From the NCBI RefSeq assembly GCF_006874645.1, contig NZ_CP030082.1, forward strand, positions 2,666,001 through 2,730,000: DNA of 64,000 nt, read 5' to 3'. The notes below the pieces were generated by a model. It saw nothing but the letters and a program-made list of their open reading frames with translations, made no database searches and was not told the DNA's origin. This document shows positions 1 through 64,000 of the stretch, in pieces (the stretch's first letter is position 1; each line of letters starts with the position of its first letter). Origin of the DNA: Bdellovibrio sp. ZAP7. GTDB taxonomy: Bacteria; Bdellovibrionota; Bdellovibrionia; Bdellovibrionales; Bdellovibrionaceae. A program made the translations under genes and the position numbers.

Positions 1-97
1 TATCCCCAGATTGTTTCTTCTTCATTCCATTATCGCCCTGGTTTTCTCCAATCAAACGATCTGTTCCGGCGGGCTTATTGTTTTGACCACTTCCCAT
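1..97 (-). CDS. Hypothetical protein, N-terminal part only
   Basis: A leftward reading frame opens with ATG at 97 behind a strong ribosome binding site (AGGAGGAG, about 104-111) and runs off the left edge without a stop. The 32 visible residues are polar, rich in Gly, Asn, Gln and Lys (start MGSGQNNKPAGTD), with no signal peptide or known motif. The good ribosome binding site is the main reason to believe it. Function cannot be assigned. Confidence 0.5.
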   Translation of the reverse strand, partial: MGSGQNNKPAGTDRLIGENQGDNGMKKKQSGD

Positions 98-211
98 AAC
101 TCCTCCTCAAGGATTCTATAACTCTTTGATCAGTATAGAACGAACCAGAAAATTCGCTGTAGAACTGCGAAGAGACATAATTCGCATATTCAAAACGTCC
201 AGTTTAAAAAA

Positions 212-245
212 TAAAAAAGCCACATTCGCATGTGGCTTTTTCTTC
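212..245 (-). terminator. Intrinsic terminator after the 268-651 gene
   Basis: Stem GCCACA/TGTGGC with loop TTCGCA, flanked by A and T tracts on both sides, so it can act in either direction. It lies directly downstream of the leftward gene ending at 268. Confidence 0.8.
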
Positions 246-267
246 AAACAAATTTGTGCGACCGGGA

Positions 268-651
268 CTATTCGATGTCTTTGCAAATCATGCTAGACAA
301 GATCAATTGTCCATCAGTTGATGATTTTAGATCTGCAGTAGCTGCGATTTTAGCACCCGTGTGCTGAGCATAAACCTGCAAAGTCTCGTTGCCGCTTTTT
401 TCACATTTATATTGAGACGTACGACCGTTATCGTAATCAGCAGACTCACGAACACAGTTAAACTGATAAGGCGTCGAATCCTTGCCCGTTTTCCAAATCG
501 CGATATGAGTCGAATCAGAACCATCCGCTTCGTGCACATGCATGCCATAAGCCGCATGACCATCTTCACGAACCTCTTTGCTTGTGCAAAGGAATGAAGC
601 TTGTGCGGAAGTCGCGATCAATATAATGGAAGCGATAAAAAATGATTTCAT
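268..651 (-). CDS. Small secreted protein, paralogue of the 742-1125 gene
   Basis: 127 residues. The first 18 form a Sec signal peptide (hydrophobic IASIILIATSAQA, cleavage expected after AQA). The mature part has four cysteines (FLCTSKE, FNCVRE, YKCEKS, MICKDIE), suggesting two disulfides, and a conserved NGRTSQYKC motif. The ATG at 651 follows AGGAGATGGCCT, almost the same ribosome binding site as its neighbour. It is a tandem duplicate of the next gene (same length, same cysteines, shared NGRTSQYKC and TLQVYAQ), each copy with its own terminator. No known domain was recognised; an exported periplasmic or extracellular protein is inferred. Confidence 0.8.
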   Translation of the reverse strand: MKSFFIASIILIATSAQASFLCTSKEVREDGHAAYGMHVHEADGSDSTHIAIWKTGKDSTPYQFNCVRESADYDNGRTSQYKCEKSGNETLQVYAQHTGAKIAATADLKSSTDGQLILSSMICKDIE

Positions 652-705
652 AGGCCATCTCCTGTCTCTATAAATATTGAAACTCCAGAAACGGCCTGTG
701 ACTAC

Positions 706-735
706 GAAAAAAGCCTCTTACAACGCAAGAGGACG
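706..735 (-). terminator. Intrinsic terminator after the 742-1125 gene
   Basis: Read on the minus strand: CCTCTT, a 7-base loop, AAGAGG, then CTTTTTT. It separates the two tandem paralogues. Confidence 0.75.
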
Positions 736-741
736 AGGGCG

Positions 742-1125
742 CTACTCGATAGATTTGCAGTACATGCTAGAAAGAAGCAATTGCCCCGCAGAAGATCTCA
801 AATCCGCCGTCGCAGTGATCTTAGGACCTGACTTCTGAGCGTACACTTGAAGAGTTTTGTCGCCATTAGCCTGGCATTTGTATTGCGAAGTGCGACCGTT
901 ACCATATTCCATGGCTTCACGAACACATTCAAATTGATCTGCTTCATTAGCATGACCAGTTGCCCAGATAGCAATTTGCACATGAGTGTTTTCAGTTTCA
1001 GATTCATTCACAGTCATGCCATAAGCTGGCTTACCGTCGTCACGAAGCTCTTTGCTTGTGCAAAGGAAAGAAGCATGCGCACTTGTCGCGATCATCAAAA
1101 GGGAAGCAACCAAAATAGCTTTCAT
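742..1125 (-). CDS. Small secreted protein, tandem paralogue
   Basis: 127 residues starting MKAILVASLLMIATSAHA, a clear Sec signal peptide. The frame is open further upstream to 1221, but ATG 1125 sits behind AGGAGATGGCCC and begins the signal peptide, so it is chosen. Four cysteines lie at positions matching the 268-651 product, and NGRTSQYKC is shared. The middle segment has diverged most (EXHEADGSD-like versus NESETENTH-like region), while the cysteine framework is fixed, consistent with duplication of a disulfide-stabilised exported protein. Function unknown. Confidence 0.82.
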   Translation of the reverse strand: MKAILVASLLMIATSAHASFLCTSKELRDDGKPAYGMTVNESETENTHVQIAIWATGHANEADQFECVREAMEYGNGRTSQYKCQANGDKTLQVYAQKSGPKITATADLRSSAGQLLLSSMYCKSIE

Positions 1126-1267
1126 GGGCCATCTCCTAGTTCGAAATTTGAATCTGGCAACGCCAGATAATAAAATATGAACAGCCAGAGATAGCCTATG
1201 GGGCTGAAAAAATCCATCCAACGAACAGTCTTCCGGTAATTTTCACCCGACTCCTTAACTTTTGTGA

Positions 1268-2758
1268 CTAGGCCTTCAGATACAGTGAGCCATCTTGGGT
1301 TTTATAGCCAAAATCCACCCAGGTGATCTTGTGCTTCTGTTCCCAATCACTAATGGCTTCTAAATATTCTTTCTCCCACAATGACTTCAAAATAGCGCTG
1401 CGTTTGAAAAACCACCAGCAGGTCACGGCATGAGCTTTCATAAAGACTTTAGTGACCTTGTCTTTTAATAAATCGCGCACCACAGGATCTGCAATTTTTG
1501 CAAGAATATCCGCATGGACATTTTCATCTTTTCTCAGAGCCATGCGAATGCTTCGAGCCTCGATAACGCTGACATTGGCAACTCTGGAAAAAATCAAATC
1601 CCAGTCTTCCATATAAATGAGTAAACCCTTGGTGTACTTTAGTTCCGGCAGATTCTCGGGACAATCCCTTTCCGTTCTGTTTCTGAATCCCAAAAAGTTT
1701 TCGCGTTGAGAGAGATCCCTTAACGTATCAAGAATCATTAATTCCATCGGATTGGCGATAGCCTGACTGCGATAAAAATTTTCTAGATCCCAACTGGCAC
1801 GACTGTATTTGGCTCTGTCTTCCGCATTCATAGTAACAAAAGCATGAAACGTTTCATTGGGCTCACACCAGTAAAGACCTTTAGTGCCTAACCTTTGCGG
1901 CGCCGTCAAAATCATCGGATCCATATCAGAAAAGGAATCAAAATCAATTTGACCGACTTTGTCTTGAACCATTTTTAAAATATCTAAGAAGGGACTGCGA
2001 AAGGCGACGACTTCTAATCCACACCTGGCCGATAGTTCATCACACATCTTGCCGATTTCCTGCGAGCGGGAATATTCGACATCCATCCAAAACATTTTCG
2101 TATGAGAGAAGTATTCCGGCACCAATCCATACCGAAGCGGATTGAACTGCGAATACCCTTCCGAGTACAGCACTAAACTCCCACCTGAGTTCCCACGCCC
2201 CGGCCCCATCAGAATATTTTTACTTTTTGCATATTCAAAAACATTACGAAGACCGGAAATCAGTATTTTGTGGGGTTCTGAATACAAGGATACTTCATGC
2301 GCCACCTGTACTTCAGCCTGTTGATCCACCACTCCACGACGTTTTAATTTATTAACACTTTCAGTAACAAAGTTTTCCATAACTTGATTCCTCTCAGTTG
2401 CGGACAGTTCCCTGCCCAGTTTTAGAGAGGTCAAAATGGTTTCAAGACTTAAAATTTGCTCTTTCAGATTATGCAGATCCAAGCGACTCTCTTGAAGACG
2501 TCTCTCCAAAAAATCCTGCAGCGAACTATCACTTGTCTCCTTCAGCAAGACCTTAATCTCTTCAAGCGTAAATCCCAGCTGCTTAAACTGCAAAATAGCC
2601 TGAGCCTGCGACAGCTGCCCACGCCCATACACGCGATAGCGACTCTCACTGCGCGAAGAAGGCACTAAAAGCCCCTTCTCCTCATAGATCCGCAAAGCCT
2701 TCACCGAAAGCCCCGCCGCCTTACCAAACTCCGAAATAGAAAACCAATCCTTCATCAT
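1268..2758 (-). CDS. MerR-type HTH regulator fused to a degenerate DnaE-like polymerase core
   Basis: 496 residues. Residues 5-75 are a MerR-family winged helix (FSISEFGKAAGLSVKALRIY, later LGFTLEEIKVLL), followed by a coiled coil at about 80-118. From about 155 the sequence follows the palm/thumb/fingers of bacterial DNA polymerase III alpha: GPGRGNSGGSLV (185-196) matches GPGRGSGAGSLV; NPLRYGLVPEYF matches DPLEFDLLFERF; MDVEY (225-229) matches the catalytic FDVDF; GLLIYMEDW (378-386) matches GIILYQEQV; the Arg-rich helix near 402-410 matches LRRAMGKK; KAHAVTCWW (441-449) matches KSHSAAYAL. One catalytic Asp is kept (D226), the second is Glu (E228), and the third appears replaced (near M341). 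The PHP, clamp-binding and OB parts are absent and the insert between palm and fingers is contracted. A catalytically dead, DNA- or nucleotide-binding regulator is inferred. The start could equally be the next codon (ATG 2755), better spaced from AGAGG. Confidence 0.8.
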   Translation of the reverse strand: MMKDWFSISEFGKAAGLSVKALRIYEEKGLLVPSSRSESRYRVYGRGQLSQAQAILQFKQLGFTLEEIKVLLKETSDSSLQDFLERRLQESRLDLHNLKEQILSLETILTSLKLGRELSATERNQVMENFVTESVNKLKRRGVVDQQAEVQVAHEVSLYSEPHKILISGLRNVFEYAKSKNILMGPGRGNSGGSLVLYSEGYSQFNPLRYGLVPEYFSHTKMFWMDVEYSRSQEIGKMCDELSARCGLEVVAFRSPFLDILKMVQDKVGQIDFDSFSDMDPMILTAPQRLGTKGLYWCEPNETFHAFVTMNAEDRAKYSRASWDLENFYRSQAIANPMELMILDTLRDLSQRENFLGFRNRTERDCPENLPELKYTKGLLIYMEDWDLIFSRVANVSVIEARSIRMALRKDENVHADILAKIADPVVRDLLKDKVTKVFMKAHAVTCWWFFKRSAILKSLWEKEYLEAISDWEQKHKITWVDFGYKTQDGSLYLKA

Positions 2759-2835
2759 CGACCTCTAAATATAAGCCTCAGGCCCGCCCCAAGGGCAGAG
2801 TAAAGCCAAAAAAGAAAGATCCAGCCGCACCGCAT

Positions 2836-2856
2836 ACGTAACCAGGACCTGGCACC
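2836..2856 (+). repeat. Dispersed short repeat, copy 1
   Basis: ACGTAACCAGGACCTGGCACC. It differs from the copy ending at 55962 by one base over these 21 bases and resembles the copy at 54209-54237. All three are intergenic or at a gene end. Confidence 0.6.
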
Positions 2857-2953
2857 TATCCGAAGGCGAGTCCGCAAAGCGGACAAGCCAGCCCCCATCT
2901 CCCCAGCAAGTCAGCCAAAGGCGGACGAGCCCGATCGAAGCAAACAAGTCGTG

Positions 2954-3128
2954 CACAGCGCTTCGTCTCAAATTAGGGCTGGGCTGATGCATGCGTGCAC
3001 GCAGTCGACCTCCGTCGGCGCATGGATGCGCGAACCCGCCAAAGGCGGGCGACGGTGAGCCCGGATGGCGTGTCGACGAAGCTGCATGCAGGCAGCAGAC
3101 AAGCCCTAATTTGAGACGAAGCGCTGTG
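2954..3128 (+). repeat. Long inverted-repeat element A
   Basis: Perfect 27-base arms (2954-2980 and 3102-3128; left arm begins CACAGCGCTTCGTCTC). Inside, GTCGAC (3004-3009) and its copy (3072-3077) bound a GC-rich core with hairpins GCGCAT gg ATGCGC and CCCGCC aaa GGCGGG, enclosed by a CCGTC/GACGG stem. The core matches element B (27430-27568) on the opposite strand, but the arms do not. It sits between the MerR-DnaE gene and the transglycosylase gene. Confidence 0.8.
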
Positions 3129-3337
3129 TTCCGACGAAGAACGTTTCAGAGTGAGAAGTCGCCCCGTTTTGGATAACTAATGATCTGACAGTGTCTAGAG
3201 ATTGGTAGACACCGCCTACCTCACATTCGCCTACGTTCCATCTGATTCCTGCCTCAGTACAAGACTTCAACACTTTCGCGAACTTAGGGAGTTGGCCCAC
3301 CCCCTGCACTAGTACCTAGATAACAGGAGGACGGGAT

Positions 3338-4066
3338 ATGAAAACGAAACATCTCAAATCAACACTCGCTTTAGTTACCGCCACTCTAGTCATGGTTCTT
3401 TTCAACAACTTTGAATATGTGAACTGGAGCAAAATCTTAAAGCTGCCAGTAATTGAAACGGTGAATGAAGCTTCACGCGTTGCCCATGCTAAAGAGTTGT
3501 TGGGAGGCCGCTATAAAGGTTCAGCCGCTCAAAAAATCGAAGGCCGTGTGGCTTTGAATTTGATGATCTATAAAAAGGTTCAAGGCTATCTTGAGCCGCA
3601 ATGGAAAAACCGCGCAGGCGATATTTCCAGCGCTATCATCTCTGAATCTGACAAGTTCAACTTGGATCCAGTATTCGTGATGGCGATCATTAAAACAGAA
3701 AGCACATTCAATCCACTGACTGTGGGTAGCTTTGGCGAAATCGGCTTGATGCAAATCAAACCTGATACAGCTCAATGGATTGCGAACAAATACGGTATTC
3801 CTTGGAAAGGTAAGAAAACTCTTACGAACCCAGTGACTAATATCCGTATCGGTGCGGCTTACATGGACTACCTTCGTAAGCAGTTCCCAGGTAAAGCGAA
3901 CAAATACGTGAGCGCTTACAATATGGGTCCTAAAAACGTTCGCCGCTTGCTAGCTCAAAACGTGGTGCCTGAGGAATACAACGGCCGTGTGATGAAGAAT
4001 TACAAAGACTTCTACACAAACTTGGCTGATGCTCCAACGATTCAAACGACAGTGGCTACGAACTAA
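3338..4066 (+). CDS. Lytic murein transglycosylase, SLT domain
   Basis: 242 residues. An N-terminal hydrophobic stretch (about 9-25) acts as signal anchor or signal peptide, so the enzyme works in the periplasm. Residues about 95-225 are a family 1 (Slt/MltC-like) transglycosylase domain: IIKTESTFNP carries the catalytic glutamate (E121), followed by GEIGLMQIKPDTA and the closing motif SAYNMGP. Such enzymes cleave the MurNAc-GlcNAc bond of peptidoglycan to form 1,6-anhydroMurNAc. The ATG follows a strong ribosome binding site (AGGAGGACGGGAT). It is transcribed alone and ends at a bidirectional terminator. In a predator, roles in cell growth or in remodelling prey wall are both possible. Confidence 0.9.
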   Translation: MKTKHLKSTLALVTATLVMVLFNNFEYVNWSKILKLPVIETVNEASRVAHAKELLGGRYKGSAAQKIEGRVALNLMIYKKVQGYLEPQWKNRAGDISSAIISESDKFNLDPVFVMAIIKTESTFNPLTVGSFGEIGLMQIKPDTAQWIANKYGIPWKGKKTLTNPVTNIRIGAAYMDYLRKQFPGKANKYVSAYNMGPKNVRRLLAQNVVPEEYNGRVMKNYKDFYTNLADAPTIQTTVATN

Positions 4067-4085
4067 AACCAAAACGACTTAAAAA

Positions 4086-4118
4086 CAAAAAGCCCTGGTT
4101 CATCACCAGGGCTTTTTT
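4086..4118. terminator. Bidirectional intrinsic terminator
   Basis: Hairpin AAAAAGCCCTGG/CCAGGGCTTTTTT between the converging transglycosylase gene and the 4141-4860 gene. Confidence 0.85.
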
Positions 4119-4140
4119 CATTTTCTGAATTTAGAGAAAC

Positions 4141-4860
4141 TTAAAGCGCCGATAATTCCGCGCGAACGCGCTCTTTAGATTCCTCGCGACGGCTGACGTA
4201 ATTCAGGATTTTGATAGCGCTGATAACGCCCACCACATTGTCATCCATGTCATAGATCGGAGAAAGATAAAGAGGTTTCATCGTCAAAATCATTTTATCG
4301 AAACCGAAGTTTTCAGTTACTAGATGAACCGGGATGATGTTTTCAACGTTCGTGTGAACCAAAGTTCCATTCGTTGTTGCTTCCTGGAACTGCAAGTATT
4401 TATCCGTGATCGATTGATCGCGGCTGAATAGTTCGTACCAAGGAATTGAAACCAACTCATCCAAAGAGTAACTGCAGCAGTCCATCAAAGAAATACTGCG
4501 GAACGTTTGATGACCTTCCGTGTTCACAACTTCAAAGCTAGTTTCGTCGTCCACAGAAGAAAAGAAATCAGGGTGTGTCTTCAAGCGGAATGCACTTAGA
4601 AAGCGCCACAAGAACTGCTTGTCAGAAATGCGCTCACCAGTGGAGTGCATTTGGAAAAACTCAACCCACTCCGCCAATGCGTTAGCAATCGGACCTTGCG
4701 CTTCTGAAGGCAAGCGATCAAAAGCCAAGCCAGGATAATCACCTTTGATAGAACGTGGCTTTTCAAGAAGAGCATGGAATTGCAGCAAAGACTCACGGTA
4801 GAGTTCTCTGACTGGATTTGATTCGGGAAGATTTTCAGAATTCAAAATATTTTCAAGCAT
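4141..4860 (-). CDS. PAS-like cytosolic protein, paralogue of 4935-5606
   Basis: 239 residues from ATG 4860 (an in-frame GTG lies two codons upstream, but AGG is spaced for the ATG). No signal peptide. The C-terminal two thirds read like a PAS fold: a segment resembling CSYSLDELVSIPWYELF, then a strand pair ending YLSPIYDMDDNVVGVISAIKIL, typical of the last PAS strands. The N-terminal 80 residues (KGDYPGLAFDRLP, EWVEFFQMHS, SDKQFLWRFL) are shared with the neighbour. No output domain, kinase or HTH is present. A stand-alone sensor or adaptor is a guess; the PAS reading is by eye. Confidence 0.6.
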   Translation of the reverse strand: MLENILNSENLPESNPVRELYRESLLQFHALLEKPRSIKGDYPGLAFDRLPSEAQGPIANALAEWVEFFQMHSTGERISDKQFLWRFLSAFRLKTHPDFFSSVDDETSFEVVNTEGHQTFRSISLMDCCSYSLDELVSIPWYELFSRDQSITDKYLQFQEATTNGTLVHTNVENIIPVHLVTENFGFDKMILTMKPLYLSPIYDMDDNVVGVISAIKILNYVSRREESKERVRAELSAL

Positions 4861-4934
4861 ATGCACCTAAATTCATTTCTACCACGAAAGCTGAGCAAAG
4901 CAAACAATCTCCCCTCAGATGATAACTAATGCAA

Positions 4935-5606
4935 TCAGCCCCGGGCGGGCCTCAGACTCTGGCTTTTAAGGATTTTAAAGGCGTGAATCCCGCCAACCAC
5001 AGCACCCGTCACGTCATACACCGGCGATAGATACATTGGTTTGATGGTCGTTGCCAGTTTCTCGAACCCTGAAATTTCCACAACTTCGTGTTCTCGAATC
5101 AAACCTGGTAGATCCCTGTGGGCCAAAGTTCCATCTGTAATGTTTGATTGAAGCTTTATGTAGCTATTGGTGATGTCCTCATCGCGGCAATACAGGCTCG
5201 GCCACGGGACAGAAATCACTTCATCCAAAGTGTAGCTACACACCGCCATAAACGACAGGCTGCGAAAGGTTTGCAGACCGGCACGATTGACCACTTCAAG
5301 GCAGGTTTCATCATCGATTTTAGAAAAGAAATCACCGTCAGGCTTTAAACGAAAAGCCCCTAAGAAGCGCCACAAAAGCTGCTTATCAGAAACTGAATGA
5401 GGGGTGGCATTCATTGAGAAAAAATCCACCCACTCTTGCAGAGCGAGCAGCACGGGGGCCTTATATTGCTCTGGAAGACTATCATAAGCATACCCAGGGT
5501 AGTTCCCTTTGAGCTTGTGACTGCCCTCTAGCAACTCAGCGAACTTCTTTAACGCTGTTTCATAGGGTTCGGCAGAGGTGGATATGACTTCAAGCAATGA
5601 CTTCAT
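4935..5606 (-). CDS. PAS-like cytosolic protein, tandem paralogue
   Basis: 223 residues, clearly homologous to the 4141-4860 product over its whole length (KGNYPGYAYDSLP, EWVDFFSMNA, SDKQLLWRFLGAFRLKPDGDFFS, YLSPVYDVTGAVVG). The extra N-terminal and C-terminal tails of the partner are missing here. The PAS-like core runs from about 110 to 215. The ribosome binding site before ATG 5606 is weak. The two genes lie 74 bases apart in the same direction and may be cotranscribed. Signalling by heterodimer or duplicated sensing is possible but not shown. Confidence 0.6.
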   Translation of the reverse strand: MKSLLEVISTSAEPYETALKKFAELLEGSHKLKGNYPGYAYDSLPEQYKAPVLLALQEWVDFFSMNATPHSVSDKQLLWRFLGAFRLKPDGDFFSKIDDETCLEVVNRAGLQTFRSLSFMAVCSYTLDEVISVPWPSLYCRDEDITNSYIKLQSNITDGTLAHRDLPGLIREHEVVEISGFEKLATTIKPMYLSPVYDVTGAVVGGIHAFKILKSQSLRPARG

Positions 5607-5650
5607 GGAACAAGCGTAGCGAAAGCTACTGAGGATGTCGAATTATACGC

Positions 5651-5688
5651 AAAAAAAAGAGGGAACTTGAAAAAGCTCCCTCTTTTTT
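5651..5688 (-). terminator. Intrinsic terminator after trxA
   Basis: Stem AGAGGGA/TCCCTCT with A and T tracts, immediately downstream of the leftward trxA gene. It could also stop rightward transcription. Confidence 0.8.
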
Positions 5689-5721
5689 AATTTTAACTTT
5701 TTTAAACAAGCCTGTGTGGGC

Positions 5722-6048
5722 TTATGTATTTTTCGTCAAGAAATCAACGATAGCATCTTTCGGGTGGTTACCAACAAGTTGGCCCACTTCGCTGCCGCCT
5801 TTGAATAACAACATCGCTGGAATACCGCGAATACCGTATTTTGAAGGAGTCGCCGGATTCTCATCCACGTTCACTTTTACGATCTTAACTTTACCAGTTA
5901 ACTCAGTCGCCACTTCCTCTAGTTTTGGAGCCAATGCACGGCAAGGACCGCACCACTCTGCCCAGAAATCCACAAGAACTGGAGTTGAAGAATTCAAAAC
6001 TTCTGTTTCAAAAGAACCATCTGTTACTGCCGTTGTATTTACGCCCAT
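5722..6048 (-). CDS. trxA: Thioredoxin
   Basis: 108 residues, the usual length for a bacterial thioredoxin. The redox motif WCGPC sits in DFWAEWCGPCRALAP, with the buried Asp of VLVDFW, and the cis-proline loop GIRGIPAMLLFK follows. The protein reduces disulfides in the cytoplasm with electrons from thioredoxin reductase. The frame stays open upstream to 6240, but the ATG at 6048 preceded by GGAGG gives the normal thioredoxin N-terminus and is chosen. No signal peptide. Confidence 0.95.
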   Translation of the reverse strand: MGVNTTAVTDGSFETEVLNSSTPVLVDFWAEWCGPCRALAPKLEEVATELTGKVKIVKVNVDENPATPSKYGIRGIPAMLLFKGGSEVGQLVGNHPKDAIVDFLTKNT

Positions 6049-6127
6049 AGAGGCCTCCGTATTAGAACAAATTACCATACTTAATTTGAGAACGGAAAAG
6101 ATATAGTCAAGGTCCCCTAAGGAGCAA

Positions 6128-7192
6128 TCACTTTTTAAAGAGGGCTTTTGTGAACTGTTGGCGCAACTTATCGAGATCGTTAATGGATTCCTTGTCCCAC
6201 TCTGACGCGATGTCTTGTTGACGTTTGCGGGATTCCACACGGGTGATAGTGCTAACTGGAGCGACTTTCACATCCGCAACCAGGTTTGCGTATTTTTTCA
6301 TTCGTTCCGCAAGCTTAGCGGTGGCGTTTTCAAGCTCTTGACGAGCTTTCGAAGGCGCAGCCTCGGGCTGAGCAGCTTCTAACTTGCCTTTGACGGCCTT
6401 AGCATCTGCGGCTGGGGCACCCGGTGTGCCGGTGTTTTCGACCTTTTCTACCTCAGGCGCGCCGCCTCCAAGAAGCTCTCTCTCCAGAGCTTTTAGGTCC
6501 ACATCAGGAAAGGCCACTTCTTCGGGAGCGGATTCGGCTTGGGATTCAGAAACGGAGGCCTGAAACTTTGCACCTATTTTAAAGCGCGGAGTTTCCTTTT
6601 CTTCTTCGTTATTTAGCGTGAACTCTGCACCTTCACCTTGAGGTTCTTGATCGATGTTAAAGCCCATACCTGCAGGAACATTTTCGTCTTCTTCAGGTGA
6701 AGTTCCTTTAACAAAGATGGCTTCATTTTCCGTCGTGAATTTACCCTGCGCTGCCGCAGGCGAAAGAGGTTTTGTCGCCGGGCTTTCCAGATGACTGGCT
6801 TTGTTTAACTTTTCTAGCAGAGCGCTTTCATCCTGCCCTAGTAATTTGGCCAAAACTTGCACGATACGAAGTGGCGCGACCGGCGCTTCTAAAATCATAT
6901 CGACACGCAGCTTGATCAAATCTTGGGGACTGGGTTTAAAACCTGCCGGAAAAATTAGGACAGCCTTACCACCCCAACGGCTCATCTCTTTCAAACGCTT
7001 GCCGACCCCCAACGAGGAAACCTTGGCTCCTTTACCGGAACCAATAACCACATCAGGGTTAAAGCTAATAATTTGATCAGAGACGGCGTACTCACTCGAC
7101 AGACCAATGACGTCAAAACCCACTTTTTTCAAAGTCGATTCGACGCTCATGAGATCCGCGTAGTCTTCATACACCAGAAGAACCTTACTCAT
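6128..7192 (-). CDS. Receiver-like protein lacking the phosphoacceptor Asp, long acidic tail
   Basis: 354 residues. Residues 1-120 have the layout of a response-regulator receiver (KVLLVYEDYADLMSVESTLKKVGF; acidic pair E9 D10), but the strand that should carry the phosphorylated Asp reads PDVVIGSGKG, with Ser/Gly in its place (about S52), so it is a pseudo-receiver. Residues 130-300 are low-complexity, rich in Glu, Ala and Pro. A helical, charged C-terminus follows (QELENATAKLAERMKKYANLV). ATG 7192 follows AAGGAT. It is leftward and diverges from the LptF-like gene. Possibly a scaffold or localisation protein; the function is unknown. Confidence 0.65.
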   Translation of the reverse strand: MSKVLLVYEDYADLMSVESTLKKVGFDVIGLSSEYAVSDQIISFNPDVVIGSGKGAKVSSLGVGKRLKEMSRWGGKAVLIFPAGFKPSPQDLIKLRVDMILEAPVAPLRIVQVLAKLLGQDESALLEKLNKASHLESPATKPLSPAAAQGKFTTENEAIFVKGTSPEEDENVPAGMGFNIDQEPQGEGAEFTLNNEEEKETPRFKIGAKFQASVSESQAESAPEEVAFPDVDLKALERELLGGGAPEVEKVENTGTPGAPAADAKAVKGKLEAAQPEAAPSKARQELENATAKLAERMKKYANLVADVKVAPVSTITRVESRKRQQDIASEWDKESINDLDKLRQQFTKALFKK

Positions 7193-7244
7193 ATCCTTCT
7201 ATTGTCAGATATGCGGAGCTTTCGGTCAAACTACAGACTGGACG

Positions 7245-8396
7245 ATGGGCGCGATGACTTACGATTTCCTCCCTACTACAATGAACCCCATGTTCAGTAT
7301 CTTTAATGGCAAGAAAGCCGTGCAGTACATTTTTTTCGAGATGCTTCCAAGTTTCGTCCTCGGTCTTTTGGTTTTCATTTCCATCATCCTGATGTTCCAG
7401 GTTTTGCGTCTCACGGAGTTTGCGCTTGTCCACGGCGTCGCTTTAAAAACCATCGGTGAAATCGTGGGATATGTCGTTATTTCACTTCTGCCCGTGCTGT
7501 TCCCGATGGCTTTGCTTTTCTCGGTCCTTCTTACCTACGGTCGCTTAAGTCAGGATTCTGAAATCGTGGCGATGAAAGCATCGGGCCTGGCAATGGGAAC
7601 TTTGATAATCCCGGCACTGCTCTTAGCTTTGATTGTCGGCATTGTCTCTGCACAGACCTCATTTGTGATCGCTCCTTGGGGAAATCGCCAGTTCGAGGTT
7701 TTGTTCACACGTTTGGCAAACACCAAAGCTACAGCCGTTATCAAAGAGGGAACTTTTGCAGAAGGCTTCTTTGATATGGTGGTTTACGCCAATGAAGTGG
7801 ATTCCAAAAACGGCAAACTTCGCAAAGTCTTTATTTATGACGAGAAAAATGGCGATGTTCCTTTGACCGTTATTGCTAAAGAAGGAAGCCTTTTACCAGA
7901 TCCTGAGCGTCCTGGTCAGGAAGTTTTGCTTCGTTTACAAAATGGTGAAATTCACCGTCAGGCGAAAACGCACACTAAGATTAGTTTTGACACTTACGAT
8001 GTGCATTTTTCTGAACCGGATCAATATGAAGAACGCGCTAAGTCTCCGCCTTCTTTGACACTAGAAGAAGTAAAAAACCGCTTGAAACAAGATTTCAAAG
8101 ATCCGGAAGAGCATCGTATTATGCAGACGGAACTTCACAAACGCTGGGCGATTTCTATTCTTTGCGTGGTCTTTTCTTTGATTGGCGTAGGCTTAGGAAC
8201 AACAACCAATCGCCGTGCAGCGAAGGCTGGCGGTATGATTCTTTGTATCGGGATTATTATTTTCTATTGGGTGCTTTATGTCGCGGCCGAAGGTGCTGCA
8301 CGCAGTGGTTCGCTTCCTGTCGCCATAGCAATCTGGGCGCCAAACATCATTTTCGGTGGGATCGCGCTTCAGTCTTTAAGAAAAAATTGGAATTAG
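7245..8396 (+). CDS. LptF/LptG-family lipopolysaccharide export permease
   Basis: 383 residues if read from ATG 7245; in-frame ATGs at 7281 and 7290 are as plausible since none has a clear ribosome binding site. The layout is that of LptF/LptG (YjgP/YjgQ): three N-terminal membrane helices (about 30-140), a periplasmic beta-jellyroll-like domain (about 140-290), and three C-terminal helices (LHKRWAISILCVVFSLIGVGLG onward). The conserved HKRWA motif before the fourth helix fits. In the Lpt machine this protein pairs with a second permease and the ATPase LptB to pull LPS from the inner membrane. The N-terminal start resembles LptF more than LptG; partners are not in the window. Confidence 0.85.
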   Translation: MGAMTYDFLPTTMNPMFSIFNGKKAVQYIFFEMLPSFVLGLLVFISIILMFQVLRLTEFALVHGVALKTIGEIVGYVVISLLPVLFPMALLFSVLLTYGRLSQDSEIVAMKASGLAMGTLIIPALLLALIVGIVSAQTSFVIAPWGNRQFEVLFTRLANTKATAVIKEGTFAEGFFDMVVYANEVDSKNGKLRKVFIYDEKNGDVPLTVIAKEGSLLPDPERPGQEVLLRLQNGEIHRQAKTHTKISFDTYDVHFSEPDQYEERAKSPPSLTLEEVKNRLKQDFKDPEEHRIMQTELHKRWAISILCVVFSLIGVGLGTTTNRRAAKAGGMILCIGIIIFYWVLYVAAEGAARSGSLPVAIAIWAPNIIFGGIALQSLRKNWN

Positions 8397-8599
8397 AAGA
8401 GATCGTTTCAGCTGGAGGTTGGGGCGGTCTTAAAATAAGAGCGATGCAGCAGCATCCTTACTACCACGGTCATCCTTGACCACATCGCCCCTCCCTTGAA
8501 TCAAATGGTAAGAGCAACTCCCCACCCCTTGCAAAAGATTTTTTTAGATCATTTCACTTTTTTCAGTACCTTTTTGTCATTCAAAATGAGCCACTATCC

Positions 8600-9541
8600 C
8601 TAGTGGGAATCGCTCGAAACACCCACAATACCTGCTGTTTTAAAATTGTCCGTCAATAACTCGGAGTGAAATAAGGTGGACAAATCTTGGGCATCACGCA
8701 CCATTTGCGCGCCATCCAACAGTAAATCCAGGCCGCCTAAAAAATGCGGATCCAGCGGATGACCCGGCACAACCCAAACTGGACGCGAAAGCTCTGCGGC
8801 CTGGTGTGCAGTAATCAAAGTTCCACTGCGACGTCTTGCCTCCACCAATAAAGTGGCACAACCAAGCGCCGCAATCAGACGATTGCGATGATGAAAAAGA
8901 CGTTTATGCATCACCTGCTGCGGATCGTATTCACTGATGAAACAGCCTCCCTGATCAAGCACGGGAGTGATCCATTCCCGCAAACTGCTGGGATACATTT
9001 CCCCTAGTCCCGAAGGTAGCACCACCGCGGTCGGAATGCTCTTACGCAAAGCCAATGAATGCGCTTTTTGATCTACTCCACGGGCACCACCACTGATAAC
9101 CAACGGCATTTGCTTTTCTAAAAATAAAGCCAGCTCTTGTTCCATCCATTTTAAGGAATCCGCACTGGGCTCTCGACTGCCGACAATGGAAATCGAGCGC
9201 TCAATCATCCAACAAGGAGAGCCGCGATAAGAAAGCGTCAGTGGTGGCTCTGCCATACGATAACACTGTGTCGGAAATAAGGGATCACCATAACAAATGA
9301 ACTGCATGCCCTGCATTTTCCAGCGCACAGTTTCGGCACACAGATCTTTAAACAAGGTAAAATTCTTTTCTAAAGAATCTCCTAGTTCGGGCAGATATTC
9401 CTGCATGGCCTGGCGGAGATAAAATTCTGTCAGACAACCGATCTGAGAAAGACGCAAATAAGTTTGATGAATTTCGTCGCGGTGAACGCGATACAGGGGA
9501 TGGGATTTTATAAGTTGGGAGAGAGCATGGATTTCAGTCAT
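8600..9541 (-). CDS. dprA: DNA-processing protein DprA (Smf family)
   Basis: 313 residues. The Rossmann-like DprA domain (about 105-300) carries SIVGSREPS, the signature SGGARGVDQKAH, then VLPSGL, YPSSLR, FHHRNRLIAAL and RRSGTLITAHQAAEL. DprA binds incoming single-stranded DNA and loads RecA in natural transformation. It has an N-terminal helical region but no C-terminal winged helix. The ATG at 9541 directly abuts the T-run of the upstream terminator, leaving no room for a Shine-Dalgarno sequence. ComEC-type genes lie 2.5 kb away, so competence genes are loosely grouped. Confidence 0.93.
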   Translation of the reverse strand: MTEIHALSQLIKSHPLYRVHRDEIHQTYLRLSQIGCLTEFYLRQAMQEYLPELGDSLEKNFTLFKDLCAETVRWKMQGMQFICYGDPLFPTQCYRMAEPPLTLSYRGSPCWMIERSISIVGSREPSADSLKWMEQELALFLEKQMPLVISGGARGVDQKAHSLALRKSIPTAVVLPSGLGEMYPSSLREWITPVLDQGGCFISEYDPQQVMHKRLFHHRNRLIAALGCATLLVEARRRSGTLITAHQAAELSRPVWVVPGHPLDPHFLGGLDLLLDGAQMVRDAQDLSTLFHSELLTDNFKTAGIVGVSSDSH

Positions 9542-9572
9542 AAAAAAAGGCTCTGCAATTTGCAGAGCCCTT
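9542..9572 (-). terminator. Intrinsic terminator after the LysM gene
   Basis: On the minus strand GGCTCTGCAAATTGCAGAGCC followed by seven Ts. The last T touches the dprA start codon. Confidence 0.85.
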
Positions 9573-9581
9573 CATTAGTGA

Positions 9582-11231
9582 TTACAACTCAAGATCAAGG
9601 TCTTCAGATCCGGACTCCGGCGAAACAGGAGGGGCGCCACCTAAATCCAATTCTTCATCAATTTGATCTTTCGATTCTGGTGTATGACTTTCCTGAACAT
9701 CAGGGCCTGCTGAAGCCGTTTTTGCTCCCACACCGACATAGTCTCCCAACAAGATATCTTCGTTAGAAGTCGTCACATAAGCTGTGGCAAAGTTTGGCGT
9801 CACATTGACGATTTTCAAGCTACCGATATTGCGATCATTCAAAACCGCATTGGCTTGACGATTGCGAAGGGCACTGTCTGCAAAAATTGTCAGATTTTGT
9901 CCCACCTGAAATCCGCGGGCCGAACCACCATCTAAGAACACCAAAGAGTTTGAACCAAACAAACCGCGTTTTTTTCCGAACTCCCCTCCCATGATTTTCG
10001 CATTGGCAGAGTTATTCACTGTACCCGGACGTGGATCGATCATTGGAACTTCGCCTGGAACCAGAACGGCGCCAACTTCCACCGGCTGAATCGCTTTTTT
10101 AACGATCGCGCGATAAATATTTTTTTCAGCATTCACTTTTTCTAGAATTTCTAAACCACCTTGAACTTCCACCATGCGGCCTTTACGACCTTTCACAGCG
10201 GGATCAAACACTTCGCCCATATTTTTCTGAACGATGTAGTTCTTTTCTTGGTTACCATTTAATTTTACATACACGTATTGGAATTCGTTCGCCGTTTGTG
10301 AATCCAGTTCCGTTGCAGTGATAGTTCCTGCGCCCGGAACTTCGTTATCTGCTACGAAATAAGTCAGATACTCGTAAGGGATCGGCATTTTATTTTCTCT
10401 GAATTCAATTTCCACAGCAGAGCTGTCATCAAATACACCGAAGCGACCTTTCGGCAAACTGTTCGGAAGTGAGCCAAGCACGGGAGTGTGCTTACGACGA
10501 GTTGGTGGCACCGGAGGCTCACTGATACTTGGTTCAACGATTTTATCACCTTCAGATTCAGCGACAGTTTCGCCTTCCTTACCTGCGACAGCAAGAGTTG
10601 GCGCATCCATCATCGTACCTGGATAGAATTTTATATTCATATCCGGAGTGATTTCATGGGGATTTAAAATCGATCCATTATTCAATGACCAAAGTTTCGG
10701 CCAGAAGTTTGGATCACCGAAGAACGTGTTAGAAATATCCCAAAGAGTGTTACCCTTTTCGACCTTATAAACTTCGGATTTACGAGCTCCAACGGCTTTG
10801 TCCCAAGCTTCATCTGAAGTGGGCTGCGCGTTGTACTTTTTGTAGATATTGTGGAATCGATTTTCTTTATTGAAATCCGGATCACTGCTACCTGCATCTG
10901 AAAAACTTGACGAAGCATCGGCATGAGTTGGTGCCGGCACATCGTTCGGTGCAGAAATTTCCGGAGTGGGTACATCAGGCGCTGCTGGGGGTGGCGGAGT
11001 TTCAACACTTTGCCCCGACGAAGAGCCCGGTTGAATTTCCGTAAATTCAGGAACACTCGGCTCTATGGGAGTTTCACTTTTTTTAGGTTCTAATACATCC
11101 AATGGATCTGCATCCCACGTTGTATCTGGTGGCGGTGCATCCTGACCGTGCGCAGTTTGGAATTGCACCAAAAGCGCACAGAATATAATCGTCAATGAGA
11201 CTGAGAACTTCTTGTTCTTCACTTTTTGCAT
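9582..11231 (-). CDS. Secreted LysM-domain protein
   Basis: 549 residues. Residues about 8-30 form a signal peptide (SLTIIFCALLVQFQTAHG). A Pro/Ser-rich linker (35-115) leads to one LysM domain at about 155-205 (VYKVEKGNTLWDISNTFFGD, FWPKLWSLN), which binds peptidoglycan glycan strands. The remaining 340 residues form a beta-rich region without a known catalytic motif, ending in an acidic tail. This layout (LysM then FYPG) occurs in several deltaproteobacterial surface proteins. The ATG at 11231 touches AAGG; an in-frame GTG at 11222 is better spaced and may be the true start. It lies 21 bases after the TPR gene and is probably cotranscribed with it. Confidence 0.8.
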   Translation of the reverse strand: MQKVKNKKFSVSLTIIFCALLVQFQTAHGQDAPPPDTTWDADPLDVLEPKKSETPIEPSVPEFTEIQPGSSSGQSVETPPPPAAPDVPTPEISAPNDVPAPTHADASSSFSDAGSSDPDFNKENRFHNIYKKYNAQPTSDEAWDKAVGARKSEVYKVEKGNTLWDISNTFFGDPNFWPKLWSLNNGSILNPHEITPDMNIKFYPGTMMDAPTLAVAGKEGETVAESEGDKIVEPSISEPPVPPTRRKHTPVLGSLPNSLPKGRFGVFDDSSAVEIEFRENKMPIPYEYLTYFVADNEVPGAGTITATELDSQTANEFQYVYVKLNGNQEKNYIVQKNMGEVFDPAVKGRKGRMVEVQGGLEILEKVNAEKNIYRAIVKKAIQPVEVGAVLVPGEVPMIDPRPGTVNNSANAKIMGGEFGKKRGLFGSNSLVFLDGGSARGFQVGQNLTIFADSALRNRQANAVLNDRNIGSLKIVNVTPNFATAYVTTSNEDILLGDYVGVGAKTASAGPDVQESHTPESKDQIDEELDLGGAPPVSPESGSEDLDLEL

Positions 11232-11252
11232 CCTTGCAAGTGGTGATTATTC

Positions 11253-11777
11253 TTAGTTGAACTGTTTCAGTTCAGCATCTGCTCTGAAGGATTCTGGGCT
11301 GCCAGGATATTTAGCTCTCACTTCCACAAGGGAACGTTTCGCAAACTGTGGCAGATTCATTTTTTTATATGTCATGGCTTTCGCAAATCGTGCACTCGCC
11401 GCTTTATCGCTGTTCGGATATTCTTTTTCGATGCGACCGAAATAGCGAATCGCTTCAGGGAAGTTGTTATGCTCAACAGCCATTCTGCCCGCCAGAAACA
11501 ATGCATTATCCGCATAAGTGCTCGCTGGAAAGCGCGTCAAAAGGCTTTGTAGACGGCTTTTTAAGCCGATCTCATCATCGCGTTGAGAAGCGCTTACCAT
11601 TTCAGCATACAGGGCCGTGTCAGATTGTTTCCTGAAATCTTGTCCCGTCAATTCCACCAACAGTGCTTGCTGTTTGGGAGTTTGTGCGGCGCCTTTGATT
11701 GTGTTTGTTGACTTGGCTGCTGCAGCCAAAGGTAAGCTTAAAAGTAGTGTTGCTGCCAATCGTCCTAGTTGCTTCAT
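11253..11777 (-). CDS. Periplasmic TPR protein (YbgF/CpoB-like)
   Basis: 174 residues with a signal peptide (LAATLLLSLPLAAAA). The mature part is all helical and contains tetratricopeptide-like repeats near 75-165 (YADNALFLAGRMAVEHNNFPEAIRYFGRIEKEYPNSDKAASARFAKA...), the pattern of the C-terminal domain of CpoB/YbgF, which coordinates outer-membrane constriction and wall synthesis. No Tol-Pal genes flank it, so the assignment stops at the fold. AGGAG lies nine bases before ATG 11777. Upstream member of a two-gene unit with the LysM protein. Confidence 0.75.
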   Translation of the reverse strand: MKQLGRLAATLLLSLPLAAAAKSTNTIKGAAQTPKQQALLVELTGQDFRKQSDTALYAEMVSASQRDDEIGLKSRLQSLLTRFPASTYADNALFLAGRMAVEHNNFPEAIRYFGRIEKEYPNSDKAASARFAKAMTYKKMNLPQFAKRSLVEVRAKYPGSPESFRADAELKQFN

Positions 11778-12091
11778 CTCTCGACACTCCTTGATCTTTT
11801 ACCAGTATGACATGCAATCCAAAGTGCAAACAAGCAGACTTATCCACACAAAATGTTGAGTTATTGTAATGCTGGACCTTGGACCTGTTGAATTTCAAGG
11901 GTTTCAGCGATTTGCATGAAATTTAAGCACGGGATAAGCATATGATTTTACTGCCGTATTTTTTAAAATCGCACTGTTTTTCAGCGCTCTAATTTCAGAT
12001 CTTACAATCCGACTTACACGGACGCAGAGGACTCACGACAGATTATTTTAGAAACCACGTCTGCGGCGCTTTTTGCTAAGTCCTCGAATTC
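11778..12091. other. Intergenic region, nothing identified
   Basis: 314 bases between divergent genes. No reading frame with a ribosome binding site, hairpin with a T-tract or repeat stood out. It must hold promoters for both sides, but none is clear enough to mark. Confidence 0.5.
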
Positions 12092-13006
12092 ATGATTATT
12101 CTTATTCTCCTTGCCTTGAGCTTGAGCAATTGCACGCAGGACACCATGCTGAATAATGCATCAAGCCTTTCTCAGAGTTATCAACAAAAGTGTCTTACAT
12201 TCATTCCGCGCGAGTCAGAAAATTACTCTGCACTGACCTCAATAGTGTGTGGCGAAAAACTCAGCGATCAGAACCTGAAACAGAATTTAGTGAAGACATC
12301 ACTGATTCATATATTCATCATTTCAGGTTCTCATCTTCTTTTGCTCGACGAACTTTTCGCAGTTTTAAGAATTCCATTTTTTGTAAGATTCTTAATTTTG
12401 AGCTTTTACTCCCTAATAGTTGGCTGGCAACCACCCGCCGTAAGAGCCTTGTCTGCATTGGGTTTGCGAGGACTTTTTAAATCTCGTGGTTGGAAATTTC
12501 CACCGGATTTGATGACGATGATTGCGGGATGTTTCACACTCGCGCTTTTTCCTGCGTGGTGGAACTCACCATCACTGCTGATGAGTTGGTGTGCCAGTTT
12601 GGCACTGGCATGGACATCGTTGCTAAAAATAAGAAATGTTTTTCATCGCTTGTTGTTCAATCAATGCGCAGTTTTTATTTTCATGTGTGCTCCACTGTGG
12701 GGCTTGAGTTCACTTCATCCCCTCGCACTGCTTTACAATTTGTTATTAGGGCCGGTGGTGTCTTACATTTTACTACCGCTAGGGTTTGCAAGCGTCATCA
12801 TTCCATCGGTAGTGGCGGCCTTTGATTTTGTGATGACGGGCTTTGCACAAATCCTGAAATGGGCCTCTGAACCTGTTCCCATGGTCTCTGCGAAACAGAT
12901 TTCAATATCCACATTATGGTTTTGGATTTTTGCGTGGCACATCTTTTTTCACTTTTTTCGATTGCGACTTCGCCAAGGAAAGGATGCTGCGTGGAGTGGG
13001 TGTTAA
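12092..13006 (+). CDS. ComEC/Rec2 competence membrane domain, stand-alone
   Basis: 304 residues, hydrophobic with about seven membrane helices. The stretch SLIHIFIISGSHLLLL corresponds to the ComEC competence-domain hallmark (HLLAISGLHV in relatives), followed by WQPPAVRAL, matching the PPxxRA motif. ComEC forms the inner-membrane channel for single-stranded DNA in transformation. Canonical ComEC is about 700 residues with an N-terminal OB domain, this channel domain and a C-terminal metallo-beta-lactamase domain. Here the OB part is missing and the third part is a separate gene starting 16 bases before this one ends. The N-terminus has a lipoprotein-like SNC, of uncertain meaning. Confidence 0.85.
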   Translation: MIILILLALSLSNCTQDTMLNNASSLSQSYQQKCLTFIPRESENYSALTSIVCGEKLSDQNLKQNLVKTSLIHIFIISGSHLLLLDELFAVLRIPFFVRFLILSFYSLIVGWQPPAVRALSALGLRGLFKSRGWKFPPDLMTMIAGCFTLALFPAWWNSPSLLMSWCASLALAWTSLLKIRNVFHRLLFNQCAVFIFMCAPLWGLSSLHPLALLYNLLLGPVVSYILLPLGFASVIIPSVVAAFDFVMTGFAQILKWASEPVPMVSAKQISISTLWFWIFAWHIFFHFFRLRLRQGKDAAWSGC

Positions 13007-13749
13007 GATTTTCACTGTTCTCGATTTTGTTGATAACTTTCAGCGCCACACCCGTGGCAAATAAATCAGTGTTCTCATATCTCGTGATATGGAACGTCGG
13101 CCAAGGACAATGGGCGACGTCCATTGACGACACCACCTGCCGACATTTTGACGTGGGCGGCGAACGATTTCCCTGGGGAAAAATCGCCAAGCTTTGCCGC
13201 GATAAAAGTAACAAAATTTACCTCAGCCACTGGGATTGGGATCATATCGGTGCGTTAGCGAAATGGCCTTTATCGTGGCAGAGTTGTCTTGCGATGAGGC
13301 CGCAGGGAAGTTCGTCGCCGGGAAAAATGCGTCTGCTCGAAAAGTTTTCTGATTGCGCCGAGACGTTGGATGTTCCGCATTGGCAAGGTTTGACGGTTTT
13401 TAAAAAATCAAAAAAGTCTGCAGGTAAAGTCGATACAAATGCTGCAAGCCAGATTACGTCTTACAAAGGTTTTTTATTCCCCGGAGATTCACCGGTAAAA
13501 ACCGAAACTCAATGGCAGAACTTACCTTGGGTGCGTGAAACGCGCGTGTTGCTACTGGGGCATCATGGCTCGCGCACCAGCACATCGGAAGAGCTTTTAA
13601 CTCACTTGCCACATCTTAGTATGGCCGTCGCATCAGCCCGCTATGCCCGTTACAAACATCCCCATGCAGAAGTGATTTATCGACTTAAAAAGCACCGCAT
13701 TCCCCTGCTTAAAACAGAGGATTGGGGGAATATTTGGTTTGAATATTAG
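12991..13749 (+). CDS. Metallo-beta-lactamase-fold protein, ComEC C-terminal part
   Basis: 252 residues from GTG 12991, preceded by AAGGAAAGG at proper spacing; the frame is open back to an ATG at 12916. A signal-anchor-like segment (VLRFSLFSILLITFSATPVA) is followed by the beta-lactamase fold of ComEC: WNVGQGQWATS, FDVGG, the metal-site signature LSHWDWDHIGAL (HxDxDH form), FPGDSP and LLLGHHGSRTSTSEELL, then SARYARYKHPHAEV. In ComEC this domain is proposed to degrade or process the non-transported DNA strand. It overlaps the channel gene, so the two products are presumably made together and act as a split ComEC. Confidence 0.85.
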   Translation: MEWVLRFSLFSILLITFSATPVANKSVFSYLVIWNVGQGQWATSIDDTTCRHFDVGGERFPWGKIAKLCRDKSNKIYLSHWDWDHIGALAKWPLSWQSCLAMRPQGSSSPGKMRLLEKFSDCAETLDVPHWQGLTVFKKSKKSAGKVDTNAASQITSYKGFLFPGDSPVKTETQWQNLPWVRETRVLLLGHHGSRTSTSEELLTHLPHLSMAVASARYARYKHPHAEVIYRLKKHRIPLLKTEDWGNIWFEY

Positions 13750-13790
13750 AGTTCACTCGTGGTGAATATTAACTTCGTCAACGAAGTGAT

Positions 13791-14255
13791 TTAAGGAGTG
13801 CATTTTTGAATGCCTTCAGTGTCGTTGCGGCATTCTAAAGGTTTTTTGCAAAAGTCATATTGGGAGGCACATAGCTGATTTGCACTCCCCTGGCCGTATT
13901 CGCCTCCCACACAGGCTTTGATGCCGTCACCGCGGTCTTTACAGCGCGTTGGGTATTTACAGTAGGAATTGTTATCGCCGCAAAGATCACCGTTATTACC
14001 GGCATTGGGAGACGAATCCAGGCACAACATCACTTTGTCGCCACGATCCTGACATCTTAACGGATAAGCGCACAGACCGGCCGCCCCCGCGCAGTTATCA
14101 CCCTTCTTACCCGCACCCATCGTGGTTCCTACACAGACGACTTTGCCATCGCCACGATCGCGGCAAACACCGCTCCCGCGACAATTGCAATCAATGCCGA
14201 TTGCGAAAGTGACGGAAGAAACCACAAGGCCGACGATAAAGACGAAATTTCTCAT
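13791..14255 (-). CDS. Secreted cysteine-repeat protein
   Basis: 154 residues with a signal peptide (FVFIVGLVVSSVTFA). The mature chain has sixteen cysteines in four repeats. Three full repeats keep exactly the same spacing: C55-C62-C68-C78, C92-C99-C105-C115, C129-C136-C142-C152, a period of 37 residues. The first repeat is shortened (C23/C25-C31-C41). Each repeat has the core CxDRGDGxxxC (last copy degenerate). The pattern suggests stacked disulfide-stabilised modules on the surface or in the periplasm. No named family was recognised. RGD occurs in three repeats but need not imply adhesion. Confidence 0.75.
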   Translation of the reverse strand: MRNFVFIVGLVVSSVTFAIGIDCNCRGSGVCRDRGDGKVVCVGTTMGAGKKGDNCAGAAGLCAYPLRCQDRGDKVMLCLDSSPNAGNNGDLCGDNNSYCKYPTRCKDRGDGIKACVGGEYGQGSANQLCASQYDFCKKPLECRNDTEGIQKCTP

Positions 14256-14348
14256 TCTTAAATCTTAGACGTATTCCCAATGAAGATGCAACTCACACAT
14301 CGAATCAGCGTTTATTTCCGCTTCGGTAACCGCATGCAGCACGGAAAT

Positions 14349-14380
14349 AAAAAAAGGCCCCGTTTCGGCGGAGGCCTTTT
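14349..14380 (-). terminator. Terminator of the aerobactin-type operon
   Basis: Minus strand GGCCTCCG ccgaaa CGGGGCC followed by a run of seven Ts, 25 bases after the iutA stop. A second hairpin, TTTATTTCCG/CGGAAATAAA (14311-14320 and 14342-14351), lies next to it. Confidence 0.8.
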
Positions 14381-14404
14381 GTGTGTTTCATTATTTTAAA
14401 TCTG

Positions 14405-16486
14405 TTACCAGAAGTATGTTACGCGCACGCCGAATTCGCGTGGCGAATTCACTTGGTAAACTTTTGTTCCATAGTAGGCGTTACTTGCATCGTAGGTTAC
14501 ATATTTTTGGTCAAGGACGTTACGGATATAGAACTCAGAGTTCAATTTCCATTGCGCCATTAAGTACGCCAAAGACGTATCCAAGTACCATTGCTCCGGA
14601 GCCGACTTGGTATTCGCAGCATCGCCATAGCTTGAAGACAAGTAGCGAAGTGTATTATCCCAGTTCCAGGCATCTGTCGGCTTAAAGGTATAGTTCACAC
14701 TTCCTGTCCATGGGCTGGCGAAGGGGAACTCGTTACCGTCATAGTTTTGATTTAAAGGACCTTTAAAGTCGATGAAGCGTGTATGGTTGTAACCCACACC
14801 TGCCGTCAGCGCATTGTGGGCATTGATATTGTAAGTCGCTTCCAGTTCCGCACCGTACAATTCAGAGCTTGCCGCATTCACGATCGCTGAATTGTAGGGA
14901 TTGTTCGCTGCGTATTGTACCAGAACCTGTTGATCCACCCAGTGAGTGTAAAACACGTTCGCAGCCACTTTCAGCTGATCTTGAACACGCTTATAGCTTA
15001 ATTCAAAGTTATGAGTCGTTTCTGGGTCGTACTCGGCCACGGTTGACGTCCAACGATTCACGCTGACTCCACCCGTGCGATACCCTTGAGTATAGGAAAT
15101 ACCGTAAGAACTAATACCTTCCGTCAGGATGTAACCGATTTTAGGAAGCAGGATGCCGCCCTCTTCGTTTCCGCTGGCAGTTCTTGTTGAACCGTAAACG
15201 ATGTAAGAATCGTATTTGTTCTGCATATACTCATAGCGAAGACCCAAGTTCAACGCATGATTTTCATTGAACTTATAAAGCATGGAATCAAAGATCGCAT
15301 AGGTGTTTTGGTACTTTTCAGTTTTTTGACGAACTGGGATAGGACCTGGAGCTAACACGTTAAAGTTGTAGTCATCTTTGATAACGTAGTCATGATAGTG
15401 CAAACCCAAAACGTTCTTTACTTTTTCGCTTTGGTATTTGTACAGGTTTTCAACGCTGAGATAGCTGTCCTTATGATCTTCGTAACGAGTTCCCGCAGTC
15501 GCAGCCGAAGTTCCATCCGCGTCAGCAGTCGCATCTTGGTCACTTTGCGAGTAAGCCAGAATCGTTTCATTCGATGAGTTCTCGTTGATTTTTTTAGTAT
15601 AACGAAGGCTGGTTTGTTGATTGTTCGTCAATGCACGGTTGTCGACATCTTCATAAACTTTATAATCAAAAGGATCTGTCGATTGCGAATATGTACCGCC
15701 AGCTTCATTGTTGAGAATTTTGATGTTCCAACGAATCTCGTCGAACGCATTCAATTTATAAACCAAATCCTGGGAGATATAATTCTTATCTTGACGTCCC
15801 CAACGATCATTGCCCGTCGTTACGTTTTCGATGAAGCCATCATAACGTTCTACGTTCACAGAAGTACGACCAAAAAGGTCTTCGCTTAGTTTATAGTTGG
15901 ACACCACGCCGACTTCTTTGTAACCGTAGCTGCCAAAACCGGCTTTAGCTGCGCCCTCGGTCGCATCCGTGGCTTTACGGTGGAACAAAAGGATGTTACC
16001 CGCGAGCGAGTTGATACCTTGAGTTGTGGATTGAGCACCCCGATAGATTTCTACGTGATCCAAATCCCAGAAATCAAAAGCGCCAGCAGAGATGGCGAGA
16101 TCCGTTTGGAATACATCGTCTACCAGGATCGATGCCAAGTTGTCTTTTTGATACCCTGTCACGCCGATATTGTTAATACCGCGAAGGCTGAAAGTATTGT
16201 CGTTCTTATTCACTTGAACGTTGGGAAGACCATTGATGGACTTCAAGGAGTCGGCCTTAACCCCTTTATCGTAGGACTCAGCTTGGATGACAGTAATGGA
16301 CTCTGTACTTTCCAAGTAGGATTTGTCTTCTTTATTCCCCAAAATCTGCACTTGTTGCAGTTTGTAGGTTTCTGCGGGTTTTTCCGTTGTCGCCGTCTCT
16401 GGTGTCGTCTGTGGTGTTTGTTCCGCCGTCTGGGCATGCGCGAGGCTTGCCTGGATCGTGAACAATACTGCGATGAAAATTCTCAT
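14405..16486 (-). CDS. iutA: TonB-dependent ferric siderophore receptor (IutA-like)
   Basis: 693 residues. Signal peptide (MRIFIAVLFTIQASLAHA), then a Thr/Pro/Glu linker, a plug domain from about 45 to 165 (SITVIQAESYDKG, VNKNDNTFSLRGI, VDDVFQTD, VEIYRGAQSTTQG) and a 22-strand barrel ending in an aromatic residue (FGVRVTYFW). It would import the ferric siderophore through the outer membrane with energy from TonB. Being last in an iucABCD-type operon, in the place of iutA, it most likely transports ferric aerobactin; substrate cannot be proven from sequence. E. coli IutA is somewhat longer (about 730). Confidence 0.85.
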   Translation of the reverse strand: MRIFIAVLFTIQASLAHAQTAEQTPQTTPETATTEKPAETYKLQQVQILGNKEDKSYLESTESITVIQAESYDKGVKADSLKSINGLPNVQVNKNDNTFSLRGINNIGVTGYQKDNLASILVDDVFQTDLAISAGAFDFWDLDHVEIYRGAQSTTQGINSLAGNILLFHRKATDATEGAAKAGFGSYGYKEVGVVSNYKLSEDLFGRTSVNVERYDGFIENVTTGNDRWGRQDKNYISQDLVYKLNAFDEIRWNIKILNNEAGGTYSQSTDPFDYKVYEDVDNRALTNNQQTSLRYTKKINENSSNETILAYSQSDQDATADADGTSAATAGTRYEDHKDSYLSVENLYKYQSEKVKNVLGLHYHDYVIKDDYNFNVLAPGPIPVRQKTEKYQNTYAIFDSMLYKFNENHALNLGLRYEYMQNKYDSYIVYGSTRTASGNEEGGILLPKIGYILTEGISSYGISYTQGYRTGGVSVNRWTSTVAEYDPETTHNFELSYKRVQDQLKVAANVFYTHWVDQQVLVQYAANNPYNSAIVNAASSELYGAELEATYNINAHNALTAGVGYNHTRFIDFKGPLNQNYDGNEFPFASPWTGSVNYTFKPTDAWNWDNTLRYLSSSYGDAANTKSAPEQWYLDTSLAYLMAQWKLNSEFYIRNVLDQKYVTYDASNAYYGTKVYQVNSPREFGVRVTYFW

Positions 16487-16510
16487 TACTGTCTCTTCCT
16501 TCTTTCCCTT

Positions 16511-17788
16511 TTATAATCCTTTATAACTAACAAAATTAGGAACCATTTTAGATGTTTTGTAGTGCTCTTTACCCAGCATGTCGTTCAAGATGGTCGCCGA
16601 TCTCCAGGCCATCAAGCTCGTTTGCGGTTCAGAGATTCCATGCCCATGACGGCTAAAGTTCATGGCATAGATCTTATTCTGCGAAGGGCCCTTCCATTTC
16701 ACAGAAAAGTTCTTCTGCAAAATAAAGCGGCCGGTGTTATCAAAATCAATCATGTGTTGAATCGGCTCGATGATGTGCGGGATGCGAGTTCTAAAGCCCG
16801 TGCTTAGAATCACGATATCAGCATGGTGCGTTTCCGTTTTGTTCGAAAACGTGCTGCTGACAGTCAGTTTATAGCCACTCCCGGCCTCTTCCAGGCGATC
16901 CATGCAACGCGAAGGCAAGATCTCTACGATCGCTTCACTTTGATGAACGTGTCGAAGTTGGTAGATGTCATTGTAAAGAGCTTCCAAATACTCTGGTGTA
17001 TTTCCATCAGAAGCCATCTTTTGATGACGAACGATAGGATCTTTAAGGTTTTGATCCAAGCCAAAGAATTCTTCTACGTAATAGGGTGTGAAGTATTCGT
17101 TAACGAACGGAGAGTTATCTAGTGGCTCCAGGTTCGCGCGGCTGGAAATCAGACGAGTGCTGGATGGCTCGCCCCATTTGCCTTTAAAGCAGTTGCGGAA
17201 GATTTCAATCCCTGTCTGACCGCCACCAATCACCACAACGTTCTTACCAGTGACATCCAATGTTTTAAGATAAGGAGATTTTGCGTGAAATACTTTAGGA
17301 CCGATGAAGTCTTTGGCAAAATCAGGAACGTTGGGAGTTAGACCCGTTCCGATACAGATATTGTCGGATTTAGCGATGTTGTTACCAGAACGAACCAGGA
17401 ACTGACCGTCTTTGAAGTTTACTTCGTCGATTTGCGCGCCAAAGTTCAAACGGTGGTTCAATTGTTTGCTGACCCATTGGCAGTACATTTCAAATTCACG
17501 GCGAGTCACCACTTGGCGATTCGTATTCATGAAAGAGTAATACAAACCATTTTGAACCAGATAGTTCATGAAGCTATACGGGTTTGTAGGGTCCGCTCCC
17601 ATCACCAGGTCTTTTAAGAAAGAGGTTTGCATTTCAGAATCTGCAAACATGATTTCTGAGTGCCAGTCGAAACTTGGTTTACCGTCAAAGAAAGCACTGT
17701 GGATCCCCGCAGTTTTATCTGCCAAGGCCGCAAGGCTTAGATTGAAGACGCCGATACCAATTCCTATAAGATTGTATTTTTGTTCCAT
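16511..17788 (-). CDS. iucD: L-lysine N6-monooxygenase (IucD family)
   Basis: 425 residues, the family length. FAD motif near the N-terminus (IGIGIGVFNLSLAALA), conserved FFDGKPSFDWHSEIMF and MQTSFLKDLV, NADPH motif VVVIGGGQTGIEIF, and the C-terminal LSTGFRTRIP. IucD hydroxylates the side-chain amino group of lysine (PvdA does the same for ornithine) as the first step of hydroxamate siderophore synthesis. Lysine is preferred here because the operon has the full iucABCD set and no diamine or ornithine enzymes. The ATG lies one base after the iucC stop, so translation is probably coupled. Confidence 0.9.
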   Translation of the reverse strand: MEQKYNLIGIGIGVFNLSLAALADKTAGIHSAFFDGKPSFDWHSEIMFADSEMQTSFLKDLVMGADPTNPYSFMNYLVQNGLYYSFMNTNRQVVTRREFEMYCQWVSKQLNHRLNFGAQIDEVNFKDGQFLVRSGNNIAKSDNICIGTGLTPNVPDFAKDFIGPKVFHAKSPYLKTLDVTGKNVVVIGGGQTGIEIFRNCFKGKWGEPSSTRLISSRANLEPLDNSPFVNEYFTPYYVEEFFGLDQNLKDPIVRHQKMASDGNTPEYLEALYNDIYQLRHVHQSEAIVEILPSRCMDRLEEAGSGYKLTVSSTFSNKTETHHADIVILSTGFRTRIPHIIEPIQHMIDFDNTGRFILQKNFSVKWKGPSQNKIYAMNFSRHGHGISEPQTSLMAWRSATILNDMLGKEHYKTSKMVPNFVSYKGL

Positions 17789-17789
17789 C

Positions 17790-19568
17790 TTACAGTGCTC
17801 CTTTATTCAATCCCAACACAATGGGATTCATAAGTTCGTCACCGACCATGGGGACTGGGCGTTCGTGGGAGTCGGCATAGCCGATCTTGAAACGCACCTT
17901 ATTTACCAGCACACGAGGCATTTTTTCCGCCAGAAGGTTGACGCTGTCATCCACATTCAGGTTTTTCCCCGTAGTTGAAAGATAATCGCGAAGGACTTCG
18001 CCCAGAATTCCGTAAAATTCGTATTCTGAGTATCCATCGCACTCCTGCAAAACTTCCGAGATAAAACGTAGAACCGTGACAAAATGTCCCGTGAACAAAT
18101 CGTGAATCAAATAATTGCGAGGAAGCTGCAACAAATGGCTCGCCAAGTTAGCAGACTCCTCGACCAGAACAGAACCCTTCGCCACGCGAAGATCACCCTG
18201 GAAGTCTTTAATGATCAACCCCACCGGTGCGTGATCTTTAAGTTTCAAAACAATGTTTTGCCCATGGGAAACCAGGCCAATGCCGTATTTCAGTTGCAGG
18301 TGGTACAGCGGCACCACGACGACTTCGAAATACTGGCGAAGCCATTGTGACATGGTCAGCCCCGAAGCCTTTACGTAAGCACCCAACAATGATTTTCCAT
18401 CGGTATCTTTATGGAAGAAACTGCCAGTCAAAACTGAAGTTTCTCCTACACCCGCTTTGGATTCTGCGCACTCTCTCCAGATGGCGCCCAAGTATTCGTG
18501 ATAACGATATGGAGCCAAAGCCAATTGCCTATAGATCGGATGTTGAAAGCTTACGCCCGCTTTTTCACTTAAGACTTGAACGTTTTTAAGAACGTCGTCT
18601 TTCGCGCAGATGTCGTTCATCTTTTGCGACAGCTCACCACCCACTGGAATGTATTTCGCGGCAATACCACGGATGCTGGAAGTATTTAGGATCGTAACTG
18701 GAAGTTTGATATCCCAAAGACCTGGACGAGTGACGTTTGAAAGCGTACGAATCGAAATTTGCGGTTGATATTGGTCACCGAAAACTCCCAAAGCTTTGAT
18801 CACGCCCGTGGAAAGTTCCGCGGCAAATTGAACCTGAATAAAACGATCCCACTGCCATGGGTGAACAGGAACGAAAACGTGCTCTGCCTTGTTGATTTCA
18901 AGTTCCGTAAGCTCTTGATTGAAACGTTTTAGTTCCGCTTCATCCATGGACTGCGCCAAAATAACGTCGGTGTTTACTCCTGGCATTTGGGCTGCCAAGG
19001 CCGAGTTTTTACGAACTGCCAACCACATCAAACGAATCAAAGGCTGACTTTCAGGTGCAAACTCTGCCAGATCCCCTTCACTCCACGTGATGCGGCCTTT
19101 ATTCAGCAAAAGTTTGGGATGGCCATTGAGGATTGATTGAATTTTTAGGCCTGACCATTTCGTCATTTCAGTTGAAGTTTGTTCTGCCTGTTTTTGTTCA
19201 ATGCGCAGGTCCGAAAACAATGTGTTGTGCATTTCTTCTAAGAAGTTCCCCAGAATAATGTCATCCATGCCAGTTTCTTTTTGGCAGTCGATAAAGAATT
19301 GGCCTGCGCTTTTGACCGGCATTTTAATGCCGTCAACGACGCGAACGATGGAATCAGCTTCGACTTTGATATCGGTCCAAATCCCCTGCCACCCCTGACA
19401 GTGGTATTCGATACCACTTTGCAATGCGAACACGAAATTTTGGCCGTCCGTCGTGGCTGGCTTCAGAATTTGCTCATAGCTAAGCTCCTGAAGGCTTTTC
19501 GCCACCAGGTTCTGATTGACCCGCACCCATGCAGATCCAGAATGAAGTGTGTTCGCTTTTAAATTCAC
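17790..19568 (-). CDS. iucC: IucA/IucC-type siderophore synthetase (IucC position)
   Basis: 592 residues from GTG 19568, whose GTGA overlaps the iucB stop and follows AGGGA seven bases upstream; the frame is open to an ATG at 19604 inside iucB. NIS synthetase features: NGHPKLLLNKGR, the ATP-site segment VPVHPWQWDRF, LPVTILNTSSIRGI, HEYLGAIWRE, and HGQNIVLKLKDHAPVGLIIKDFQGDLR in the C-terminal catalytic part. IucC joins the second N6-acetyl-N6-hydroxylysine to the citryl intermediate with ATP, completing aerobactin. Assignment as C rather than A rests on gene order. Confidence 0.85.
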   Translation of the reverse strand: MNLKANTLHSGSAWVRVNQNLVAKSLQELSYEQILKPATTDGQNFVFALQSGIEYHCQGWQGIWTDIKVEADSIVRVVDGIKMPVKSAGQFFIDCQKETGMDDIILGNFLEEMHNTLFSDLRIEQKQAEQTSTEMTKWSGLKIQSILNGHPKLLLNKGRITWSEGDLAEFAPESQPLIRLMWLAVRKNSALAAQMPGVNTDVILAQSMDEAELKRFNQELTELEINKAEHVFVPVHPWQWDRFIQVQFAAELSTGVIKALGVFGDQYQPQISIRTLSNVTRPGLWDIKLPVTILNTSSIRGIAAKYIPVGGELSQKMNDICAKDDVLKNVQVLSEKAGVSFQHPIYRQLALAPYRYHEYLGAIWRECAESKAGVGETSVLTGSFFHKDTDGKSLLGAYVKASGLTMSQWLRQYFEVVVVPLYHLQLKYGIGLVSHGQNIVLKLKDHAPVGLIIKDFQGDLRVAKGSVLVEESANLASHLLQLPRNYLIHDLFTGHFVTVLRFISEVLQECDGYSEYEFYGILGEVLRDYLSTTGKNLNVDDSVNLLAEKMPRVLVNKVRFKIGYADSHERPVPMVGDELMNPIVLGLNKGAL

Positions 19569-20494
19569 AGGAAGTTCCCTAAAAAGAACTTTTCGCGGCG
19601 GCATTCAAGAAGGGCTGCACGTTTATGAGGGAAATCAAATTCCTTCACTTTTCTCCATGCGGGGAAAGTCTCAACATAACGAATGATACGTTGATTGTCT
19701 GAACGTGGTTCGGCCATGATTTTACGCGTGCGTGGTTCTTCCAGAAACAAGTAATGGCTGGCAGACTTTAGAATCGCGTCAGTATTTTTAAAGCCCAGGT
19801 ATTCCATGTTTCCGATCAACAAATGGAAACCACGGTCGAAGGCTTCAGAGTCATAGTAAGGACCCAAACGGTCTTCAAGAGTCCAATACATCTCGAAATA
19901 ACCAACAGGAACACCGTCAAACTCCACGAAGGTTGGAATGGAATGCAGGTCCACCAAACCTTTTTCCAGATATTCTTTAAGTTCTGCTTCTGGTTTTGCT
20001 AGTTCCCAAAATTCGTTCACATAGGGTTGATTGTGCCAGAAATGAAAAGTTTTTAGATCACGTTCGACATCGACCACACGGAAACTAATCGTCTTACCAA
20101 TGCTTGGCACAAAGCGCGAATAAAGCAAATCCCCTGGACGTGGTTGTGGGCGAATGGGATGGTGAACATCGCCAGAATACATCCACTGCTCAGGTTTCAA
20201 AGTTTGCGTCCCATACGTGCACCACAATGCTGGGTTTTGATAAAAGTCGGCACGATGCGTGGCTGTTTGATTTACTGAAATCGTTTTAAGTTCCGGCTTA
20301 TTCACAAACAGATGCTCCATGGCAACCAATGAAGATGCCGGAGAAGTTTCTTTTGCGCTCAGCTGAATTTTCTCGCCACTGTCTTCGATATTAAACTTTA
20401 CCGTGACTTCAGGTCCTGAAACGGTCAGAACTCCGTCAGCTAGTTCTGCGGTAAAGTTCTTCTTTTCTTGAACATGCAAGTAAGTTTGTTTCAT
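19565..20494 (-). CDS. iucB: N6-hydroxylysine acetyltransferase (IucB family)
   Basis: 309 residues (E. coli IucB about 315). An N-terminal domain of about 130 residues precedes a GNAT-fold acyltransferase typical of siderophore enzymes: FHFWHNQPYVNEFWE, FVEFDGVPVGYFEMYW, DRGFHLLIGN, and ending RTRKIMAEPRSDNQRIIRYVE. IucB transfers acetyl from acetyl-CoA to N6-hydroxylysine, making the hydroxamate. It sits between two NIS synthetase genes exactly as in iucABCD. Eight bases separate it from iucA; it overlaps iucC by four bases. Confidence 0.88.
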   Translation of the reverse strand: MKQTYLHVQEKKNFTAELADGVLTVSGPEVTVKFNIEDSGEKIQLSAKETSPASSLVAMEHLFVNKPELKTISVNQTATHRADFYQNPALWCTYGTQTLKPEQWMYSGDVHHPIRPQPRPGDLLYSRFVPSIGKTISFRVVDVERDLKTFHFWHNQPYVNEFWELAKPEAELKEYLEKGLVDLHSIPTFVEFDGVPVGYFEMYWTLEDRLGPYYDSEAFDRGFHLLIGNMEYLGFKNTDAILKSASHYLFLEEPRTRKIMAEPRSDNQRIIRYVETFPAWRKVKEFDFPHKRAALLECRREKFFLGNFL

Positions 20495-20502
20495 AAATCG
20501 TC

Positions 20503-22281
20503 CTAAGCCTCTGCTGTTATTGCCGCAGCAATGGGATTTTTAATCAGATTGTAAATAGCCAGTGGATTGGCCGTCGTGTTTTCGTTTAAATTTTGCAGAC
20601 TGCAAGTAAAGTTGCCTTTGTGCCAGATTTCTGCCTGATCCAAAAGATAGTTCAAACAAGACAAGTCCTGCGGATTCGATGCACGAATAGCCAACAAAAA
20701 GTTACGCAAATCCATTACCAACTCATCTTCACTCACCCAACCGTCTGCAGCGATCGCGGCAATAACGTTAAAGGTTGAATTGATCATAAGGTAATACGCA
20801 AACAGGATATTGCCCTTATCATCCAGAATATTTCCGTTTTCCATTTTTAGGCTGGAAACATCTTTGCCGTACAATGAGAAGCCAAAGTGGCTGTAACCCG
20901 TCCCTTGGCAATCACGGAAGTAAGCTTTTTCTGGAAAATTAGCTTTCAGGCTTAAAATCAGATTTTGCTGATGAGCACCCAAAAGAATTCCGTAATTGGC
21001 TTGAGCATGCACTAAGGGCTTAACTGCCACTTCAAGATAACGCGCAAACCATTGCTGAGAAATCTCACGCAATGAACGATGAGTTTTTTCAGTTTCCTTA
21101 CGAATGGCTTTTTGAATCAGGTTTTCACCACCCAAAGGGTTATCCTGAGCCAAAGTCGAAAGCACGACCGCTTCCTCATTGTTATTTTCCGTAAATGGAT
21201 TTTCACGGCAGACCACAATAGATTCCGTCAAAATTTCGCCAGCCGCATCTTTTAGTGCCATAAATGCAGGTTCAAAGACGATGTGGAATTGCGGATGTTT
21301 GCGAGAAAACTCCTGAGCTTTCGAAGTCATAAAAACATCATAAACCTGCAGACCGCGAACCACTTCGACCGGAGTCAGGTGACGAATGGAATTCGTCAAC
21401 CGCAGGGTTAAAGAAAACTTCATCATATACGGAGAATGCGCCCCATAAATCGAACGCAATGAAGTCGTCGGATACCACTTTTTGTCGGCTTGACCTAAAT
21501 CAATCAGATCACCCTTTTGCAAATAGCTTTGTACCACCGGATTTTTCACCAGGTGCTGTTTTTGCCATGGATGCACTGGGAACGGAATAAAACCTGCTTT
21601 TAACTTAGCGGATGCCTGTTCTGAATTTTCAAAGTCATTTAAGAAAGCATCCAAAGTCCATTGTTCAACGTGGAACTTGTCGGCTTTTTCATTGGCGACC
21701 ACTTCCGGTTTTGCCAGGAACCAGTTCAAAGCGAAACTTCCTGCCATTTCTGGAGAGTACTGGCGATAGTCGGCCTCATCGAAGCCTTCACGCATTTTCG
21801 GATACGGATGAAAGTTATGCCCGATCATCAAACCTTGCTCCGCCTGTTGGAAGTTCATCGGCTCAGAGTAAATGCTTTGCAAGTCCTCTTGACGGTGCCC
21901 CAATGCCAGTTCAATGTTTTCCATGCTGTTTTTTAAGCGTTCCAGAAAGACCGCATCATTGCCCAAGCTGTTCGGAAAAATGGTCGTTAAATGTTTCGCC
22001 AACTCTGAAGCGACCGTCAAAAAGTCAGCCTCTATCAGAACGCTGTCTTTTTGAATGAAGAATAAAGAATGATATTGATGACGCCCCATCAAAGAACTGC
22101 GCGTAAGTGGCAAGTACATGGCCGCGCCATCCTTCAGATTCACCACCAAGGCTTGCTTACAACCTGTCTTAACAGAAATGGCTGCCGGCGCCTCTATAAT
22201 GGAATAATCAAACCACTCGCGGAAAAGAGAGTTAAAGAAACAAGAAGCTGAATGACGAAGAGAAAGTTCGTGCAAATTCAT
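20503..22281 (-). CDS. iucA: IucA/IucC-type siderophore synthetase (IucA position)
   Basis: 592 residues. NIS synthetase motifs: LMIGHNFHPYPKMREGF near 155, FPVHPWQKQHL near 235, MMKFSLTLRLTNSIRHL, and GILLGAHQQNLILSLKANFPEKAYFRDCQGTGYS with the catalytic-region residues. IucA condenses the first N6-acetyl-N6-hydroxylysine with a citrate carboxyl using ATP. It is a distant paralogue of the 17790-19568 product and is the first synthetase transcribed. Its ATG follows the stop of the MFS gene (TAATATG). Confidence 0.87.
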   Translation of the reverse strand: MNLHELSLRHSASCFFNSLFREWFDYSIIEAPAAISVKTGCKQALVVNLKDGAAMYLPLTRSSLMGRHQYHSLFFIQKDSVLIEADFLTVASELAKHLTTIFPNSLGNDAVFLERLKNSMENIELALGHRQEDLQSIYSEPMNFQQAEQGLMIGHNFHPYPKMREGFDEADYRQYSPEMAGSFALNWFLAKPEVVANEKADKFHVEQWTLDAFLNDFENSEQASAKLKAGFIPFPVHPWQKQHLVKNPVVQSYLQKGDLIDLGQADKKWYPTTSLRSIYGAHSPYMMKFSLTLRLTNSIRHLTPVEVVRGLQVYDVFMTSKAQEFSRKHPQFHIVFEPAFMALKDAAGEILTESIVVCRENPFTENNNEEAVVLSTLAQDNPLGGENLIQKAIRKETEKTHRSLREISQQWFARYLEVAVKPLVHAQANYGILLGAHQQNLILSLKANFPEKAYFRDCQGTGYSHFGFSLYGKDVSSLKMENGNILDDKGNILFAYYLMINSTFNVIAAIAADGWVSEDELVMDLRNFLLAIRASNPQDLSCLNYLLDQAEIWHKGNFTCSLQNLNENTTANPLAIYNLIKNPIAAAITAEA

Positions 22282-22282
22282 A

Positions 22283-23485
22283 TTATGCCTCCCCAGCTAC
22301 GACGGTGCGCTGGCGATAAAGAATGACAATGCTGACCATCATCAGAACAACCAATGACACCAACAGTGTTTCTAAGGAGAATATTTTAATTTTCAAAGTA
22401 AAGGCTGCTAAGGCTCCACCCACGGCATAACCGATCGTGTTCGCAGCACTGACGATGCCAGCTTTACGCCCCAAACCCACGTGCTCAGGATCCACCGCCG
22501 TCATCAACGTTAAGTAACATGGTGGAACCAAAGCAATCCCGACCGATAAAAACACAATCGCTGTCCAAAGTTGCGATTCCAGGTTCATCACTTGCAATAG
22601 AATGGAACCCGCAAGGAGCGTCAACGCCCCCAGAACCAAAGCGCCCTGCCAAGGATTTTTAAAGAACATACGTCCTAAGAATTGAGTGGCGACGGCAATA
22701 ATAGCACTCACCAACAATAATTTGGCCATCAAGATACCAGAGTCCTGACTGGATAAAGAAAAACTGTGTTTCAGTATCACTGCCAACGATGAATTCAAAA
22801 TACCGATAAAGCTTGTGAACAAGACGGCTAACAAGAAAACCCAGCGCATGCGATTAAATGCCAAGCCCCACGCAGAGACTCCGGATTCTTTCGCGACAGC
22901 AGATTTCATGTGCGGCGCTGGCAAACGAAGAGCCCACACATTCAACGCCAGCAATGCCATAATCCAGAACAAGAATCCTACCAAAACCTGATCCATGTTT
23001 TGGCCACCGCTGACCAAAACATAAATCGGCCCTAAGGAGCGACCAATGTTCAAGCTCATGGAGTTTGAGATCATCGCCTTCATCGCAGATTTGGATTCAG
23101 ACAAATCCACTTGCAAAGCTTGCGCAACCGGCACCACAGCAGAAGCTAACAAACCATAAATCACGCGGCTGATAATCAATACCACCAGCACCGCAACGGG
23201 ACCGATTTTTTCACCCCATTGAGTCAGTGCCCACAACATCAGAGTGGAAATACCCAGCCCCGCGAGGCCCGCCAGCAAGATCGGTTGACGACCGACCTTA
23301 TCACTTTTCGCAGCCCAATAAGGAGAAGACCACAAAAACAAGAACGACCCGGCACTGAATGTCGCCACGACCGAGGACAGACTGACGTGCATCGTTTCTG
23401 CCAAATATGGCAAAAGCGTGAACAGCAGAATCTGCAGCGCACTGAACGTGATGGTATTAAGGTTCGCCAGGATCGCCAAACTCAC
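22283..23485 (-). CDS. MFS transporter (ShiF-like, putative siderophore exporter)
   Basis: 400 residues with about twelve membrane helices and the family loop motif between helices 2 and 3 (AAKSDKVGRQPILLAG) plus a central loop near 190-205. In enterobacterial aerobactin loci a major facilitator protein, ShiF, precedes iucA; this one has the same place and size, so export of the siderophore is a reasonable inference. The GTG start (23485) overlaps the PepSY-gene stop as GTGA. Confidence 0.8.
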   Translation of the reverse strand: MSLAILANLNTITFSALQILLFTLLPYLAETMHVSLSSVVATFSAGSFLFLWSSPYWAAKSDKVGRQPILLAGLAGLGISTLMLWALTQWGEKIGPVAVLVVLIISRVIYGLLASAVVPVAQALQVDLSESKSAMKAMISNSMSLNIGRSLGPIYVLVSGGQNMDQVLVGFLFWIMALLALNVWALRLPAPHMKSAVAKESGVSAWGLAFNRMRWVFLLAVLFTSFIGILNSSLAVILKHSFSLSSQDSGILMAKLLLVSAIIAVATQFLGRMFFKNPWQGALVLGALTLLAGSILLQVMNLESQLWTAIVFLSVGIALVPPCYLTLMTAVDPEHVGLGRKAGIVSAANTIGYAVGGALAAFTLKIKIFSLETLLVSLVVLMMVSIVILYRQRTVVAGEA

Positions 23486-24804
23486 GATTTGCCCCTTTTT
23501 CCACGCAAGACAACAGCTCCCGTCAAAATCAATGGAATCAAAAGAATGTAACCTGACGCCATGGCAAATGTGCCACCCAAAATAAAGGCTCCAATAATCA
23601 TGACCGCGGTCACGACAAATAAAACCAAAGGAATTGCAAAACGGTTTTTAAACAAAAGACTATCCGACAGCTTGCGAGTTTCCATGGAAACCCCTTTGAC
23701 CTGAGTGGCTTTTTTACGTTTGTACCAAATCACCAAACCAAAGATCGGCAGCAACAACGAGAAGATCGAAAAGCCCAACCAGACGATTTTCAAAAATAGC
23801 CCGCCGTAATTTCCAAAGTGCAAAGGCTCCGATGCCAAAGTGATCTTCATATACCAAGGGAGCTCACGCACTTCACCTTGAGTTCCCGTTGCGGCATCCA
23901 CCACCACCAACTGAGTCATGCGCTCCGTTTGTGGCGTGTTCCCCACCATCACCACCAAGAAATGATTCGGCGGAGAGAACTGAGTATCCGGCATGGCGAT
24001 GTAATCAACTTTTGCGTTCGGCAAAGCTTGTCCAGATGTTTTAATCACTTGATCCAAAACAGAAGCATTGTGGGCATGATCATTGTCACCGTGAATATCT
24101 TTGTACTGCTGATTGATTTCTTTCAGTTCCTGATATTGGTAAACTTTAATCAACGTCGAACTGATTCCCAAAAAGAAGCCCGTCGCACCAATAATCAAAC
24201 CCCAAGCAAAGACACCGATACCGATGTAACGATGCATGTCTGAAAACCAATGACGAGGCGATTTGATGCGAACTTCACCGAAAGCGACTTTCTTGGCGAA
24301 GTTTCCATAAATGAAAAATCCCGAAAGCATCACAAAGAAATACAGCAAACCAATAAAACCCACATACATTTTCCCGTAAGAACCCAAGAAGAACTCACGG
24401 TGCAGTTTTAGCATCCAGTCCATGAAAGAACTTTTGCCGGCTTCCGCGTTCAACTCTGCACCGGTGCGCGAATCAAACATGAGCTTGCGGGCCCCACGGA
24501 ACATTTTGGAATCGTTCATCCCCAGGCGCACATTTACGATGTTTTCGTGTTCGTCGTCTTTGAAAACAGCAAGAGGTCTTTCGCCGGGAAATTTCTTAAG
24601 AACATCCGACAACAAAGTCGAATACGACATTGAAGTCTGTTCCGCAGGCACAGCTACCGTCTCATGAACGGAACCTTCAACTTCTTCTTTGAAAAGTAAA
24701 ATCGAACCACTGATGCTAAGAAAAATGAAATGCACGGCCACGAAGAGACCGAGATAAATATGGGCTTTGTAAAAGAATCGGAAGGCTTTTGTTTTTAATG
24801 TCAT
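23482..24804 (-). CDS. PepSY-type membrane protein, iron-uptake associated
   Basis: 440 residues from ATG 24804 (an in-frame GTG lies at 24828; neither has a clear ribosome binding site). Layout of the PepSY-associated TM family (PiuB-like): helix 1 (HIYLGLFVAVHFIFLSISGSILLF), a periplasmic PepSY domain (about 45-125), helices near 140-175 and 195-225, a second periplasmic domain, a helix near 350-370, plus two extra C-terminal helices. Conserved histidines occur in KAHIYLG, KLHREFF, DMHRYIG and EPLHFGN. Relatives are thought to reduce or process ferric siderophores in the inner membrane. First gene of the seven-gene operon; no convincing Fur box was found in 24805-24966. Confidence 0.8.
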   Translation of the reverse strand: MTLKTKAFRFFYKAHIYLGLFVAVHFIFLSISGSILLFKEEVEGSVHETVAVPAEQTSMSYSTLLSDVLKKFPGERPLAVFKDDEHENIVNVRLGMNDSKMFRGARKLMFDSRTGAELNAEAGKSSFMDWMLKLHREFFLGSYGKMYVGFIGLLYFFVMLSGFFIYGNFAKKVAFGEVRIKSPRHWFSDMHRYIGIGVFAWGLIIGATGFFLGISSTLIKVYQYQELKEINQQYKDIHGDNDHAHNASVLDQVIKTSGQALPNAKVDYIAMPDTQFSPPNHFLVVMVGNTPQTERMTQLVVVDAATGTQGEVRELPWYMKITLASEPLHFGNYGGLFLKIVWLGFSIFSLLLPIFGLVIWYKRKKATQVKGVSMETRKLSDSLLFKNRFAIPLVLFVVTAVMIIGAFILGGTFAMASGYILLIPLILTGAVVLRGKRGKS

Positions 24805-24966
24805 ACGTATGGGTGAAATAGGTAACACACAGAGTGAAAAACCACAAAAATTTGACCTTTGTGAGGAGTTGTTGAAAACCTATTGGGAAGATATTTTCTG
24901 AGTGTCAAAATACCTGACAGCGCGACATAAATTGCCAAACATTTGTGAACTTGTTTTACTTTAAAA

Positions 24967-25608
24967 ATGAAGAAACAGAAGGCTATTCAGGCCATCGAAC
25001 AAGAAGGAATTTTGCTGGTGTACCCAATTAAAAACAGTCCGGAACCGGATTCGTTATGGGCCCACCTGTGGCCTCGATCCAAGATGGTTTGGGAGTGGGA
25101 TGCTGATGCCGATCACAAGGTTTCTGACCTGTGGCTTTTGAAAGAGGAACTTTCTCGCTCTGGCAAAGTCGTCTATGCAAAATGGTACCAGAATCGTGCG
25201 ACGTTTTTCTCTCAAGAAGCTTTTGTGAATATGCTGGCTTTTCAACGCAGCGAGGCCCCCCTTTCTCCGAACAGCCAAGTCATCTTGGAGGCCCTGGAGA
25301 TGGACTCCCCCTTATCGACGAAGCAGCTGAAGGAAATCGCCGATCTGCAGGGCCGAGATATGGAATCCACCTACAACCGCGCGATGAAAACCTTGTGGCA
25401 ACGCCTTTTGATTGTGGCTTTTGGTGAAGTTGAGGACTCGAGTTTTCCATCTACTGCGGTGGGTGCAAGCCGAACACTGTTTGAGCCGCTTTGGGAGCAG
25501 TCTTTGGCGATTTCCCCTGAAAAAGCAGAGGCTTACTTGATCAAAAAGTTAGGCGTCGAAAACAAATTTTGGAAGTTCGCCAAGAAAATTCAAGCTACCA
25601 AAACGTAA
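24967..25608 (+). CDS. Hypothetical cytosolic protein, possible AlkZ/YcaQ-related winged helix
   Basis: 213 residues, no signal peptide or membrane segment. The N-terminal part (GILLVYPIKNSPEPDSLWAHLWP, WYQNRATFFSQEAF) and the middle part with a helix-turn-helix-like stretch (SPLSTKQLKEIADLQGRD...TYNRAMKTLWQRLLIVAFGEV) recall small proteins related to the AlkZ/YcaQ DNA glycosylases, but the catalytic QxQ or QxD pattern of that family was not located. The assignment is tentative. It is divergent from the siderophore operon, and its ATG has only a weak ribosome binding site. Confidence 0.55.
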   Translation: MKKQKAIQAIEQEGILLVYPIKNSPEPDSLWAHLWPRSKMVWEWDADADHKVSDLWLLKEELSRSGKVVYAKWYQNRATFFSQEAFVNMLAFQRSEAPLSPNSQVILEALEMDSPLSTKQLKEIADLQGRDMESTYNRAMKTLWQRLLIVAFGEVEDSSFPSTAVGASRTLFEPLWEQSLAISPEKAEAYLIKKLGVENKFWKFAKKIQATKT

Positions 25609-25625
25609 TGTATACTAAAGATGCC

Positions 25626-25658
25626 ATGAAAGTTCTGCAAATCCACAAATCCGATTGA
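25626..25658 (+). other. Possible leader peptide frame of 10 codons
   Basis: ATG AAA GTT CTG CAA ATC CAC AAA TCC GAT TGA (MKVLQIHKSD) lies between the stop of the previous gene and the long hairpin that covers the ribosome binding site of the next. It may be a translated leader; with only a weak ribosome binding site this is uncertain. Confidence 0.25.
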
Positions 25659-25672
25659 GTTTCCAGAGCCAA

Positions 25673-25727
25673 ACTCCATAGTTCGCGCTATAAACGGGCC
25701 CTCTTTTTCGCCCTTGAACTATGGAGT
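25673..25727 (+). promoter_or_regulatory. Leader hairpin enclosing the ribosome binding site
   Basis: Perfect 12-base arms ACTCCATAGTTC (25673-25684) and GAACTATGGAGT (25716-25727), with an inner GGGC/GCCC pair around CCTCTTTTTC. The right arm contains the GGAG that serves ATG 25732, so folding would block initiation. Confidence 0.55.
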
Positions 25728-25731
25728 CAAA

Positions 25732-27390
25732 ATGAAATCAACATTAGCATTGTTCTTACTCGTGTTGGGATCTACTGCCACAACATCAGTCCAGGCTGGC
25801 GCCCGCGACTGGCGCATCACTCAGCCCGCTTGGACTGAAGAACACGAATATCAATTCGGTCAGTTCGTTACTAAATTGGGAAATGCCGTTGAGAATCGCC
25901 GCTGTGCTACTGTGACGGAATGCCTGAACAGCCCAGCCAATATGTTTTACGGAACAGATCCAGGTGGACTTAAATTCTTCGCAGACTGCGCGGATCTTCC
26001 TTACTATCTTCGTGCTTACTTTGCCTGGAAAAGTGGTCTGCCATTTTCTCAAGCGACAGGTTTCACTGCAAATCCAGCAGGACCTGAAGACTTCAACAAA
26101 GACATTCGCTATTCCACAAACGGTAACTCCGTTAAGTATCGCAAAGATGTTTTGACGAAGAAAAATGCTTTACGCCGTCCGGTTTATCCTGACGCTGTTA
26201 GCTTTTTGAATTCTGATTTGATCAACACTGTATCGACAGCGGCTTACCGGATGATCGGTGATGTTCAGGGTGCCACATATTCTGATTTCTATCCTGCTCG
26301 CTTGGACCGCGTGGGTATTCGCCCAGGGACCGTGATTTACGATCCAAATGGTCACGTGGCGATCGTTTACCGTGTGACAGAAGCGGGCCGCGTTTTATAC
26401 ATCGACGCTCACCCTGACAACACTTTGACGATGGGTCTTTACACTTCTAAATTTATGCGTTCGATTCCTGGCCAAGGTGCCGGGTTTAAAAACTTCCGCC
26501 CTTTGCAATTGGTGGGCGCTGATATGGATAACGGCACTTACATCGGTGGCCGTATCGAGGCCGCCGACAACAGAAACCTTGCCGCTTACGGAACTGAACA
26601 GTACTACGGCAACGCCCCAGATCCAGGCGGCGATTGGAAAAAAGGTCAGTTCGTTTTCAAAGGCCAAGTCACTAACTACTTTGAATACGTCCAATTGAAA
26701 CTGACTAATGGTGAACCCGTCATCGATCCTCTTTTGGATATGAAATTCGAAGTGATTGATATTTGTTCTTCATTAAAGGACCGCGTGGCAGCTGTGGAAA
26801 TGGCAAGACGCGAAGGCATTCCTTTGAAACAACATCCGGATCGTCTGCCAGTGAATATCTTTGGCGCGACTGGTGAGTGGGAGTCTTACGCCACTCCTTC
26901 TCGTGATGCCCGTCTAAAAACATCATTCGTGGATATTTTGAATCAAGCGCAAAAAGCGATGAAGAAATATCGCGCCGGCGATCGCACGCTTCGCTATAAC
27001 GGCGGAAACTTGGCGAAAGATCTTTTTGCGGTTTATGCGCAGGAAGCAACGATGTGTAAGTTCTCTTACACGACTTCAAATGGCCAAACTTTGTTGATGA
27101 ATCTTGAGGCCGCCCGCCAAAGACTTTTCAACATGAGCTTCGACCCGTACCACTGCCCGGAAATGCGCTGGGGTGCTCGTAAACCACAAGAGCTTCAATC
27201 TTGCACGGATGATCAAAACAAACGTGCATGGTTCGACGCCGAAAGATGGTTGCGCAACCAAACAGATCGTCGCTATGACGTGCGCATGGACTACACTGTT
27301 GATCAATTGGGCTCGGGCCCAAAACCTGGTGTGGGAGCACAAACGGCGCCTGATATCGACATCGTCACTTACCTAAAATCCCAAATGTAA
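25732..27390 (+). CDS. Secreted papain/NlpC-like cysteine peptidase candidate
   Basis: 552 residues from ATG 25732, served by GGAG five bases upstream (an in-frame TTG at 25714 is discounted). Signal peptide STLALFLLVLGSTATTSVQA. The N-terminal third contains FFADCADLPYYLRAYFAWKSGLPF, a Cys followed by an aromatic helix, and later DPNGHVAIVYRV and VLYIDAHPDN, which together resemble the Cys-His-Asp order of NlpC/P60 or transglutaminase-like enzymes. The C-terminal half has no recognised domain. It is probably a periplasmic or exported hydrolase acting on peptides or peptidoglycan; the fold assignment is by eye. Confidence 0.65.
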   Translation: MKSTLALFLLVLGSTATTSVQAGARDWRITQPAWTEEHEYQFGQFVTKLGNAVENRRCATVTECLNSPANMFYGTDPGGLKFFADCADLPYYLRAYFAWKSGLPFSQATGFTANPAGPEDFNKDIRYSTNGNSVKYRKDVLTKKNALRRPVYPDAVSFLNSDLINTVSTAAYRMIGDVQGATYSDFYPARLDRVGIRPGTVIYDPNGHVAIVYRVTEAGRVLYIDAHPDNTLTMGLYTSKFMRSIPGQGAGFKNFRPLQLVGADMDNGTYIGGRIEAADNRNLAAYGTEQYYGNAPDPGGDWKKGQFVFKGQVTNYFEYVQLKLTNGEPVIDPLLDMKFEVIDICSSLKDRVAAVEMARREGIPLKQHPDRLPVNIFGATGEWESYATPSRDARLKTSFVDILNQAQKAMKKYRAGDRTLRYNGGNLAKDLFAVYAQEATMCKFSYTTSNGQTLLMNLEAARQRLFNMSFDPYHCPEMRWGARKPQELQSCTDDQNKRAWFDAERWLRNQTDRRYDVRMDYTVDQLGSGPKPGVGAQTAPDIDIVTYLKSQM

Positions 27391-27826
27391 AACACTTTTA
27401 TTGAAATCCCTGCTGGTTGTAGCGCGGGGATTTGGCGGAAGCGAAGAGGAGCCCTCTGCATTCCGCGACACGCCATCCGGGCTCACCGTCGCCGGCTTTG
27501 CCGGTTCGCGCATCCTGCGCCGACGGAGGTCGCTGCATGCAGAGGGCTCCTCTTCGCTTCCGCCAAATTTCGGTTTCATTCATTGGGAATTTCAAAAAAG
27601 GTGTGAGTGTCCTGAGGTTGCTTGACGCTTTGCTTTGTTTACGGTGGGTGTGAGATGGCACTTGGACGTTTTGAGGGGTGTTTCACTGGGTGTTCTTGCA
27701 AGTGTGCAATTAAAGTCGTGGAAAGTATGCAGAATTTACTTTGCGTGGTTGATTCTTCGGTTTTTCGCTTCTATATCCTCGAATAACGCACCAAATTTTG
27801 AACTGTCAGTATATCCGGGGGGATCT
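27391..27826. other. Intergenic region with inverted-repeat element B
   Basis: 436 bases. The left part is element B (27430-27568). The rest (27569-27826) holds only the leader of the transpeptidase gene; no other signal was seen. Overlapping frames on both strands across element B come from the palindrome. Confidence 0.6.
27430..27568 (-). repeat. Long inverted-repeat element B
   Basis: Perfect 31-base arms (27430-27460 and 27538-27568; left arm begins ATTTGGCGGAAGCGAAGAGG). The core, read on the minus strand, matches element A at 3007-3075 almost base for base (CCTCCGTCGGCGCA, then GACGGTGAGCCCGGATGGCG), except that the inner hairpin is CCGGC aaa GCCGG here and CCCGCC aaa GGCGGG in A, a paired change. 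Confidence 0.85.
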
Positions 27827-28618
27827 GTGAAAGTACAATTCGCTCTAATTATATGTGCCTTAGTTTCTCTGATGACGACGACTGCGATCGCAGCTCCTTC
27901 TTCAGCTGTGATGGCTAAAATTATATCTCAAGGCGTTCCCACAGATGCATTGGATCGCATGGTTCGTTTCTTGGACGAAAACCATGGTCGCTCTTTCCAA
28001 CAGAGCACTTATGATTGCGCAAAATGGCCTGACAGCATCAGACCTTGTGACGATTCTGAACGTCGCCCGACAACATCCGTGGTAACTTTGGAATATCCGG
28101 AACTTGTATCTATCATCGACTTCACTCAGGCCTCCACGTCTCGTCGTTTCTTTTTAATCAACTTAAGAACCGGCGATGTGATTCGTTATTACGTGGCTCA
28201 CGGCAAGGGTTCTGGCAGCAGCAATTACGCGACTAAGTTTTCAAACATCAAAGATTCCAAACAAACCTCACTGGGCTTTTATCTGGCGGGCGGAGTTTAC
28301 TCCGGCTCCTATGGCAAAACTTTGCGCATGTACGGCCTTCAACCCTCCAACGATCAAGCTTATAACCGCGACATCGTTTTGCACGGCGCTTGGTATGTGG
28401 GTGAAGACTTCATCAACTCTAAAAATCCTAAAACAGGCCAACCCTTCGGTCGTTTGGGAGTAAGCTGGGGATGCCCTGCTCTTTCATTGGCAATGGCTTC
28501 TAAAGTAATTCCACAACTGCAACAAGGCAGCGTGATCCTGCACTACCATAAAGATCTGATGGAAGCCGCAATGACCGGCAACGAAGTTTCAGTAAACGAA
28601 CCAACTAAAAAGAAATAA
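27827..28618 (+). CDS. Murein L,D-transpeptidase catalytic domain protein (YkuD_2 type)
   Basis: 263 residues from GTG 27827, behind GGGGGGATCT; upstream in-frame ATG 27635 would add 64 residues and bury the signal peptide (FALIICALVSLMTTTAIAA). The catalytic region holds HGAWYVGEDF (His186) and GRLGVSWGCPAL (Cys216), the pattern of the YkuD_2 branch, preceded by LINLRTGDVIRYYVAHGKGSG. These enzymes are predicted to make or break 3-3 or other non-canonical peptide links, or to tether proteins to the wall, in the periplasm. Ends at an intrinsic terminator. Several such genes are common in predators; its own target is unknown. Confidence 0.85.
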   Translation: MKVQFALIICALVSLMTTTAIAAPSSAVMAKIISQGVPTDALDRMVRFLDENHGRSFQQSTYDCAKWPDSIRPCDDSERRPTTSVVTLEYPELVSIIDFTQASTSRRFFLINLRTGDVIRYYVAHGKGSGSSNYATKFSNIKDSKQTSLGFYLAGGVYSGSYGKTLRMYGLQPSNDQAYNRDIVLHGAWYVGEDFINSKNPKTGQPFGRLGVSWGCPALSLAMASKVIPQLQQGSVILHYHKDLMEAAMTGNEVSVNEPTKKK

Positions 28619-28650
28619 TAAAAAAGGCGCTCCCAAAAGCGCCTTTTTTT
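28619..28650. terminator. Bidirectional intrinsic terminator
   Basis: AAAAAAGGCGCT cccaaa AGCGCCTTTTTTT directly after the transpeptidase stop. It may also end the leftward lpxC operon. Confidence 0.85.
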
Positions 28651-28708
28651 ATTTTCAAATTTCGAATTTTACTTCGGCACCGGCAACCGCATGCATCACA
28701 ACAAACTC

Positions 28709-29620
28709 TTATCTAGCGTCGAGTGTCCAACCGGAGAATCTTTGAACCTCTTCTGAGATGTCGGCGCCCAGTTCTACGTGGCGGTATGATGTTGGGGAAT
28801 CCCAGATCTTTTTAACCAGCTTGTTCATAACGTCGTGGCCTGCTTTGTAAAGTACCACATGACCCATCATCGGCATTTCCAAAGTCACTAGGTCTCCCAA
28901 GGCGTCCAAGGCTTTGTGACGAACGAATTCGTCAGCCCAGCGCAAACCATCGGGATTGATCACTGCCTCGCCGTCAAGGACGATACAGTTATCCAAGCTG
29001 CCACCTTTTGCCAGGCCGCGGGCCTGCAAGGCTTCAACGTCTTTTAAGAAACCAAAAGTACGGGCGCTCGCGATATCACGACCAAAAGATTGCTCATTGA
29101 TATCCAGGTCGATCGTTTGTTTACCAATTTTAGGATGAGGGAAATCAATCGTCACTGTCACACGCAGGCCGTGGTATGGCACCACGTAGGCGTGCTTTTC
29201 ACCTTCGCTGAAATAGATCGGCTCTGTGATGTAGCAATACTTACGAGGCTGATCTTGCTCGACGATGCCGACGTCCAGCAAAGCTTTTAGAAACTCTCCC
29301 GCACTGCCATCGCAGATGGGGATTTCCGGTCCGTCTAATTCAATAAAAAGATTATCAATACGAAGAGCCGACAAAGCCGACAAACAGTGTTCGATTGTTG
29401 CTACCGAAAACGCCTCGCCACCGATTGTGGTTTGATGACTGGTTGCCTGAACATTTTTAGCAGTGACTTTAAGTGAAGGCGAACCCGGCAAGTCCTTACG
29501 AATAAAATAAACGCCAGTATCTGGTGGAGCTGGACGGAACGTCAGCGTGCACGCATCCCCAGAGTGGATACCAATACCGTTTACCATTGTTTTTTTACGA
29601 ATCGTTTTTTGTAAGAACAT
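28709..29620 (-). CDS. lpxC: UDP-3-O-acyl-N-acetylglucosamine deacetylase
   Basis: 303 residues, the normal length. Signature residues: zinc ligand in ATIEHCLSAL (H78), the GPEIPICDGSAGEF loop, and VRHKALDALGDL with the zinc ligands of HxxxD. LpxC performs the committed step of lipid A synthesis in the cytoplasm, so the organism makes LPS. It is the last gene of a leftward operon with ruvCAB and an asparaginase; a small hairpin GCTAGT gata ACTAGC lies just before its ATG. Confidence 0.97.
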   Translation of the reverse strand: MFLQKTIRKKTMVNGIGIHSGDACTLTFRPAPPDTGVYFIRKDLPGSPSLKVTAKNVQATSHQTTIGGEAFSVATIEHCLSALSALRIDNLFIELDGPEIPICDGSAGEFLKALLDVGIVEQDQPRKYCYITEPIYFSEGEKHAYVVPYHGLRVTVTIDFPHPKIGKQTIDLDINEQSFGRDIASARTFGFLKDVEALQARGLAKGGSLDNCIVLDGEAVINPDGLRWADEFVRHKALDALGDLVTLEMPMMGHVVLYKAGHDVMNKLVKKIWDSPTSYRHVELGADISEEVQRFSGWTLDAR

Positions 29621-29639
29621 GAAGCTAGTTTATCACTAG

Positions 29640-30644
29640 CTACTGGGGCTTAGCAATGCGTAAGGTGCCGACCATATCACCCTTCCAATTGGTGATGTGA
29701 GGCTGAGTGAATTTTGAGAGAGCCTTGCCTTCATCCAGATTCATTCCACCCAAATGCAATAAAACCTGTGAGGCCGCAAACTGAGCCGCGCGACCCGCGC
29801 CATCAGCGACTTTCAGGGCGAAGGCTACTTTTTTATCAGGCAGAAAGCCTGCAAAAACGCCCTCAGCTCCACCTTTAATTATGGCACGACCCTGTGTCTT
29901 TTGAATCACACTTGTGGCGAAATCGTCACTACCAGCGATGTAAAAAGGATTGCTAGTCACCACGCGAGTCAGACGTTGGGCCGCTTGTTTTCGGCGCTCG
30001 TTTGTATGCTGATTGATGAATGTCGACATACCGATAGCAATCGCCTGCAATGGCACAGCATAGGTCTGAATTCCGCAGCCATCAATGCCTTCAGGAATTT
30101 TTCCATGGTCCACTTTCATCGTTTCCGTCAAAATATTACGCAATCTTTTTTGAGCGGCGTGATCGTGTTTTTCATAGCCGTGATAATCTTCACCCAAATG
30201 CAGACAGGTTGAAATCAGTGCGAGATGTTTTCCAGCACAGTTATTACAAAACGCCGTGGGCTTTTTATTATGACGGATGAATTCGTGAGCAGCGGCCTCG
30301 TTGTATGGCAGATGCGGACCACAGGCCAGCGCACTTTCTGCAACACCGATTTTGTGAGCCCACGCGGACAAGGCTTCCAAATGCTTAGGCTCGCCTCGAT
30401 GGGAAGCACAAGCTAGCGCCAACCATTCATCTTTTAATTCAAATTTATCTGCAGCACCGGATTCAATCAAAGGCAATGCTTGAAGCATCTTGATCGCACT
30501 GCGCGGATAGGTGGCGTAATTGGTATTACCCCACCCATGCAAAAGATGACCAGCTTCGCTCACCACAGCCACCATGACTTGATGAACACTCTCGACCACA
30601 TGTCCTCTGAGGACTTCGACGACGAGAGGCTGTCTTGTAAGCAT
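29640..30644 (-). CDS. L-asparaginase II family protein (thermolabile, rhizobial type)
   Basis: 334 residues without signal peptide. Matches the asparaginase family of Rhizobium etli type: VEVLRGHVVESVHQVMV, YPRSAIKMLQALPLIESGAA, LALACASHRGE, AFCNNCAGKHLALISTC, GIDGCGIQTYAVPL and the closing DGAGRAAQFAAS. It hydrolyses asparagine to aspartate and ammonia. It starts one base after the ruvB stop (ruvB ends at 30646), so it is translated with the Holliday-junction genes although functionally unrelated. Confidence 0.88.
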   Translation of the reverse strand: MLTRQPLVVEVLRGHVVESVHQVMVAVVSEAGHLLHGWGNTNYATYPRSAIKMLQALPLIESGAADKFELKDEWLALACASHRGEPKHLEALSAWAHKIGVAESALACGPHLPYNEAAAHEFIRHNKKPTAFCNNCAGKHLALISTCLHLGEDYHGYEKHDHAAQKRLRNILTETMKVDHGKIPEGIDGCGIQTYAVPLQAIAIGMSTFINQHTNERRKQAAQRLTRVVTSNPFYIAGSDDFATSVIQKTQGRAIIKGGAEGVFAGFLPDKKVAFALKVADGAGRAAQFAASQVLLHLGGMNLDEGKALSKFTQPHITNWKGDMVGTLRIAKPQ

Positions 30645-30645
30645 A

Positions 30646-31680
30646 TTAATTCTCCGCTTGGATGATTTCTAAAACTGATTTTTTTGCAGATTCAGTGATC
30701 ACGCGACCGCGTTGAGTTTTTTGAATGAATCCTTCCTGGATTAGGAATGGCTCATACACTTCCTCAAGAGTGTCACGCTCTTCACTGAGCGCAGCAGCTA
30801 TTGTATCAATACCTACGGGCCCGCCGGAATATTTTTCTTGGATCAGGCTCAAAATACGACGGTCCATAAGATCCAAGCCGTGCTTATCAACCCCTAGCTG
30901 ATCCAGAGCATATATCGCAATTTCTTGAGTGACGACGCCATTGCCTTTTACTTGTGCATAATCACGAACTCGCTTTAACAGACGATTCGCAATACGAGGC
31001 GTTCCGCGCGCACGACGAGCCACTTCTGCGGCTCCATCATTGTCAATGTCCACATTCAGCTTACGAGCCGATCTGATCAAGATTTTTTGAAGGGCTTCTT
31101 TGTCATAAAACTGAAGTCTTTCTACAATCCCAAAACGATCACGAAATGGAGGATTTAATAGTCCCGCTCGAGTTGTCGCTCCCACCAATGTGAAAGGAGC
31201 CAACTGAAATTTCATTGAGCGAGCACCCAAACCATCACCCGTAACGATGTCGATGTAATAGTCTTCCATCGCCGTGTAAAGATACTCTTCCACATGACGG
31301 CTTAAGCGATGAATCTCGTCGATAAAAAGGACAGAGTTTGGCTTAAGAGAAGTCAGGATCGCCGCCAAATCACCTTTTTTGTCGATCGCAGGAGCTGATG
31401 TCATTTTGATATCAGAACCCATGTCGTTCGCAATGATTTGCGCAAGTGTTGTTTTGCCCAAACCTGGAGGACCTGAAAGCAAAACGTGATCCAAAGGTTC
31501 ACCACGGAACTTTGCAGCCGCCACGAAAACTTTGATTTTATCTTTTACGATGTCTTGTCCGGAAAACTCAGCGAAATCCTGGGGACGCAATTCGTTTTCC
31601 CAAGCCTTCTCACCGCCACCACCGCTGGCGCTTTCAGTGATTTCATCCTCTAAAATACTGCCTTCGATAATGCGACTCAT
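30646..31680 (-). CDS. ruvB: Holliday junction branch migration helicase RuvB
   Basis: 344 residues. Walker [12 protein letters not shown], Walker [11 protein letters not shown], sensor GATTRAG, arginine finger region PFRDRFG, and the C-terminal winged helix ([13 protein letters not shown]). RuvB hexamers drive branch migration with RuvA. The start overlaps the ruvA stop by four bases. Confidence 0.97.
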
Positions 31681-32258
31681 GACAAGTTTCCTGACAATGT
31701 TTGGAAGCCTTTTTTCACACCCTCTTCAACCGTGATAGTCATCGGAAGAGTAGAAACGAATTGATCCACCAATTGAGATTTGTAACCCAAGTTTAAAAGA
31801 GCCGAAGTGATTTGCGTCAAAGATTCAGACTTGGCTTTGCTGCCTTCATCGATGGATACCAATTTGCCTTTTAAGGTCAAAATGATTTGCTCTGCCGTTT
31901 TTTTACCGACTTTAGGCAAACCTGAAAGAGCTTTGGCATTTCCAGCTTCAATCATTTCCTGAATCTGTGCGGGACGACCGCCAGACAAAATGCTCAACGC
32001 CATTTTTGGACCGACACCGTTTACTTTTAGCAAAGACAAAAACAGATTTTTTTCTTCTTTATCGTGAAAGCCGAAAAGAGTCAGAGCGTCTTCGCGCACG
32101 TGCGTGTGAATCCAGACGATGATGTCTTTACCAAGCAGTGTTGTAAAGTCACCCAACGTACTGGCAGATGCCAACACTTCGTAACCCACACCTTGAACGT
32201 CAATCAGAGCTGAATCATTCAATACTTCAATAATTTTACCGCGCAAATAACCGATCAT
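31677..32258 (-). CDS. ruvA: Holliday junction DNA-binding subunit RuvA
   Basis: 193 residues. N-terminal OB domain ([28 protein letters not shown]), two helix-hairpin-helix motifs ([16 protein letters not shown] and [17 protein letters not shown]), acidic linker and C-terminal three-helix domain that binds RuvB. It overlaps ruvC by four bases. Confidence 0.96.
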
Positions 32259-32761
32259 ATACTCACCGCTCTTTGTATAACTGCGTTCTTTTTCATTTCA
32301 AAGGCATGGTAACAAGCCATAGCCAGAGCATCCGAGGCGTCGATGCGATTGATAACTTTAATATTTAGCATCGCCTTTAAAACAGCCTGCACATCTTCTT
32401 TCGTTGCAGCACCGGTGCCCGTGATACCTTTTTTAACCGAGCGAGTGGCGTACTCAGAAACCGCGGCTTTTCCCAGGCCGGCTTCGTACATGATCACTCC
32501 CCGTGCGTGACCTAATTTAAAAGCACTGTCTGCGTTTTTACCCAGAAAGATTTTTTCGATCACGACTTGTTGAGGACGATACTTTTCCATCACTTCACGA
32601 AAAGCAGAACCAAGCTCTGCCATACGCACAGGAAACTCCTGAACAGCATCAAGCAAAATCACGCCATGATTGATGTGCTCAATCTTGCCATTGCTGATGC
32701 GAACCACACCGAAGCCTGTAATGCGGGAACCGGGGTCGACCCCAAGAATCGTCAAACTCAT
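32255..32761 (-). CDS. ruvC: Holliday junction resolvase RuvC
   Basis: 168 residues. RNase H-like nuclease with the four acidic residues in ILGVDPGSRITGFG, VVIEKIFLGKN, and RIDASDALAMACYH. It cuts Holliday junctions in complex with RuvAB. First gene of the leftward operon ruvC-ruvA-ruvB-asparaginase-lpxC. Confidence 0.96.
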   Translation of the reverse strand: MSLTILGVDPGSRITGFGVVRISNGKIEHINHGVILLDAVQEFPVRMAELGSAFREVMEKYRPQQVVIEKIFLGKNADSAFKLGHARGVIMYEAGLGKAAVSEYATRSVKKGITGTGAATKEDVQAVLKAMLNIKVINRIDASDALAMACYHAFEMKKNAVIQRAVSI

Positions 32762-32821
32762 ACTTTTAATTTCATTCCGAACGTATTGCTAAGTCAATGA
32801 ATGTGCACTAGAATCTGACGT

Positions 32822-33652
32822 ATGCCGAAGATTGAAGCAAGCGCGATCGAAAAATATCAGAACATCCTCGCAAAGGATCCGACCTCTCAGGTCTTCGCCC
32901 CTCTGGCGGAAGCTTATAGAGAAATGGGACTGATGAAAGAAGCGCTGCAAGTTGTGACTGCGGGCGTTCAACGCCATCCGCAATTTGTCGGAGGATTGGT
33001 CACATACGCTAAAATTTTGCGCGATGCAGGCCAAATCAGCCGCGCGATTGAAGCCTTGAAAAAGGCCACAGGCTTGGCTTCCGAGAACATTTTGGCGCAT
33101 CAACTTTTGGCCGAACTACAATTGACGAACAAAAATCCCAAAGAAGCTTTGAAGGCTTTTAAGATGGTTTTGTTCTTAAATCCTAACTCTCAATCCGCAC
33201 AAAAAGCCGTGCAAAAACTGGAATCTCTGACGGCGGATGAGTACGACGAAGAAGTATTTTCGATGGAAAAACTTCCGGCGGTTAACTTGGATGCTCCAGT
33301 GATTGAAGCCACTTATCCGGGCACCAAAACCGGTGCGGCCACGGAAGTTTTCAAACCTCAACCGGTGCCTAGAAATAAGGCTTTTGAGCGCATGTTATCG
33401 CTAATTGACGCGTTCATTGTGCGCAACGATCTTGAAAAAGCTCACGCACTTTTAAAGGACACACGTGTTGAATTTGGCGATCATCCGGAGATTCAACGTC
33501 GAATGAAGACGCTGCAAGTTCGTTATAATGAACCTGACGAGCCAGTTCCCCTCAAACCACTTCTTCCGCGCGACGAAATGGTTCGCCAAAGAAAGATCGA
33601 AACCCTTCAGATGATGCTTCGCAAAATCGAAGACTACCGCTCCCTTATTTGA
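32822..33652 (+). CDS. Cytosolic TPR protein
   Basis: 276 residues, no signal peptide. Residues 5-135 contain three to four tetratricopeptide repeats (FAPLAEAYREMGLMKEALQV, FVGGLVTYAKILRDAGQISRAIEALKKA, HQLLAELQLTNKNPKEALKAFKMVL). A linker and a second helical segment (about 195-235, AFERMLSLIDAFIVRNDLEKAHALL) follow, then a C-terminal helix of about 20 residues (RQRKIETLQMMLRKIEDYRS). TPRs bind other proteins; the partner is unknown. It is divergent from ruvC, with only 60 bases between. Confidence 0.8.
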   Translation: MPKIEASAIEKYQNILAKDPTSQVFAPLAEAYREMGLMKEALQVVTAGVQRHPQFVGGLVTYAKILRDAGQISRAIEALKKATGLASENILAHQLLAELQLTNKNPKEALKAFKMVLFLNPNSQSAQKAVQKLESLTADEYDEEVFSMEKLPAVNLDAPVIEATYPGTKTGAATEVFKPQPVPRNKAFERMLSLIDAFIVRNDLEKAHALLKDTRVEFGDHPEIQRRMKTLQVRYNEPDEPVPLKPLLPRDEMVRQRKIETLQMMLRKIEDYRSLI

Positions 33653-33700
33653 CATTTCCTAAGTGAATTAGGCATATTAACGTCTTTGCATCGCAAAACA

Positions 33701-33800
33701 GAAGCGATATCAAAAATGCCAGCGCAAGGCGCGAAGAGGAGGCGTACTCCTGTACGTCGACGATGAGCAACGCAGTCGATGGTATTTTTGAGATCGCTTC
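33701..33800 (+). repeat. Inverted-repeat element D in the efp leader
   Basis: Arms of 21 bases (33701-33721, GAAGCGATATCAAAAATGCCA, and 33780-33800) with two mismatches, one a G-T pair. The 58-base inside carries GCGC aag GCGC, CGTAC tcct GTACG and a TCGAC...GTCGA pair, giving a cloverleaf. The element ends 24 bases before the efp start codon. I recall similar palindromes repeated in other deltaproteobacterial genomes, unchecked. Confidence 0.65.
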
Positions 33801-33824
33801 CTAGCTTTATAAAGAGGTATTAGA

Positions 33825-34391
33825 ATGTACGAAACATCAGATTTCCGTAAGAACTTGAAAGTAATGGTTGAAGGCAAACCTTACGTAATCGTGGATTTCC
33901 AACACGTGAAACCAGGCAAAGGCAATCAATTCACTCGCACTAAATTGAGAAACATGCTGACAGGCCAAAACCTTGAAGTCACTTTCAAATCTGGCGAGAA
34001 ATTCGAAGTACCTAACGTTGAAAACAAAGAAATGAACTTCTTGTATAAAGACGACACGGGTTACAATTTCATGTCGAATGAGACTTACGAGCAAATCGCT
34101 ATGTCTGACGAAGACCTTGGCGACTCTAAGTACTATCTAACTGAAGGCCTTAAAGTTGTGGTTCTTTTCTACAATGAAAAAGCTGTTGCTGTAGACGTTC
34201 CAAAAGCTGTGAATTTGACAGTTGCTAAAACTGACCCAGGTATCAAAGGTGACCGTGTCACTGGTGCCACTAAGCCAGCTATCATGGAAACTGGTTTGTC
34301 TGTTGGCGTTCCTTTGCACATCAATGAAGGCGATGTTTTGCGCATCGATACTTCTACTGGTGACTACGTAGAACGCGTCAGCCAAAAATAG
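33825..34391 (+). CDS. efp: Translation elongation factor P
   Basis: 188 residues, the standard EF-P length with three beta-barrel domains. Domain I has the loop HVKPGKGNQFTRTK; K32 is the residue that carries beta-lysyl modification in many bacteria. The C-terminus has GLSVGVPLHINEGDVLRIDTSTGDYVERV, the domain III signature. EF-P relieves ribosome stalling at proline runs. The ribosome binding site AAAGAGG is placed between element D and the ATG. Confidence 0.97.
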   Translation: MYETSDFRKNLKVMVEGKPYVIVDFQHVKPGKGNQFTRTKLRNMLTGQNLEVTFKSGEKFEVPNVENKEMNFLYKDDTGYNFMSNETYEQIAMSDEDLGDSKYYLTEGLKVVVLFYNEKAVAVDVPKAVNLTVAKTDPGIKGDRVTGATKPAIMETGLSVGVPLHINEGDVLRIDTSTGDYVERVSQK

Positions 34392-34410
34392 TTCCTAACG
34401 CAAGATATTA

Positions 34411-34484
34411 AGTCTCCGCAAATACTCGTTTTTATTTCAAACTAGACGAGTAATTCTGTTTAATCAGAGCGGAGGCTTTTTTTT
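34411..34484 (+). terminator. Stem-loop terminator of efp overlapping the next start
   Basis: AGTCTCCGC (from 34411) pairs with GCGGAGGCT with one G-T pair, around an inner TACTCGT/ACGAGTA stem, followed by TTTTTTTT. The right arm contains the GGAGG ribosome binding site and the T-run touches the TTG start of the next gene. Confidence 0.6.
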
Positions 34485-35535
34485 GTCTATTTTTGTTGAG
34501 TTGGAAATTCAAAATTTACTCAACGAGACCAGCGATCTCGACGAAGTCGCTGTACGATTGATCTCTAGTTTAGAGTCCTCCCCTGATCAAATTTCCTTAG
34601 ACAATATCAATGCCCTGGCGCGATTTTTAAATCACAGCGGTCGTTATTTGCAGCTCGCAGAATTCGTGATCAAAAATATCGACAATGAAAACTTTCCGAT
34701 TCCTTGGCCTTACTTCATGGAAGCTTTGGGACATGCGACCATCACTTTGGATGAAAAAGTCATCAACGCATTGATAGAAGGTATTCAGGAAAGTGAATCT
34801 GAAAACGAAGCAGCCCGTTCAGCCGCTTTAAATAAATATTCTCCCCTGCTGGGCGAATGGCGCTCGAATCGCAAGTACCGTATTCACAAAGATTTCCTAA
34901 GCAATAAGAAAAATCTTTTGGATCAATTGATTACTTTGCGCACGCAGCAGCTGTATGAACAAGAAAAAGTTTTACTGGCTCGTCTGCAAAAGCTTTATCC
35001 TGGAGACAGTGATGTGGCGCACGAGGTGCGCGAGCACCGCCAACGTCATGCTTTGGAAATTTTAGCGCGCAGATCTCCGCGCGCCCGGGATCCAAAACCG
35101 GAAGAGCTTTCTCCGAAAGATCCTGAAGTTGAAAAGGTTCTTTTGATTCTGTTGCAGTCACTGCGAGATCACGCAGAAGAAATGCCAGAGATGGCTTTTG
35201 ATTTTGCTATTGCAGCTTTTATGTTTGAGGGATTTGAGACAGCGCTGGATATTTTACAATTCTGTGAAAACTCAGAAAGTGTCGCATGGTTCCGGCTGGA
35301 AGTTCTGCTGCAGTGTCGCCGCTTTATTGAACTCTTAAATGAAATTGCCCACGTGGAGCTGGCTTACGCCCATGAACCAGAAACATTCTTTGCAACCGCG
35401 TATTTGCGTGCACAAGCAATGTGGGGCATAGGACAAAAACATACTGCCGTTGAAATCCTGGAAGGCTTACTTGCCTCACGTCCGCACTATCGTGCTGGTA
35501 GCGCACTCTTGAGTATTTGGAGTGGTGGCCAGTGA
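34483..35535 (+). CDS. Helical protein of unknown function upstream of tamB
   Basis: 350 residues from TTG 34483, seven bases after a strong GGAGG. Nearly all helical with repeating hydrophobic spacing that suggests TPR- or HEAT-like repeats (LARFLNHSGRYLQLAEFVIKN; LLQCRRFIELLNEIAHVELA; HTAVEILEGLLASRPHYRAGSALL). No signal peptide, so cytosolic. Its stop overlaps the tamB GTG by four bases, so it belongs to the tamB-tamA operon and may help that system. No family name recognised. Confidence 0.75.
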   Translation: MSIFVELEIQNLLNETSDLDEVAVRLISSLESSPDQISLDNINALARFLNHSGRYLQLAEFVIKNIDNENFPIPWPYFMEALGHATITLDEKVINALIEGIQESESENEAARSAALNKYSPLLGEWRSNRKYRIHKDFLSNKKNLLDQLITLRTQQLYEQEKVLLARLQKLYPGDSDVAHEVREHRQRHALEILARRSPRARDPKPEELSPKDPEVEKVLLILLQSLRDHAEEMPEMAFDFAIAAFMFEGFETALDILQFCENSESVAWFRLEVLLQCRRFIELLNEIAHVELAYAHEPETFFATAYLRAQAMWGIGQKHTAVEILEGLLASRPHYRAGSALLSIWSGGQ

Positions 35536-38500
35536 AGCGTGTCTTTTGGATTCTTATCACTCCCACTTTAGGTTTTCTGATTCTTTGGGGTCTGGGGAAT
35601 TGGTTTATCATCCCGCGCCTGGAAGTATGGGCTTTGCAAGAACTGCAAAACTATTCCAAAACTTCTTTACCCATGGAAGTTCAAGCAGATCGCTTGCGCA
35701 TTCGTGTCCTCCGTCCGTCCCTGGCATTAGAAAATATTCGCATCCTTCCTAAAGGTGAATTTGCCAAGGTGACTGAAGTGGTTCGTGTTGCCCGCGCGAG
35801 CATTCACTTGGATTTCTTTTCGCTTTTAGGTGGCCGCTTGAATCTGTCAGCTTTGATGATTGATGCCCCTGAGACTGCAATCAATATCGATCCATTGATG
35901 AAAAAGGATTCAAAGCCTGAACCCTTGCCATTGGACGATATCTTTGCGATTACGGAAAAAATTCCTCTCCAAAAAATCTTACTGAACAATGTGCATGTTT
36001 TGGTGACCTCCGAAAAACTGGGCTTCAACATCGAAGCCAGCAACAGTGGTTTGCTTTTGACGAACATGGGCCGCAACATCACCGCCAAACTTGATACTCC
36101 GACATTGGCGGTATCTTTGAAAAAAGTGGGCCAGTTCTCGGGCTCCCTGGATTCTCATCTTTACCTTACTCGTCAGTCCTTGCGCGTTCTGCAACTCGGG
36201 GTCCGCCTGGATGAATCTGAATTTGTCGCTCGTGGTGAATTGACGGATTTCAAAAACGTGACACTGAAACCTTCAGGCGTCATCAATTTGTCAGCGAAAG
36301 TATCGTTGGCAGATATTTATAAAGAACTGCAGGATTTAAAACCGACAGTTTCTGTCCCAAAACTTGCCGGGACGTTGGATACCGAGATTGAAACGCGCTT
36401 TAATGGCCTGTCTGATATCAACGCCAAGGCGGATATCACGACTCACAGCCTGAACGTCGGAAAATTTGAATTGGGTGACGCCCATATTGAAGGCGAATAT
36501 AAAAACAAAGCTTTCACGTTCTCTGAAGTTACCGTTAATCATCCGGCTGGAAAAGCGCTGTTGAATAAATCCCAGTTTCAGTTGAATGAAAACTACGATT
36601 TCAAATCCGTGGTTAAAGTTGAAACTTTGGACTTACAAAAACTTTTCGCTTCGCTGGATTTAAAAAGCATTCCCGTGGGTTTGCAAATGCAAGGCGTGCT
36701 TCCGTGCTCGGGTCACATTCTGCCGTCCTTCCAGGTTACTTGCGAAGATGGCGAACTGACAGGTCAAAACCTTTGGGTGAAATCAGAGAACAACTCCAAG
36801 GGTATGGAAATCGTGAACCTTAAAAACTTTAAGGTGACGGGTAAAACGCAAGTAACGATGGATGCGGTGACTTATGATACGAACCTTGCCATCGGCAGCA
36901 GCGTTGGTACCAGTGACGGTGTGATCGATTTCCACAAAGGTTTTAAGATCAATTATAAAACCAAGAAATTGGATATGAAAGATATCCAAAATCTGGCGCA
37001 CTTAAGAATGACCGGTAATGCCAGCATAGAGGGTTCGACTCAAGGTGACTCGAATACAGCCACCATGGACATGAGCCTCAATGTTCGCGATTTTATTTTT
37101 GAAGATTTCAATCTTGGTAACGTGATCAGCAATGTGAAACTAATAAAAGGTCACTTGCTATTTGAAAATATTGCAGGCGCCCAGAATAAAACACAATATA
37201 TCGGCGATTTGGATATTGATTTAAGTCACGACCATCTGGTGGGAACTTTTAGTGCTCCGACGGCGGATCTGGATGATATCGCGACGATCCTGGAAGGTAT
37301 CTATAAATTCCCACTGACAGTTGCGGGAACTGGAGCTGCCAAAGCCACGGTTGAAGGTCCTTTGAATTTCTGGAGATTGAATTATTCTTTGGATTCGGCC
37401 TTCAAAAATGTTTCTGCTGGCGGCGAAAACTTTGATCAAATGCACTTTAATGTCGATGCCACAAACGGCAACATCAAGACCCGTAAAGTTCAGCTTTTGA
37501 AAAACAACTCGGTTGCGACTGTGACTGGCGGAATTAGCAACGAGAAGATTTTGAATCTAATCGTTGATGCGAAAAATTGGCGTTTGGAAGAATCCGACAC
37601 GATCAATCGTATTACGACGAACATGTACGGCTCCCTAAATGCTTCCGCAGAAATTAAAAACTCTTTTAAAGACGCCCGCGTGAACGTTAAGGGTGCTTTG
37701 ACGGAAACAGTTCTGGAAGATCAGGAATTGGAAAACTCAGCATTCCAAATGCACTTGGATGCAAAAAGCCTAGGTGGTCAGTTAAGCCTATTTGGTGATA
37801 AAGTTCAGGGTGAATTCCAATATCCTTTTGAAAATGCCACGCCACTAAAAATCCAAATGAAGACCAATCAGTGGACCTTCTCTTCCCTGCTTGCTTTAAT
37901 CGGCGGAGCAAATCTGGCGAACGAGTACGAGTCTTCTTTGACTTCGACGATTGATCTGCGTTCCGAATCTGGGGATTTGTTTAAATCCACGGGCAAAATC
38001 CTGATTCAAAATTTCTATTTGAAACGTGGTAATTCCAGCGTTTCAAATACGGGGCCGATCGAAATCATCGCAGACAACGGCAATACTTCATTTAAGAACT
38101 TCATGCTGCGTGGCCCACACAATACGATTAAAATCACAGGTTCTAATTTTACTGCTGATCGTTTGAACATGAATATAGATGCCAAGGCGGACTTGCGCTT
38201 GTTGCAAATCTTTACTCCCTTCCTGGATGATTTGGGCGGCCCCTTACGCATGTCTGCGAGTGTCTCCGGAAAAGTTACGAAGCCTGAAATCTTGGGTACG
38301 GCAAACTTAAATAATGCCTTTGTGAAACTGAAAGGCTTCCCACACCCTTTGGAAAGACTGCAGGCGAATGTTTCTTTCTCGCAAACTCGTATCATCATCA
38401 ACGAAATCAAAGGTCAACTGGCTGGCGGTTCCGTCACGGGTGACGGCAGTGTCATCATCAATGGTGTCAGAGATTTGCCGACATCTGTGCGCGCACATCT

Positions 38501-39494
38501 TGAGAATGTTTCGATGAATGTACCAGACCGCGTGCACACGACAGGTGATGCAGATCTTTTGTTCTCTGGAAAATGGTTCCCGTTTGTATTGTCCGGAACT
38601 TACCGCGTGAATGGCGGGATTTTTGAAAAAGAGTTTATCGAAGGCGGCGCCAGCGTTTCCAGCATCCAACAGAGCGCCTACCTGCCTAAAGTTTTGCGCG
38701 AAACTCAGTTCGAACCTGTTTTATTGGATTTGCAAATCAATCTGGAAAGACCACTGCCTGTGAAGAACTCCATGTTCGATGGAACTGTCACCGGCAATAT
38801 CGCCGTCAAAGGACCACCAACCAATCCGGTTCTTTTGGGTAAAATCACCACGGAAAGACGTTCTAAAATTATCTTTAAAGACCGCCAGTTTGATATCTTG
38901 ACTGCGAACGTGGATTTCACGGATCCAACGCAGATCAACCCCAATCTGTATGTATCGGCAACTTCTCGTATCAACGAATACGACGTGCAGTTGTTTGCTC
39001 AAGGCCCAGCTAAAAATCCGACGATCAAACTGACAAGTATCCCGCCTCTTTCTGAACAAGACATCGTTTCTTTGATTGCCCTGGGCGTGACTTCTCAAAG
39101 TATGGCAACGACGGGTCAGTCGAAAGCCCTGGCAGATCAAGCCGGTTTGGAAGTTGCCGGAGGAATCTTGGCTGGTGAAATCAATAAGCCTCTTGAAGCC
39201 ACGGGTTTCAAATTCGGCGTAAGCTCCCAGTACGATTCTACTCGTAATATCAGCGTTCCTAAGATCACTTTGACTCGTCGTTTGACCGATAAAATGAAAG
39301 TGTCTGGCAGCCGTCAAGTGGGTGACGTTTCTGGTTACGATGTGAAACTTGAATATCTTTTGAATCCGAACTGGACAGCGGTCGGTTCGTTCGAAAATAA
39401 AAACATGTACGACAACAATACTTTGCAAAATACTCCTTCAGAAACTGAAAGTATTTTCGGACTTGATCTTGAATTTAAACGGGAGTTCAAATGA
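35532..39494 (+). CDS. tamB: TamB-like inner-membrane translocation/assembly protein (DUF490)
   Basis: 1320 residues from GTG 35532 (GTGA overlap with the upstream stop). A single N-terminal membrane anchor (VFWILITPTLGFLILWGLGNWFII) precedes an AsmA-like and very long beta-rich periplasmic region of the AsmA/TamB type, ending in the conserved DUF490 domain (about 960-1320: GSVTGDGSVIINGVRDLP, VNGGIFEKEFIEG, NIAVKGPPTNPVLLGKI, TAREINEYDVQL-like segment, PPLSEQDIVSLIALGVTS, and the strand-rich end ELKREFK-like). TamB spans the periplasm and works with an Omp85 protein in outer-membrane insertion or phospholipid transport. It overlaps tamA by four bases, supporting a joint machine. Confidence 0.92.
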   Translation: MKRVFWILITPTLGFLILWGLGNWFIIPRLEVWALQELQNYSKTSLPMEVQADRLRIRVLRPSLALENIRILPKGEFAKVTEVVRVARASIHLDFFSLLGGRLNLSALMIDAPETAINIDPLMKKDSKPEPLPLDDIFAITEKIPLQKILLNNVHVLVTSEKLGFNIEASNSGLLLTNMGRNITAKLDTPTLAVSLKKVGQFSGSLDSHLYLTRQSLRVLQLGVRLDESEFVARGELTDFKNVTLKPSGVINLSAKVSLADIYKELQDLKPTVSVPKLAGTLDTEIETRFNGLSDINAKADITTHSLNVGKFELGDAHIEGEYKNKAFTFSEVTVNHPAGKALLNKSQFQLNENYDFKSVVKVETLDLQKLFASLDLKSIPVGLQMQGVLPCSGHILPSFQVTCEDGELTGQNLWVKSENNSKGMEIVNLKNFKVTGKTQVTMDAVTYDTNLAIGSSVGTSDGVIDFHKGFKINYKTKKLDMKDIQNLAHLRMTGNASIEGSTQGDSNTATMDMSLNVRDFIFEDFNLGNVISNVKLIKGHLLFENIAGAQNKTQYIGDLDIDLSHDHLVGTFSAPTADLDDIATILEGIYKFPLTVAGTGAAKATVEGPLNFWRLNYSLDSAFKNVSAGGENFDQMHFNVDATNGNIKTRKVQLLKNNSVATVTGGISNEKILNLIVDAKNWRLEESDTINRITTNMYGSLNASAEIKNSFKDARVNVKGALTETVLEDQELENSAFQMHLDAKSLGGQLSLFGDKVQGEFQYPFENATPLKIQMKTNQWTFSSLLALIGGANLANEYESSLTSTIDLRSESGDLFKSTGKILIQNFYLKRGNSSVSNTGPIEIIADNGNTSFKNFMLRGPHNTIKITGSNFTADRLNMNIDAKADLRLLQIFTPFLDDLGGPLRMSASVSGKVTKPEILGTANLNNAFVKLKGFPHPLERLQANVSFSQTRIIINEIKGQLAGGSVTGDGSVIINGVRDLPTSVRAHLENVSMNVPDRVHTTGDADLLFSGKWFPFVLSGTYRVNGGIFEKEFIEGGASVSSIQQSAYLPKVLRETQFEPVLLDLQINLERPLPVKNSMFDGTVTGNIAVKGPPTNPVLLGKITTERRSKIIFKDRQFDILTANVDFTDPTQINPNLYVSATSRINEYDVQLFAQGPAKNPTIKLTSIPPLSEQDIVSLIALGVTSQSMATTGQSKALADQAGLEVAGGILAGEINKPLEATGFKFGVSSQYDSTRNISVPKITLTRRLTDKMKVSGSRQVGDVSGYDVKLEYLLNPNWTAVGSFENKNMYDNNTLQNTPSETESIFGLDLEFKREFK

Positions 39495-42292
39495 TCCGGA
39501 CTCTCGTAATGGCATTTGCTTTTTTACTATTTATCCACGCCTCCCCGGCCTGGGCGAAAAAAGCTTTGGATATTTCAAGTTTGCCGCCGGAAATTCAAAC
39601 GGATCTGGTCCGTCGTTATCCGCAGATCAATAAAGACTTTATTGCCCTGGATGTCGTGGACGATATTTTGCGATACTTGCAACCGAAACCGCAATTTGAC
39701 CGCCTGGTGGTCACTGAGGGAGCGGCAGGTTCCTATAAGCTTGATTACATTCATGCGAAACGTATTGGAGAAGTAAACTTTATCGGCAATAACTTTCTGT
39801 CGAACTCAGAAACCTCAGCGATCTTTACTGTCAAATCTGGTGATGTTTTTGATCAGCAAAGTTTAGCAGAGCTGGGTGAAAAGCTGCGCCTGCATTACCG
39901 CGATCAGGGGTTCTTAAACACCGTTGTCGATATTGAGATGCCACCTGGCAAAAACGACACCGTCGACATCAATCTAAAGATCACTGAAAACAAGCGCACC
40001 TTGATACACAACCTCATCGTGCAAAGCCCGAATGGGAAATTGAATAAAGACCTGGTTAACAAGCTGGATTCGCGAATTGATGATCCTCTGACGGACAAAT
40101 ATTTGGCGGATATTGTTAAAACCGCACGCAGCTTCCTGAATAAAGAGCGCTATGTTCGTGCTGACTTCGTGGGACCTAAGATCACTTATAACTCTGACGA
40201 ATCAGAAGCGACCTTAAGTTATCGCGTGGATCGCCCTGAATCCTATGAATTTGATTTCAAAGGTCAGCGAATTTTCGGTGCCCGCAAACTTAGAAATGCC
40301 TTGGATCTGGACAACTATTACTCTGCCAATCCTAACATTGGAACAGAGCTGGCTGCGAAGTTGCGCAACCACTATCTGGCAGAGGGTTATGCCCGTGCCG
40401 AAGTAACTGCGACCGAAGAGGAAAAGGGAAATCAATTTTTACGTAAGATCACTTTCGAGGTCGAAGAGGGTCCGCGCGTAAAAATTCAGTCCATCAATAT
40501 CAGCGGTAAGTTTAGCCGCAATCCGAAACACTATTCCGATATTATTCGTAACTATAGCTCCGTCACAGTTTCTGATGGCTATTACAATAAGGATGATATC
40601 GACACGGGTTTAAAGAATCTGGTGTTAGCTCTGCAAAACGAAGGTTACCTGCAATCCAAGATCGTTTCGACTCGCCTGACTTATAATAAAGAAAAAGATC
40701 AGGTTAACTTGTATGTGAATTTGGATGAAGGTCCTTTGACTTTGATTCAGTCAGTTTCCTTCCTGGGGAACGAAGCCTATAAAAATGAAGAGCTTTTGAA
40801 AGTCACAGGCTTGCAGCCGGGACCTTTAAAGCTCAGCCAGATCGAAGAAGCTGTTAAGAATATTAAAAACTTCTATCAGAAAAACGGTTATATCGAGATG
40901 CTTCTGCTGAACGAGCGTGAAGATCTGGTGACTTACGACGAAACCAACACCAAAGCGATTTTGAACTTTAAAATTTTTGAGGGGCCGCAGGTTCGCGCTG
41001 CCAGCATTATTTTAGAGGGCAATACGTTCACTCGTGATTACGTTTTATATCAAGAGTTGGAAGTTAAAAAAGGCGAATTGATTACTCCGCAAAAGATTGA
41101 GGATTCGATCTCTCACCTGCAAAGAACCGGTTTCTTTGGGACGGTAGAAGTTAAAACTTTGGAAGAGAAAACCAATATTGCGGATCGCACGGTCATTGTG
41201 CGCGTGACGGAGCGTGAGCCGGGAACGTTCAACATCGGTGCGGGTGCGACCAACGAGCGTCAACTGACGTTGCGTGGTTATACGGGTATCTCGTATCGCA
41301 ACTTGCTGGGCACAGGCCGTGGGGTTTCGTTGCGTCTGGAAGGTAATTACAATATCGCGGACGTTAAGTATCTTGAGCACAAAGTTGTGGCGGGTTACTT
41401 GGAACCCTATTTGTTTGGTTCCCACATTCGCGGGCGTGTGAATATCACTCTTTCCAGTCAAATCACTGATTTTAACATTAAACAGGTCACGGATCTGAAT
41501 CAGTACACGTACACAATCGAGAAAGATCTGACTTCAAAAATCCTCGGAACTTGGGATATCTATTCATTGGCGCAAGTCCGAGACTCCGGTTTAGATGAGA
41601 CGTACCCGTACGCCCCGACTCAACAAGATATCGTCACGACAGGCCCCAATATTGACTTCGACTTCCGTGATAATCCATTCAATCCAACCGCAGGTACTTT
41701 TACTCGCGTGAATGCCGAATATTCGGATCCCGTATTTGGCGGTACTGAGACGATTAAGTATTGGCGTGCGGTTGCGGGTATTACTTTTTATAGCAAACTG
41801 GGCACAGCTCAAAAGCAGCCGATCGTTTGGGCGAATAACTTCCGTGGCGGTTATATCAAAAACTTAAGTCACTTGCCTGATACAGCCGATCGCCAAAACG
41901 GTATTCCTTGGGATAAAAAAGGTTTCACTCTGGGAGGGATTTCGACAGTTCGTGGTTACGAAGCTGGGACTGAGTATTTCCCGAATAACAATGACCTGGG
42001 AATTGCTGGCGGAAACAAAAAATACTATCTGACGACAGACTCAACCATGGGGCTGATCAAGTCTGAACTTCGCTTTCCTATTTATGGCTCAGTCGGCGGC
42101 GCGCTGTTTTACGACGGCGGTATCGTGCAAATTCAAGGACTGGAAATCAACGAACCTTACCGTGCAGCTACTGGTGCAGGATTCCGATACAACACTCCAG
42201 TGGGTCCGTTGAGCGTGGATTTGGCTTGGAAACTGAATATGCAACCGGGCGAATCCCCTTGGCGTGTGCATATTTCCATCGGTACCTTCTAG
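39491..42292 (+). CDS. tamA: Omp85-family outer-membrane protein (TamA-like) with many POTRA domains
   Basis: 933 residues with a signal peptide (MIRTLVMAFAFLLFIHASPAWA). By eye six POTRA domains follow (about 95-155, 170-235, 255-315, 335-410, 425-485, 510-565), each with the strand-helix-helix-strand pattern such as LTLIQSVSFLGNEAYKNEELLK. The C-terminal 360 residues are the 16-strand surface-antigen barrel, including GFTLGGISTVRGYEAGTEYF (the VRGF/Y motif of the L6 loop) and ending in IGTF. E. coli TamA has three POTRAs and BamA five. Operon position next to tamB favours the TamA role. Confidence 0.88.
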   Translation: MIRTLVMAFAFLLFIHASPAWAKKALDISSLPPEIQTDLVRRYPQINKDFIALDVVDDILRYLQPKPQFDRLVVTEGAAGSYKLDYIHAKRIGEVNFIGNNFLSNSETSAIFTVKSGDVFDQQSLAELGEKLRLHYRDQGFLNTVVDIEMPPGKNDTVDINLKITENKRTLIHNLIVQSPNGKLNKDLVNKLDSRIDDPLTDKYLADIVKTARSFLNKERYVRADFVGPKITYNSDESEATLSYRVDRPESYEFDFKGQRIFGARKLRNALDLDNYYSANPNIGTELAAKLRNHYLAEGYARAEVTATEEEKGNQFLRKITFEVEEGPRVKIQSINISGKFSRNPKHYSDIIRNYSSVTVSDGYYNKDDIDTGLKNLVLALQNEGYLQSKIVSTRLTYNKEKDQVNLYVNLDEGPLTLIQSVSFLGNEAYKNEELLKVTGLQPGPLKLSQIEEAVKNIKNFYQKNGYIEMLLLNEREDLVTYDETNTKAILNFKIFEGPQVRAASIILEGNTFTRDYVLYQELEVKKGELITPQKIEDSISHLQRTGFFGTVEVKTLEEKTNIADRTVIVRVTEREPGTFNIGAGATNERQLTLRGYTGISYRNLLGTGRGVSLRLEGNYNIADVKYLEHKVVAGYLEPYLFGSHIRGRVNITLSSQITDFNIKQVTDLNQYTYTIEKDLTSKILGTWDIYSLAQVRDSGLDETYPYAPTQQDIVTTGPNIDFDFRDNPFNPTAGTFTRVNAEYSDPVFGGTETIKYWRAVAGITFYSKLGTAQKQPIVWANNFRGGYIKNLSHLPDTADRQNGIPWDKKGFTLGGISTVRGYEAGTEYFPNNNDLGIAGGNKKYYLTTDSTMGLIKSELRFPIYGSVGGALFYDGGIVQIQGLEINEPYRAATGAGFRYNTPVGPLSVDLAWKLNMQPGESPWRVHISIGTF

Positions 42293-42314
42293 TAATTTTG
42301 AGGTATCTTAAACG

Positions 42315-42349
42315 GAAAAAGCCCGGGAGAACCGGGCTTTCGTGTTTTT
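42315..42349. terminator. Bidirectional intrinsic terminator
   Basis: AAAAAGCCCGG gagaa CCGGGCTTT between converging tamA and the XRE gene. The T-run is best on the minus strand; on the plus strand it is interrupted (CGTGTTTTT). Confidence 0.8.
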
Positions 42350-42366
42350 AACTTGGGATTTTAAAA

Positions 42367-42645
42367 TTAGCGAGCTTTAGAGCTTGCGAATTTGCGGCGC
42401 AGATCCTGAGTGACGTCTTGGATCGTTGCATTCAAAGTCACTTCGAAAAGGTCTTCCGCAGATACTTTGTAAAGCTCGCCCAGCTTTTTCAAAGCATTGA
42501 TTGGCGGATGAGAAACACCACGTTCCCAGTTAGAGATGAACTGTGGAGTCGAATACCCTAGTTTATCAGACACGTCTCTTTGGGATAGGCCCGCAGCAAC
42601 GCGTTTTGTTTTAAGAAAGTCAGCCAACATATTTTTTTGTCTCAT
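42367..42645 (-). CDS. XRE-family (Cro/CI type) transcriptional regulator
   Basis: 92 residues. Helix-turn-helix of the Cro/CI class at about 6-60 (LADFLKTKRVAAGLSQRDVSDKLGYSTPQFISNWERGVSHPPINALKKLGELY), then a short tail of 30 residues. No sensor domain. ATG 42645 is preceded by AGGCGGG. It diverges from the thioesterase gene; palindromes lie in between, so self-control or control of the thioesterase gene is possible. Confidence 0.88.
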   Translation of the reverse strand: MRQKNMLADFLKTKRVAAGLSQRDVSDKLGYSTPQFISNWERGVSHPPINALKKLGELYKVSAEDLFEVTLNATIQDVTQDLRRKFASSKAR

Positions 42646-42701
42646 ATACCCGCCTGAAGATAATAAAGCATAAACAACTTTTCAGAATGTGACAAATTGA
42701 T

Positions 42702-42753
42702 TTGATGAAAGAATCAAACCATACACTAAAAACAGTATACATCACTTGTGATA
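42702..42753. promoter_or_regulatory. Palindromes in the XRE/thioesterase divergent region
   Basis: TTTGAT gaaag AATCAAA-type inverted repeat (42702-42719) and ATCAC tt GTGAT (42742-42753), with GTATAC between. They are candidate operators for the neighbouring XRE protein. No direct evidence links them. Confidence 0.3.
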
Positions 42754-42830
42754 AATTCCGTCCTGTTTTTTCGCATAAGTTGTGTAAAATAACAAAATAA
42801 TCCCGCAAAAAAAGGGAGGATGCCTCAAGT

Positions 42831-43589
42831 ATGAACACCCGAACTTGGAACGAAACATTCAAAATCTCCAGCCAAAGTGTCAATGCCCGAGGGGTTTTGG
42901 GTCTTTTTGGACTGCTCAACCTAATTCAGGAAACTGCCTGGCTGCATGCTTCCCGTATCGGCTTTGGAGCCGATCAGATGGCCCGGGACAAGATGTATTG
43001 GGTTTTGACTCGGCAACACACCGAGATGAAGCGGTGGCCTGACTTTGGCGAAACGATTCGGATTCAAACTTGGCTCCGCCCGCCTGAGGGTGCCTTTGTT
43101 TTACGCGGATTTAAGATTTTCGACTCTCAAGATGAGTGTATTGGGTATTGCACAACCACTTTTTTGGCATTGGAGCAAGGCAGTGGTAAAATCCTGGCGG
43201 TCGATAAGATGCGCCCTTGGGACGATGTCATTTCCGAGGAGCCCCTGACTTTAGAAACTGAGAAAATTCCCGTTCGCGGCGAATACGAAAAACTCGCACA
43301 GTTCGCTGTCAGAAACTCCGACCTTGATATCAACCAACATGTGAACAATGCGAAGTATGCCCAATGGATTTTGGATTCCATTCCTTATGAGCTTCATAAG
43401 GTCTTGAAACTAAACTCGTACTCGGTAAACTTTTTGGCAGAGACGTATCTCGGTGATACCGTAGAAATCGAGAAAAGTCTGAGCGATTCCTCACAATCAG
43501 AATCAGGTGGCTCCACCGTTTATCGCGGGGTTCGCACCTCTGATGGCAAGAATCTTTTTACTGCTCGTTTGAACTGGGAGAGACGTTAG
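42831..43589 (+). CDS. Acyl-ACP thioesterase (FatA/FatB family)
   Basis: 252 residues with the double hot-dog layout of the acyl-ACP thioesterase family. First half: RTWNETFKISSQSVNARGVLGLFGLLNLIQETAWLHA, WVLTRQHTEMKRWPDFGE. Second half: NSDLDINQHVNNAKYAQWILD, containing the catalytic Asn-His region (N-x-H-V-N-N). It frees fatty acids from acyl carrier protein in the cytoplasm. The family is best known from plants but occurs in bacteria. A GGGAGG ribosome binding site lies upstream. It shares one base with the next gene. Confidence 0.85.
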   Translation: MNTRTWNETFKISSQSVNARGVLGLFGLLNLIQETAWLHASRIGFGADQMARDKMYWVLTRQHTEMKRWPDFGETIRIQTWLRPPEGAFVLRGFKIFDSQDECIGYCTTTFLALEQGSGKILAVDKMRPWDDVISEEPLTLETEKIPVRGEYEKLAQFAVRNSDLDINQHVNNAKYAQWILDSIPYELHKVLKLNSYSVNFLAETYLGDTVEIEKSLSDSSQSESGGSTVYRGVRTSDGKNLFTARLNWERR

Positions 43590-44128
43590 TGCTTGAGTTG
43601 AAACCGTATACTGAGACTGATTTCACGAAATTATTTAAAGTAGAATCTGAAGTTTACATAACCTCTGATGATGAAGTTATTCTTGAATATTTCCTTCTAG
43701 GCCCCACTCGCCACTTGTCCTTCCCACCTTTAAATGAAGGCGACGATGCCGTTCGTCGGGATGAACTTTGGAAGACCACGTGCCTGGAAGCGTTTTTTAG
43801 TTTTGACCTTGCGCCTGACTCCCCCTATTTGGAAGTAAACTGCTCCCCCAACGGAGACTGGAATGCTTATGCCTTTACCGGGTACCGCCAAGGCATGCGC
43901 GCAGATGGAACGGCCTCGATCAGTTTAAGTCACCGGACTTTGGAATCCGATCACGCCATTTTCCGGGTCAAAATTCAGTCACCTGCTTTGAAGCATTTCA
44001 AACAATTGGGCATCACTGCGGTGGTGGAGTTTTCTGACGGCTCGAAAGCTTATTATGCTCTGACTCACCCGGGTCCTCAGGCTGATTTTCATAACAAAAG
44101 CGCCTTTACGCACTCTCTCGTTTCTTGA
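43589..44128 (+). CDS. DOMON-like / CBM9-like protein
   Basis: 179 residues from GTG 43589, overlapping the thioesterase stop by one base (TAGTG). No signal peptide. A beta-sandwich reading is supported by DELWKTTCLEAFFSFDLAPDSPYLEVNCSPNGDWNAYAFTGYRQGM, typical of stand-alone DOMON-like proteins related to type 9 carbohydrate-binding domains. Such cytosolic versions have no settled function. Its translational coupling to the thioesterase suggests a shared process. Confidence 0.72.
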   Translation: MLELKPYTETDFTKLFKVESEVYITSDDEVILEYFLLGPTRHLSFPPLNEGDDAVRRDELWKTTCLEAFFSFDLAPDSPYLEVNCSPNGDWNAYAFTGYRQGMRADGTASISLSHRTLESDHAIFRVKIQSPALKHFKQLGITAVVEFSDGSKAYYALTHPGPQADFHNKSAFTHSLVS

Positions 44129-44146
44129 CCCTATTCTGGGGTCAAG
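44124..44146 (+). other. Hairpin at the end of the DOMON-like gene
   Basis: CTTGACCC tattctg GGGTCAAG overlaps the stop codon at 44126-44128. It has no T-tract, so it is not a standard terminator. A second inverted repeat, CTTGCTTGC (44152-44160) with GCAAGCAAG (44205-44213), follows in the prpD leader. Confidence 0.45.
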
Positions 44147-44232
44147 TTAGCCTTGCTTGCTTTCATTTAATCATTAAATAACGCATTAGGTCTTAGGGGC
44201 TTAGTGCAAGCAAGAGTCTTGAAAGGATTCCC

Positions 44233-45741
44233 ATGAAAAAACACACAGTGCGTGTTTATCCATCTAAAGAAAAATTGGATCGTAAAGATCAATTGGCTTG
44301 GAAAATTGCAGAGATCGCTTCTGACAATGCTCCAATCAAAGCTGATGTTGTCGATATGGTTATCAACCGTATCATCGACAATGCTTCTGTTGCTATCGCT
44401 GCAGCAAACCGTCGTCCAGTAGCTTCTGCTCGTGCTATGGCTATCGCCCATCCACGCAATGGTGGTGCAACTGTATTCGGTATGCCAAACGATCAAAAAT
44501 TTGACTGTGAATGGGCTGCATGGGCGAACGGTACTGCTGTTCGTGAATTGGATTTCCATGACACTTACTTGGCTGCTGACTACTCTCACCCTGGTGACAA
44601 CATCCCTGCTATTTTGGCGGTTGCTCAACAAATGGGTAAAAACGGTAAAGAACTTTTGAAAGGTATCGTAACTGGTTACGAAGTTCACGTAGACCTAGTG
44701 AAAGCTATCTGCCTTCACATGCACAAAAAAGATCATATCGCTCACTTGTGCCCCGCTCAAGCGGCTGGTATCGGTACTTTGTTGTCTCTTCCAACTGAGA
44801 CTATTTTCCAAGCAGTTCAACAAGCGGTTCACGTGTCTTTCACGACTCGTCAATCTCGTAAAGGTGAAATCTCTTCTTGGAAAGCTTACGCTCCAGCACA
44901 CGCTGGTAAACTTGCTGTTGAAGCAGTTGACCGTGTAATGCGTGGCGAAGGCGCACCGTCTCCAATTTACGAAGGTGAAGATTCTGTTATTGCTTACATG
45001 CTTGATGGCAAAAACGGTAAATACGAAGTTCCACTTCCAGAAGTTGGCGAAGAAAAACGCGCGATCCTTGAGACTTACACTAAAGAACACTCTGCAGAGT
45101 ACCAATCTCAAGCATTGATCGATCTAGCTCGCAAAATGAAGCCAATGATCAAAAACTTCGACGATATCAAAGATATCGTGATTCACACTTCTCACCACAC
45201 TCACTACGTAATCGGTACAGGTGCGAACGATCCACAAAAAATGGATCCAAATGCTTCTCGCGAAACACTTGATCACTCGATCATGTACATCTTCGCCGTG
45301 GCTCTTCAAGATGGCACTTGGCACCACGTTAATTCGTACGCTCCAGAGCGCGCGAAACGTGCTGACACTGTGGCATTGTGGCACAAAATTTCTACTGTTG
45401 AAGATAAACAGTGGACAGCTTGGTACCATGAGACTGATCCAGATAAAAAACGCTTCGGTGGCCGTGTAGAAATCACGATGAAAGATGGTTCTAAAATCGT
45501 TGATGAATTGGGCGTAGCTGATGCGCATCCAGCGGGTGCTCGTCCATTCAAACGTGCGGACTACATCCGTAAGTTTGATACTTTGACTGAAGGAATCATC
45601 ACTAAAGCTGAGCGTGATCGCTTCATCGGTCTTTGTGAGAATTTGGAAAACTTGACTGCTGAACAGGTTCAACAGTTGAATGTTCAGATTCCTATCGACA
45701 AGCTTGTTAACAATAAGCGCGATAATAAAGGTATCTTCTAG
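44233..45741 (+). CDS. prpD: 2-methylcitrate dehydratase (MmgE/PrpD family)
   Basis: 502 residues, close to E. coli PrpD (483). Family features include the N-terminal [61 protein letters not shown], and [36 protein letters not shown]. The enzyme dehydrates 2-methylcitrate to 2-methyl-cis-aconitate in propionyl-CoA breakdown. Codons are strongly biased to GCT, CGT, GGT and GTT, as in highly expressed genes. prpB follows after element C; no prpC lies in the window. Confidence 0.93.
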
Positions 45742-45759
45742 TCTTCGGACGAAGACCGT

Positions 45760-45892
45760 CAGCGACAAGGGCTGGCCTTAGGGTTTTTACGAGACCCGGG
45801 CCTCCTGCCCTTGCCGGTGTGCATCTCCGATGCAGGGCCGTCCAGGCCCCGCGGAGGTCTCTACAAAACCCTAAGGCCAGCCCTTGGCGCTG
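45760..45892 (+). repeat. Long inverted-repeat element C
   Basis: Arms of 28 bases with one mismatch (45760-45787 and 45865-45892; left arm CAGCGACAAGGGCTGGCC...). Inside: GAGACC/GGTCTC, a CCTCC/GGAGG pair, a perfect TGCATC tcc GATGCA hairpin and a GGGCCG tcca GGCCC hairpin. Same architecture as elements A and B, but neither core nor arms are the same sequence apart from GACCTCCG at the edge. It lies between prpD and prpB. Confidence 0.75.
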
Positions 45893-46114
45893 CCTGTTTT
45901 GTTGAAATAGACGATCACTTTTTTAACGACTTTTATGCTGAGACATTTTTTCGTTTGGAAGTGGTATTGTTAGTGTTGATCTGGTTCATGGGCCTTCTTT
46001 TCAAATTTCTTTAAGCCTTGAATCTTAGATCTTTGATTTTATTTTTTAATTCCGTTGCCCTGGCTCACTTAGGATTTCGTTGAGATGGCCAGAGGTTTTT
46101 TTGGAGGTTCTTGT
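45893..46114. other. prpB leader region, no gene seen
   Basis: T-rich stretch with no convincing reading frame; together with element C the prpD-prpB gap is 373 bases. It presumably holds a promoter for prpB. Confidence 0.4.
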
Positions 46115-47014
46115 ATGTTGTTTCCTGAAATTACTCCTGCTCAGAAGCGTAAGAATTTTCGCGATGCTTTGAAGACTGGTAAGCTTTTGCAGATGCCGGG
46201 GTCTTGGTCACCGCTTGCTTCTATGGCTATTGAGAAGGCTGGGTTTGATGGGGTTTATATTTCTGGGTCTGTTCTTTCGAATGACCTTGGATATCCTGAC
46301 ATTGGTTTGACTTCACTGACTGAAGTGGCTCAACGTGGTCGTCAGATTGCTCGTACCACTTCTTTGCCTACTATTATCGATATCGATACGGGTTTTGGTG
46401 AGCCTATGAGTGCTACTCGTACGGTTCAAGAGATGATTGAGATGGGGCTTGCTGGTTGTCATATTGAAGACCAGGTAAATCCTAAGCGTTGTGGTCACCT
46501 TGATGGGAAGTCTTTGGTTGGTCGTGATGAGGCTGCTCGTAAGGTTGCGGCGGCGGCTCGTGGTAAGAAATTGGACGAGAACTTTTTGTTGATTGCTCGT
46601 ACGGATGCTCGTGCTTCTGAAGGTTTAGATGCGGCGATTGATCGCGCTAAAGCTTATATCGATGCGGGTGCTGACTGTATTTTTACTGAAGCTCTTGAGA
46701 ACGAGAAAGAGTTTGAAACTTTCCGTAAGGCGGTTTCTGTTCCTTTGCTTGCGAACATGACTGAGTTCGGTAAAGGTCGCTTGTTCACTTATACTGAGCT
46801 TTCGAACTTGGGCTACAACATCGTGATCTACCCTGTGACGACTTTCCGTCTTGCGATGGGTGCGACTGTTGCGGGCTTGGCTGAAATTAAAGCTAAAGGA
46901 ACTCAAGAAGGTTTGCTTGAAAAAATGCAAACTCGTAAGGATCTTTATGCTTTGACTCGTTATGATGAGTACAACAGCTTTGACCAGAATATCTTTAATT
47001 TTACTTTGAAGTAG
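46115..47014 (+). CDS. prpB: 2-methylisocitrate lyase
   Basis: 299 residues from ATG 46115, eight bases after GGAGG (an in-frame ATG at 46085 is discounted). PEP mutase/isocitrate lyase barrel: ISGSVLSNDLGYPDIGLTS, PTIIDIDTGFGEP (metal-binding Asp pair), the active-site loop HIEDQVNPKRCGHLDGK with the catalytic Cys, and LLIARTDARASEGLDAAIDRAKAY. It splits 2-methylisocitrate into pyruvate and succinate, closing the methylcitrate cycle. Codons end in T even more often than in prpD. Ends at an intrinsic terminator. Confidence 0.94.
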   Translation: MLFPEITPAQKRKNFRDALKTGKLLQMPGSWSPLASMAIEKAGFDGVYISGSVLSNDLGYPDIGLTSLTEVAQRGRQIARTTSLPTIIDIDTGFGEPMSATRTVQEMIEMGLAGCHIEDQVNPKRCGHLDGKSLVGRDEAARKVAAAARGKKLDENFLLIARTDARASEGLDAAIDRAKAYIDAGADCIFTEALENEKEFETFRKAVSVPLLANMTEFGKGRLFTYTELSNLGYNIVIYPVTTFRLAMGATVAGLAEIKAKGTQEGLLEKMQTRKDLYALTRYDEYNSFDQNIFNFTLK

Positions 47015-47042
47015 TTTTTGGTTTTATAGATTTTAGAAATGG

Positions 47043-47073
47043 AAAGAGCAGGTTTTTGACCTGCTCTTTTTTA
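47043..47073. terminator. Bidirectional intrinsic terminator
   Basis: AAAGAGCAGG tttttga CCTGCTCTTTTTT between converging prpB and the nucleotidyltransferase gene, whose stop codon overlaps its edge. Confidence 0.85.
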
Positions 47074-47613
47074 TTTCTTACTTAGCTTTTTGTATTGTTC
47101 CAGAAACTGCCCGAACTTTTCTTCTGAGTTTTCATTGGCGGCCCATCTTCGAATCTTATCAATACTCACGGGCTGTTTTTCACAAATCCACAATGCATGA
47201 ATAAGACTTCTGCGATCATTCCAGTGAAACCATGCTGACAATCGATCCATAACCGATTGTGTGGGCGACAACATTTGAATTGTCGTCTTTTGAACTTTCA
47301 ACTCACCTTCGGGTTTAACTGGGATTCTATTCCCGATGGCGACGGGTCCTGTTGGAAACTCGACGTAGAGCTCAGAGTCTGGGTGATTAAAGTATCTTCC
47401 TTTTCTCTCAAAACCAATTTCAGCCAGTGCCTTTTCGATATTTTCCTGAGACGACGGAGAGATAAAATCTAAATCTTTCGATGCGTGTTTTTCATCTGTG
47501 TAAATGGAGACGCACGCTCCCCCGACAAGTACACAGGAGATGCTGTGTTTTTCGAGCTGTTGAACGACGGCCGCTGCAAACTGTTTACGACTCATTTCTT
47601 TTGAAATTTTCAT
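47071..47613 (-). CDS. Nucleotidyltransferase-fold protein (possible toxin-like partner)
   Basis: 180 residues. CVLVGGACVSIYTDEKHASKDLDFI holds the GG...S helix (G31 G32) and the metal-binding DxD (D47, D49) of the DNA polymerase beta-type nucleotidyltransferase superfamily. The next part (YVEFPTGPVAIGNRIP) and the C-terminal helices (SVMDRLSAWFHWNDRRSLIHALWI) resemble DUF6036/AbiEii-like proteins. Members of this superfamily include toxins that modify tRNA or proteins. It is encoded two bases after a winged-helix gene with a palindromic promoter, a layout common in toxin-antitoxin pairs. Toxicity is an inference. Confidence 0.75.
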   Translation of the reverse strand: MKISKEMSRKQFAAAVVQQLEKHSISCVLVGGACVSIYTDEKHASKDLDFISPSSQENIEKALAEIGFERKGRYFNHPDSELYVEFPTGPVAIGNRIPVKPEGELKVQKTTIQMLSPTQSVMDRLSAWFHWNDRRSLIHALWICEKQPVSIDKIRRWAANENSEEKFGQFLEQYKKLSKK

Positions 47614-47615
47614 GG

Positions 47616-47945
47616 CTAAATAACTTTATTCTTTTTACGGGGGCGTTTTCTTTTCATAAAGTACTTTTCTTGCTCTTCAAGCGGCATCATCATAAGAACT
47701 TTATCCAGCATGGCTTTCAATTCTTTTGCCAGTATCCATCTTGAATTTAAAGAGTACATGCGCAAGCGCCCCACTTCTTGGCCGACCAATATGTCCGCTT
47801 GCTCAAGCTTATTTAAAGTACGAATAACCTGGGTGTTGCTAATTCCAAATGTCTTAGAAATCTCCAAAGGGTAAGCCTCACCCTGCCCAGCAAGATAGAT
47901 CAGACATTTCTCTGTGGTTTTGCTTCCGACTAATTCCGCCAACAT
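47616..47945 (-). CDS. Winged-helix regulator paired with the nucleotidyltransferase
   Basis: 109 residues. ArsR/MarR-like winged helix: KCLIYLAGQGEAYPLEISKTFGISNTQVIRTLNKLEQADILVGQEVGRLRMYSLN. A very basic tail follows (MKRKRPRKKNKV). ATG 47945 lies at the edge of a 23-base palindrome that also contains its only ribosome-binding-like AGG, so binding there would block both transcription and translation. The probable role is autorepressor and antitoxin-like partner of the downstream protein. Confidence 0.8.
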   Translation of the reverse strand: MLAELVGSKTTEKCLIYLAGQGEAYPLEISKTFGISNTQVIRTLNKLEQADILVGQEVGRLRMYSLNSRWILAKELKAMLDKVLMMMPLEEQEKYFMKRKRPRKKNKVI

Positions 47946-48045
47946 AATTACCTACTTTAGGTAATTATCGACCTAAATTAGGTAAAACTCAAGAGGGAGG
48001 TAGCGTTATTTACCTATATTAGGTATTTTTTAACCTAATATAGGT
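47945..48045 (-). promoter_or_regulatory. Four palindromic operators (ACCTA-N-TAGGT)
   Basis: TAATTACCTA ctt TAGGTAATTA (47945-47967), ACCTAA a TTAGGT (47971-47983), TACCTA tat TAGGTA (48011-48025) and ACCTA ata TAGGT (48033-48045). The last two also form an inverted repeat with each other. They are the expected binding sites of the winged-helix protein encoded just downstream. Confidence 0.75.
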
Positions 48046-48093
48046 AAATAGGACCATCGACTGGTCTTCCGTTACTTCCCCATTATTTTACCG

Positions 48094-48351
48094 CTACTTT
48101 GATCGCCAGAAATTCAGGGCCTTCTTTTTGAATTCGATCTCAAGACTTAGCTCTTCGGTAAGGGCTTCCACTAAAGGTTCTTTCTCGTCGAATTTTAGCA
48201 CTTCACCTTCTCGGTAAATAGCATCGCTGGAGCATTTGTAGGTCACCCAGCCGATGCCGCTTGCGACTTTCACAGTAACCTCGTCGACTCTTTGTTTGAA
48301 AGAATCGGGACGCCACAACTCACCTTTATGAAGCTTAACCATATAAACCAT
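48094..48351 (-). CDS. Small hypothetical protein
   Basis: 85 residues from ATG 48351, behind AAGG (ATG 48342 is an alternative; the frame is open further to 48408 without a ribosome binding site). The sequence MVYMVKLHKGELWRPDSFKQRVDEVTVKVASGIGWVTYKCSSDA reads as a small beta-rich, charged domain without known motifs; one cysteine. It is divergent from the Lrp gene and may be regulated through the shared 95-base interval. Confidence 0.6.
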   Translation of the reverse strand: MVYMVKLHKGELWRPDSFKQRVDEVTVKVASGIGWVTYKCSSDAIYREGEVLKFDEKEPLVEALTEELSLEIEFKKKALNFWRSK

Positions 48352-48373
48352 ATGCCTTATTTTACCTAATTGT

Positions 48374-48395
48374 GTTAACCTATTACAGGGTAAAC
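48374..48395. promoter_or_regulatory. Imperfect palindrome upstream of the Lrp gene
   Basis: GTTAACC tattaca GGGTAAAC, with TTACCTAA beside it. It could be a site for the Lrp-type protein or a distant relative of the ACCTA-TAGGT operators 330 bases away. Weak evidence. Confidence 0.3.
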
Positions 48396-48446
48396 ACCTG
48401 AACCCCATAAGAAACGAATGGCATTAAGTTTTAAGCGGGAGAGACC

Positions 48447-48893
48447 ATGCTACTGGATGAAACAGACAGAAAAATATTAAGCTTGCTGAAAGAAGACTCA
48501 CGTATGCAGTTCGCGGAGATCGGCAAAAAGGTCAATCTTTCGGCTCCCGCAGTTCACGCGCGTGTGAAGAAAATGGAAGCCGGGAAAGTAATTCAGGGGT
48601 ACTCGGTTGCGATTGATCCAGTGGCGGTGAATTCTGGATTGTGTGCGTTTGTGCGCATCGCGATTAATAAGGGCACGTCTTCAGGTTTAGCGAAGGATCT
48701 TAAAAAGTTTAAGCAGATCGAAGAATGCCATGGCGTTGCCGGCGAAGACTGCGTGATGGTAAAGCTTCGTGTCGGTACGACTTTGGAATTATCGAAATTG
48801 ATAGATCAGATTCGCGGAATCGACAATGTCGAAAGAACTTTGACTGTCGTAGTGTTGGAAACCCACTTCGAACGCGGCCTACAACCCTCTTAA
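48447..48893 (+). CDS. Lrp/AsnC-family transcriptional regulator
   Basis: 148 residues. N-terminal helix-turn-helix (DETDRKILSLLKEDSRMQFAEIGKKVNLSAPAVHARVKKMEAGKVIQGYSVAIDP) and C-terminal RAM domain (AFVRIAINKGTSSGLAKDLKKFKQIEECHGVAGEDCVMVKLRVGTTLELSKLIDQIRGIDNVERTLTVVVL) of normal family length. Such proteins form octamers and respond to amino acids. The ribosome binding site GGGAGAG precedes the ATG. Confidence 0.92.
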   Translation: MLLDETDRKILSLLKEDSRMQFAEIGKKVNLSAPAVHARVKKMEAGKVIQGYSVAIDPVAVNSGLCAFVRIAINKGTSSGLAKDLKKFKQIEECHGVAGEDCVMVKLRVGTTLELSKLIDQIRGIDNVERTLTVVVLETHFERGLQPS

Positions 48894-48904
48894 ATTTCAA
48901 TCAT

Positions 48905-48939
48905 GCAATTTCCACTGCCGCAGCGGAAGTGGAAATTGC
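48905..48939. other. Strong hairpin between converging genes
   Basis: Perfect GCAATTTCCACT/AGTGGAAATTGC arms around an inner CCGC a GCGG stem, no T-tract. It probably ends or stabilises transcripts from one or both sides. Confidence 0.55.
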
Positions 48940-48949
48940 AGCTTTGAAA

Positions 48950-49333
48950 CTATTTAGGAAAATGTTTGTAGTAAAGGTCCCATGAATCAATCATGGAGTT
49001 GTCGTCGAAGACGCAGAAGTCGTATTGGTCACTATTTTGCGCTTTTAGAATTCTGTTCTTAGCACCGACATCCCAGCAGTAAAGAGCCGCGGGATTTCCT
49101 GCAAGCGGAGTTGGATTCTTAGTCGGAGTTTTTGGTTTGGCGTTGAACGTCGTCCAAGCTTTGCAGTTTGGCTTGCCACCTTTGAAGCAAACTTCGTTCA
49201 GGTTCGCTTTTTGGTAAGTTTTAATTTTTACATCGTTGTACTTATCGTTATTGAAGTACTTTAATGTTTGGTCTGCGTGCGCAACTGAACCGATGACAAC
49301 AAAGACAAGTAATAAACCTGATAACTTATTCAT
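48950..49333 (-). CDS. Small secreted protein
   Basis: 127 residues from ATG 49333; the TAATG junction overlaps the stop of the upstream peptidase gene and GAAGAGGAAAA serves as ribosome binding site. Signal peptide MNKLSGLLLVFVVIGSVAHA. The mature part is polar with three cysteines (VCFKGGKPNC, YCWDVGAKN, FCVFDDN in the region, four counting both of the first motif). No domain recognised. Coupled translation with the papain-like peptidase suggests a related role, such as inhibitor or partner. Confidence 0.7.
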   Translation of the reverse strand: MNKLSGLLLVFVVIGSVAHADQTLKYFNNDKYNDVKIKTYQKANLNEVCFKGGKPNCKAWTTFNAKPKTPTKNPTPLAGNPAALYCWDVGAKNRILKAQNSDQYDFCVFDDNSMIDSWDLYYKHFPK

Positions 49334-50484
49334 TATTTTTCCTCTTCCAACCAAACTAACTTATTCTCTTCATAAAATGAATTATCGATGACAGAGCGAG
49401 CATCAACCCACCCGTCGTTATTTTCATTTTGCCATTGCTTACCATAGCTATTTTGAATCTTCACAGAATAGTAGCACTTCTCTTTTGTTTTACCTGTTGG
49501 ACAGAATTTCCTGTACCCAGTAATTACTGCACCATGATTCTCGTTGTAAGGATAGACGCTACCACTCACGCTTTTAAATTGTCGTTCACATTGTTTTGAG
49601 GGATTTTTTGCAGAACAGAACATTACAACTGTAGGAATATTTTTATCTAAGTTTTTAACAACTTGATCCATCATTAATTCAAATCCATCACTTTTAGACA
49701 AATTTTTTGGCGGATACGAAGACACTTTCATTGGCAGCTTCAACTCTACTGATTGCGATGAATCACTACATTTTTTAGGATACATCAACTCATTCAAAGC
49801 CTTTGCAAAAGAATCCTTCCCAAAGGATTGAAGAACTTTGGCATTGTCTTTATCTGAGTCCACGTTAAACGTTCCTGATACCTTCTCAGCTTCACCGGCC
49901 GCATAAGCGTCTGAAGAACAAGTAGGACATTTCGCTTTTTTTCGCACGTTCTTGTAGGATTCATAAAGTGCTAACCAGATTTGAGCTTGTGTTTCAGAAT
50001 AACCGTTTGCAGTGCCACCAGCAGTAGCCTTAGATAGAAATTGATCCAGGGAAGCACACGCTTCGGAAGGCGCGCGTCCCATTCTGCCTGCGACAGCATC
50101 AAAAACTTTTTTGGGAGAGCCAGATTGCCAGAGCTCTTCAAACTCGGAGTCATCCATTCCCTCATCAATGGCATCACCATTGTACCTGGAAATAGCAACG
50201 GGAGAAAACCTTTGAGATTCCGGCATTTCGGAACATTTATATTCTTTGTTCGTTCTCTTTATCGCTACACAATTCCAATAGTTCAATACTGCAGCCGCAG
50301 AAAATCCATAGCATAACCCAAATGAGTCTTGCGATAGAACCGGAGGCATATCCTCAATCTCTTGGTCTTTCTGAATACTATAATTTTTATTCGGAAGCTT
50401 TTCTGGCGTAGCGTAATACGAGCTTGCAAAGGCAATATTTATGCTTAAAAAAGGCATTAGCCAAAAAACAAATTGTTTATGCAT
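49333..50484 (-). CDS. Secreted papain-family (C1) cysteine peptidase
   Basis: 383 residues from ATG 50484, which begins a signal peptide (FVFWLMPFLSINIAFA); the frame is open upstream to 50601. Papain triad in order: VLSQDSFGLCYGFSAAAVLNYW (Gln oxyanion residue and catalytic Cys, compare QGSCGSCWAFS), ENHGAVITGYRKF (His) and VKIQNSYGKQWQNENNDGW (Asn, compare NSWG). An insert of about 170 residues rich in Lys and Ser separates Cys and His, and there is no typical propeptide. Protein degradation outside the cytoplasm is the likely role. It diverges from the HELLH-motif gene by 90 bases. Confidence 0.85.
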   Translation of the reverse strand: MHKQFVFWLMPFLSINIAFASSYYATPEKLPNKNYSIQKDQEIEDMPPVLSQDSFGLCYGFSAAAVLNYWNCVAIKRTNKEYKCSEMPESQRFSPVAISRYNGDAIDEGMDDSEFEELWQSGSPKKVFDAVAGRMGRAPSEACASLDQFLSKATAGGTANGYSETQAQIWLALYESYKNVRKKAKCPTCSSDAYAAGEAEKVSGTFNVDSDKDNAKVLQSFGKDSFAKALNELMYPKKCSDSSQSVELKLPMKVSSYPPKNLSKSDGFELMMDQVVKNLDKNIPTVVMFCSAKNPSKQCERQFKSVSGSVYPYNENHGAVITGYRKFCPTGKTKEKCYYSVKIQNSYGKQWQNENNDGWVDARSVIDNSFYEENKLVWLEEEK

Positions 50485-50573
50485 GATTAATTTTCTCACT
50501 TTGAGACAATCGATCAAATTAAATAAATAATTGACTAGTTTACCTCTCAACATTTCAGGACCTTCGTCCGAAG

Positions 50574-52583
50574 ATGATATTAATGAGGGCGTTTTTCTCA
50601 ATCCTAATCCTACTTAATTCATTTAATTCATACGCTGCTCCGGCAAAACAGCAGATTGTATTCTATACTCCTTTGCAATCGAGTGTAGTTTCCAGTGGAG
50701 ATTATGAGGACATACGCATCGACGCTGACCAGGACCAGAGCATTGATCTTTGGGTACTGAAGAAAGGTAATACACAAATCACCGTGCGACTAACTGGAAA
50801 GTCAGTTAATAGCTTTACCATTAAGAAATTTTCAAATTCAAACGTTATCGAAGCGGAGTACCAGGTAAAAAATGACAGGTTCAGTCTTGTCGCAAAATCC
50901 GTAAGAAATCCTCGAGTCATGAATGGAAGCGCAGAAGAATCATCATGTGATGATTCTTTGTCGGATCTGTCAAAAAAAATATCTGATCTCTCACTTGTAA
51001 GTAAGGCCAAGCTCGGCGATGCCGCTGCAAAGGTAATTAAATGTGATGCCGCTCAACCAGAAGTTTCCAAAAAAATTCAGTCCGCTCTTTCAAGTCTCAT
51101 CGTGGACAAAGAGCTACAAGCATGTATCTCTGGCGATAAGGTTCAGGCTATTTTTCCAAAAAAACAAAAAGCAGATATTCTATACTATGGAAAAAAACTT
51201 GAACTGGATTTGAAAAAAATTGGTGCTAATCAGGAGCCGCAAACGGATCTAATTACATGCGATTCGCAAGAGTCCATCGAGATTTTAAATGCGAAATACA
51301 TGGAAAATGGGAATATTGCTTTTTCAATTCCAAAAGACTACGATCCATCAAAACTTTCGAAAGAGTCCAAACCTTTACTGTTACACGAACTTCTTCATCG
51401 GGTTGGAATAGTCAAAGACACAGATGTCGAAAAAATTGTTAACGTCTGTGTATTTAACATGGCAGTAACAACAACCCCGAGCGTCGGAGGTGGTGGCTTT
51501 GGTGATGAACAGCTAAAGATCAGCCACTCTGCAAATGATAATGGAAAAAAGAATAATGTCGTAAAAGGTGACGTCGAGAATGCAAAAGAAGTTAAGCCAC
51601 CTGTCCGTGCGCCATCAAGCACAGCTGCAGACAAAGGTGGCGGCGGCGAAGGTGTAAACATCGCGAAGGAAGTTTCTGTCGCAGAAGTTAAACAAGCCGT
51701 TCCTTCTGCTGATAAGCTTGCAGTGAATTCAGTCAATATGACAGACGAAGGCAAGGCCCAAGCGGTTGCCGCGAGCCAACGCCAATCGGCACCAGTATTT
51801 GCTATGGCGGATCGAGCGATGGGGGTTATGAATACTCCGGCACTTGCCAGTAGCGATGATTCTTATTCTTATTCGAGCTCAACAGCTTCGAGCGATTCTA
51901 GCAGTTCGTCATCTTCCCGCTCCTCTTCTTCTCGATCTGGCTCTGGGCAGCGTTACCAAGCTCGCTACGAAGGATACGAGAGCAAAGCAGTGGCTGATTC
52001 CAACAAAAATTATGATGCACAAAAAGGCATCTATGTACCTAGTTCGAAAAACGGCATGAAGGTTGTCGAGGAAGTTGATCTCACTCGCCAAACAAATGCG
52101 GCTGATCGTACGGGTTCCGCACAGACAGCAACGAACTCCCGTAATGTTGCTTCCACGGGCCGAGGAACGGTAGCTCCCCGTGGTTCGCAGGCGGCTGGTG
52201 AAGAACAACCTGATTCTAATGAAGTGAACGTAGCCTCCGCTGGTGGTGGTTCTAGCGTGGGATCAGGCTCTGGCGGCGGCAGCGGAACATTCTATTCCGG
52301 TGGCGGCTCTGACAGAAAAACGAATGCGAATACGCGCCGAGGAGTAGCCTCTGGCTCCACTGGCACTGCTTCGGCTGATTCCCGAGAAGAAGTTCTCTCC
52401 CGCATTACGGGAACAAGCTACAAAGAAGTAAAATCAAAGCTTAGCACCTCGGAGTTTAAGAACTCCCTTGTGCAAAACCAAATTAAGATCGTTGATACCT
52501 ATGGTAACGAAGTCGGTGCTTCACAAGCTCGTACAATCTTCCTGGATGATGGTAGCCGCTTTATCATGCAGCGAAGAAAATAA
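50574..52583 (+). CDS. Secreted protein with HELLH motif and Gly/Ser-rich tail
   Basis: 669 residues (ATG 50574; ATG 50583 also possible). Signal peptide (FFSILILLNSFNSYA). Residues about 25-300 are globular, with the zinc-peptidase-like LLLHELLHRVGIVKD (HELLH at 271-275). The remaining 370 residues are low complexity: Ala/Val/Lys repeats, a Ser run near 430-460 (SSSTASSDSSSS...), Gly/Ser blocks near 555-590, and a short ordered C-terminus (EEVLSRITGTSYKEVKSKL...). A third zinc ligand is not obvious, so metal binding is unproven. Divergent from the papain-like peptidase gene. Confidence 0.7.
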   Translation: MILMRAFFSILILLNSFNSYAAPAKQQIVFYTPLQSSVVSSGDYEDIRIDADQDQSIDLWVLKKGNTQITVRLTGKSVNSFTIKKFSNSNVIEAEYQVKNDRFSLVAKSVRNPRVMNGSAEESSCDDSLSDLSKKISDLSLVSKAKLGDAAAKVIKCDAAQPEVSKKIQSALSSLIVDKELQACISGDKVQAIFPKKQKADILYYGKKLELDLKKIGANQEPQTDLITCDSQESIEILNAKYMENGNIAFSIPKDYDPSKLSKESKPLLLHELLHRVGIVKDTDVEKIVNVCVFNMAVTTTPSVGGGGFGDEQLKISHSANDNGKKNNVVKGDVENAKEVKPPVRAPSSTAADKGGGGEGVNIAKEVSVAEVKQAVPSADKLAVNSVNMTDEGKAQAVAASQRQSAPVFAMADRAMGVMNTPALASSDDSYSYSSSTASSDSSSSSSSRSSSSRSGSGQRYQARYEGYESKAVADSNKNYDAQKGIYVPSSKNGMKVVEEVDLTRQTNAADRTGSAQTATNSRNVASTGRGTVAPRGSQAAGEEQPDSNEVNVASAGGGSSVGSGSGGGSGTFYSGGGSDRKTNANTRRGVASGSTGTASADSREEVLSRITGTSYKEVKSKLSTSEFKNSLVQNQIKIVDTYGNEVGASQARTIFLDDGSRFIMQRRK

Positions 52584-52854
52584 TCTTGCGCCGATCGCCG
52601 TTTGCTTGCACAAAAGCGCCGCGCACTCACCGACTTTTACGAATATCCGCCCCATTCGCCCCATCCCACATTGAGACATTCCCAATAACTCCATGAAAAC
52701 TAATTGGACAGGGTTCATTCACTGTCTAAATTTTAGTTTACACTTTACCTCCTCGTGGAAATTCAGTGTCGAACAGTTTGCAGTTGGTGCCGTTTTTGGG
52801 TGGGCGCAGTTTTGCATTACGAAGTCTTGTCTCTTATTACTCTGGGGAGGGTTG
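52584..52854. other. Intergenic region, no gene identified
   Basis: 271 bases between two rightward genes. An in-frame extension of the next gene reaches 52693 but lacks a ribosome binding site and a signal sequence, so it is read as leader. Confidence 0.4.
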
Positions 52855-54117
52855 ATGAGAAATCTTCGTGGGAATCTGGCCAAACTATTCATCCTGATCG
52901 GTTCGGCGGTTACGATTGTCTCATTTCAGAACTGCTCTAAGGCAGCCTTTAATATCGATGCAAAGGCAAAGCAGTCCGCTCTTGATAACGGTACTGTTTT
53001 CGGCGCTACAGACAGTGCCGAGTATCCAGACGAGGGTACAAACACTCCAGACAGCTCGGAAGACGACGGCACGAATGTGCCAGACGATTCCGCTTATTCA
53101 AAAATCAGTGTAACGCCAAACCCGGTTTGCGGACCTAAAGTTGGCGACACTTCTAAGCTTTCCATCCTTTCAACGACCAGTAAAATTGTCGGTGTCCTCT
53201 ATAAATCGACGATGGGTTCAATCGCGGCAGGAGCAACGGTTGTTCAGGTTTATGACTCTGAAGCTTATTCAAAAAGCTTTAAAGATCAGCTGACGACTTC
53301 GAAAAACATCGAACTTCCTATCAGCGCTCCGCTGACAGAAGGTGTTTACTCTGTCGTGTTTTATGATGGTGCTAAGGCTTCCTCTCCTTATAAGTATTCA
53401 ATGGATGGCGGCGCTAAAGCTGTAGCTCCTATACTTGATTCCGTGGCTGCGATGTTGGATGTGAACTCGGCATTCAGAATCGGTAAAGATGGTAAGCTTC
53501 AAGGTAAAGTGCAAATTGCAAACGTCCTTGTAGGTTTTGAAGGCGATGCTGCTTGTGCGAACGCTGATAAGATTGACCCATTGTTGTTGCAATTGAACAC
53601 GAAATCACCAAAACCAATTTCTCTGACTTCTCCAGAGAACGGTGTGATGTTTGACCTTCTGGGCGCATTGAATAACCACAAACCAGTGAAGTCTGCTTGG
53701 TTCGCCTCTGCTGACACTGAAGACTACTTCCTGGTTCTGCCAAATGGCCAAGGTAAAGTTCTCGGTATCAACGAATTGTTCGGTGATGCGACCCTGGGCC
53801 CAGATAAAAAGTTTGCGAAACAAGGTTTTGCGGCACTCGCTAAGTACGATGACGACAAAGACAAAATTATCACGGGCGCCGACTCTGTATTCAGCTCACT
53901 GAAACTTTGGAAAGACGACAATCTGGATGGTATCGCTCAAGCTTCAGAGCTGCACTCTCTGGATGAAAAAGGTGTGATCGCCATCGACTTGAGATACGAC
54001 CGCCGTTACAAAGAGGTCGACCAACACGGCAACATGGTTCGCTACAAATCAGTGGTGGTCATGAAAGATAACAGCTACGGATTGGTTTACGACTTGTACC
54101 TAAGATTTATTAAATAA
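52855..54117 (+). CDS. Lipoprotein with EF-hand/dockerin-like calcium loop region
   Basis: 420 residues from ATG 52855 behind GGGGAGGG. A signal sequence ends in TIVSFQNCSKAAF; Cys in FQNC is the likely lipidated residue, a form not matching the E. coli lipobox but seen in predators of this group (recollection). Residues 40-75 are acidic linker (DEGTNTPDSSEDDGTNVPD). A globular part follows, and near 345-385 AKYDDDKDKIITGAD and LWKDDNLDGIAQASEL look like paired calcium loops. Function unknown; outer-membrane or surface location inferred. Confidence 0.75.
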   Translation: MRNLRGNLAKLFILIGSAVTIVSFQNCSKAAFNIDAKAKQSALDNGTVFGATDSAEYPDEGTNTPDSSEDDGTNVPDDSAYSKISVTPNPVCGPKVGDTSKLSILSTTSKIVGVLYKSTMGSIAAGATVVQVYDSEAYSKSFKDQLTTSKNIELPISAPLTEGVYSVVFYDGAKASSPYKYSMDGGAKAVAPILDSVAAMLDVNSAFRIGKDGKLQGKVQIANVLVGFEGDAACANADKIDPLLLQLNTKSPKPISLTSPENGVMFDLLGALNNHKPVKSAWFASADTEDYFLVLPNGQGKVLGINELFGDATLGPDKKFAKQGFAALAKYDDDKDKIITGADSVFSSLKLWKDDNLDGIAQASELHSLDEKGVIAIDLRYDRRYKEVDQHGNMVRYKSVVVMKDNSYGLVYDLYLRFIK

Positions 54118-54169
54118 ATAAGAATCGAAAGAGAGATCAATAACAACAAACCGAATTAACCCTAAAAGC

Positions 54170-54205
54170 AAAAAGCCCGGTGATAAACCGGGCTTTTTCT
54201 TTTTA
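54170..54205. terminator. Intrinsic terminator
   Basis: AAAAAGCCCGG tgataaa CCGGGCTTTTTCTTTTT after the 52855-54117 lipoprotein gene; also placed to stop leftward transcription from 54239. Confidence 0.85.
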
Positions 54206-54208
54206 TGC

Positions 54209-54237
54209 GGTGTCCACGTAAACAGGAACCGGGCACC
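54209..54237 (+). repeat. Dispersed short repeat, copy 2
   Basis: GGTGTCCACGTAAACAGGAACCGGGCACC. Ends GGTG/GGCACC are themselves complementary. It is adjacent to a terminator, like copy 3. Confidence 0.6.
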
Positions 54238-54238
54238 G

Positions 54239-55339
54239 TTATTGGCCACCACGAAACAGATCAAAAGAAACTCCAATCAGTCCGTAATCAGTGCGACTTC
54301 CATCAAAGAGCCAAGGATAATACTTTGCAAAAACAGTGATCCCCAGAGAATGATCCCCTTCATCTTTATAAGCAGAGCCCTTCACAAAACACCAGTCTAA
54401 TGAATAAGATGCATATACTCCTGGCGATAATCGAAAAGTTTCATCTTTATCTTCGAAGGCCTGGGCACGAACGTATCCCAATGAAGGGCCCACGTTTATA
54501 AAGCCAGTCAGGGAGTTTGAATAAAGTGACCGCCACACAGGCCCCGCTGAAAGAGTCCAAAGCCACGCTGACTTAAAGGTGTTCGCATTGAAATAGTCTG
54601 ACGGATGAACATCCCCCAAATTCTGTGCATCGAAGTTAAAAAAACTGCCTTCTGATACTCTAAAAAAATTCGCCGAATAAAAAGCAAACCCATCGGGTTT
54701 GGAATTATTAAAAGTCGTTGCCGCGACAGGCGTAATCCCCACCGACACCAGATAGCTCAAAGAATATACTGAAGCCGGTGCTTCGGAATAGGTATCAGGG
54801 TCCTTTGCCGCCAATTTGTTTCTTTCAAAAATAAACTCTAAATTGCACTCTTCTGCCCCACCGACACTCACTGGAACCGAAACTTTTACTTCGTCCTGGT
54901 CTTTGAAATCCCACTTGCTTGGAAAGGCAATAAAACCCCATGAGTACCAATTGCTTTGAACCTCGGAAAACGTTCTTTCCGTAGCTTCCATCATAATTCT
55001 TTCACGCCCTCCAGAAAATGCCGCGGAAATTCGATTCCTTTCGACGCGAACCACTTTGGAAGAAGAATTGACGATTCCTAAAAAAAGAAAGTTAAAGCGA
55101 CTGCCTCCCACTATTTTTGCTTCACTCAAAATTCCACATTGATTACTAAGCCTTGACGTTGTCATCGAAGCCGGATCTGTCCAGTCAGAAAGTTCTGAGG
55201 GCAAAAATCGGGGTATCAGACCGTATCTTGGAACGGATCTGGAACCAATTTCAGCGGTTATGAATTCTCTATCCCATTCACTACGCGCGTGGGACTGACA
55301 GGCAAGCAACATCATCAACAAGGCGATCAATGATCTCAT
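54239..55339 (-). CDS. Exported protein, possible outer-membrane beta structure
   Basis: 366 residues with a signal peptide (LIALLMMLLACQSHA; the Cys before QSHA could be lipidated, but the lipobox is poor). Two cysteines may pair (NQCGIL, AEECNLE). The C-terminal half alternates aromatic and polar residues (LWTLSAGPVWRSLYSNSLTGFINVGPSLGYVRAQ, GVYASYSLDWCFVKG, YGLIGVSFDLFRGG), as in outer-membrane barrels. It overlaps the upstream lipoprotein gene by four bases, so the two are one operon and perhaps one complex. No family recognised. Confidence 0.7.
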   Translation of the reverse strand: MRSLIALLMMLLACQSHARSEWDREFITAEIGSRSVPRYGLIPRFLPSELSDWTDPASMTTSRLSNQCGILSEAKIVGGSRFNFLFLGIVNSSSKVVRVERNRISAAFSGGRERIMMEATERTFSEVQSNWYSWGFIAFPSKWDFKDQDEVKVSVPVSVGGAEECNLEFIFERNKLAAKDPDTYSEAPASVYSLSYLVSVGITPVAATTFNNSKPDGFAFYSANFFRVSEGSFFNFDAQNLGDVHPSDYFNANTFKSAWLWTLSAGPVWRSLYSNSLTGFINVGPSLGYVRAQAFEDKDETFRLSPGVYASYSLDWCFVKGSAYKDEGDHSLGITVFAKYYPWLFDGSRTDYGLIGVSFDLFRGGQ

Positions 55340-55809
55340 AGGAAATCCTCGATTCTGTAGAGTCGCTCAAAGACAATATGATTTTTGGTGTCATTTGGTA
55401 CTTCGATGGAAACAAAAGTATCCTTAAGACCCAATTTATTCTTTTCATTCGGAGACAAGTTCATCTCGCAACTCATTTTGATGACTTTGCGATATTTTAG
55501 AACAACTGTTCCTTCCGACTCCGGAGTGCGACAACGAAGAGACAGTCGTTCGTCATTGATCGTCGCAATCACTTTATCCAGCTGAATGGAATGATCGGCC
55601 TTTTCACCGTTGGAAATAAGAACCTGAATAGTTTTCTTGTCGCGCTCCCCGCCCCGGGATCTTAGGAATTTCCAAAGCTCGGGAGAATCAGAAATAATGA
55701 ACGGCCCTCTGCTGACGATTTTATACTCGCCCACGTCGGAATAGTTGATTTTCTTGGTAGTACAGCCCGCCAGCAAAGCTGCACCCAACACTGCTCCTAT
55801 AAGTTTCAT
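55336..55809 (-). CDS. Small lipoprotein
   Basis: 157 residues. Classical lipobox LLAGC at residues 12-16 (MKLIGAVLGAALLAGCTTKK). The mature part is beta-rich with two cysteines (SLRCRTPE, KMSCEMNL). The next residue after Cys is Thr, so outer-membrane retention is expected by E. coli rules. First gene of a two-gene unit with the 54239-55339 gene. Confidence 0.78.
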   Translation of the reverse strand: MKLIGAVLGAALLAGCTTKKINYSDVGEYKIVSRGPFIISDSPELWKFLRSRGGERDKKTIQVLISNGEKADHSIQLDKVIATINDERLSLRCRTPESEGTVVLKYRKVIKMSCEMNLSPNEKNKLGLKDTFVSIEVPNDTKNHIVFERLYRIEDFL

Positions 55810-55892
55810 ACTTACCTCGTAAATCCAGTGTAATGATCCCGATCATTGAGGTCAAAAAACATAAATAGTAACAAGTTTATGATGCGGAAAAT

Positions 55893-55928
55893 AAAAAAGC
55901 CCGGCGACAAACCGGGCTTTTTCTTTTT
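55893..55928. terminator. Intrinsic terminator
   Basis: AAAAAAGCCCGG cgacaaa CCGGGCTTTTTCTTTTT, downstream of glnS (leftward) and beyond copy 3 of the short repeat. Confidence 0.85.
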
Positions 55929-55933
55929 AATGG

Positions 55934-55962
55934 GGTGTACACGTAAACAGGACCTGGCACCC
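55934..55962 (+). repeat. Dispersed short repeat, copy 3
   Basis: GGTGTACACGTAAACAGGACCTGGCACCC region; its last base overlaps the glnS stop codon. It combines the left half of copy 2 with the right half of copy 1. Confidence 0.6.
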
Positions 55963-57674
55963 TAGTGGGAGCTGGCTAGGTCTACCACTTGATTGAAGAC
56001 GAGGTGATCTGGTTTGGAGTCTTTGTTGTCCAAGCAGAAGTAACCAACCCGTTCGAATTGGTAGCGATTTTCTAGAGTGGCCTTGGCCAGGCTCTTTTCA
56101 AGTTTCGCGTTTTTGATCACTTTCAAAGAATCAGGGTTCAAATTGGATTTGAAGTCTTTGCCCTCTGGTACATCTTCAGGGTGCGCTACTTTAAACAAGC
56201 GACCGTACAAGCGTACTTCCGCGTCCACGCAATCGGTTGCGGAAACCCAGTGAACGATGCCTTTTACTTTGCGACCGTCAGCCAATGGCTTGCCACCCAA
56301 AGTTTCAACGAAGTATTCACAGCGAAGCTCTTTGATTTTGCCGGAAGCATCTTTGATCACTTCATTGCATTTAATCACATAGGCATTACGCAAACGCACT
56401 TCTTTACCAGGTCCCAAACGGAAGAAGTCTTCAGTTGGGTTTTCCATAAAGTCTGAAGCGTCGATGTAAACCTCTTTGGTGAAAGAAAGTTCGCGCTTGC
56501 CAAGATCTGCATTTTTCGGATGAACCGAAGACAAGATCGTTTCTTTGTGGCCTTCCGGAAGATTCGTGATCACAACTTTAATTGGATCAAGAACGGCCAT
56601 TGCACGGTGAGAAACCTCGTCCAAGTGATCGCGCACGCAAGCTTCCAAGATATCAAACTCGATCAAGCTTTCAGCTTTAGAGACTCCGATACGTTTTGCG
56701 AAGCGACGGATGGATTCAGGAGTGTAACCACGTCTGCGAGCAGCCGAAATAGTTGGCATACGAGGGTCATCCCACCCGTTCACCAAACCTTCCTTCACCA
56801 GTTGCAAAAGCTTACGTTTACTCATTACGAAGTAAGTCATGTTCATACGAGCGAACTCGTATTGGTGAGGCTCACCAGGAACATCCACGTTTTCCACGCA
56901 CCAGTCATAAAATGGACGGTGATCTTGGAACTCAAGGGTACAGATAGAGTGGGTGATCATCTCTTTCGCGTCAGAAAGCGGATGAGCATAGTCGTACATT
57001 GGGTAAATGCACCACTTATCCCCTGTGCGGTGATGGTGGGCTTTACGAATACGATACAACAATGGATCACGCATGTTCATGTTTGGTGAAGCCATGTCGA
57101 TTTTTGCACGAAGGATGTGCTCCCCTTCTGCGAACTCCCCCGCACGCATGCGACGGAAGAGGTCCAAGTTTTCTTCAACAGAGCGGTCGCGGAATGGAGA
57201 GTTTTTACCCGGATGAGTGAAGTCACCGCGATTTGCACGAACTTCTTCTTCGTTTTGAGAATCGACATATGCTTTGCCGTCTCTAATAAGTTGCTCAGCC
57301 CACTGATAGATCTCTTCGAAATAATCAGACGCATAGAACAGGTTTTTGCCCCAATCATAACCCAACCATTTAACGTCGTTCATGATGGATTCAACGTACT
57401 CAGTGTCTTCTGTCTCTGGATTAGTATCATCGAAACGAAGATGGCAACGGCCGTTGTATTCCTGGGCCAACCCAAAGTTCAAACAAATCGATTTCGCATG
57501 ACCTAGGTGAAGGTAACCATTTGGTTCCGGTGGAAAACGAGTCACCACTTCTTTCACTTTGCCTGATTCAAGATCTTTTTCGATGATTTGTTTTAGAAAA
57601 TTCGCGCCCTCTGCAGGTGCTTTTTCGTTGGTCTTTGGAGCGGCTTTATTATTGGAATTATTAGGCTTATTCAT
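55962..57674 (-). CDS. glnS: Glutaminyl-tRNA synthetase
   Basis: 570 residues (E. coli GlnRS 554). Class I signatures: [17 protein letters not shown] (HIGH motif as HLGH, 56-59) and [12 protein letters not shown] (KMSKS motif as MSKRK). Also [10 protein letters not shown] and the C-terminal anticodon-binding beta barrels ([15 protein letters not shown]...). It attaches glutamine directly to tRNA-Gln, so the indirect GatCAB route is not needed for this amino acid. An N-terminal extension of about 25 residues is rich in Asn, Lys and Ala. ATG 57674 follows GGAT. Confidence 0.95.
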
Positions 57675-57801
57675 AATCCATTAAGTACACTCCCGGCCCC
57701 CCGAGCTGTCAAGTCCAGCCCCCGAAGATGAGCAAGTTTACTGTGAAGTACGATCGCTAGCCACGGCGCTTCTAATGACAAACCTGATATCCAAGGCCCT
57801 T

Positions 57802-59877
57802 TTAGTTAAAAATATGCGAACAAGAAATCGGCACTGCCGGTTTAGGAGCCGCAGGCAGTGGTTTACTTAGGAATGCACGGCGTCCCGATTCCAACAACTC
57901 CAACGTTGAAAGACGATCTTTGCCCACCAGAGTGCCAATAACCTGACGCGGTCTTTGGATCGCCACTTTGGACATGATTTGAGTAAGATCTTTCTTACTC
58001 CCACTGTCTTCCAAAAGTTTTTTTAGAATAGTGAGGCCGCGATTGATATTGATGAAATCATACGGCAGGCGCAGACCGTGATTCAAAGACCACTTTGTCC
58101 ACTCCTCAGCAGAGGCGTCTTCTTTAGTTTTAAAACCTTGCTTTACTTTTTCGGCCACCAAGGACTTAAACTTCGCTTCGGTCACAGTGTTGGCAGACTT
58201 ATTACTAATGTCCCACAAAGATTGTCCAATGAGTTTGGAATTTTCTAGCGTCAACGCAGTCTCCAGCAACACAAGATTTTGCTGCATTTCCGACGTGATT
58301 TTTCCACCCATTCCGAAATCCAATAAGTTCACGCGAATCTTTTCGTCACCAAACTGCACCAGGAAATTTCCTTGATGGAGATCCGAGTGATAAAAGCCTT
58401 CGCCAAACAGAGTCTCCGTCCCCCACAAACGAACCAAGGCTTCGACGACACCTTGTTTAAGCTGGGGAGCAACGTCATTCCACTGTTTTGCTTCTTTATC
58501 AAGTTTCTGCCCCAGGACCATTTCCTGAACCATCAGCTGAGTCTGTGCTCCCAGCGGAGGATAGATTTCCGGGACGTGGAATTCGATCACATTTTTATGC
58601 CCCGAAGTTTCCATGAAAACTTCCTGATTATAACGAGTGGCTGCAAATTTTTGCCGTGCGACTGTGTCTTCCTGACTTAACTCCGCCGTCACCGTCGCCG
58701 TGATATCAGATACCAATGGCGCAATCTTTGGCATTTTCGCTTTGATCAATTCCGGATTTGTATCCAGAATTTCAGCGACTTCTTTTAAAATACGACCATC
58801 TTCCTGCACGCGCAGTTCAATATCGGGTTTGATAAAGCGAACGACAACATCTTGACGTCGACCATTGAACAAAATCTTAGCGCGGTGTACTTGCGCCATT
58901 GTTCCCACACCCAGTGGTTTTTGTTCAAAATAAATGAACTCGTAGTTTTTTCTTTCGGCTTTCAATAGTTCTTCCACCTGACGGTATGGAACCGAGCGAA
59001 CGGCATCTTCCAAACGTTTAAACACGATTGTCATCTCGGGACTTAGATCCCCCTGACGAGCGACGATCTGTAATAACTTTTGCAACTGAGGGCCGGCATT
59101 CTGCACCATGACCTCAAATTTCTGCATGTCATTCGCCTGCAGATTGCCACCAAGGAACGATGACACGATCAGTTTTTTGGAATTCAAAGAAAGTCTTGCG
59201 AAGTATTCAGAGAGCATCGTCTGCATAACGATTTTTACAGCCGGATCCTGTGTCGAAGCGAGTCCCGAGGTGGCGATCTTTTCTCCGATACGATCGAACT
59301 CTTTCAAATGTCCTTGAAAGAATTTATCGCTGTTTTGCAAAAACATATGCTTCAGATTCTTTTGGCCTTCACTGCTTTTATTTAGCATCGTCATGGCGCG
59401 AGACATGATCAAAGGACTGACTAGCGCTTCTTTTCCTCCGGCCGTTTTTTCAGCCATGGTTTTCAATTGCTCAAGCTGCCATTCGATATAGTCATCGATC
59501 TGTCTTTGCACGCGGTAACTTGTGGCTTTAAAAATATGCATGGGACGCGGCCCATCTTTTTCAATCAGATCCAAATCCAAGCTGACACTTTGCGTGTCAG
59601 GCCACTGCCCACGGAAGGCCGTTAGGAATTCATTAAAACTTTTAACCTCGATATCCTGAACAGGTTTTTGGGAAACTGCTTGAAAGTATTTAATTCCTCG
59701 ATCCAAGATTTTTTCCTGTTGCTCCATGCTTTCACCGGAAGCCATCAGGGCATAAGTCACTGCAAGTCTTTGCTCAAAAGAAAGATAAAGACCTGTGTCC
59801 TTGGGAGCTGCTTTGGCAAGAAGCCCCAGTGACATTAAGATCACGAATAAAGTGGTTTTAAGAAACTTACTCAACAT
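57802..59877 (-). CDS. ABC1/UbiB-family kinase-like protein with an export-type signal
   Basis: 691 residues from ATG 59877 (GTG 59883 is possible). The first 25 residues look like a Sec signal peptide or anchor (LKTTLFVILMSLGLLAKAAPKD). Residues about 275-520 are the ABC1 atypical kinase core: PLGVGTMAQVHRA (the Ala/Gly-rich KxGQ-side loop region), VVVRFIKPDI, LMVQEMVLG, FYHSDLHQGNFLVQF and VNLLDFGMGGK (DFG). UbiB relatives bind ATP in the cytosol and support ubiquinone synthesis. The N-terminal 270 residues are helical and unlike UbiB. If the signal is real, the kinase domain would be periplasmic, which is odd; a signal-anchor facing inward is the alternative. Confidence 0.78.
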   Translation of the reverse strand: MLSKFLKTTLFVILMSLGLLAKAAPKDTGLYLSFEQRLAVTYALMASGESMEQQEKILDRGIKYFQAVSQKPVQDIEVKSFNEFLTAFRGQWPDTQSVSLDLDLIEKDGPRPMHIFKATSYRVQRQIDDYIEWQLEQLKTMAEKTAGGKEALVSPLIMSRAMTMLNKSSEGQKNLKHMFLQNSDKFFQGHLKEFDRIGEKIATSGLASTQDPAVKIVMQTMLSEYFARLSLNSKKLIVSSFLGGNLQANDMQKFEVMVQNAGPQLQKLLQIVARQGDLSPEMTIVFKRLEDAVRSVPYRQVEELLKAERKNYEFIYFEQKPLGVGTMAQVHRAKILFNGRRQDVVVRFIKPDIELRVQEDGRILKEVAEILDTNPELIKAKMPKIAPLVSDITATVTAELSQEDTVARQKFAATRYNQEVFMETSGHKNVIEFHVPEIYPPLGAQTQLMVQEMVLGQKLDKEAKQWNDVAPQLKQGVVEALVRLWGTETLFGEGFYHSDLHQGNFLVQFGDEKIRVNLLDFGMGGKITSEMQQNLVLLETALTLENSKLIGQSLWDISNKSANTVTEAKFKSLVAEKVKQGFKTKEDASAEEWTKWSLNHGLRLPYDFININRGLTILKKLLEDSGSKKDLTQIMSKVAIQRPRQVIGTLVGKDRLSTLELLESGRRAFLSKPLPAAPKPAVPISCSHIFN

Positions 59878-60103
59878 ACGCACTCTTTCAGCAAAAACGA
59901 AAAATAAGGAATGATCTTATTCATTTAGTGCACGTTTCACGCCGACCTCATCCTTATATACAGTGGTTGATGAATGTTTACTGGTTTTGCACCAGCCAAC
60001 GATTGTCACTGGAATCTGAACTCTATGACTCCTTAAGAAGGCTAAGGTCACAATCTTGCAATGTTGCTCTTTCCGAAATCGTATTTTTAAAGGAGTCTAA
60101 GAA

Positions 60104-61237
60104 ATGAAGACTGTTCTTCGATATATTACATTTGGCGTGGCGGCACTTCAGGTTAACGCCGCGATGGCTGGCAATTTTGCGTCTTTGCCTAAAACTCAGA
60201 CAACTGCTTCTCCAGCAACAGCTTCAGCCCCTATCGATTGGAGCAAAAGCTCCCTCGATTATGTGACCCAAGGGAACGCCCAGAAAAACCCTGTTGAAGA
60301 CCTGATGAATCGTCGCAAGCACTATACGCAAGACGATATCGAGCGCGTGACTCGTGCAAAAATGCAGGACGATCAAAAGCGCATGATGCTGAAGGGTCAG
60401 GTTATCAGTATCGATACCCGTGACCAGGAAGCGTGTCTAGCGATCCAAAAAGAACTGCAAGCCAATAAGACCTTGAAAGCGATGAATGACGTCAGCGGCC
60501 TTTGCGTGCAGGACAATCAAAAGCCTATCGCGACCGTGACGGTTCTAAGCCAGTCCAATGAAGTTCAATGGCAACGTGAACTGAATATTACCAAGTACAC
60601 TTCCACAGAAAAGAACATCATCACTTCCACTCGTAACGTGGCTTTGGCAGCATTGGGTGTCGCGGGTGTTTTGTACTTGATGCCTGAGAGTGTCTCAAAA
60701 TGGGACAAGTCTAAAATGAAGAACCTTCCCAAGAACTGGGAAGAGAACGTTAAAGCGGGCCCCCACATGGATAAAGACGACTGGATGATCAATTATATCG
60801 GTCACCCTTACTCTGGGGCTGCCTACTACCAAGTGGCCCGTAATGAGGGTTTAAGCATGATGCAGTCCTTTGGGTACTCGGTTCTGATGTCAACGTTCTT
60901 CTGGGAGTTTGGGGTTGAGGCTTTTGCCGAACAACCATCGATCCAGGACTTGTTCGCAACTCCCATAGTGGGTTCTATCCTGGGTGAGATTTTCTATCGT
61001 GCTGAGCTTAAGATCAAAGCCAACAACGGCGAACTTTTGGGTTCAAAACGCCTGGGTGCCTTCGCGATGATCGTGATGAATCCAATGGGTGTAGTAGCTG
61101 ACAAGATCAATGACTTAATCGGTAAAGACGTCGTTCAAGACGCAAGAGCTCACCTGACAGTTCGTAAAGCTCCAACAACCAACGCAGAAATCGAGCGTGG
61201 CAATGTTTGGGGTATCGAGATGCAGTTTAGATTTTAA
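60104..61237 (+). CDS. DUF3943-domain exported protein
   Basis: 377 residues. Signal peptide (FGVAALQVNAAMA). The C-terminal part matches DUF3943: DDWMINYIGHPYSGAAYYQVARNEG, SVLMSTFFWEFGVEAFAEQPSIQDLFATPIVGSILGEIFYRAE, and ends GIEMQFRF with a terminal aromatic. Members are predicted outer-membrane-associated proteins of unknown role. One hydrophobic stretch (TRNVALAALGVAGVLYLMP, about 180) may span or touch the membrane. AAGGAG lies upstream of the ATG. Monocistronic, with its own terminator. Confidence 0.82.
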   Translation: MKTVLRYITFGVAALQVNAAMAGNFASLPKTQTTASPATASAPIDWSKSSLDYVTQGNAQKNPVEDLMNRRKHYTQDDIERVTRAKMQDDQKRMMLKGQVISIDTRDQEACLAIQKELQANKTLKAMNDVSGLCVQDNQKPIATVTVLSQSNEVQWQRELNITKYTSTEKNIITSTRNVALAALGVAGVLYLMPESVSKWDKSKMKNLPKNWEENVKAGPHMDKDDWMINYIGHPYSGAAYYQVARNEGLSMMQSFGYSVLMSTFFWEFGVEAFAEQPSIQDLFATPIVGSILGEIFYRAELKIKANNGELLGSKRLGAFAMIVMNPMGVVADKINDLIGKDVVQDARAHLTVRKAPTTNAEIERGNVWGIEMQFRF

Positions 61238-61257
61238 TTAAAGAACAAATTTTAAAA

Positions 61258-61290
61258 CAAAAAAAGCCCGGAACCAACCGGGCTTTTTTT
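61258..61290. terminator. Bidirectional intrinsic terminator
   Basis: AAAAAGCCCGG aaccaa CCGGGCTTTTTTT between the converging DUF3943 and FN3 lipoprotein genes. Confidence 0.87.
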
Positions 61291-63808
61291 ATTCTGCAGG
61301 AAGCACACAGCGAAGCTCGCCTTGAACCGTGTCATTACTGACTGCAAAGTCATAACGAGCATTCCAACGACCACTCGACAAGAACATTTTAGTTCCCGAT
61401 CCCGATCCTGACACCGGTCCCGTTTGACCAAAATTGTATGGTTGAGTGATCAAGGCTTTCGCCAAATATTCAGACGAAGGATTCGCAGTTACAATTGGTA
61501 GTCCCAGCGCCGGAATCAAAGCCGTTAAGTTTGTTGAATTATAAGAAATACCACCAGACGTATACTTGGTCACGTCGATGACATAACCCGTTTGACCACC
61601 CGTAATATCAGAAAGGAAATCTTTGTTACCGTTGTCATAAGGCGACATCAATCCCGTCGTGAGCTGCGTTGAGGTACTATATGAAATAATATCGCTGGTA
61701 AATCTGCGCGTATTAAAGTCTTGAACACCCCATCGCGAAACACAATCGATCGTCGCAAGAGCTCCTGGCATATACGTTCTAAAACCGTAACTTGTGCCAC
61801 CAGAACCATCAGTAAAACGAATCATTTCCTTGTACGTCCCCGACAAGTTCAACATATCAGCAAAAGTTGTCGGCAGAGTATCAACCGTTGTTGCTGCATC
61901 ACAACCGGCATAAGTTCCGTGATTCTGATTTCCTTGGAAGTAATTGGCATAAAAAGTTGCATAGCTAGAGTGCGCATAAGGTTCGCCCGAAAGTAGTGCT
62001 GGTGCCGCAATAACCACGTTTTCTCTCTGACGAACCAATCGCTTCGTTCCGTAATAGGCATCCGTGTTCGCGGAGCACATATAAGCAGCAGAAATTTGAT
62101 TCAATTTATATGAAATCTTCCCGCGCTTACCGGGCAATGAGCGATCCAGATTTCCATTCGTGTCATAATAGCCTGGATCGTTGGTCAACATTTTGTTGGC
62201 CAATGTCACACCACTAACCGAGGTGTAAACATCAGAGGCTCTCATCCAATTGATATTGCCGCTTCCATCAGCAGACTGTGCGATGAAGCATTCATTATTA
62301 CCATTTAAACTCGTGCCCAAATAGTAATAGACGTCACCGACTTTACCAATATCGGGCTGCGGAGCTTTAGTAGTGACGTTACCACCGTAGCCAATACAAT
62401 CCCCATCCGTGTGATTCGCACCACACTTACCACCTTGAGAAGCCATCGTCCAATTGCAAGCAGTCTCCCAACGATCAACGAAAAGATTGTAACCGAAGTC
62501 ATAGTATCCCGTTGGCAAATTTAAAGGGGATTTATTATGACCCGAACTGTAAGGCTGGCCACCAATACCTGAGTACACACAGCGATTTTTGTTCACCGGA
62601 TCCGATATCTTATTCATTTGGATACACATTTCATAGTTCGCAGCATCGCGCTGAACCAAGACCATATTCTTTGGCGGAATTGGAACCAGCACGGAATAGC
62701 TTTCTAATTGATCCAAGCTCGATGGCAATGGTTCAACCCACGTTTCATTCGTTGCAGTATCCGTGTGTGATAAAGCCATAGAGTATCTATAGCGCGCCGG
62801 AGACGCGGCCACGTTCGTATCACGACAATAAATAACACCATTTGTTGGCGTCACCATACTACAAACAACACAGCTTGTTTGAGAGGTGTCGGTACAAGCC
62901 GTGGTAACAGAACTATCTAATGTTTTACCATCAACCGTTCTTAACACGACATATTTCGCAGACGTCCCTTGAGAACTGAATGCATTAAATGTCAGTTCAA
63001 CAGAGCGAGCCGATGGCGACTGATTGCTACCCGATGGATGCACCGGAGCTGCAGGAGCATCCCCGAAAGCACGAACCGACATCACGTTTCTCCACTGAGA
63101 AGAGTCCGATCCGTCATTGTCATAACCAATGGTCATGGTCGGTGCCTTAAAAGTGACATCATTCCCATCTTCTTTGCCAAGAGACGAAATATAACCCTGA
63201 GCACTGATAATATAGTTATAACCCGTACGCAAACCTGTCACTTCTACACTGGTATCAGAGCCGCTGATCGTCGCTACGAGTGTCTTATTCCCGCCTACGC
63301 CCATCTGAGCATAGATGCGAATTTCATCGATTACAGTCGCCAAGTTCGCAAAAGATACCATCAGCGATGTGCGCGACGAAGCTTGCACCGAACTGATACC
63401 TGACCAGGAAACTGATTTCACAGTTTTTGTATTGCTGTCTTCAATACCATTTTGGTCAACGGCATTGACTTGATAAGTATAAATCGAGCCCCACGTCACC
63501 GTTCCATCCATGAAAGACGTCAACGACGGTGCGAGCGTTGTTAACAAGGTCTTTTTAGCACCTGAAACACGGTAGACACGGTACGACTTCACCAAATTCA
63601 CGTCCGTCACCGCAGGCCACGAAATCAAAATTCCGGTAACTTTATTAACTGCGGCACTCACGCCAGAAAACTGGGCGCTGGTAATCGCACTCACGGTCGA
63701 TGCTGTTGAAGTGACTCGATTAGACGAACTTAAACTGTCAAAACAACCCGCCAGCAAAAACGTAAGGGATGCAATCGCGACTGTGGAAGACTTAAATGAC
63801 TTCATCAT
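61289..63808 (-). CDS. Large lipoprotein with fibronectin type III repeats
   Basis: 839 residues. Lipobox LLAGC near residue 22 (IASLTFLLAGCFDS). Two to three fibronectin type III domains follow: residues about 45-130 (GILISWPAVTDVNLVKSYRVYR, YTYQVNAVDQNG), 135-225 (VSFANLATVIDEIRIY, LRTGYNYIISAQG) and probably 255-360. The C-terminal 450 residues are Cys-, Gly- and Tyr-rich (YNLFVDRWETACNW, RLVRQRENVVIAAPAL) with a faint likeness to the FGE-sulfatase fold, and close with SGRWNARYDFAVSND...LRCVLPAE. Surface adhesion or recognition is inferred. Its ATG overlaps the previous stop by four bases, behind GGAGG. Confidence 0.75.
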   Translation of the reverse strand: MMKSFKSSTVAIASLTFLLAGCFDSLSSSNRVTSTASTVSAITSAQFSGVSAAVNKVTGILISWPAVTDVNLVKSYRVYRVSGAKKTLLTTLAPSLTSFMDGTVTWGSIYTYQVNAVDQNGIEDSNTKTVKSVSWSGISSVQASSRTSLMVSFANLATVIDEIRIYAQMGVGGNKTLVATISGSDTSVEVTGLRTGYNYIISAQGYISSLGKEDGNDVTFKAPTMTIGYDNDGSDSSQWRNVMSVRAFGDAPAAPVHPSGSNQSPSARSVELTFNAFSSQGTSAKYVVLRTVDGKTLDSSVTTACTDTSQTSCVVCSMVTPTNGVIYCRDTNVAASPARYRYSMALSHTDTATNETWVEPLPSSLDQLESYSVLVPIPPKNMVLVQRDAANYEMCIQMNKISDPVNKNRCVYSGIGGQPYSSGHNKSPLNLPTGYYDFGYNLFVDRWETACNWTMASQGGKCGANHTDGDCIGYGGNVTTKAPQPDIGKVGDVYYYLGTSLNGNNECFIAQSADGSGNINWMRASDVYTSVSGVTLANKMLTNDPGYYDTNGNLDRSLPGKRGKISYKLNQISAAYMCSANTDAYYGTKRLVRQRENVVIAAPALLSGEPYAHSSYATFYANYFQGNQNHGTYAGCDAATTVDTLPTTFADMLNLSGTYKEMIRFTDGSGGTSYGFRTYMPGALATIDCVSRWGVQDFNTRRFTSDIISYSTSTQLTTGLMSPYDNGNKDFLSDITGGQTGYVIDVTKYTSGGISYNSTNLTALIPALGLPIVTANPSSEYLAKALITQPYNFGQTGPVSGSGSGTKMFLSSGRWNARYDFAVSNDTVQGELRCVLPAE

Positions 63809-64000
63809 TCAGCCTCCACTGCACAGAATAAGTTACTGTAGTAACTGCGAGTCGTTGAACCAGCCCAGAATGTCGAATAACGGGAACTCAATCCCGAATG
63901 TGTTGAATAACTTGTAGCAAGCATATGAACGTTATACTGGATAGAATCCCCGGTACCATTTACGGGATAAGTACTCATTTGCCCCGTCAATTGGTACTCG
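63805..64000 (-). CDS. C-terminal end of an upstream protein, paralogous end to the FN3 lipoprotein
   Basis: The frame is open to the right edge of the window, so only the last 64 residues are visible. They end TFWAGSTTRSYYSNLFCAVEAE, in composition and position like the end of the next protein (RWNARYDFAV...LRCVLPAE), suggesting a tandem family of large exported proteins. It overlaps the FN3 gene by ATGA, so both are in one operon. Confidence 0.7.
   Translation of the reverse strand, partial: EYQLTGQMSTYPVNGTGDSIQYNVHMLATSYSTHSGLSSRYSTFWAGSTTRSYYSNLFCAVEAE

Follow-up and report, generated by a model that had tools for sequence, protein, structure and literature searches.

An aerobactin-type operon of Bdellovibrio in which the uptake half of the system appears to be replaced

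The window analysed here is a stretch of 64,000 nucleotides from the genome of Bdellovibrio sp. ZAP7. Positions 14405-24804 of its minus strand carry seven leftward open reading frames, and neighbouring genes are joined by 4-nt overlaps or by gaps of at most 24 nt, just as the original prediction had described them (overlaps or gaps under 25 bases). A Pfam search matched the expected domain in every one of the seven frames. The gene order is that of a PepSY_TM gene (putative reductase), a ShiF-like MFS gene, iucA, iucB, iucC, iucD and a TonB receptor gene, and the features of the locus are as follows.

24872..24889, plus strand: candidate operator upstream of the operon, a direct repeat TTGAAAA-CCTA-TTGGGAA with an 11-bp period
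23482..24804, minus strand: PepSY_TM protein, FoxB-like, 440 aa (PF03929, 1e-44), putative periplasmic ferric-siderophore reductase
22283..23485, minus strand: MFS transporter, ShiF-like, 400 aa (PF07690, MFS_1), putative siderophore exporter
20503..22281, minus strand: iucA-type NIS synthetase, 592 aa, with IucA_IucC and FhuF domains
19565..20494, minus strand: iucB-type N-acyltransferase, 309 aa (PF13523, Acetyltransf_8, 1.5e-44)
17790..19568, minus strand: iucC-type NIS synthetase, 592 aa from GTG 19568, with IucA_IucC and FhuF domains
16511..17788, minus strand: iucD-type lysine N6-hydroxylase, 425 aa (PF13434, Lys_Orn_oxgnase, 1e-100)
14405..16486, minus strand: TonB-dependent receptor, 693 aa, plug and barrel (PF00593/PF07715)
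14350..14373, minus strand: terminator-like hairpin with a T run, 3' of the receptor gene

The PepSY gene starts at ATG 24804 (a GTG at 24828 could serve instead), and the MFS gene overlaps it as GTGA. For iucC, the ATG at 19604 was set aside in favour of GTG 19568 as the most likely start, because the latter forms a GTGA overlap with the iucB stop, has AGGGA upstream and agrees with the stop found in another carrier (G011), where TGA stands at codon 4 of the longer iucC frame. This TGA precedes the likely true start, so that a broken iucC in G011 was ruled out. The single terminator expected at the operon end is represented by the hairpin with a T run at 14373-14350, but such matches in the region are not commoner than chance, and the call rests on position. 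The identical seven-gene order was found in all 12 operon-carrying Bdellovibrio genomes, and the arrangement is therefore far beyond chance.

All four synthetic proteins are full length and follow the iucABCD order, so that type A and type C NIS synthetases, an N-acyltransferase and a lysine N6-hydroxylase come together in one operon. Their identity to the E. coli proteins is 32% for IucA, 36% for IucB, 36% for IucC and 38% for IucD. Among solved structures (PDB), IucC was best matched by the K. pneumoniae-type IucC 6cn7 (E 9e-106) and IucA by IucA 5jm7 (E 2.5e-86), nearly over the full length in both cases. In the trees that had been suggested as a check of the synthesis proteins, IucA, IucC and IucD grouped with the iuc sets of Enterobacterales, Vibrionaceae and others, and not with a non-aerobactin clade; they stood apart from the rhizobactin, acinetoferrin and haloarchaeal references, and IucC and IucD also from desferrioxamine. 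The split from the diamine-type sets is supported, yet it is based on few references, and the outgroup branches are long. Furthermore, an SDG motif occurs in IucD of 92 of 94 iuc-type loci vs. YKG in 4 of 4 diamine-type loci, and the IucD of the window bears the SDG of the lysine-type set. Reading of the open reading frames revealed no decarboxylase or diamine gene and no extra acyl-supply gene within the operon, in agreement with the original prediction that no decarboxylase or diamine gene would adjoin. Judged by the Pfam and PDB matches, the trees and the IucD motif, the iucABCD core is of the aerobactin type, and aerobactin itself would be a plausible product.

The retrieval half of the system presents a different picture. 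The last gene had been taken for iutA, and this label did not survive comparison: only 92 aa of the receptor could be aligned with E. coli IutA (E 8e-5), and whereas the IutA of both E. coli and V. mimicus matches NCBIfam NF052649 (RhtA) at 1e-228 or better, the receptor gave no match to it. Among receptors encoded beside iucD, 53 loci had the IutA type and 20 the Bdellovibrio type, with no cross-match between the two at 1e-3, and all 20 loci of the latter type belong to Bdellovibrionota by title or tree position. The null result with NF052649 and this split in types ruled out the iutA label; on these comparisons, the receptor is of a type specific to Bdellovibrionota and not IutA. The inference of aerobactin as the product therefore loses one of its supports. 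As a separate observation, marine-type clusters of Bdellovibrionota encode a secreted protein of about 300-320 aa behind iucD, in the place where the receptor stands elsewhere (L131:13028-13936; L148:6090-7010; L150:7775-8716; L157:12038-13000); most of these proteins have 'ENPTLK' in common, and two that were tested had no Pfam match.

The MFS gene is linked to iucA, and its product is 29% identical to E. coli ShiF (E 5e-16). The ORFs of the S. meliloti rhb region yielded no significant match, and on this ground an RhtX-like importer was rejected; the protein would rather export the siderophore. All 25 enterobacterial loci with a shiF-like gene have it divergent from iucA, whereas in the Bdellovibrio operon the two genes are co-directional. 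The match to the enterobacterial shiF-iucABCD-iutA arrangement that had been proposed thus holds for the iucABCD order, but neither for the receptor nor for the orientation of the MFS gene.

No match to a FecCD permease was found in the complete own genome (4.12 Mb), nor a full-length one in any of the 12 carriers, where partial weak matches occurred in G011 and G021 only; the same search was positive in 13 of 14 control genomes. Within the genus, a full FecCD is present only in G012 (G012:C1:2112295-2114095), with a strong binding-protein match adjoining, and this genome is without the iuc operon. The own genome yielded only one weak, sub-cut-off binding-protein match, and in V. mimicus ABC importer genes adjoin iucA. 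Since the genome has no FecCD, iron is probably not brought in by an importer of the FhuBCD type. FeoB, in turn, is present in the own genome and in 23 of the 24 genomes of the genus.

The PepSY gene lies inside the operon in 12 of 12 carriers, and the aligned homologues have five invariant histidines (15, 135, 191, 281, 329). Its AlphaFold model is of modest confidence (pLDDT 66) and matched, at E<=0.001, a single PDB entry, FoxB 7abw (E 4e-11). Moreover, PepSY_TM genes stand behind the receptor gene in two Bacteriovoracaceae MAGs, and an FAD siderophore-interacting protein adjoins the MFS gene in a third. These data suggest that the PepSY protein may be a FoxB-like ferric-siderophore reductase acting in the periplasm, and that periplasmic reduction would be followed by Fe(II) uptake. 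For FsrB of Bradyrhizobium, reduction in the periplasm with subsequent uptake by FeoAB is established (PMC10760861), and the same sequence has been proposed for HiuB of Caulobacter (PMC13001220). However, the PepSY reductase HiuB is dispensable for aerobactin in Caulobacter (PMC13001220), and we therefore encountered no earlier case in which a FoxB-like protein handles aerobactin. PepSY_TM proteins are reported to have copper or oxidase functions instead in some cases (PMC13038864).

A further candidate component was encountered outside the seven genes. One set of carriers (group B) has, immediately upstream of the PepSY gene, a gene whose secreted product measures about 166-179 aa and is termed S166; this arrangement recurs at three different sites, and in six MAGs of the phylum S166 relatives are encoded next to iuc genes. 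In the window's genome, the S166 gene is unlinked to the operon (G000:C1:973631-974131), and a second, diverged paralogue (27% identity) was noted at G000:C1:2297012-2297491 (L219). The protein has four invariant cysteines; searches assigned it to neither a Pfam nor an NCBIfam family, and no solved structure proved to be a convincing relative. In a genus-wide profile search, the presence of S166 coincided with that of the operon, with matches in all 12 carriers and no match in the 12 non-carriers; a tree-aware treatment reduces this to four independent comparisons, all agreeing (p 0.125), and the perfect match in 24 genomes is therefore suggestive, not proof. The AlphaFold model of S166 is confident (pLDDT 86), small and beta-rich, and its best structural neighbours are lipocalin-like barrels of periplasmic or secreted proteins, with ToxS first (top Z 7.2), then VtrC, lipocalins and an odorant-binding protein, all with Z below a standout level. 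The likeness of the model to lipocalin-like barrels may be mere common shape. We propose that S166 may serve as a periplasmic siderophore-binding protein.

The candidate operator also recurs at these genes. In group A (five genomes forming one clade), the repeat TTGAAAA-N4-TTGRGAA precedes the operon and, in a weaker form, the unlinked S166 gene; in group B it is found upstream of both the PepSY and the S166 genes. The repeat scored 237 vs. about 150 in shuffles, the former value being inflated by related sequences. Genome-wide there are just two exact sites; as the second falls within the coding region of a histidine kinase, they do not reveal a regulon. With the E. coli consensus, nothing above background resembled a Fur box upstream of the operon; the genome encodes two FUR-family proteins.

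The survey of Bdellovibrio strains that had been called for showed the operon in 12 of 24 genomes of the genus, including G006, taken as HD100 (with the group B form), and G002, taken as Tiberius. Elsewhere in the family and order, 36 genomes were searched and none had the operon, and related clusters occur in MAGs assigned to the phylum outside that set. A siderophore operon in a predator had been regarded as unexpected; this view does not fit its presence in half of the genus and related clusters across the wider phylum. In group A, the operon lies between the comEC genes and an AlkZ-related gene; the sister genomes G005 and G019 keep the same flanks with other genes between, and in group B the operon occupies three other sites, which makes four genus-wide. 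The AlkZ-related protein (window 24967-25608), divergent from the operon, is also encoded at this site in the operon-free sister genomes. ComEC is split into two overlapping ORFs (window 12092-13749), a membrane part and, by position, a hydrolase part, and the pair is conserved genus-wide.

The patchy presence at four different sites, together with the absence from the 36 other genomes of family and order, could speak for horizontal gain, which had been suggested, in the form of an enterobacterial-type aerobactin operon acquired recently. We regard such a gain as extremely unlikely. The identity of the enzymes to those of E. coli is only 32-38%, and the trees place the Bdellovibrio proteins in one clade, within Bdellovibrionota(+Nitrosomonas) for IucA and IucD and together with one pond MAG for IucC; the Bdellovibrionota(+Nitrosomonas/Variovorax) clade is separate from Enterobacterales and Vibrio. 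The operon proteins of groups A and B are about 45-63% identical, which resembles the 53-60% of two neighbouring core genes, and the G+C content of the operon matches its surroundings. A search for flanking repeats or att-like sites around the operon revealed short imperfect ones only. Because the divergence between the groups is core-like and gene and species trees agree except for one weak node, the data fit best with long residence in the genus accompanied by repeated loss and relocation, or with early spread within the genus. It is likely that the phylum received or passed on the genes in an old transfer, and that they moved as a block between sites inside the genus.

Taken together, the results make it probable that the operon serves to make, export and retrieve an aerobactin-type siderophore via a non-IutA receptor, FoxB-like reduction and FeoB. 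IucD would hydroxylate L-lysine, IucB would acylate the hydroxylated lysine (with acetyl, if the product is true aerobactin), and IucA and IucC would couple two acylated units to citrate. The ShiF-like MFS protein would send the product out, and the ferric siderophore would re-enter the periplasm through the non-IutA TonB receptor. There, the FoxB-like PepSY protein would reduce Fe(III) at the inner membrane, FeoB would import Fe(II), and S166, the secreted lipocalin-like protein encoded apart from the operon, may act as a periplasmic binder of the siderophore. The system thus appears to be a variant of the aerobactin system in which the synthesis core is conserved and the uptake half, i.e., the usual receptor and membrane importer, is apparently replaced by a different receptor and a reductase. 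Only tentatively would we extend this to Bdellovibrionota as a whole, which may possess a self-contained aerobactin-type pathway with an exchanged uptake half comprising an own receptor family, a dedicated FoxB-like periplasmic reductase and S166 siderophore binders, such that the siderophore stays outside the cytoplasm and is reusable.

The product could instead be a relative of aerobactin, either acylated (ochrobactin-like), cinnamoyl (nannochelin-like) or built with another amino-acid unit, and recognised as such by the different receptor. The different receptor type throughout the phylum, the only 36% identity of IucB to its E. coli counterpart and a clade separate from the Enterobacterales and Vibrionaceae sets all agree with this; nevertheless, four full-length synthetic proteins in the iucABCD order, an IucD of the lysine-type group and an operon devoid of an extra acyl-supply or diamine gene make such a product rather unlikely. 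Another view concerns the route of iron. MFS importers of siderophores such as RhtX (rhizobactin) exist, and the lack of FecCD means that some other route is needed, so the MFS protein or an unrelated permease might import the intact ferric siderophore into the cytoplasm while the PepSY protein has another role. This is improbable, given the similarity of the MFS protein to ShiF and not to rhizobactin-region ORFs, the fixed position of the PepSY gene in the operon of every carrier, and the other PepSY types found beside iuc in L126 and L128. Finally, Bdellovibrio is a predatory genus and iron is available inside prey, so the genes might be kept mainly to take prey iron or to harm prey, and not for ordinary scavenging. 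The sequence offers no pointer to such a role, and Nitrosomonas and further bacteria with no known predatory habit have related clusters as well; we consider it very unlikely. Synthesis, export and retrieval through the non-IutA receptor, the reductase and FeoB remains the preferred reading.

The Bdellovibrio operon shares with the Enterobacterales aerobactin operon (pColV type) all four synthesis genes and their order, as well as a ShiF-like MFS gene and a TonB receptor gene behind iucD; it differs in the non-IutA receptor, the co-directional MFS gene, the PepSY gene in front, the lack of an FhuBCD-type permease in the genome and the 32-38% identity of the four enzymes. In Vibrio, aerobactin clusters such as that of V. 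mimicus likewise combine iucABCD with a receptor and a ShiF-like MFS gene, but have an IutA-type receptor and, beside iucA, an ABC importer (ATPase, binding protein, fused FecCD). The reductases FoxB, HiuB and FsrB resemble the PepSY protein as PepSY_TM or FoxB-family membrane proteins with a FeoB route, and FoxB and HiuB also as having a TonB receptor in the operon; however, they serve foreign siderophores, whereas the Bdellovibrio gene sits in a synthesis operon. The rhizobactin 1021 and acinetoferrin clusters follow the same citrate hydroxamate NIS logic with two IucA/IucC synthetases, but have YKG-type hydroxylases and fall outside the Bdellovibrio clade. These two clusters need diaminopropane genes.

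If the proposed pathway is true, the model predator HD100, which bears the group B form and in which genes are routinely deleted, would be expected to produce a siderophore itself. In the literature searched, with most subscription journals outside its scope, we found no report of siderophore production by HD100, and on siderophores in Bdellovibrio in general only receptors were mentioned. The data further suggest that synthesis and retrieval of a given siderophore may be heritable as separate modules; they provide a candidate periplasmic-release route for aerobactin that would be independent of FhuBCD, and nominate a new protein family, S166, as tied to the aerobactin-type operon.

Two other observations were made along the way. 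A 418-aa protein with an apparent signal peptide matches IucA_IucC (2e-11) and FhuF (2e-8) at G000:C1:2129352-2129741 (L003:946-2202); it thus resembles an NIS synthetase, seems to be secreted and has no linkage to the operon. In the window, PrpD-like and PrpB-like ORFs (2-methylcitrate cycle), recognised by eye, lie side by side at 44233-47014, and in the 4 kb after them the G+C content falls to about 40%.
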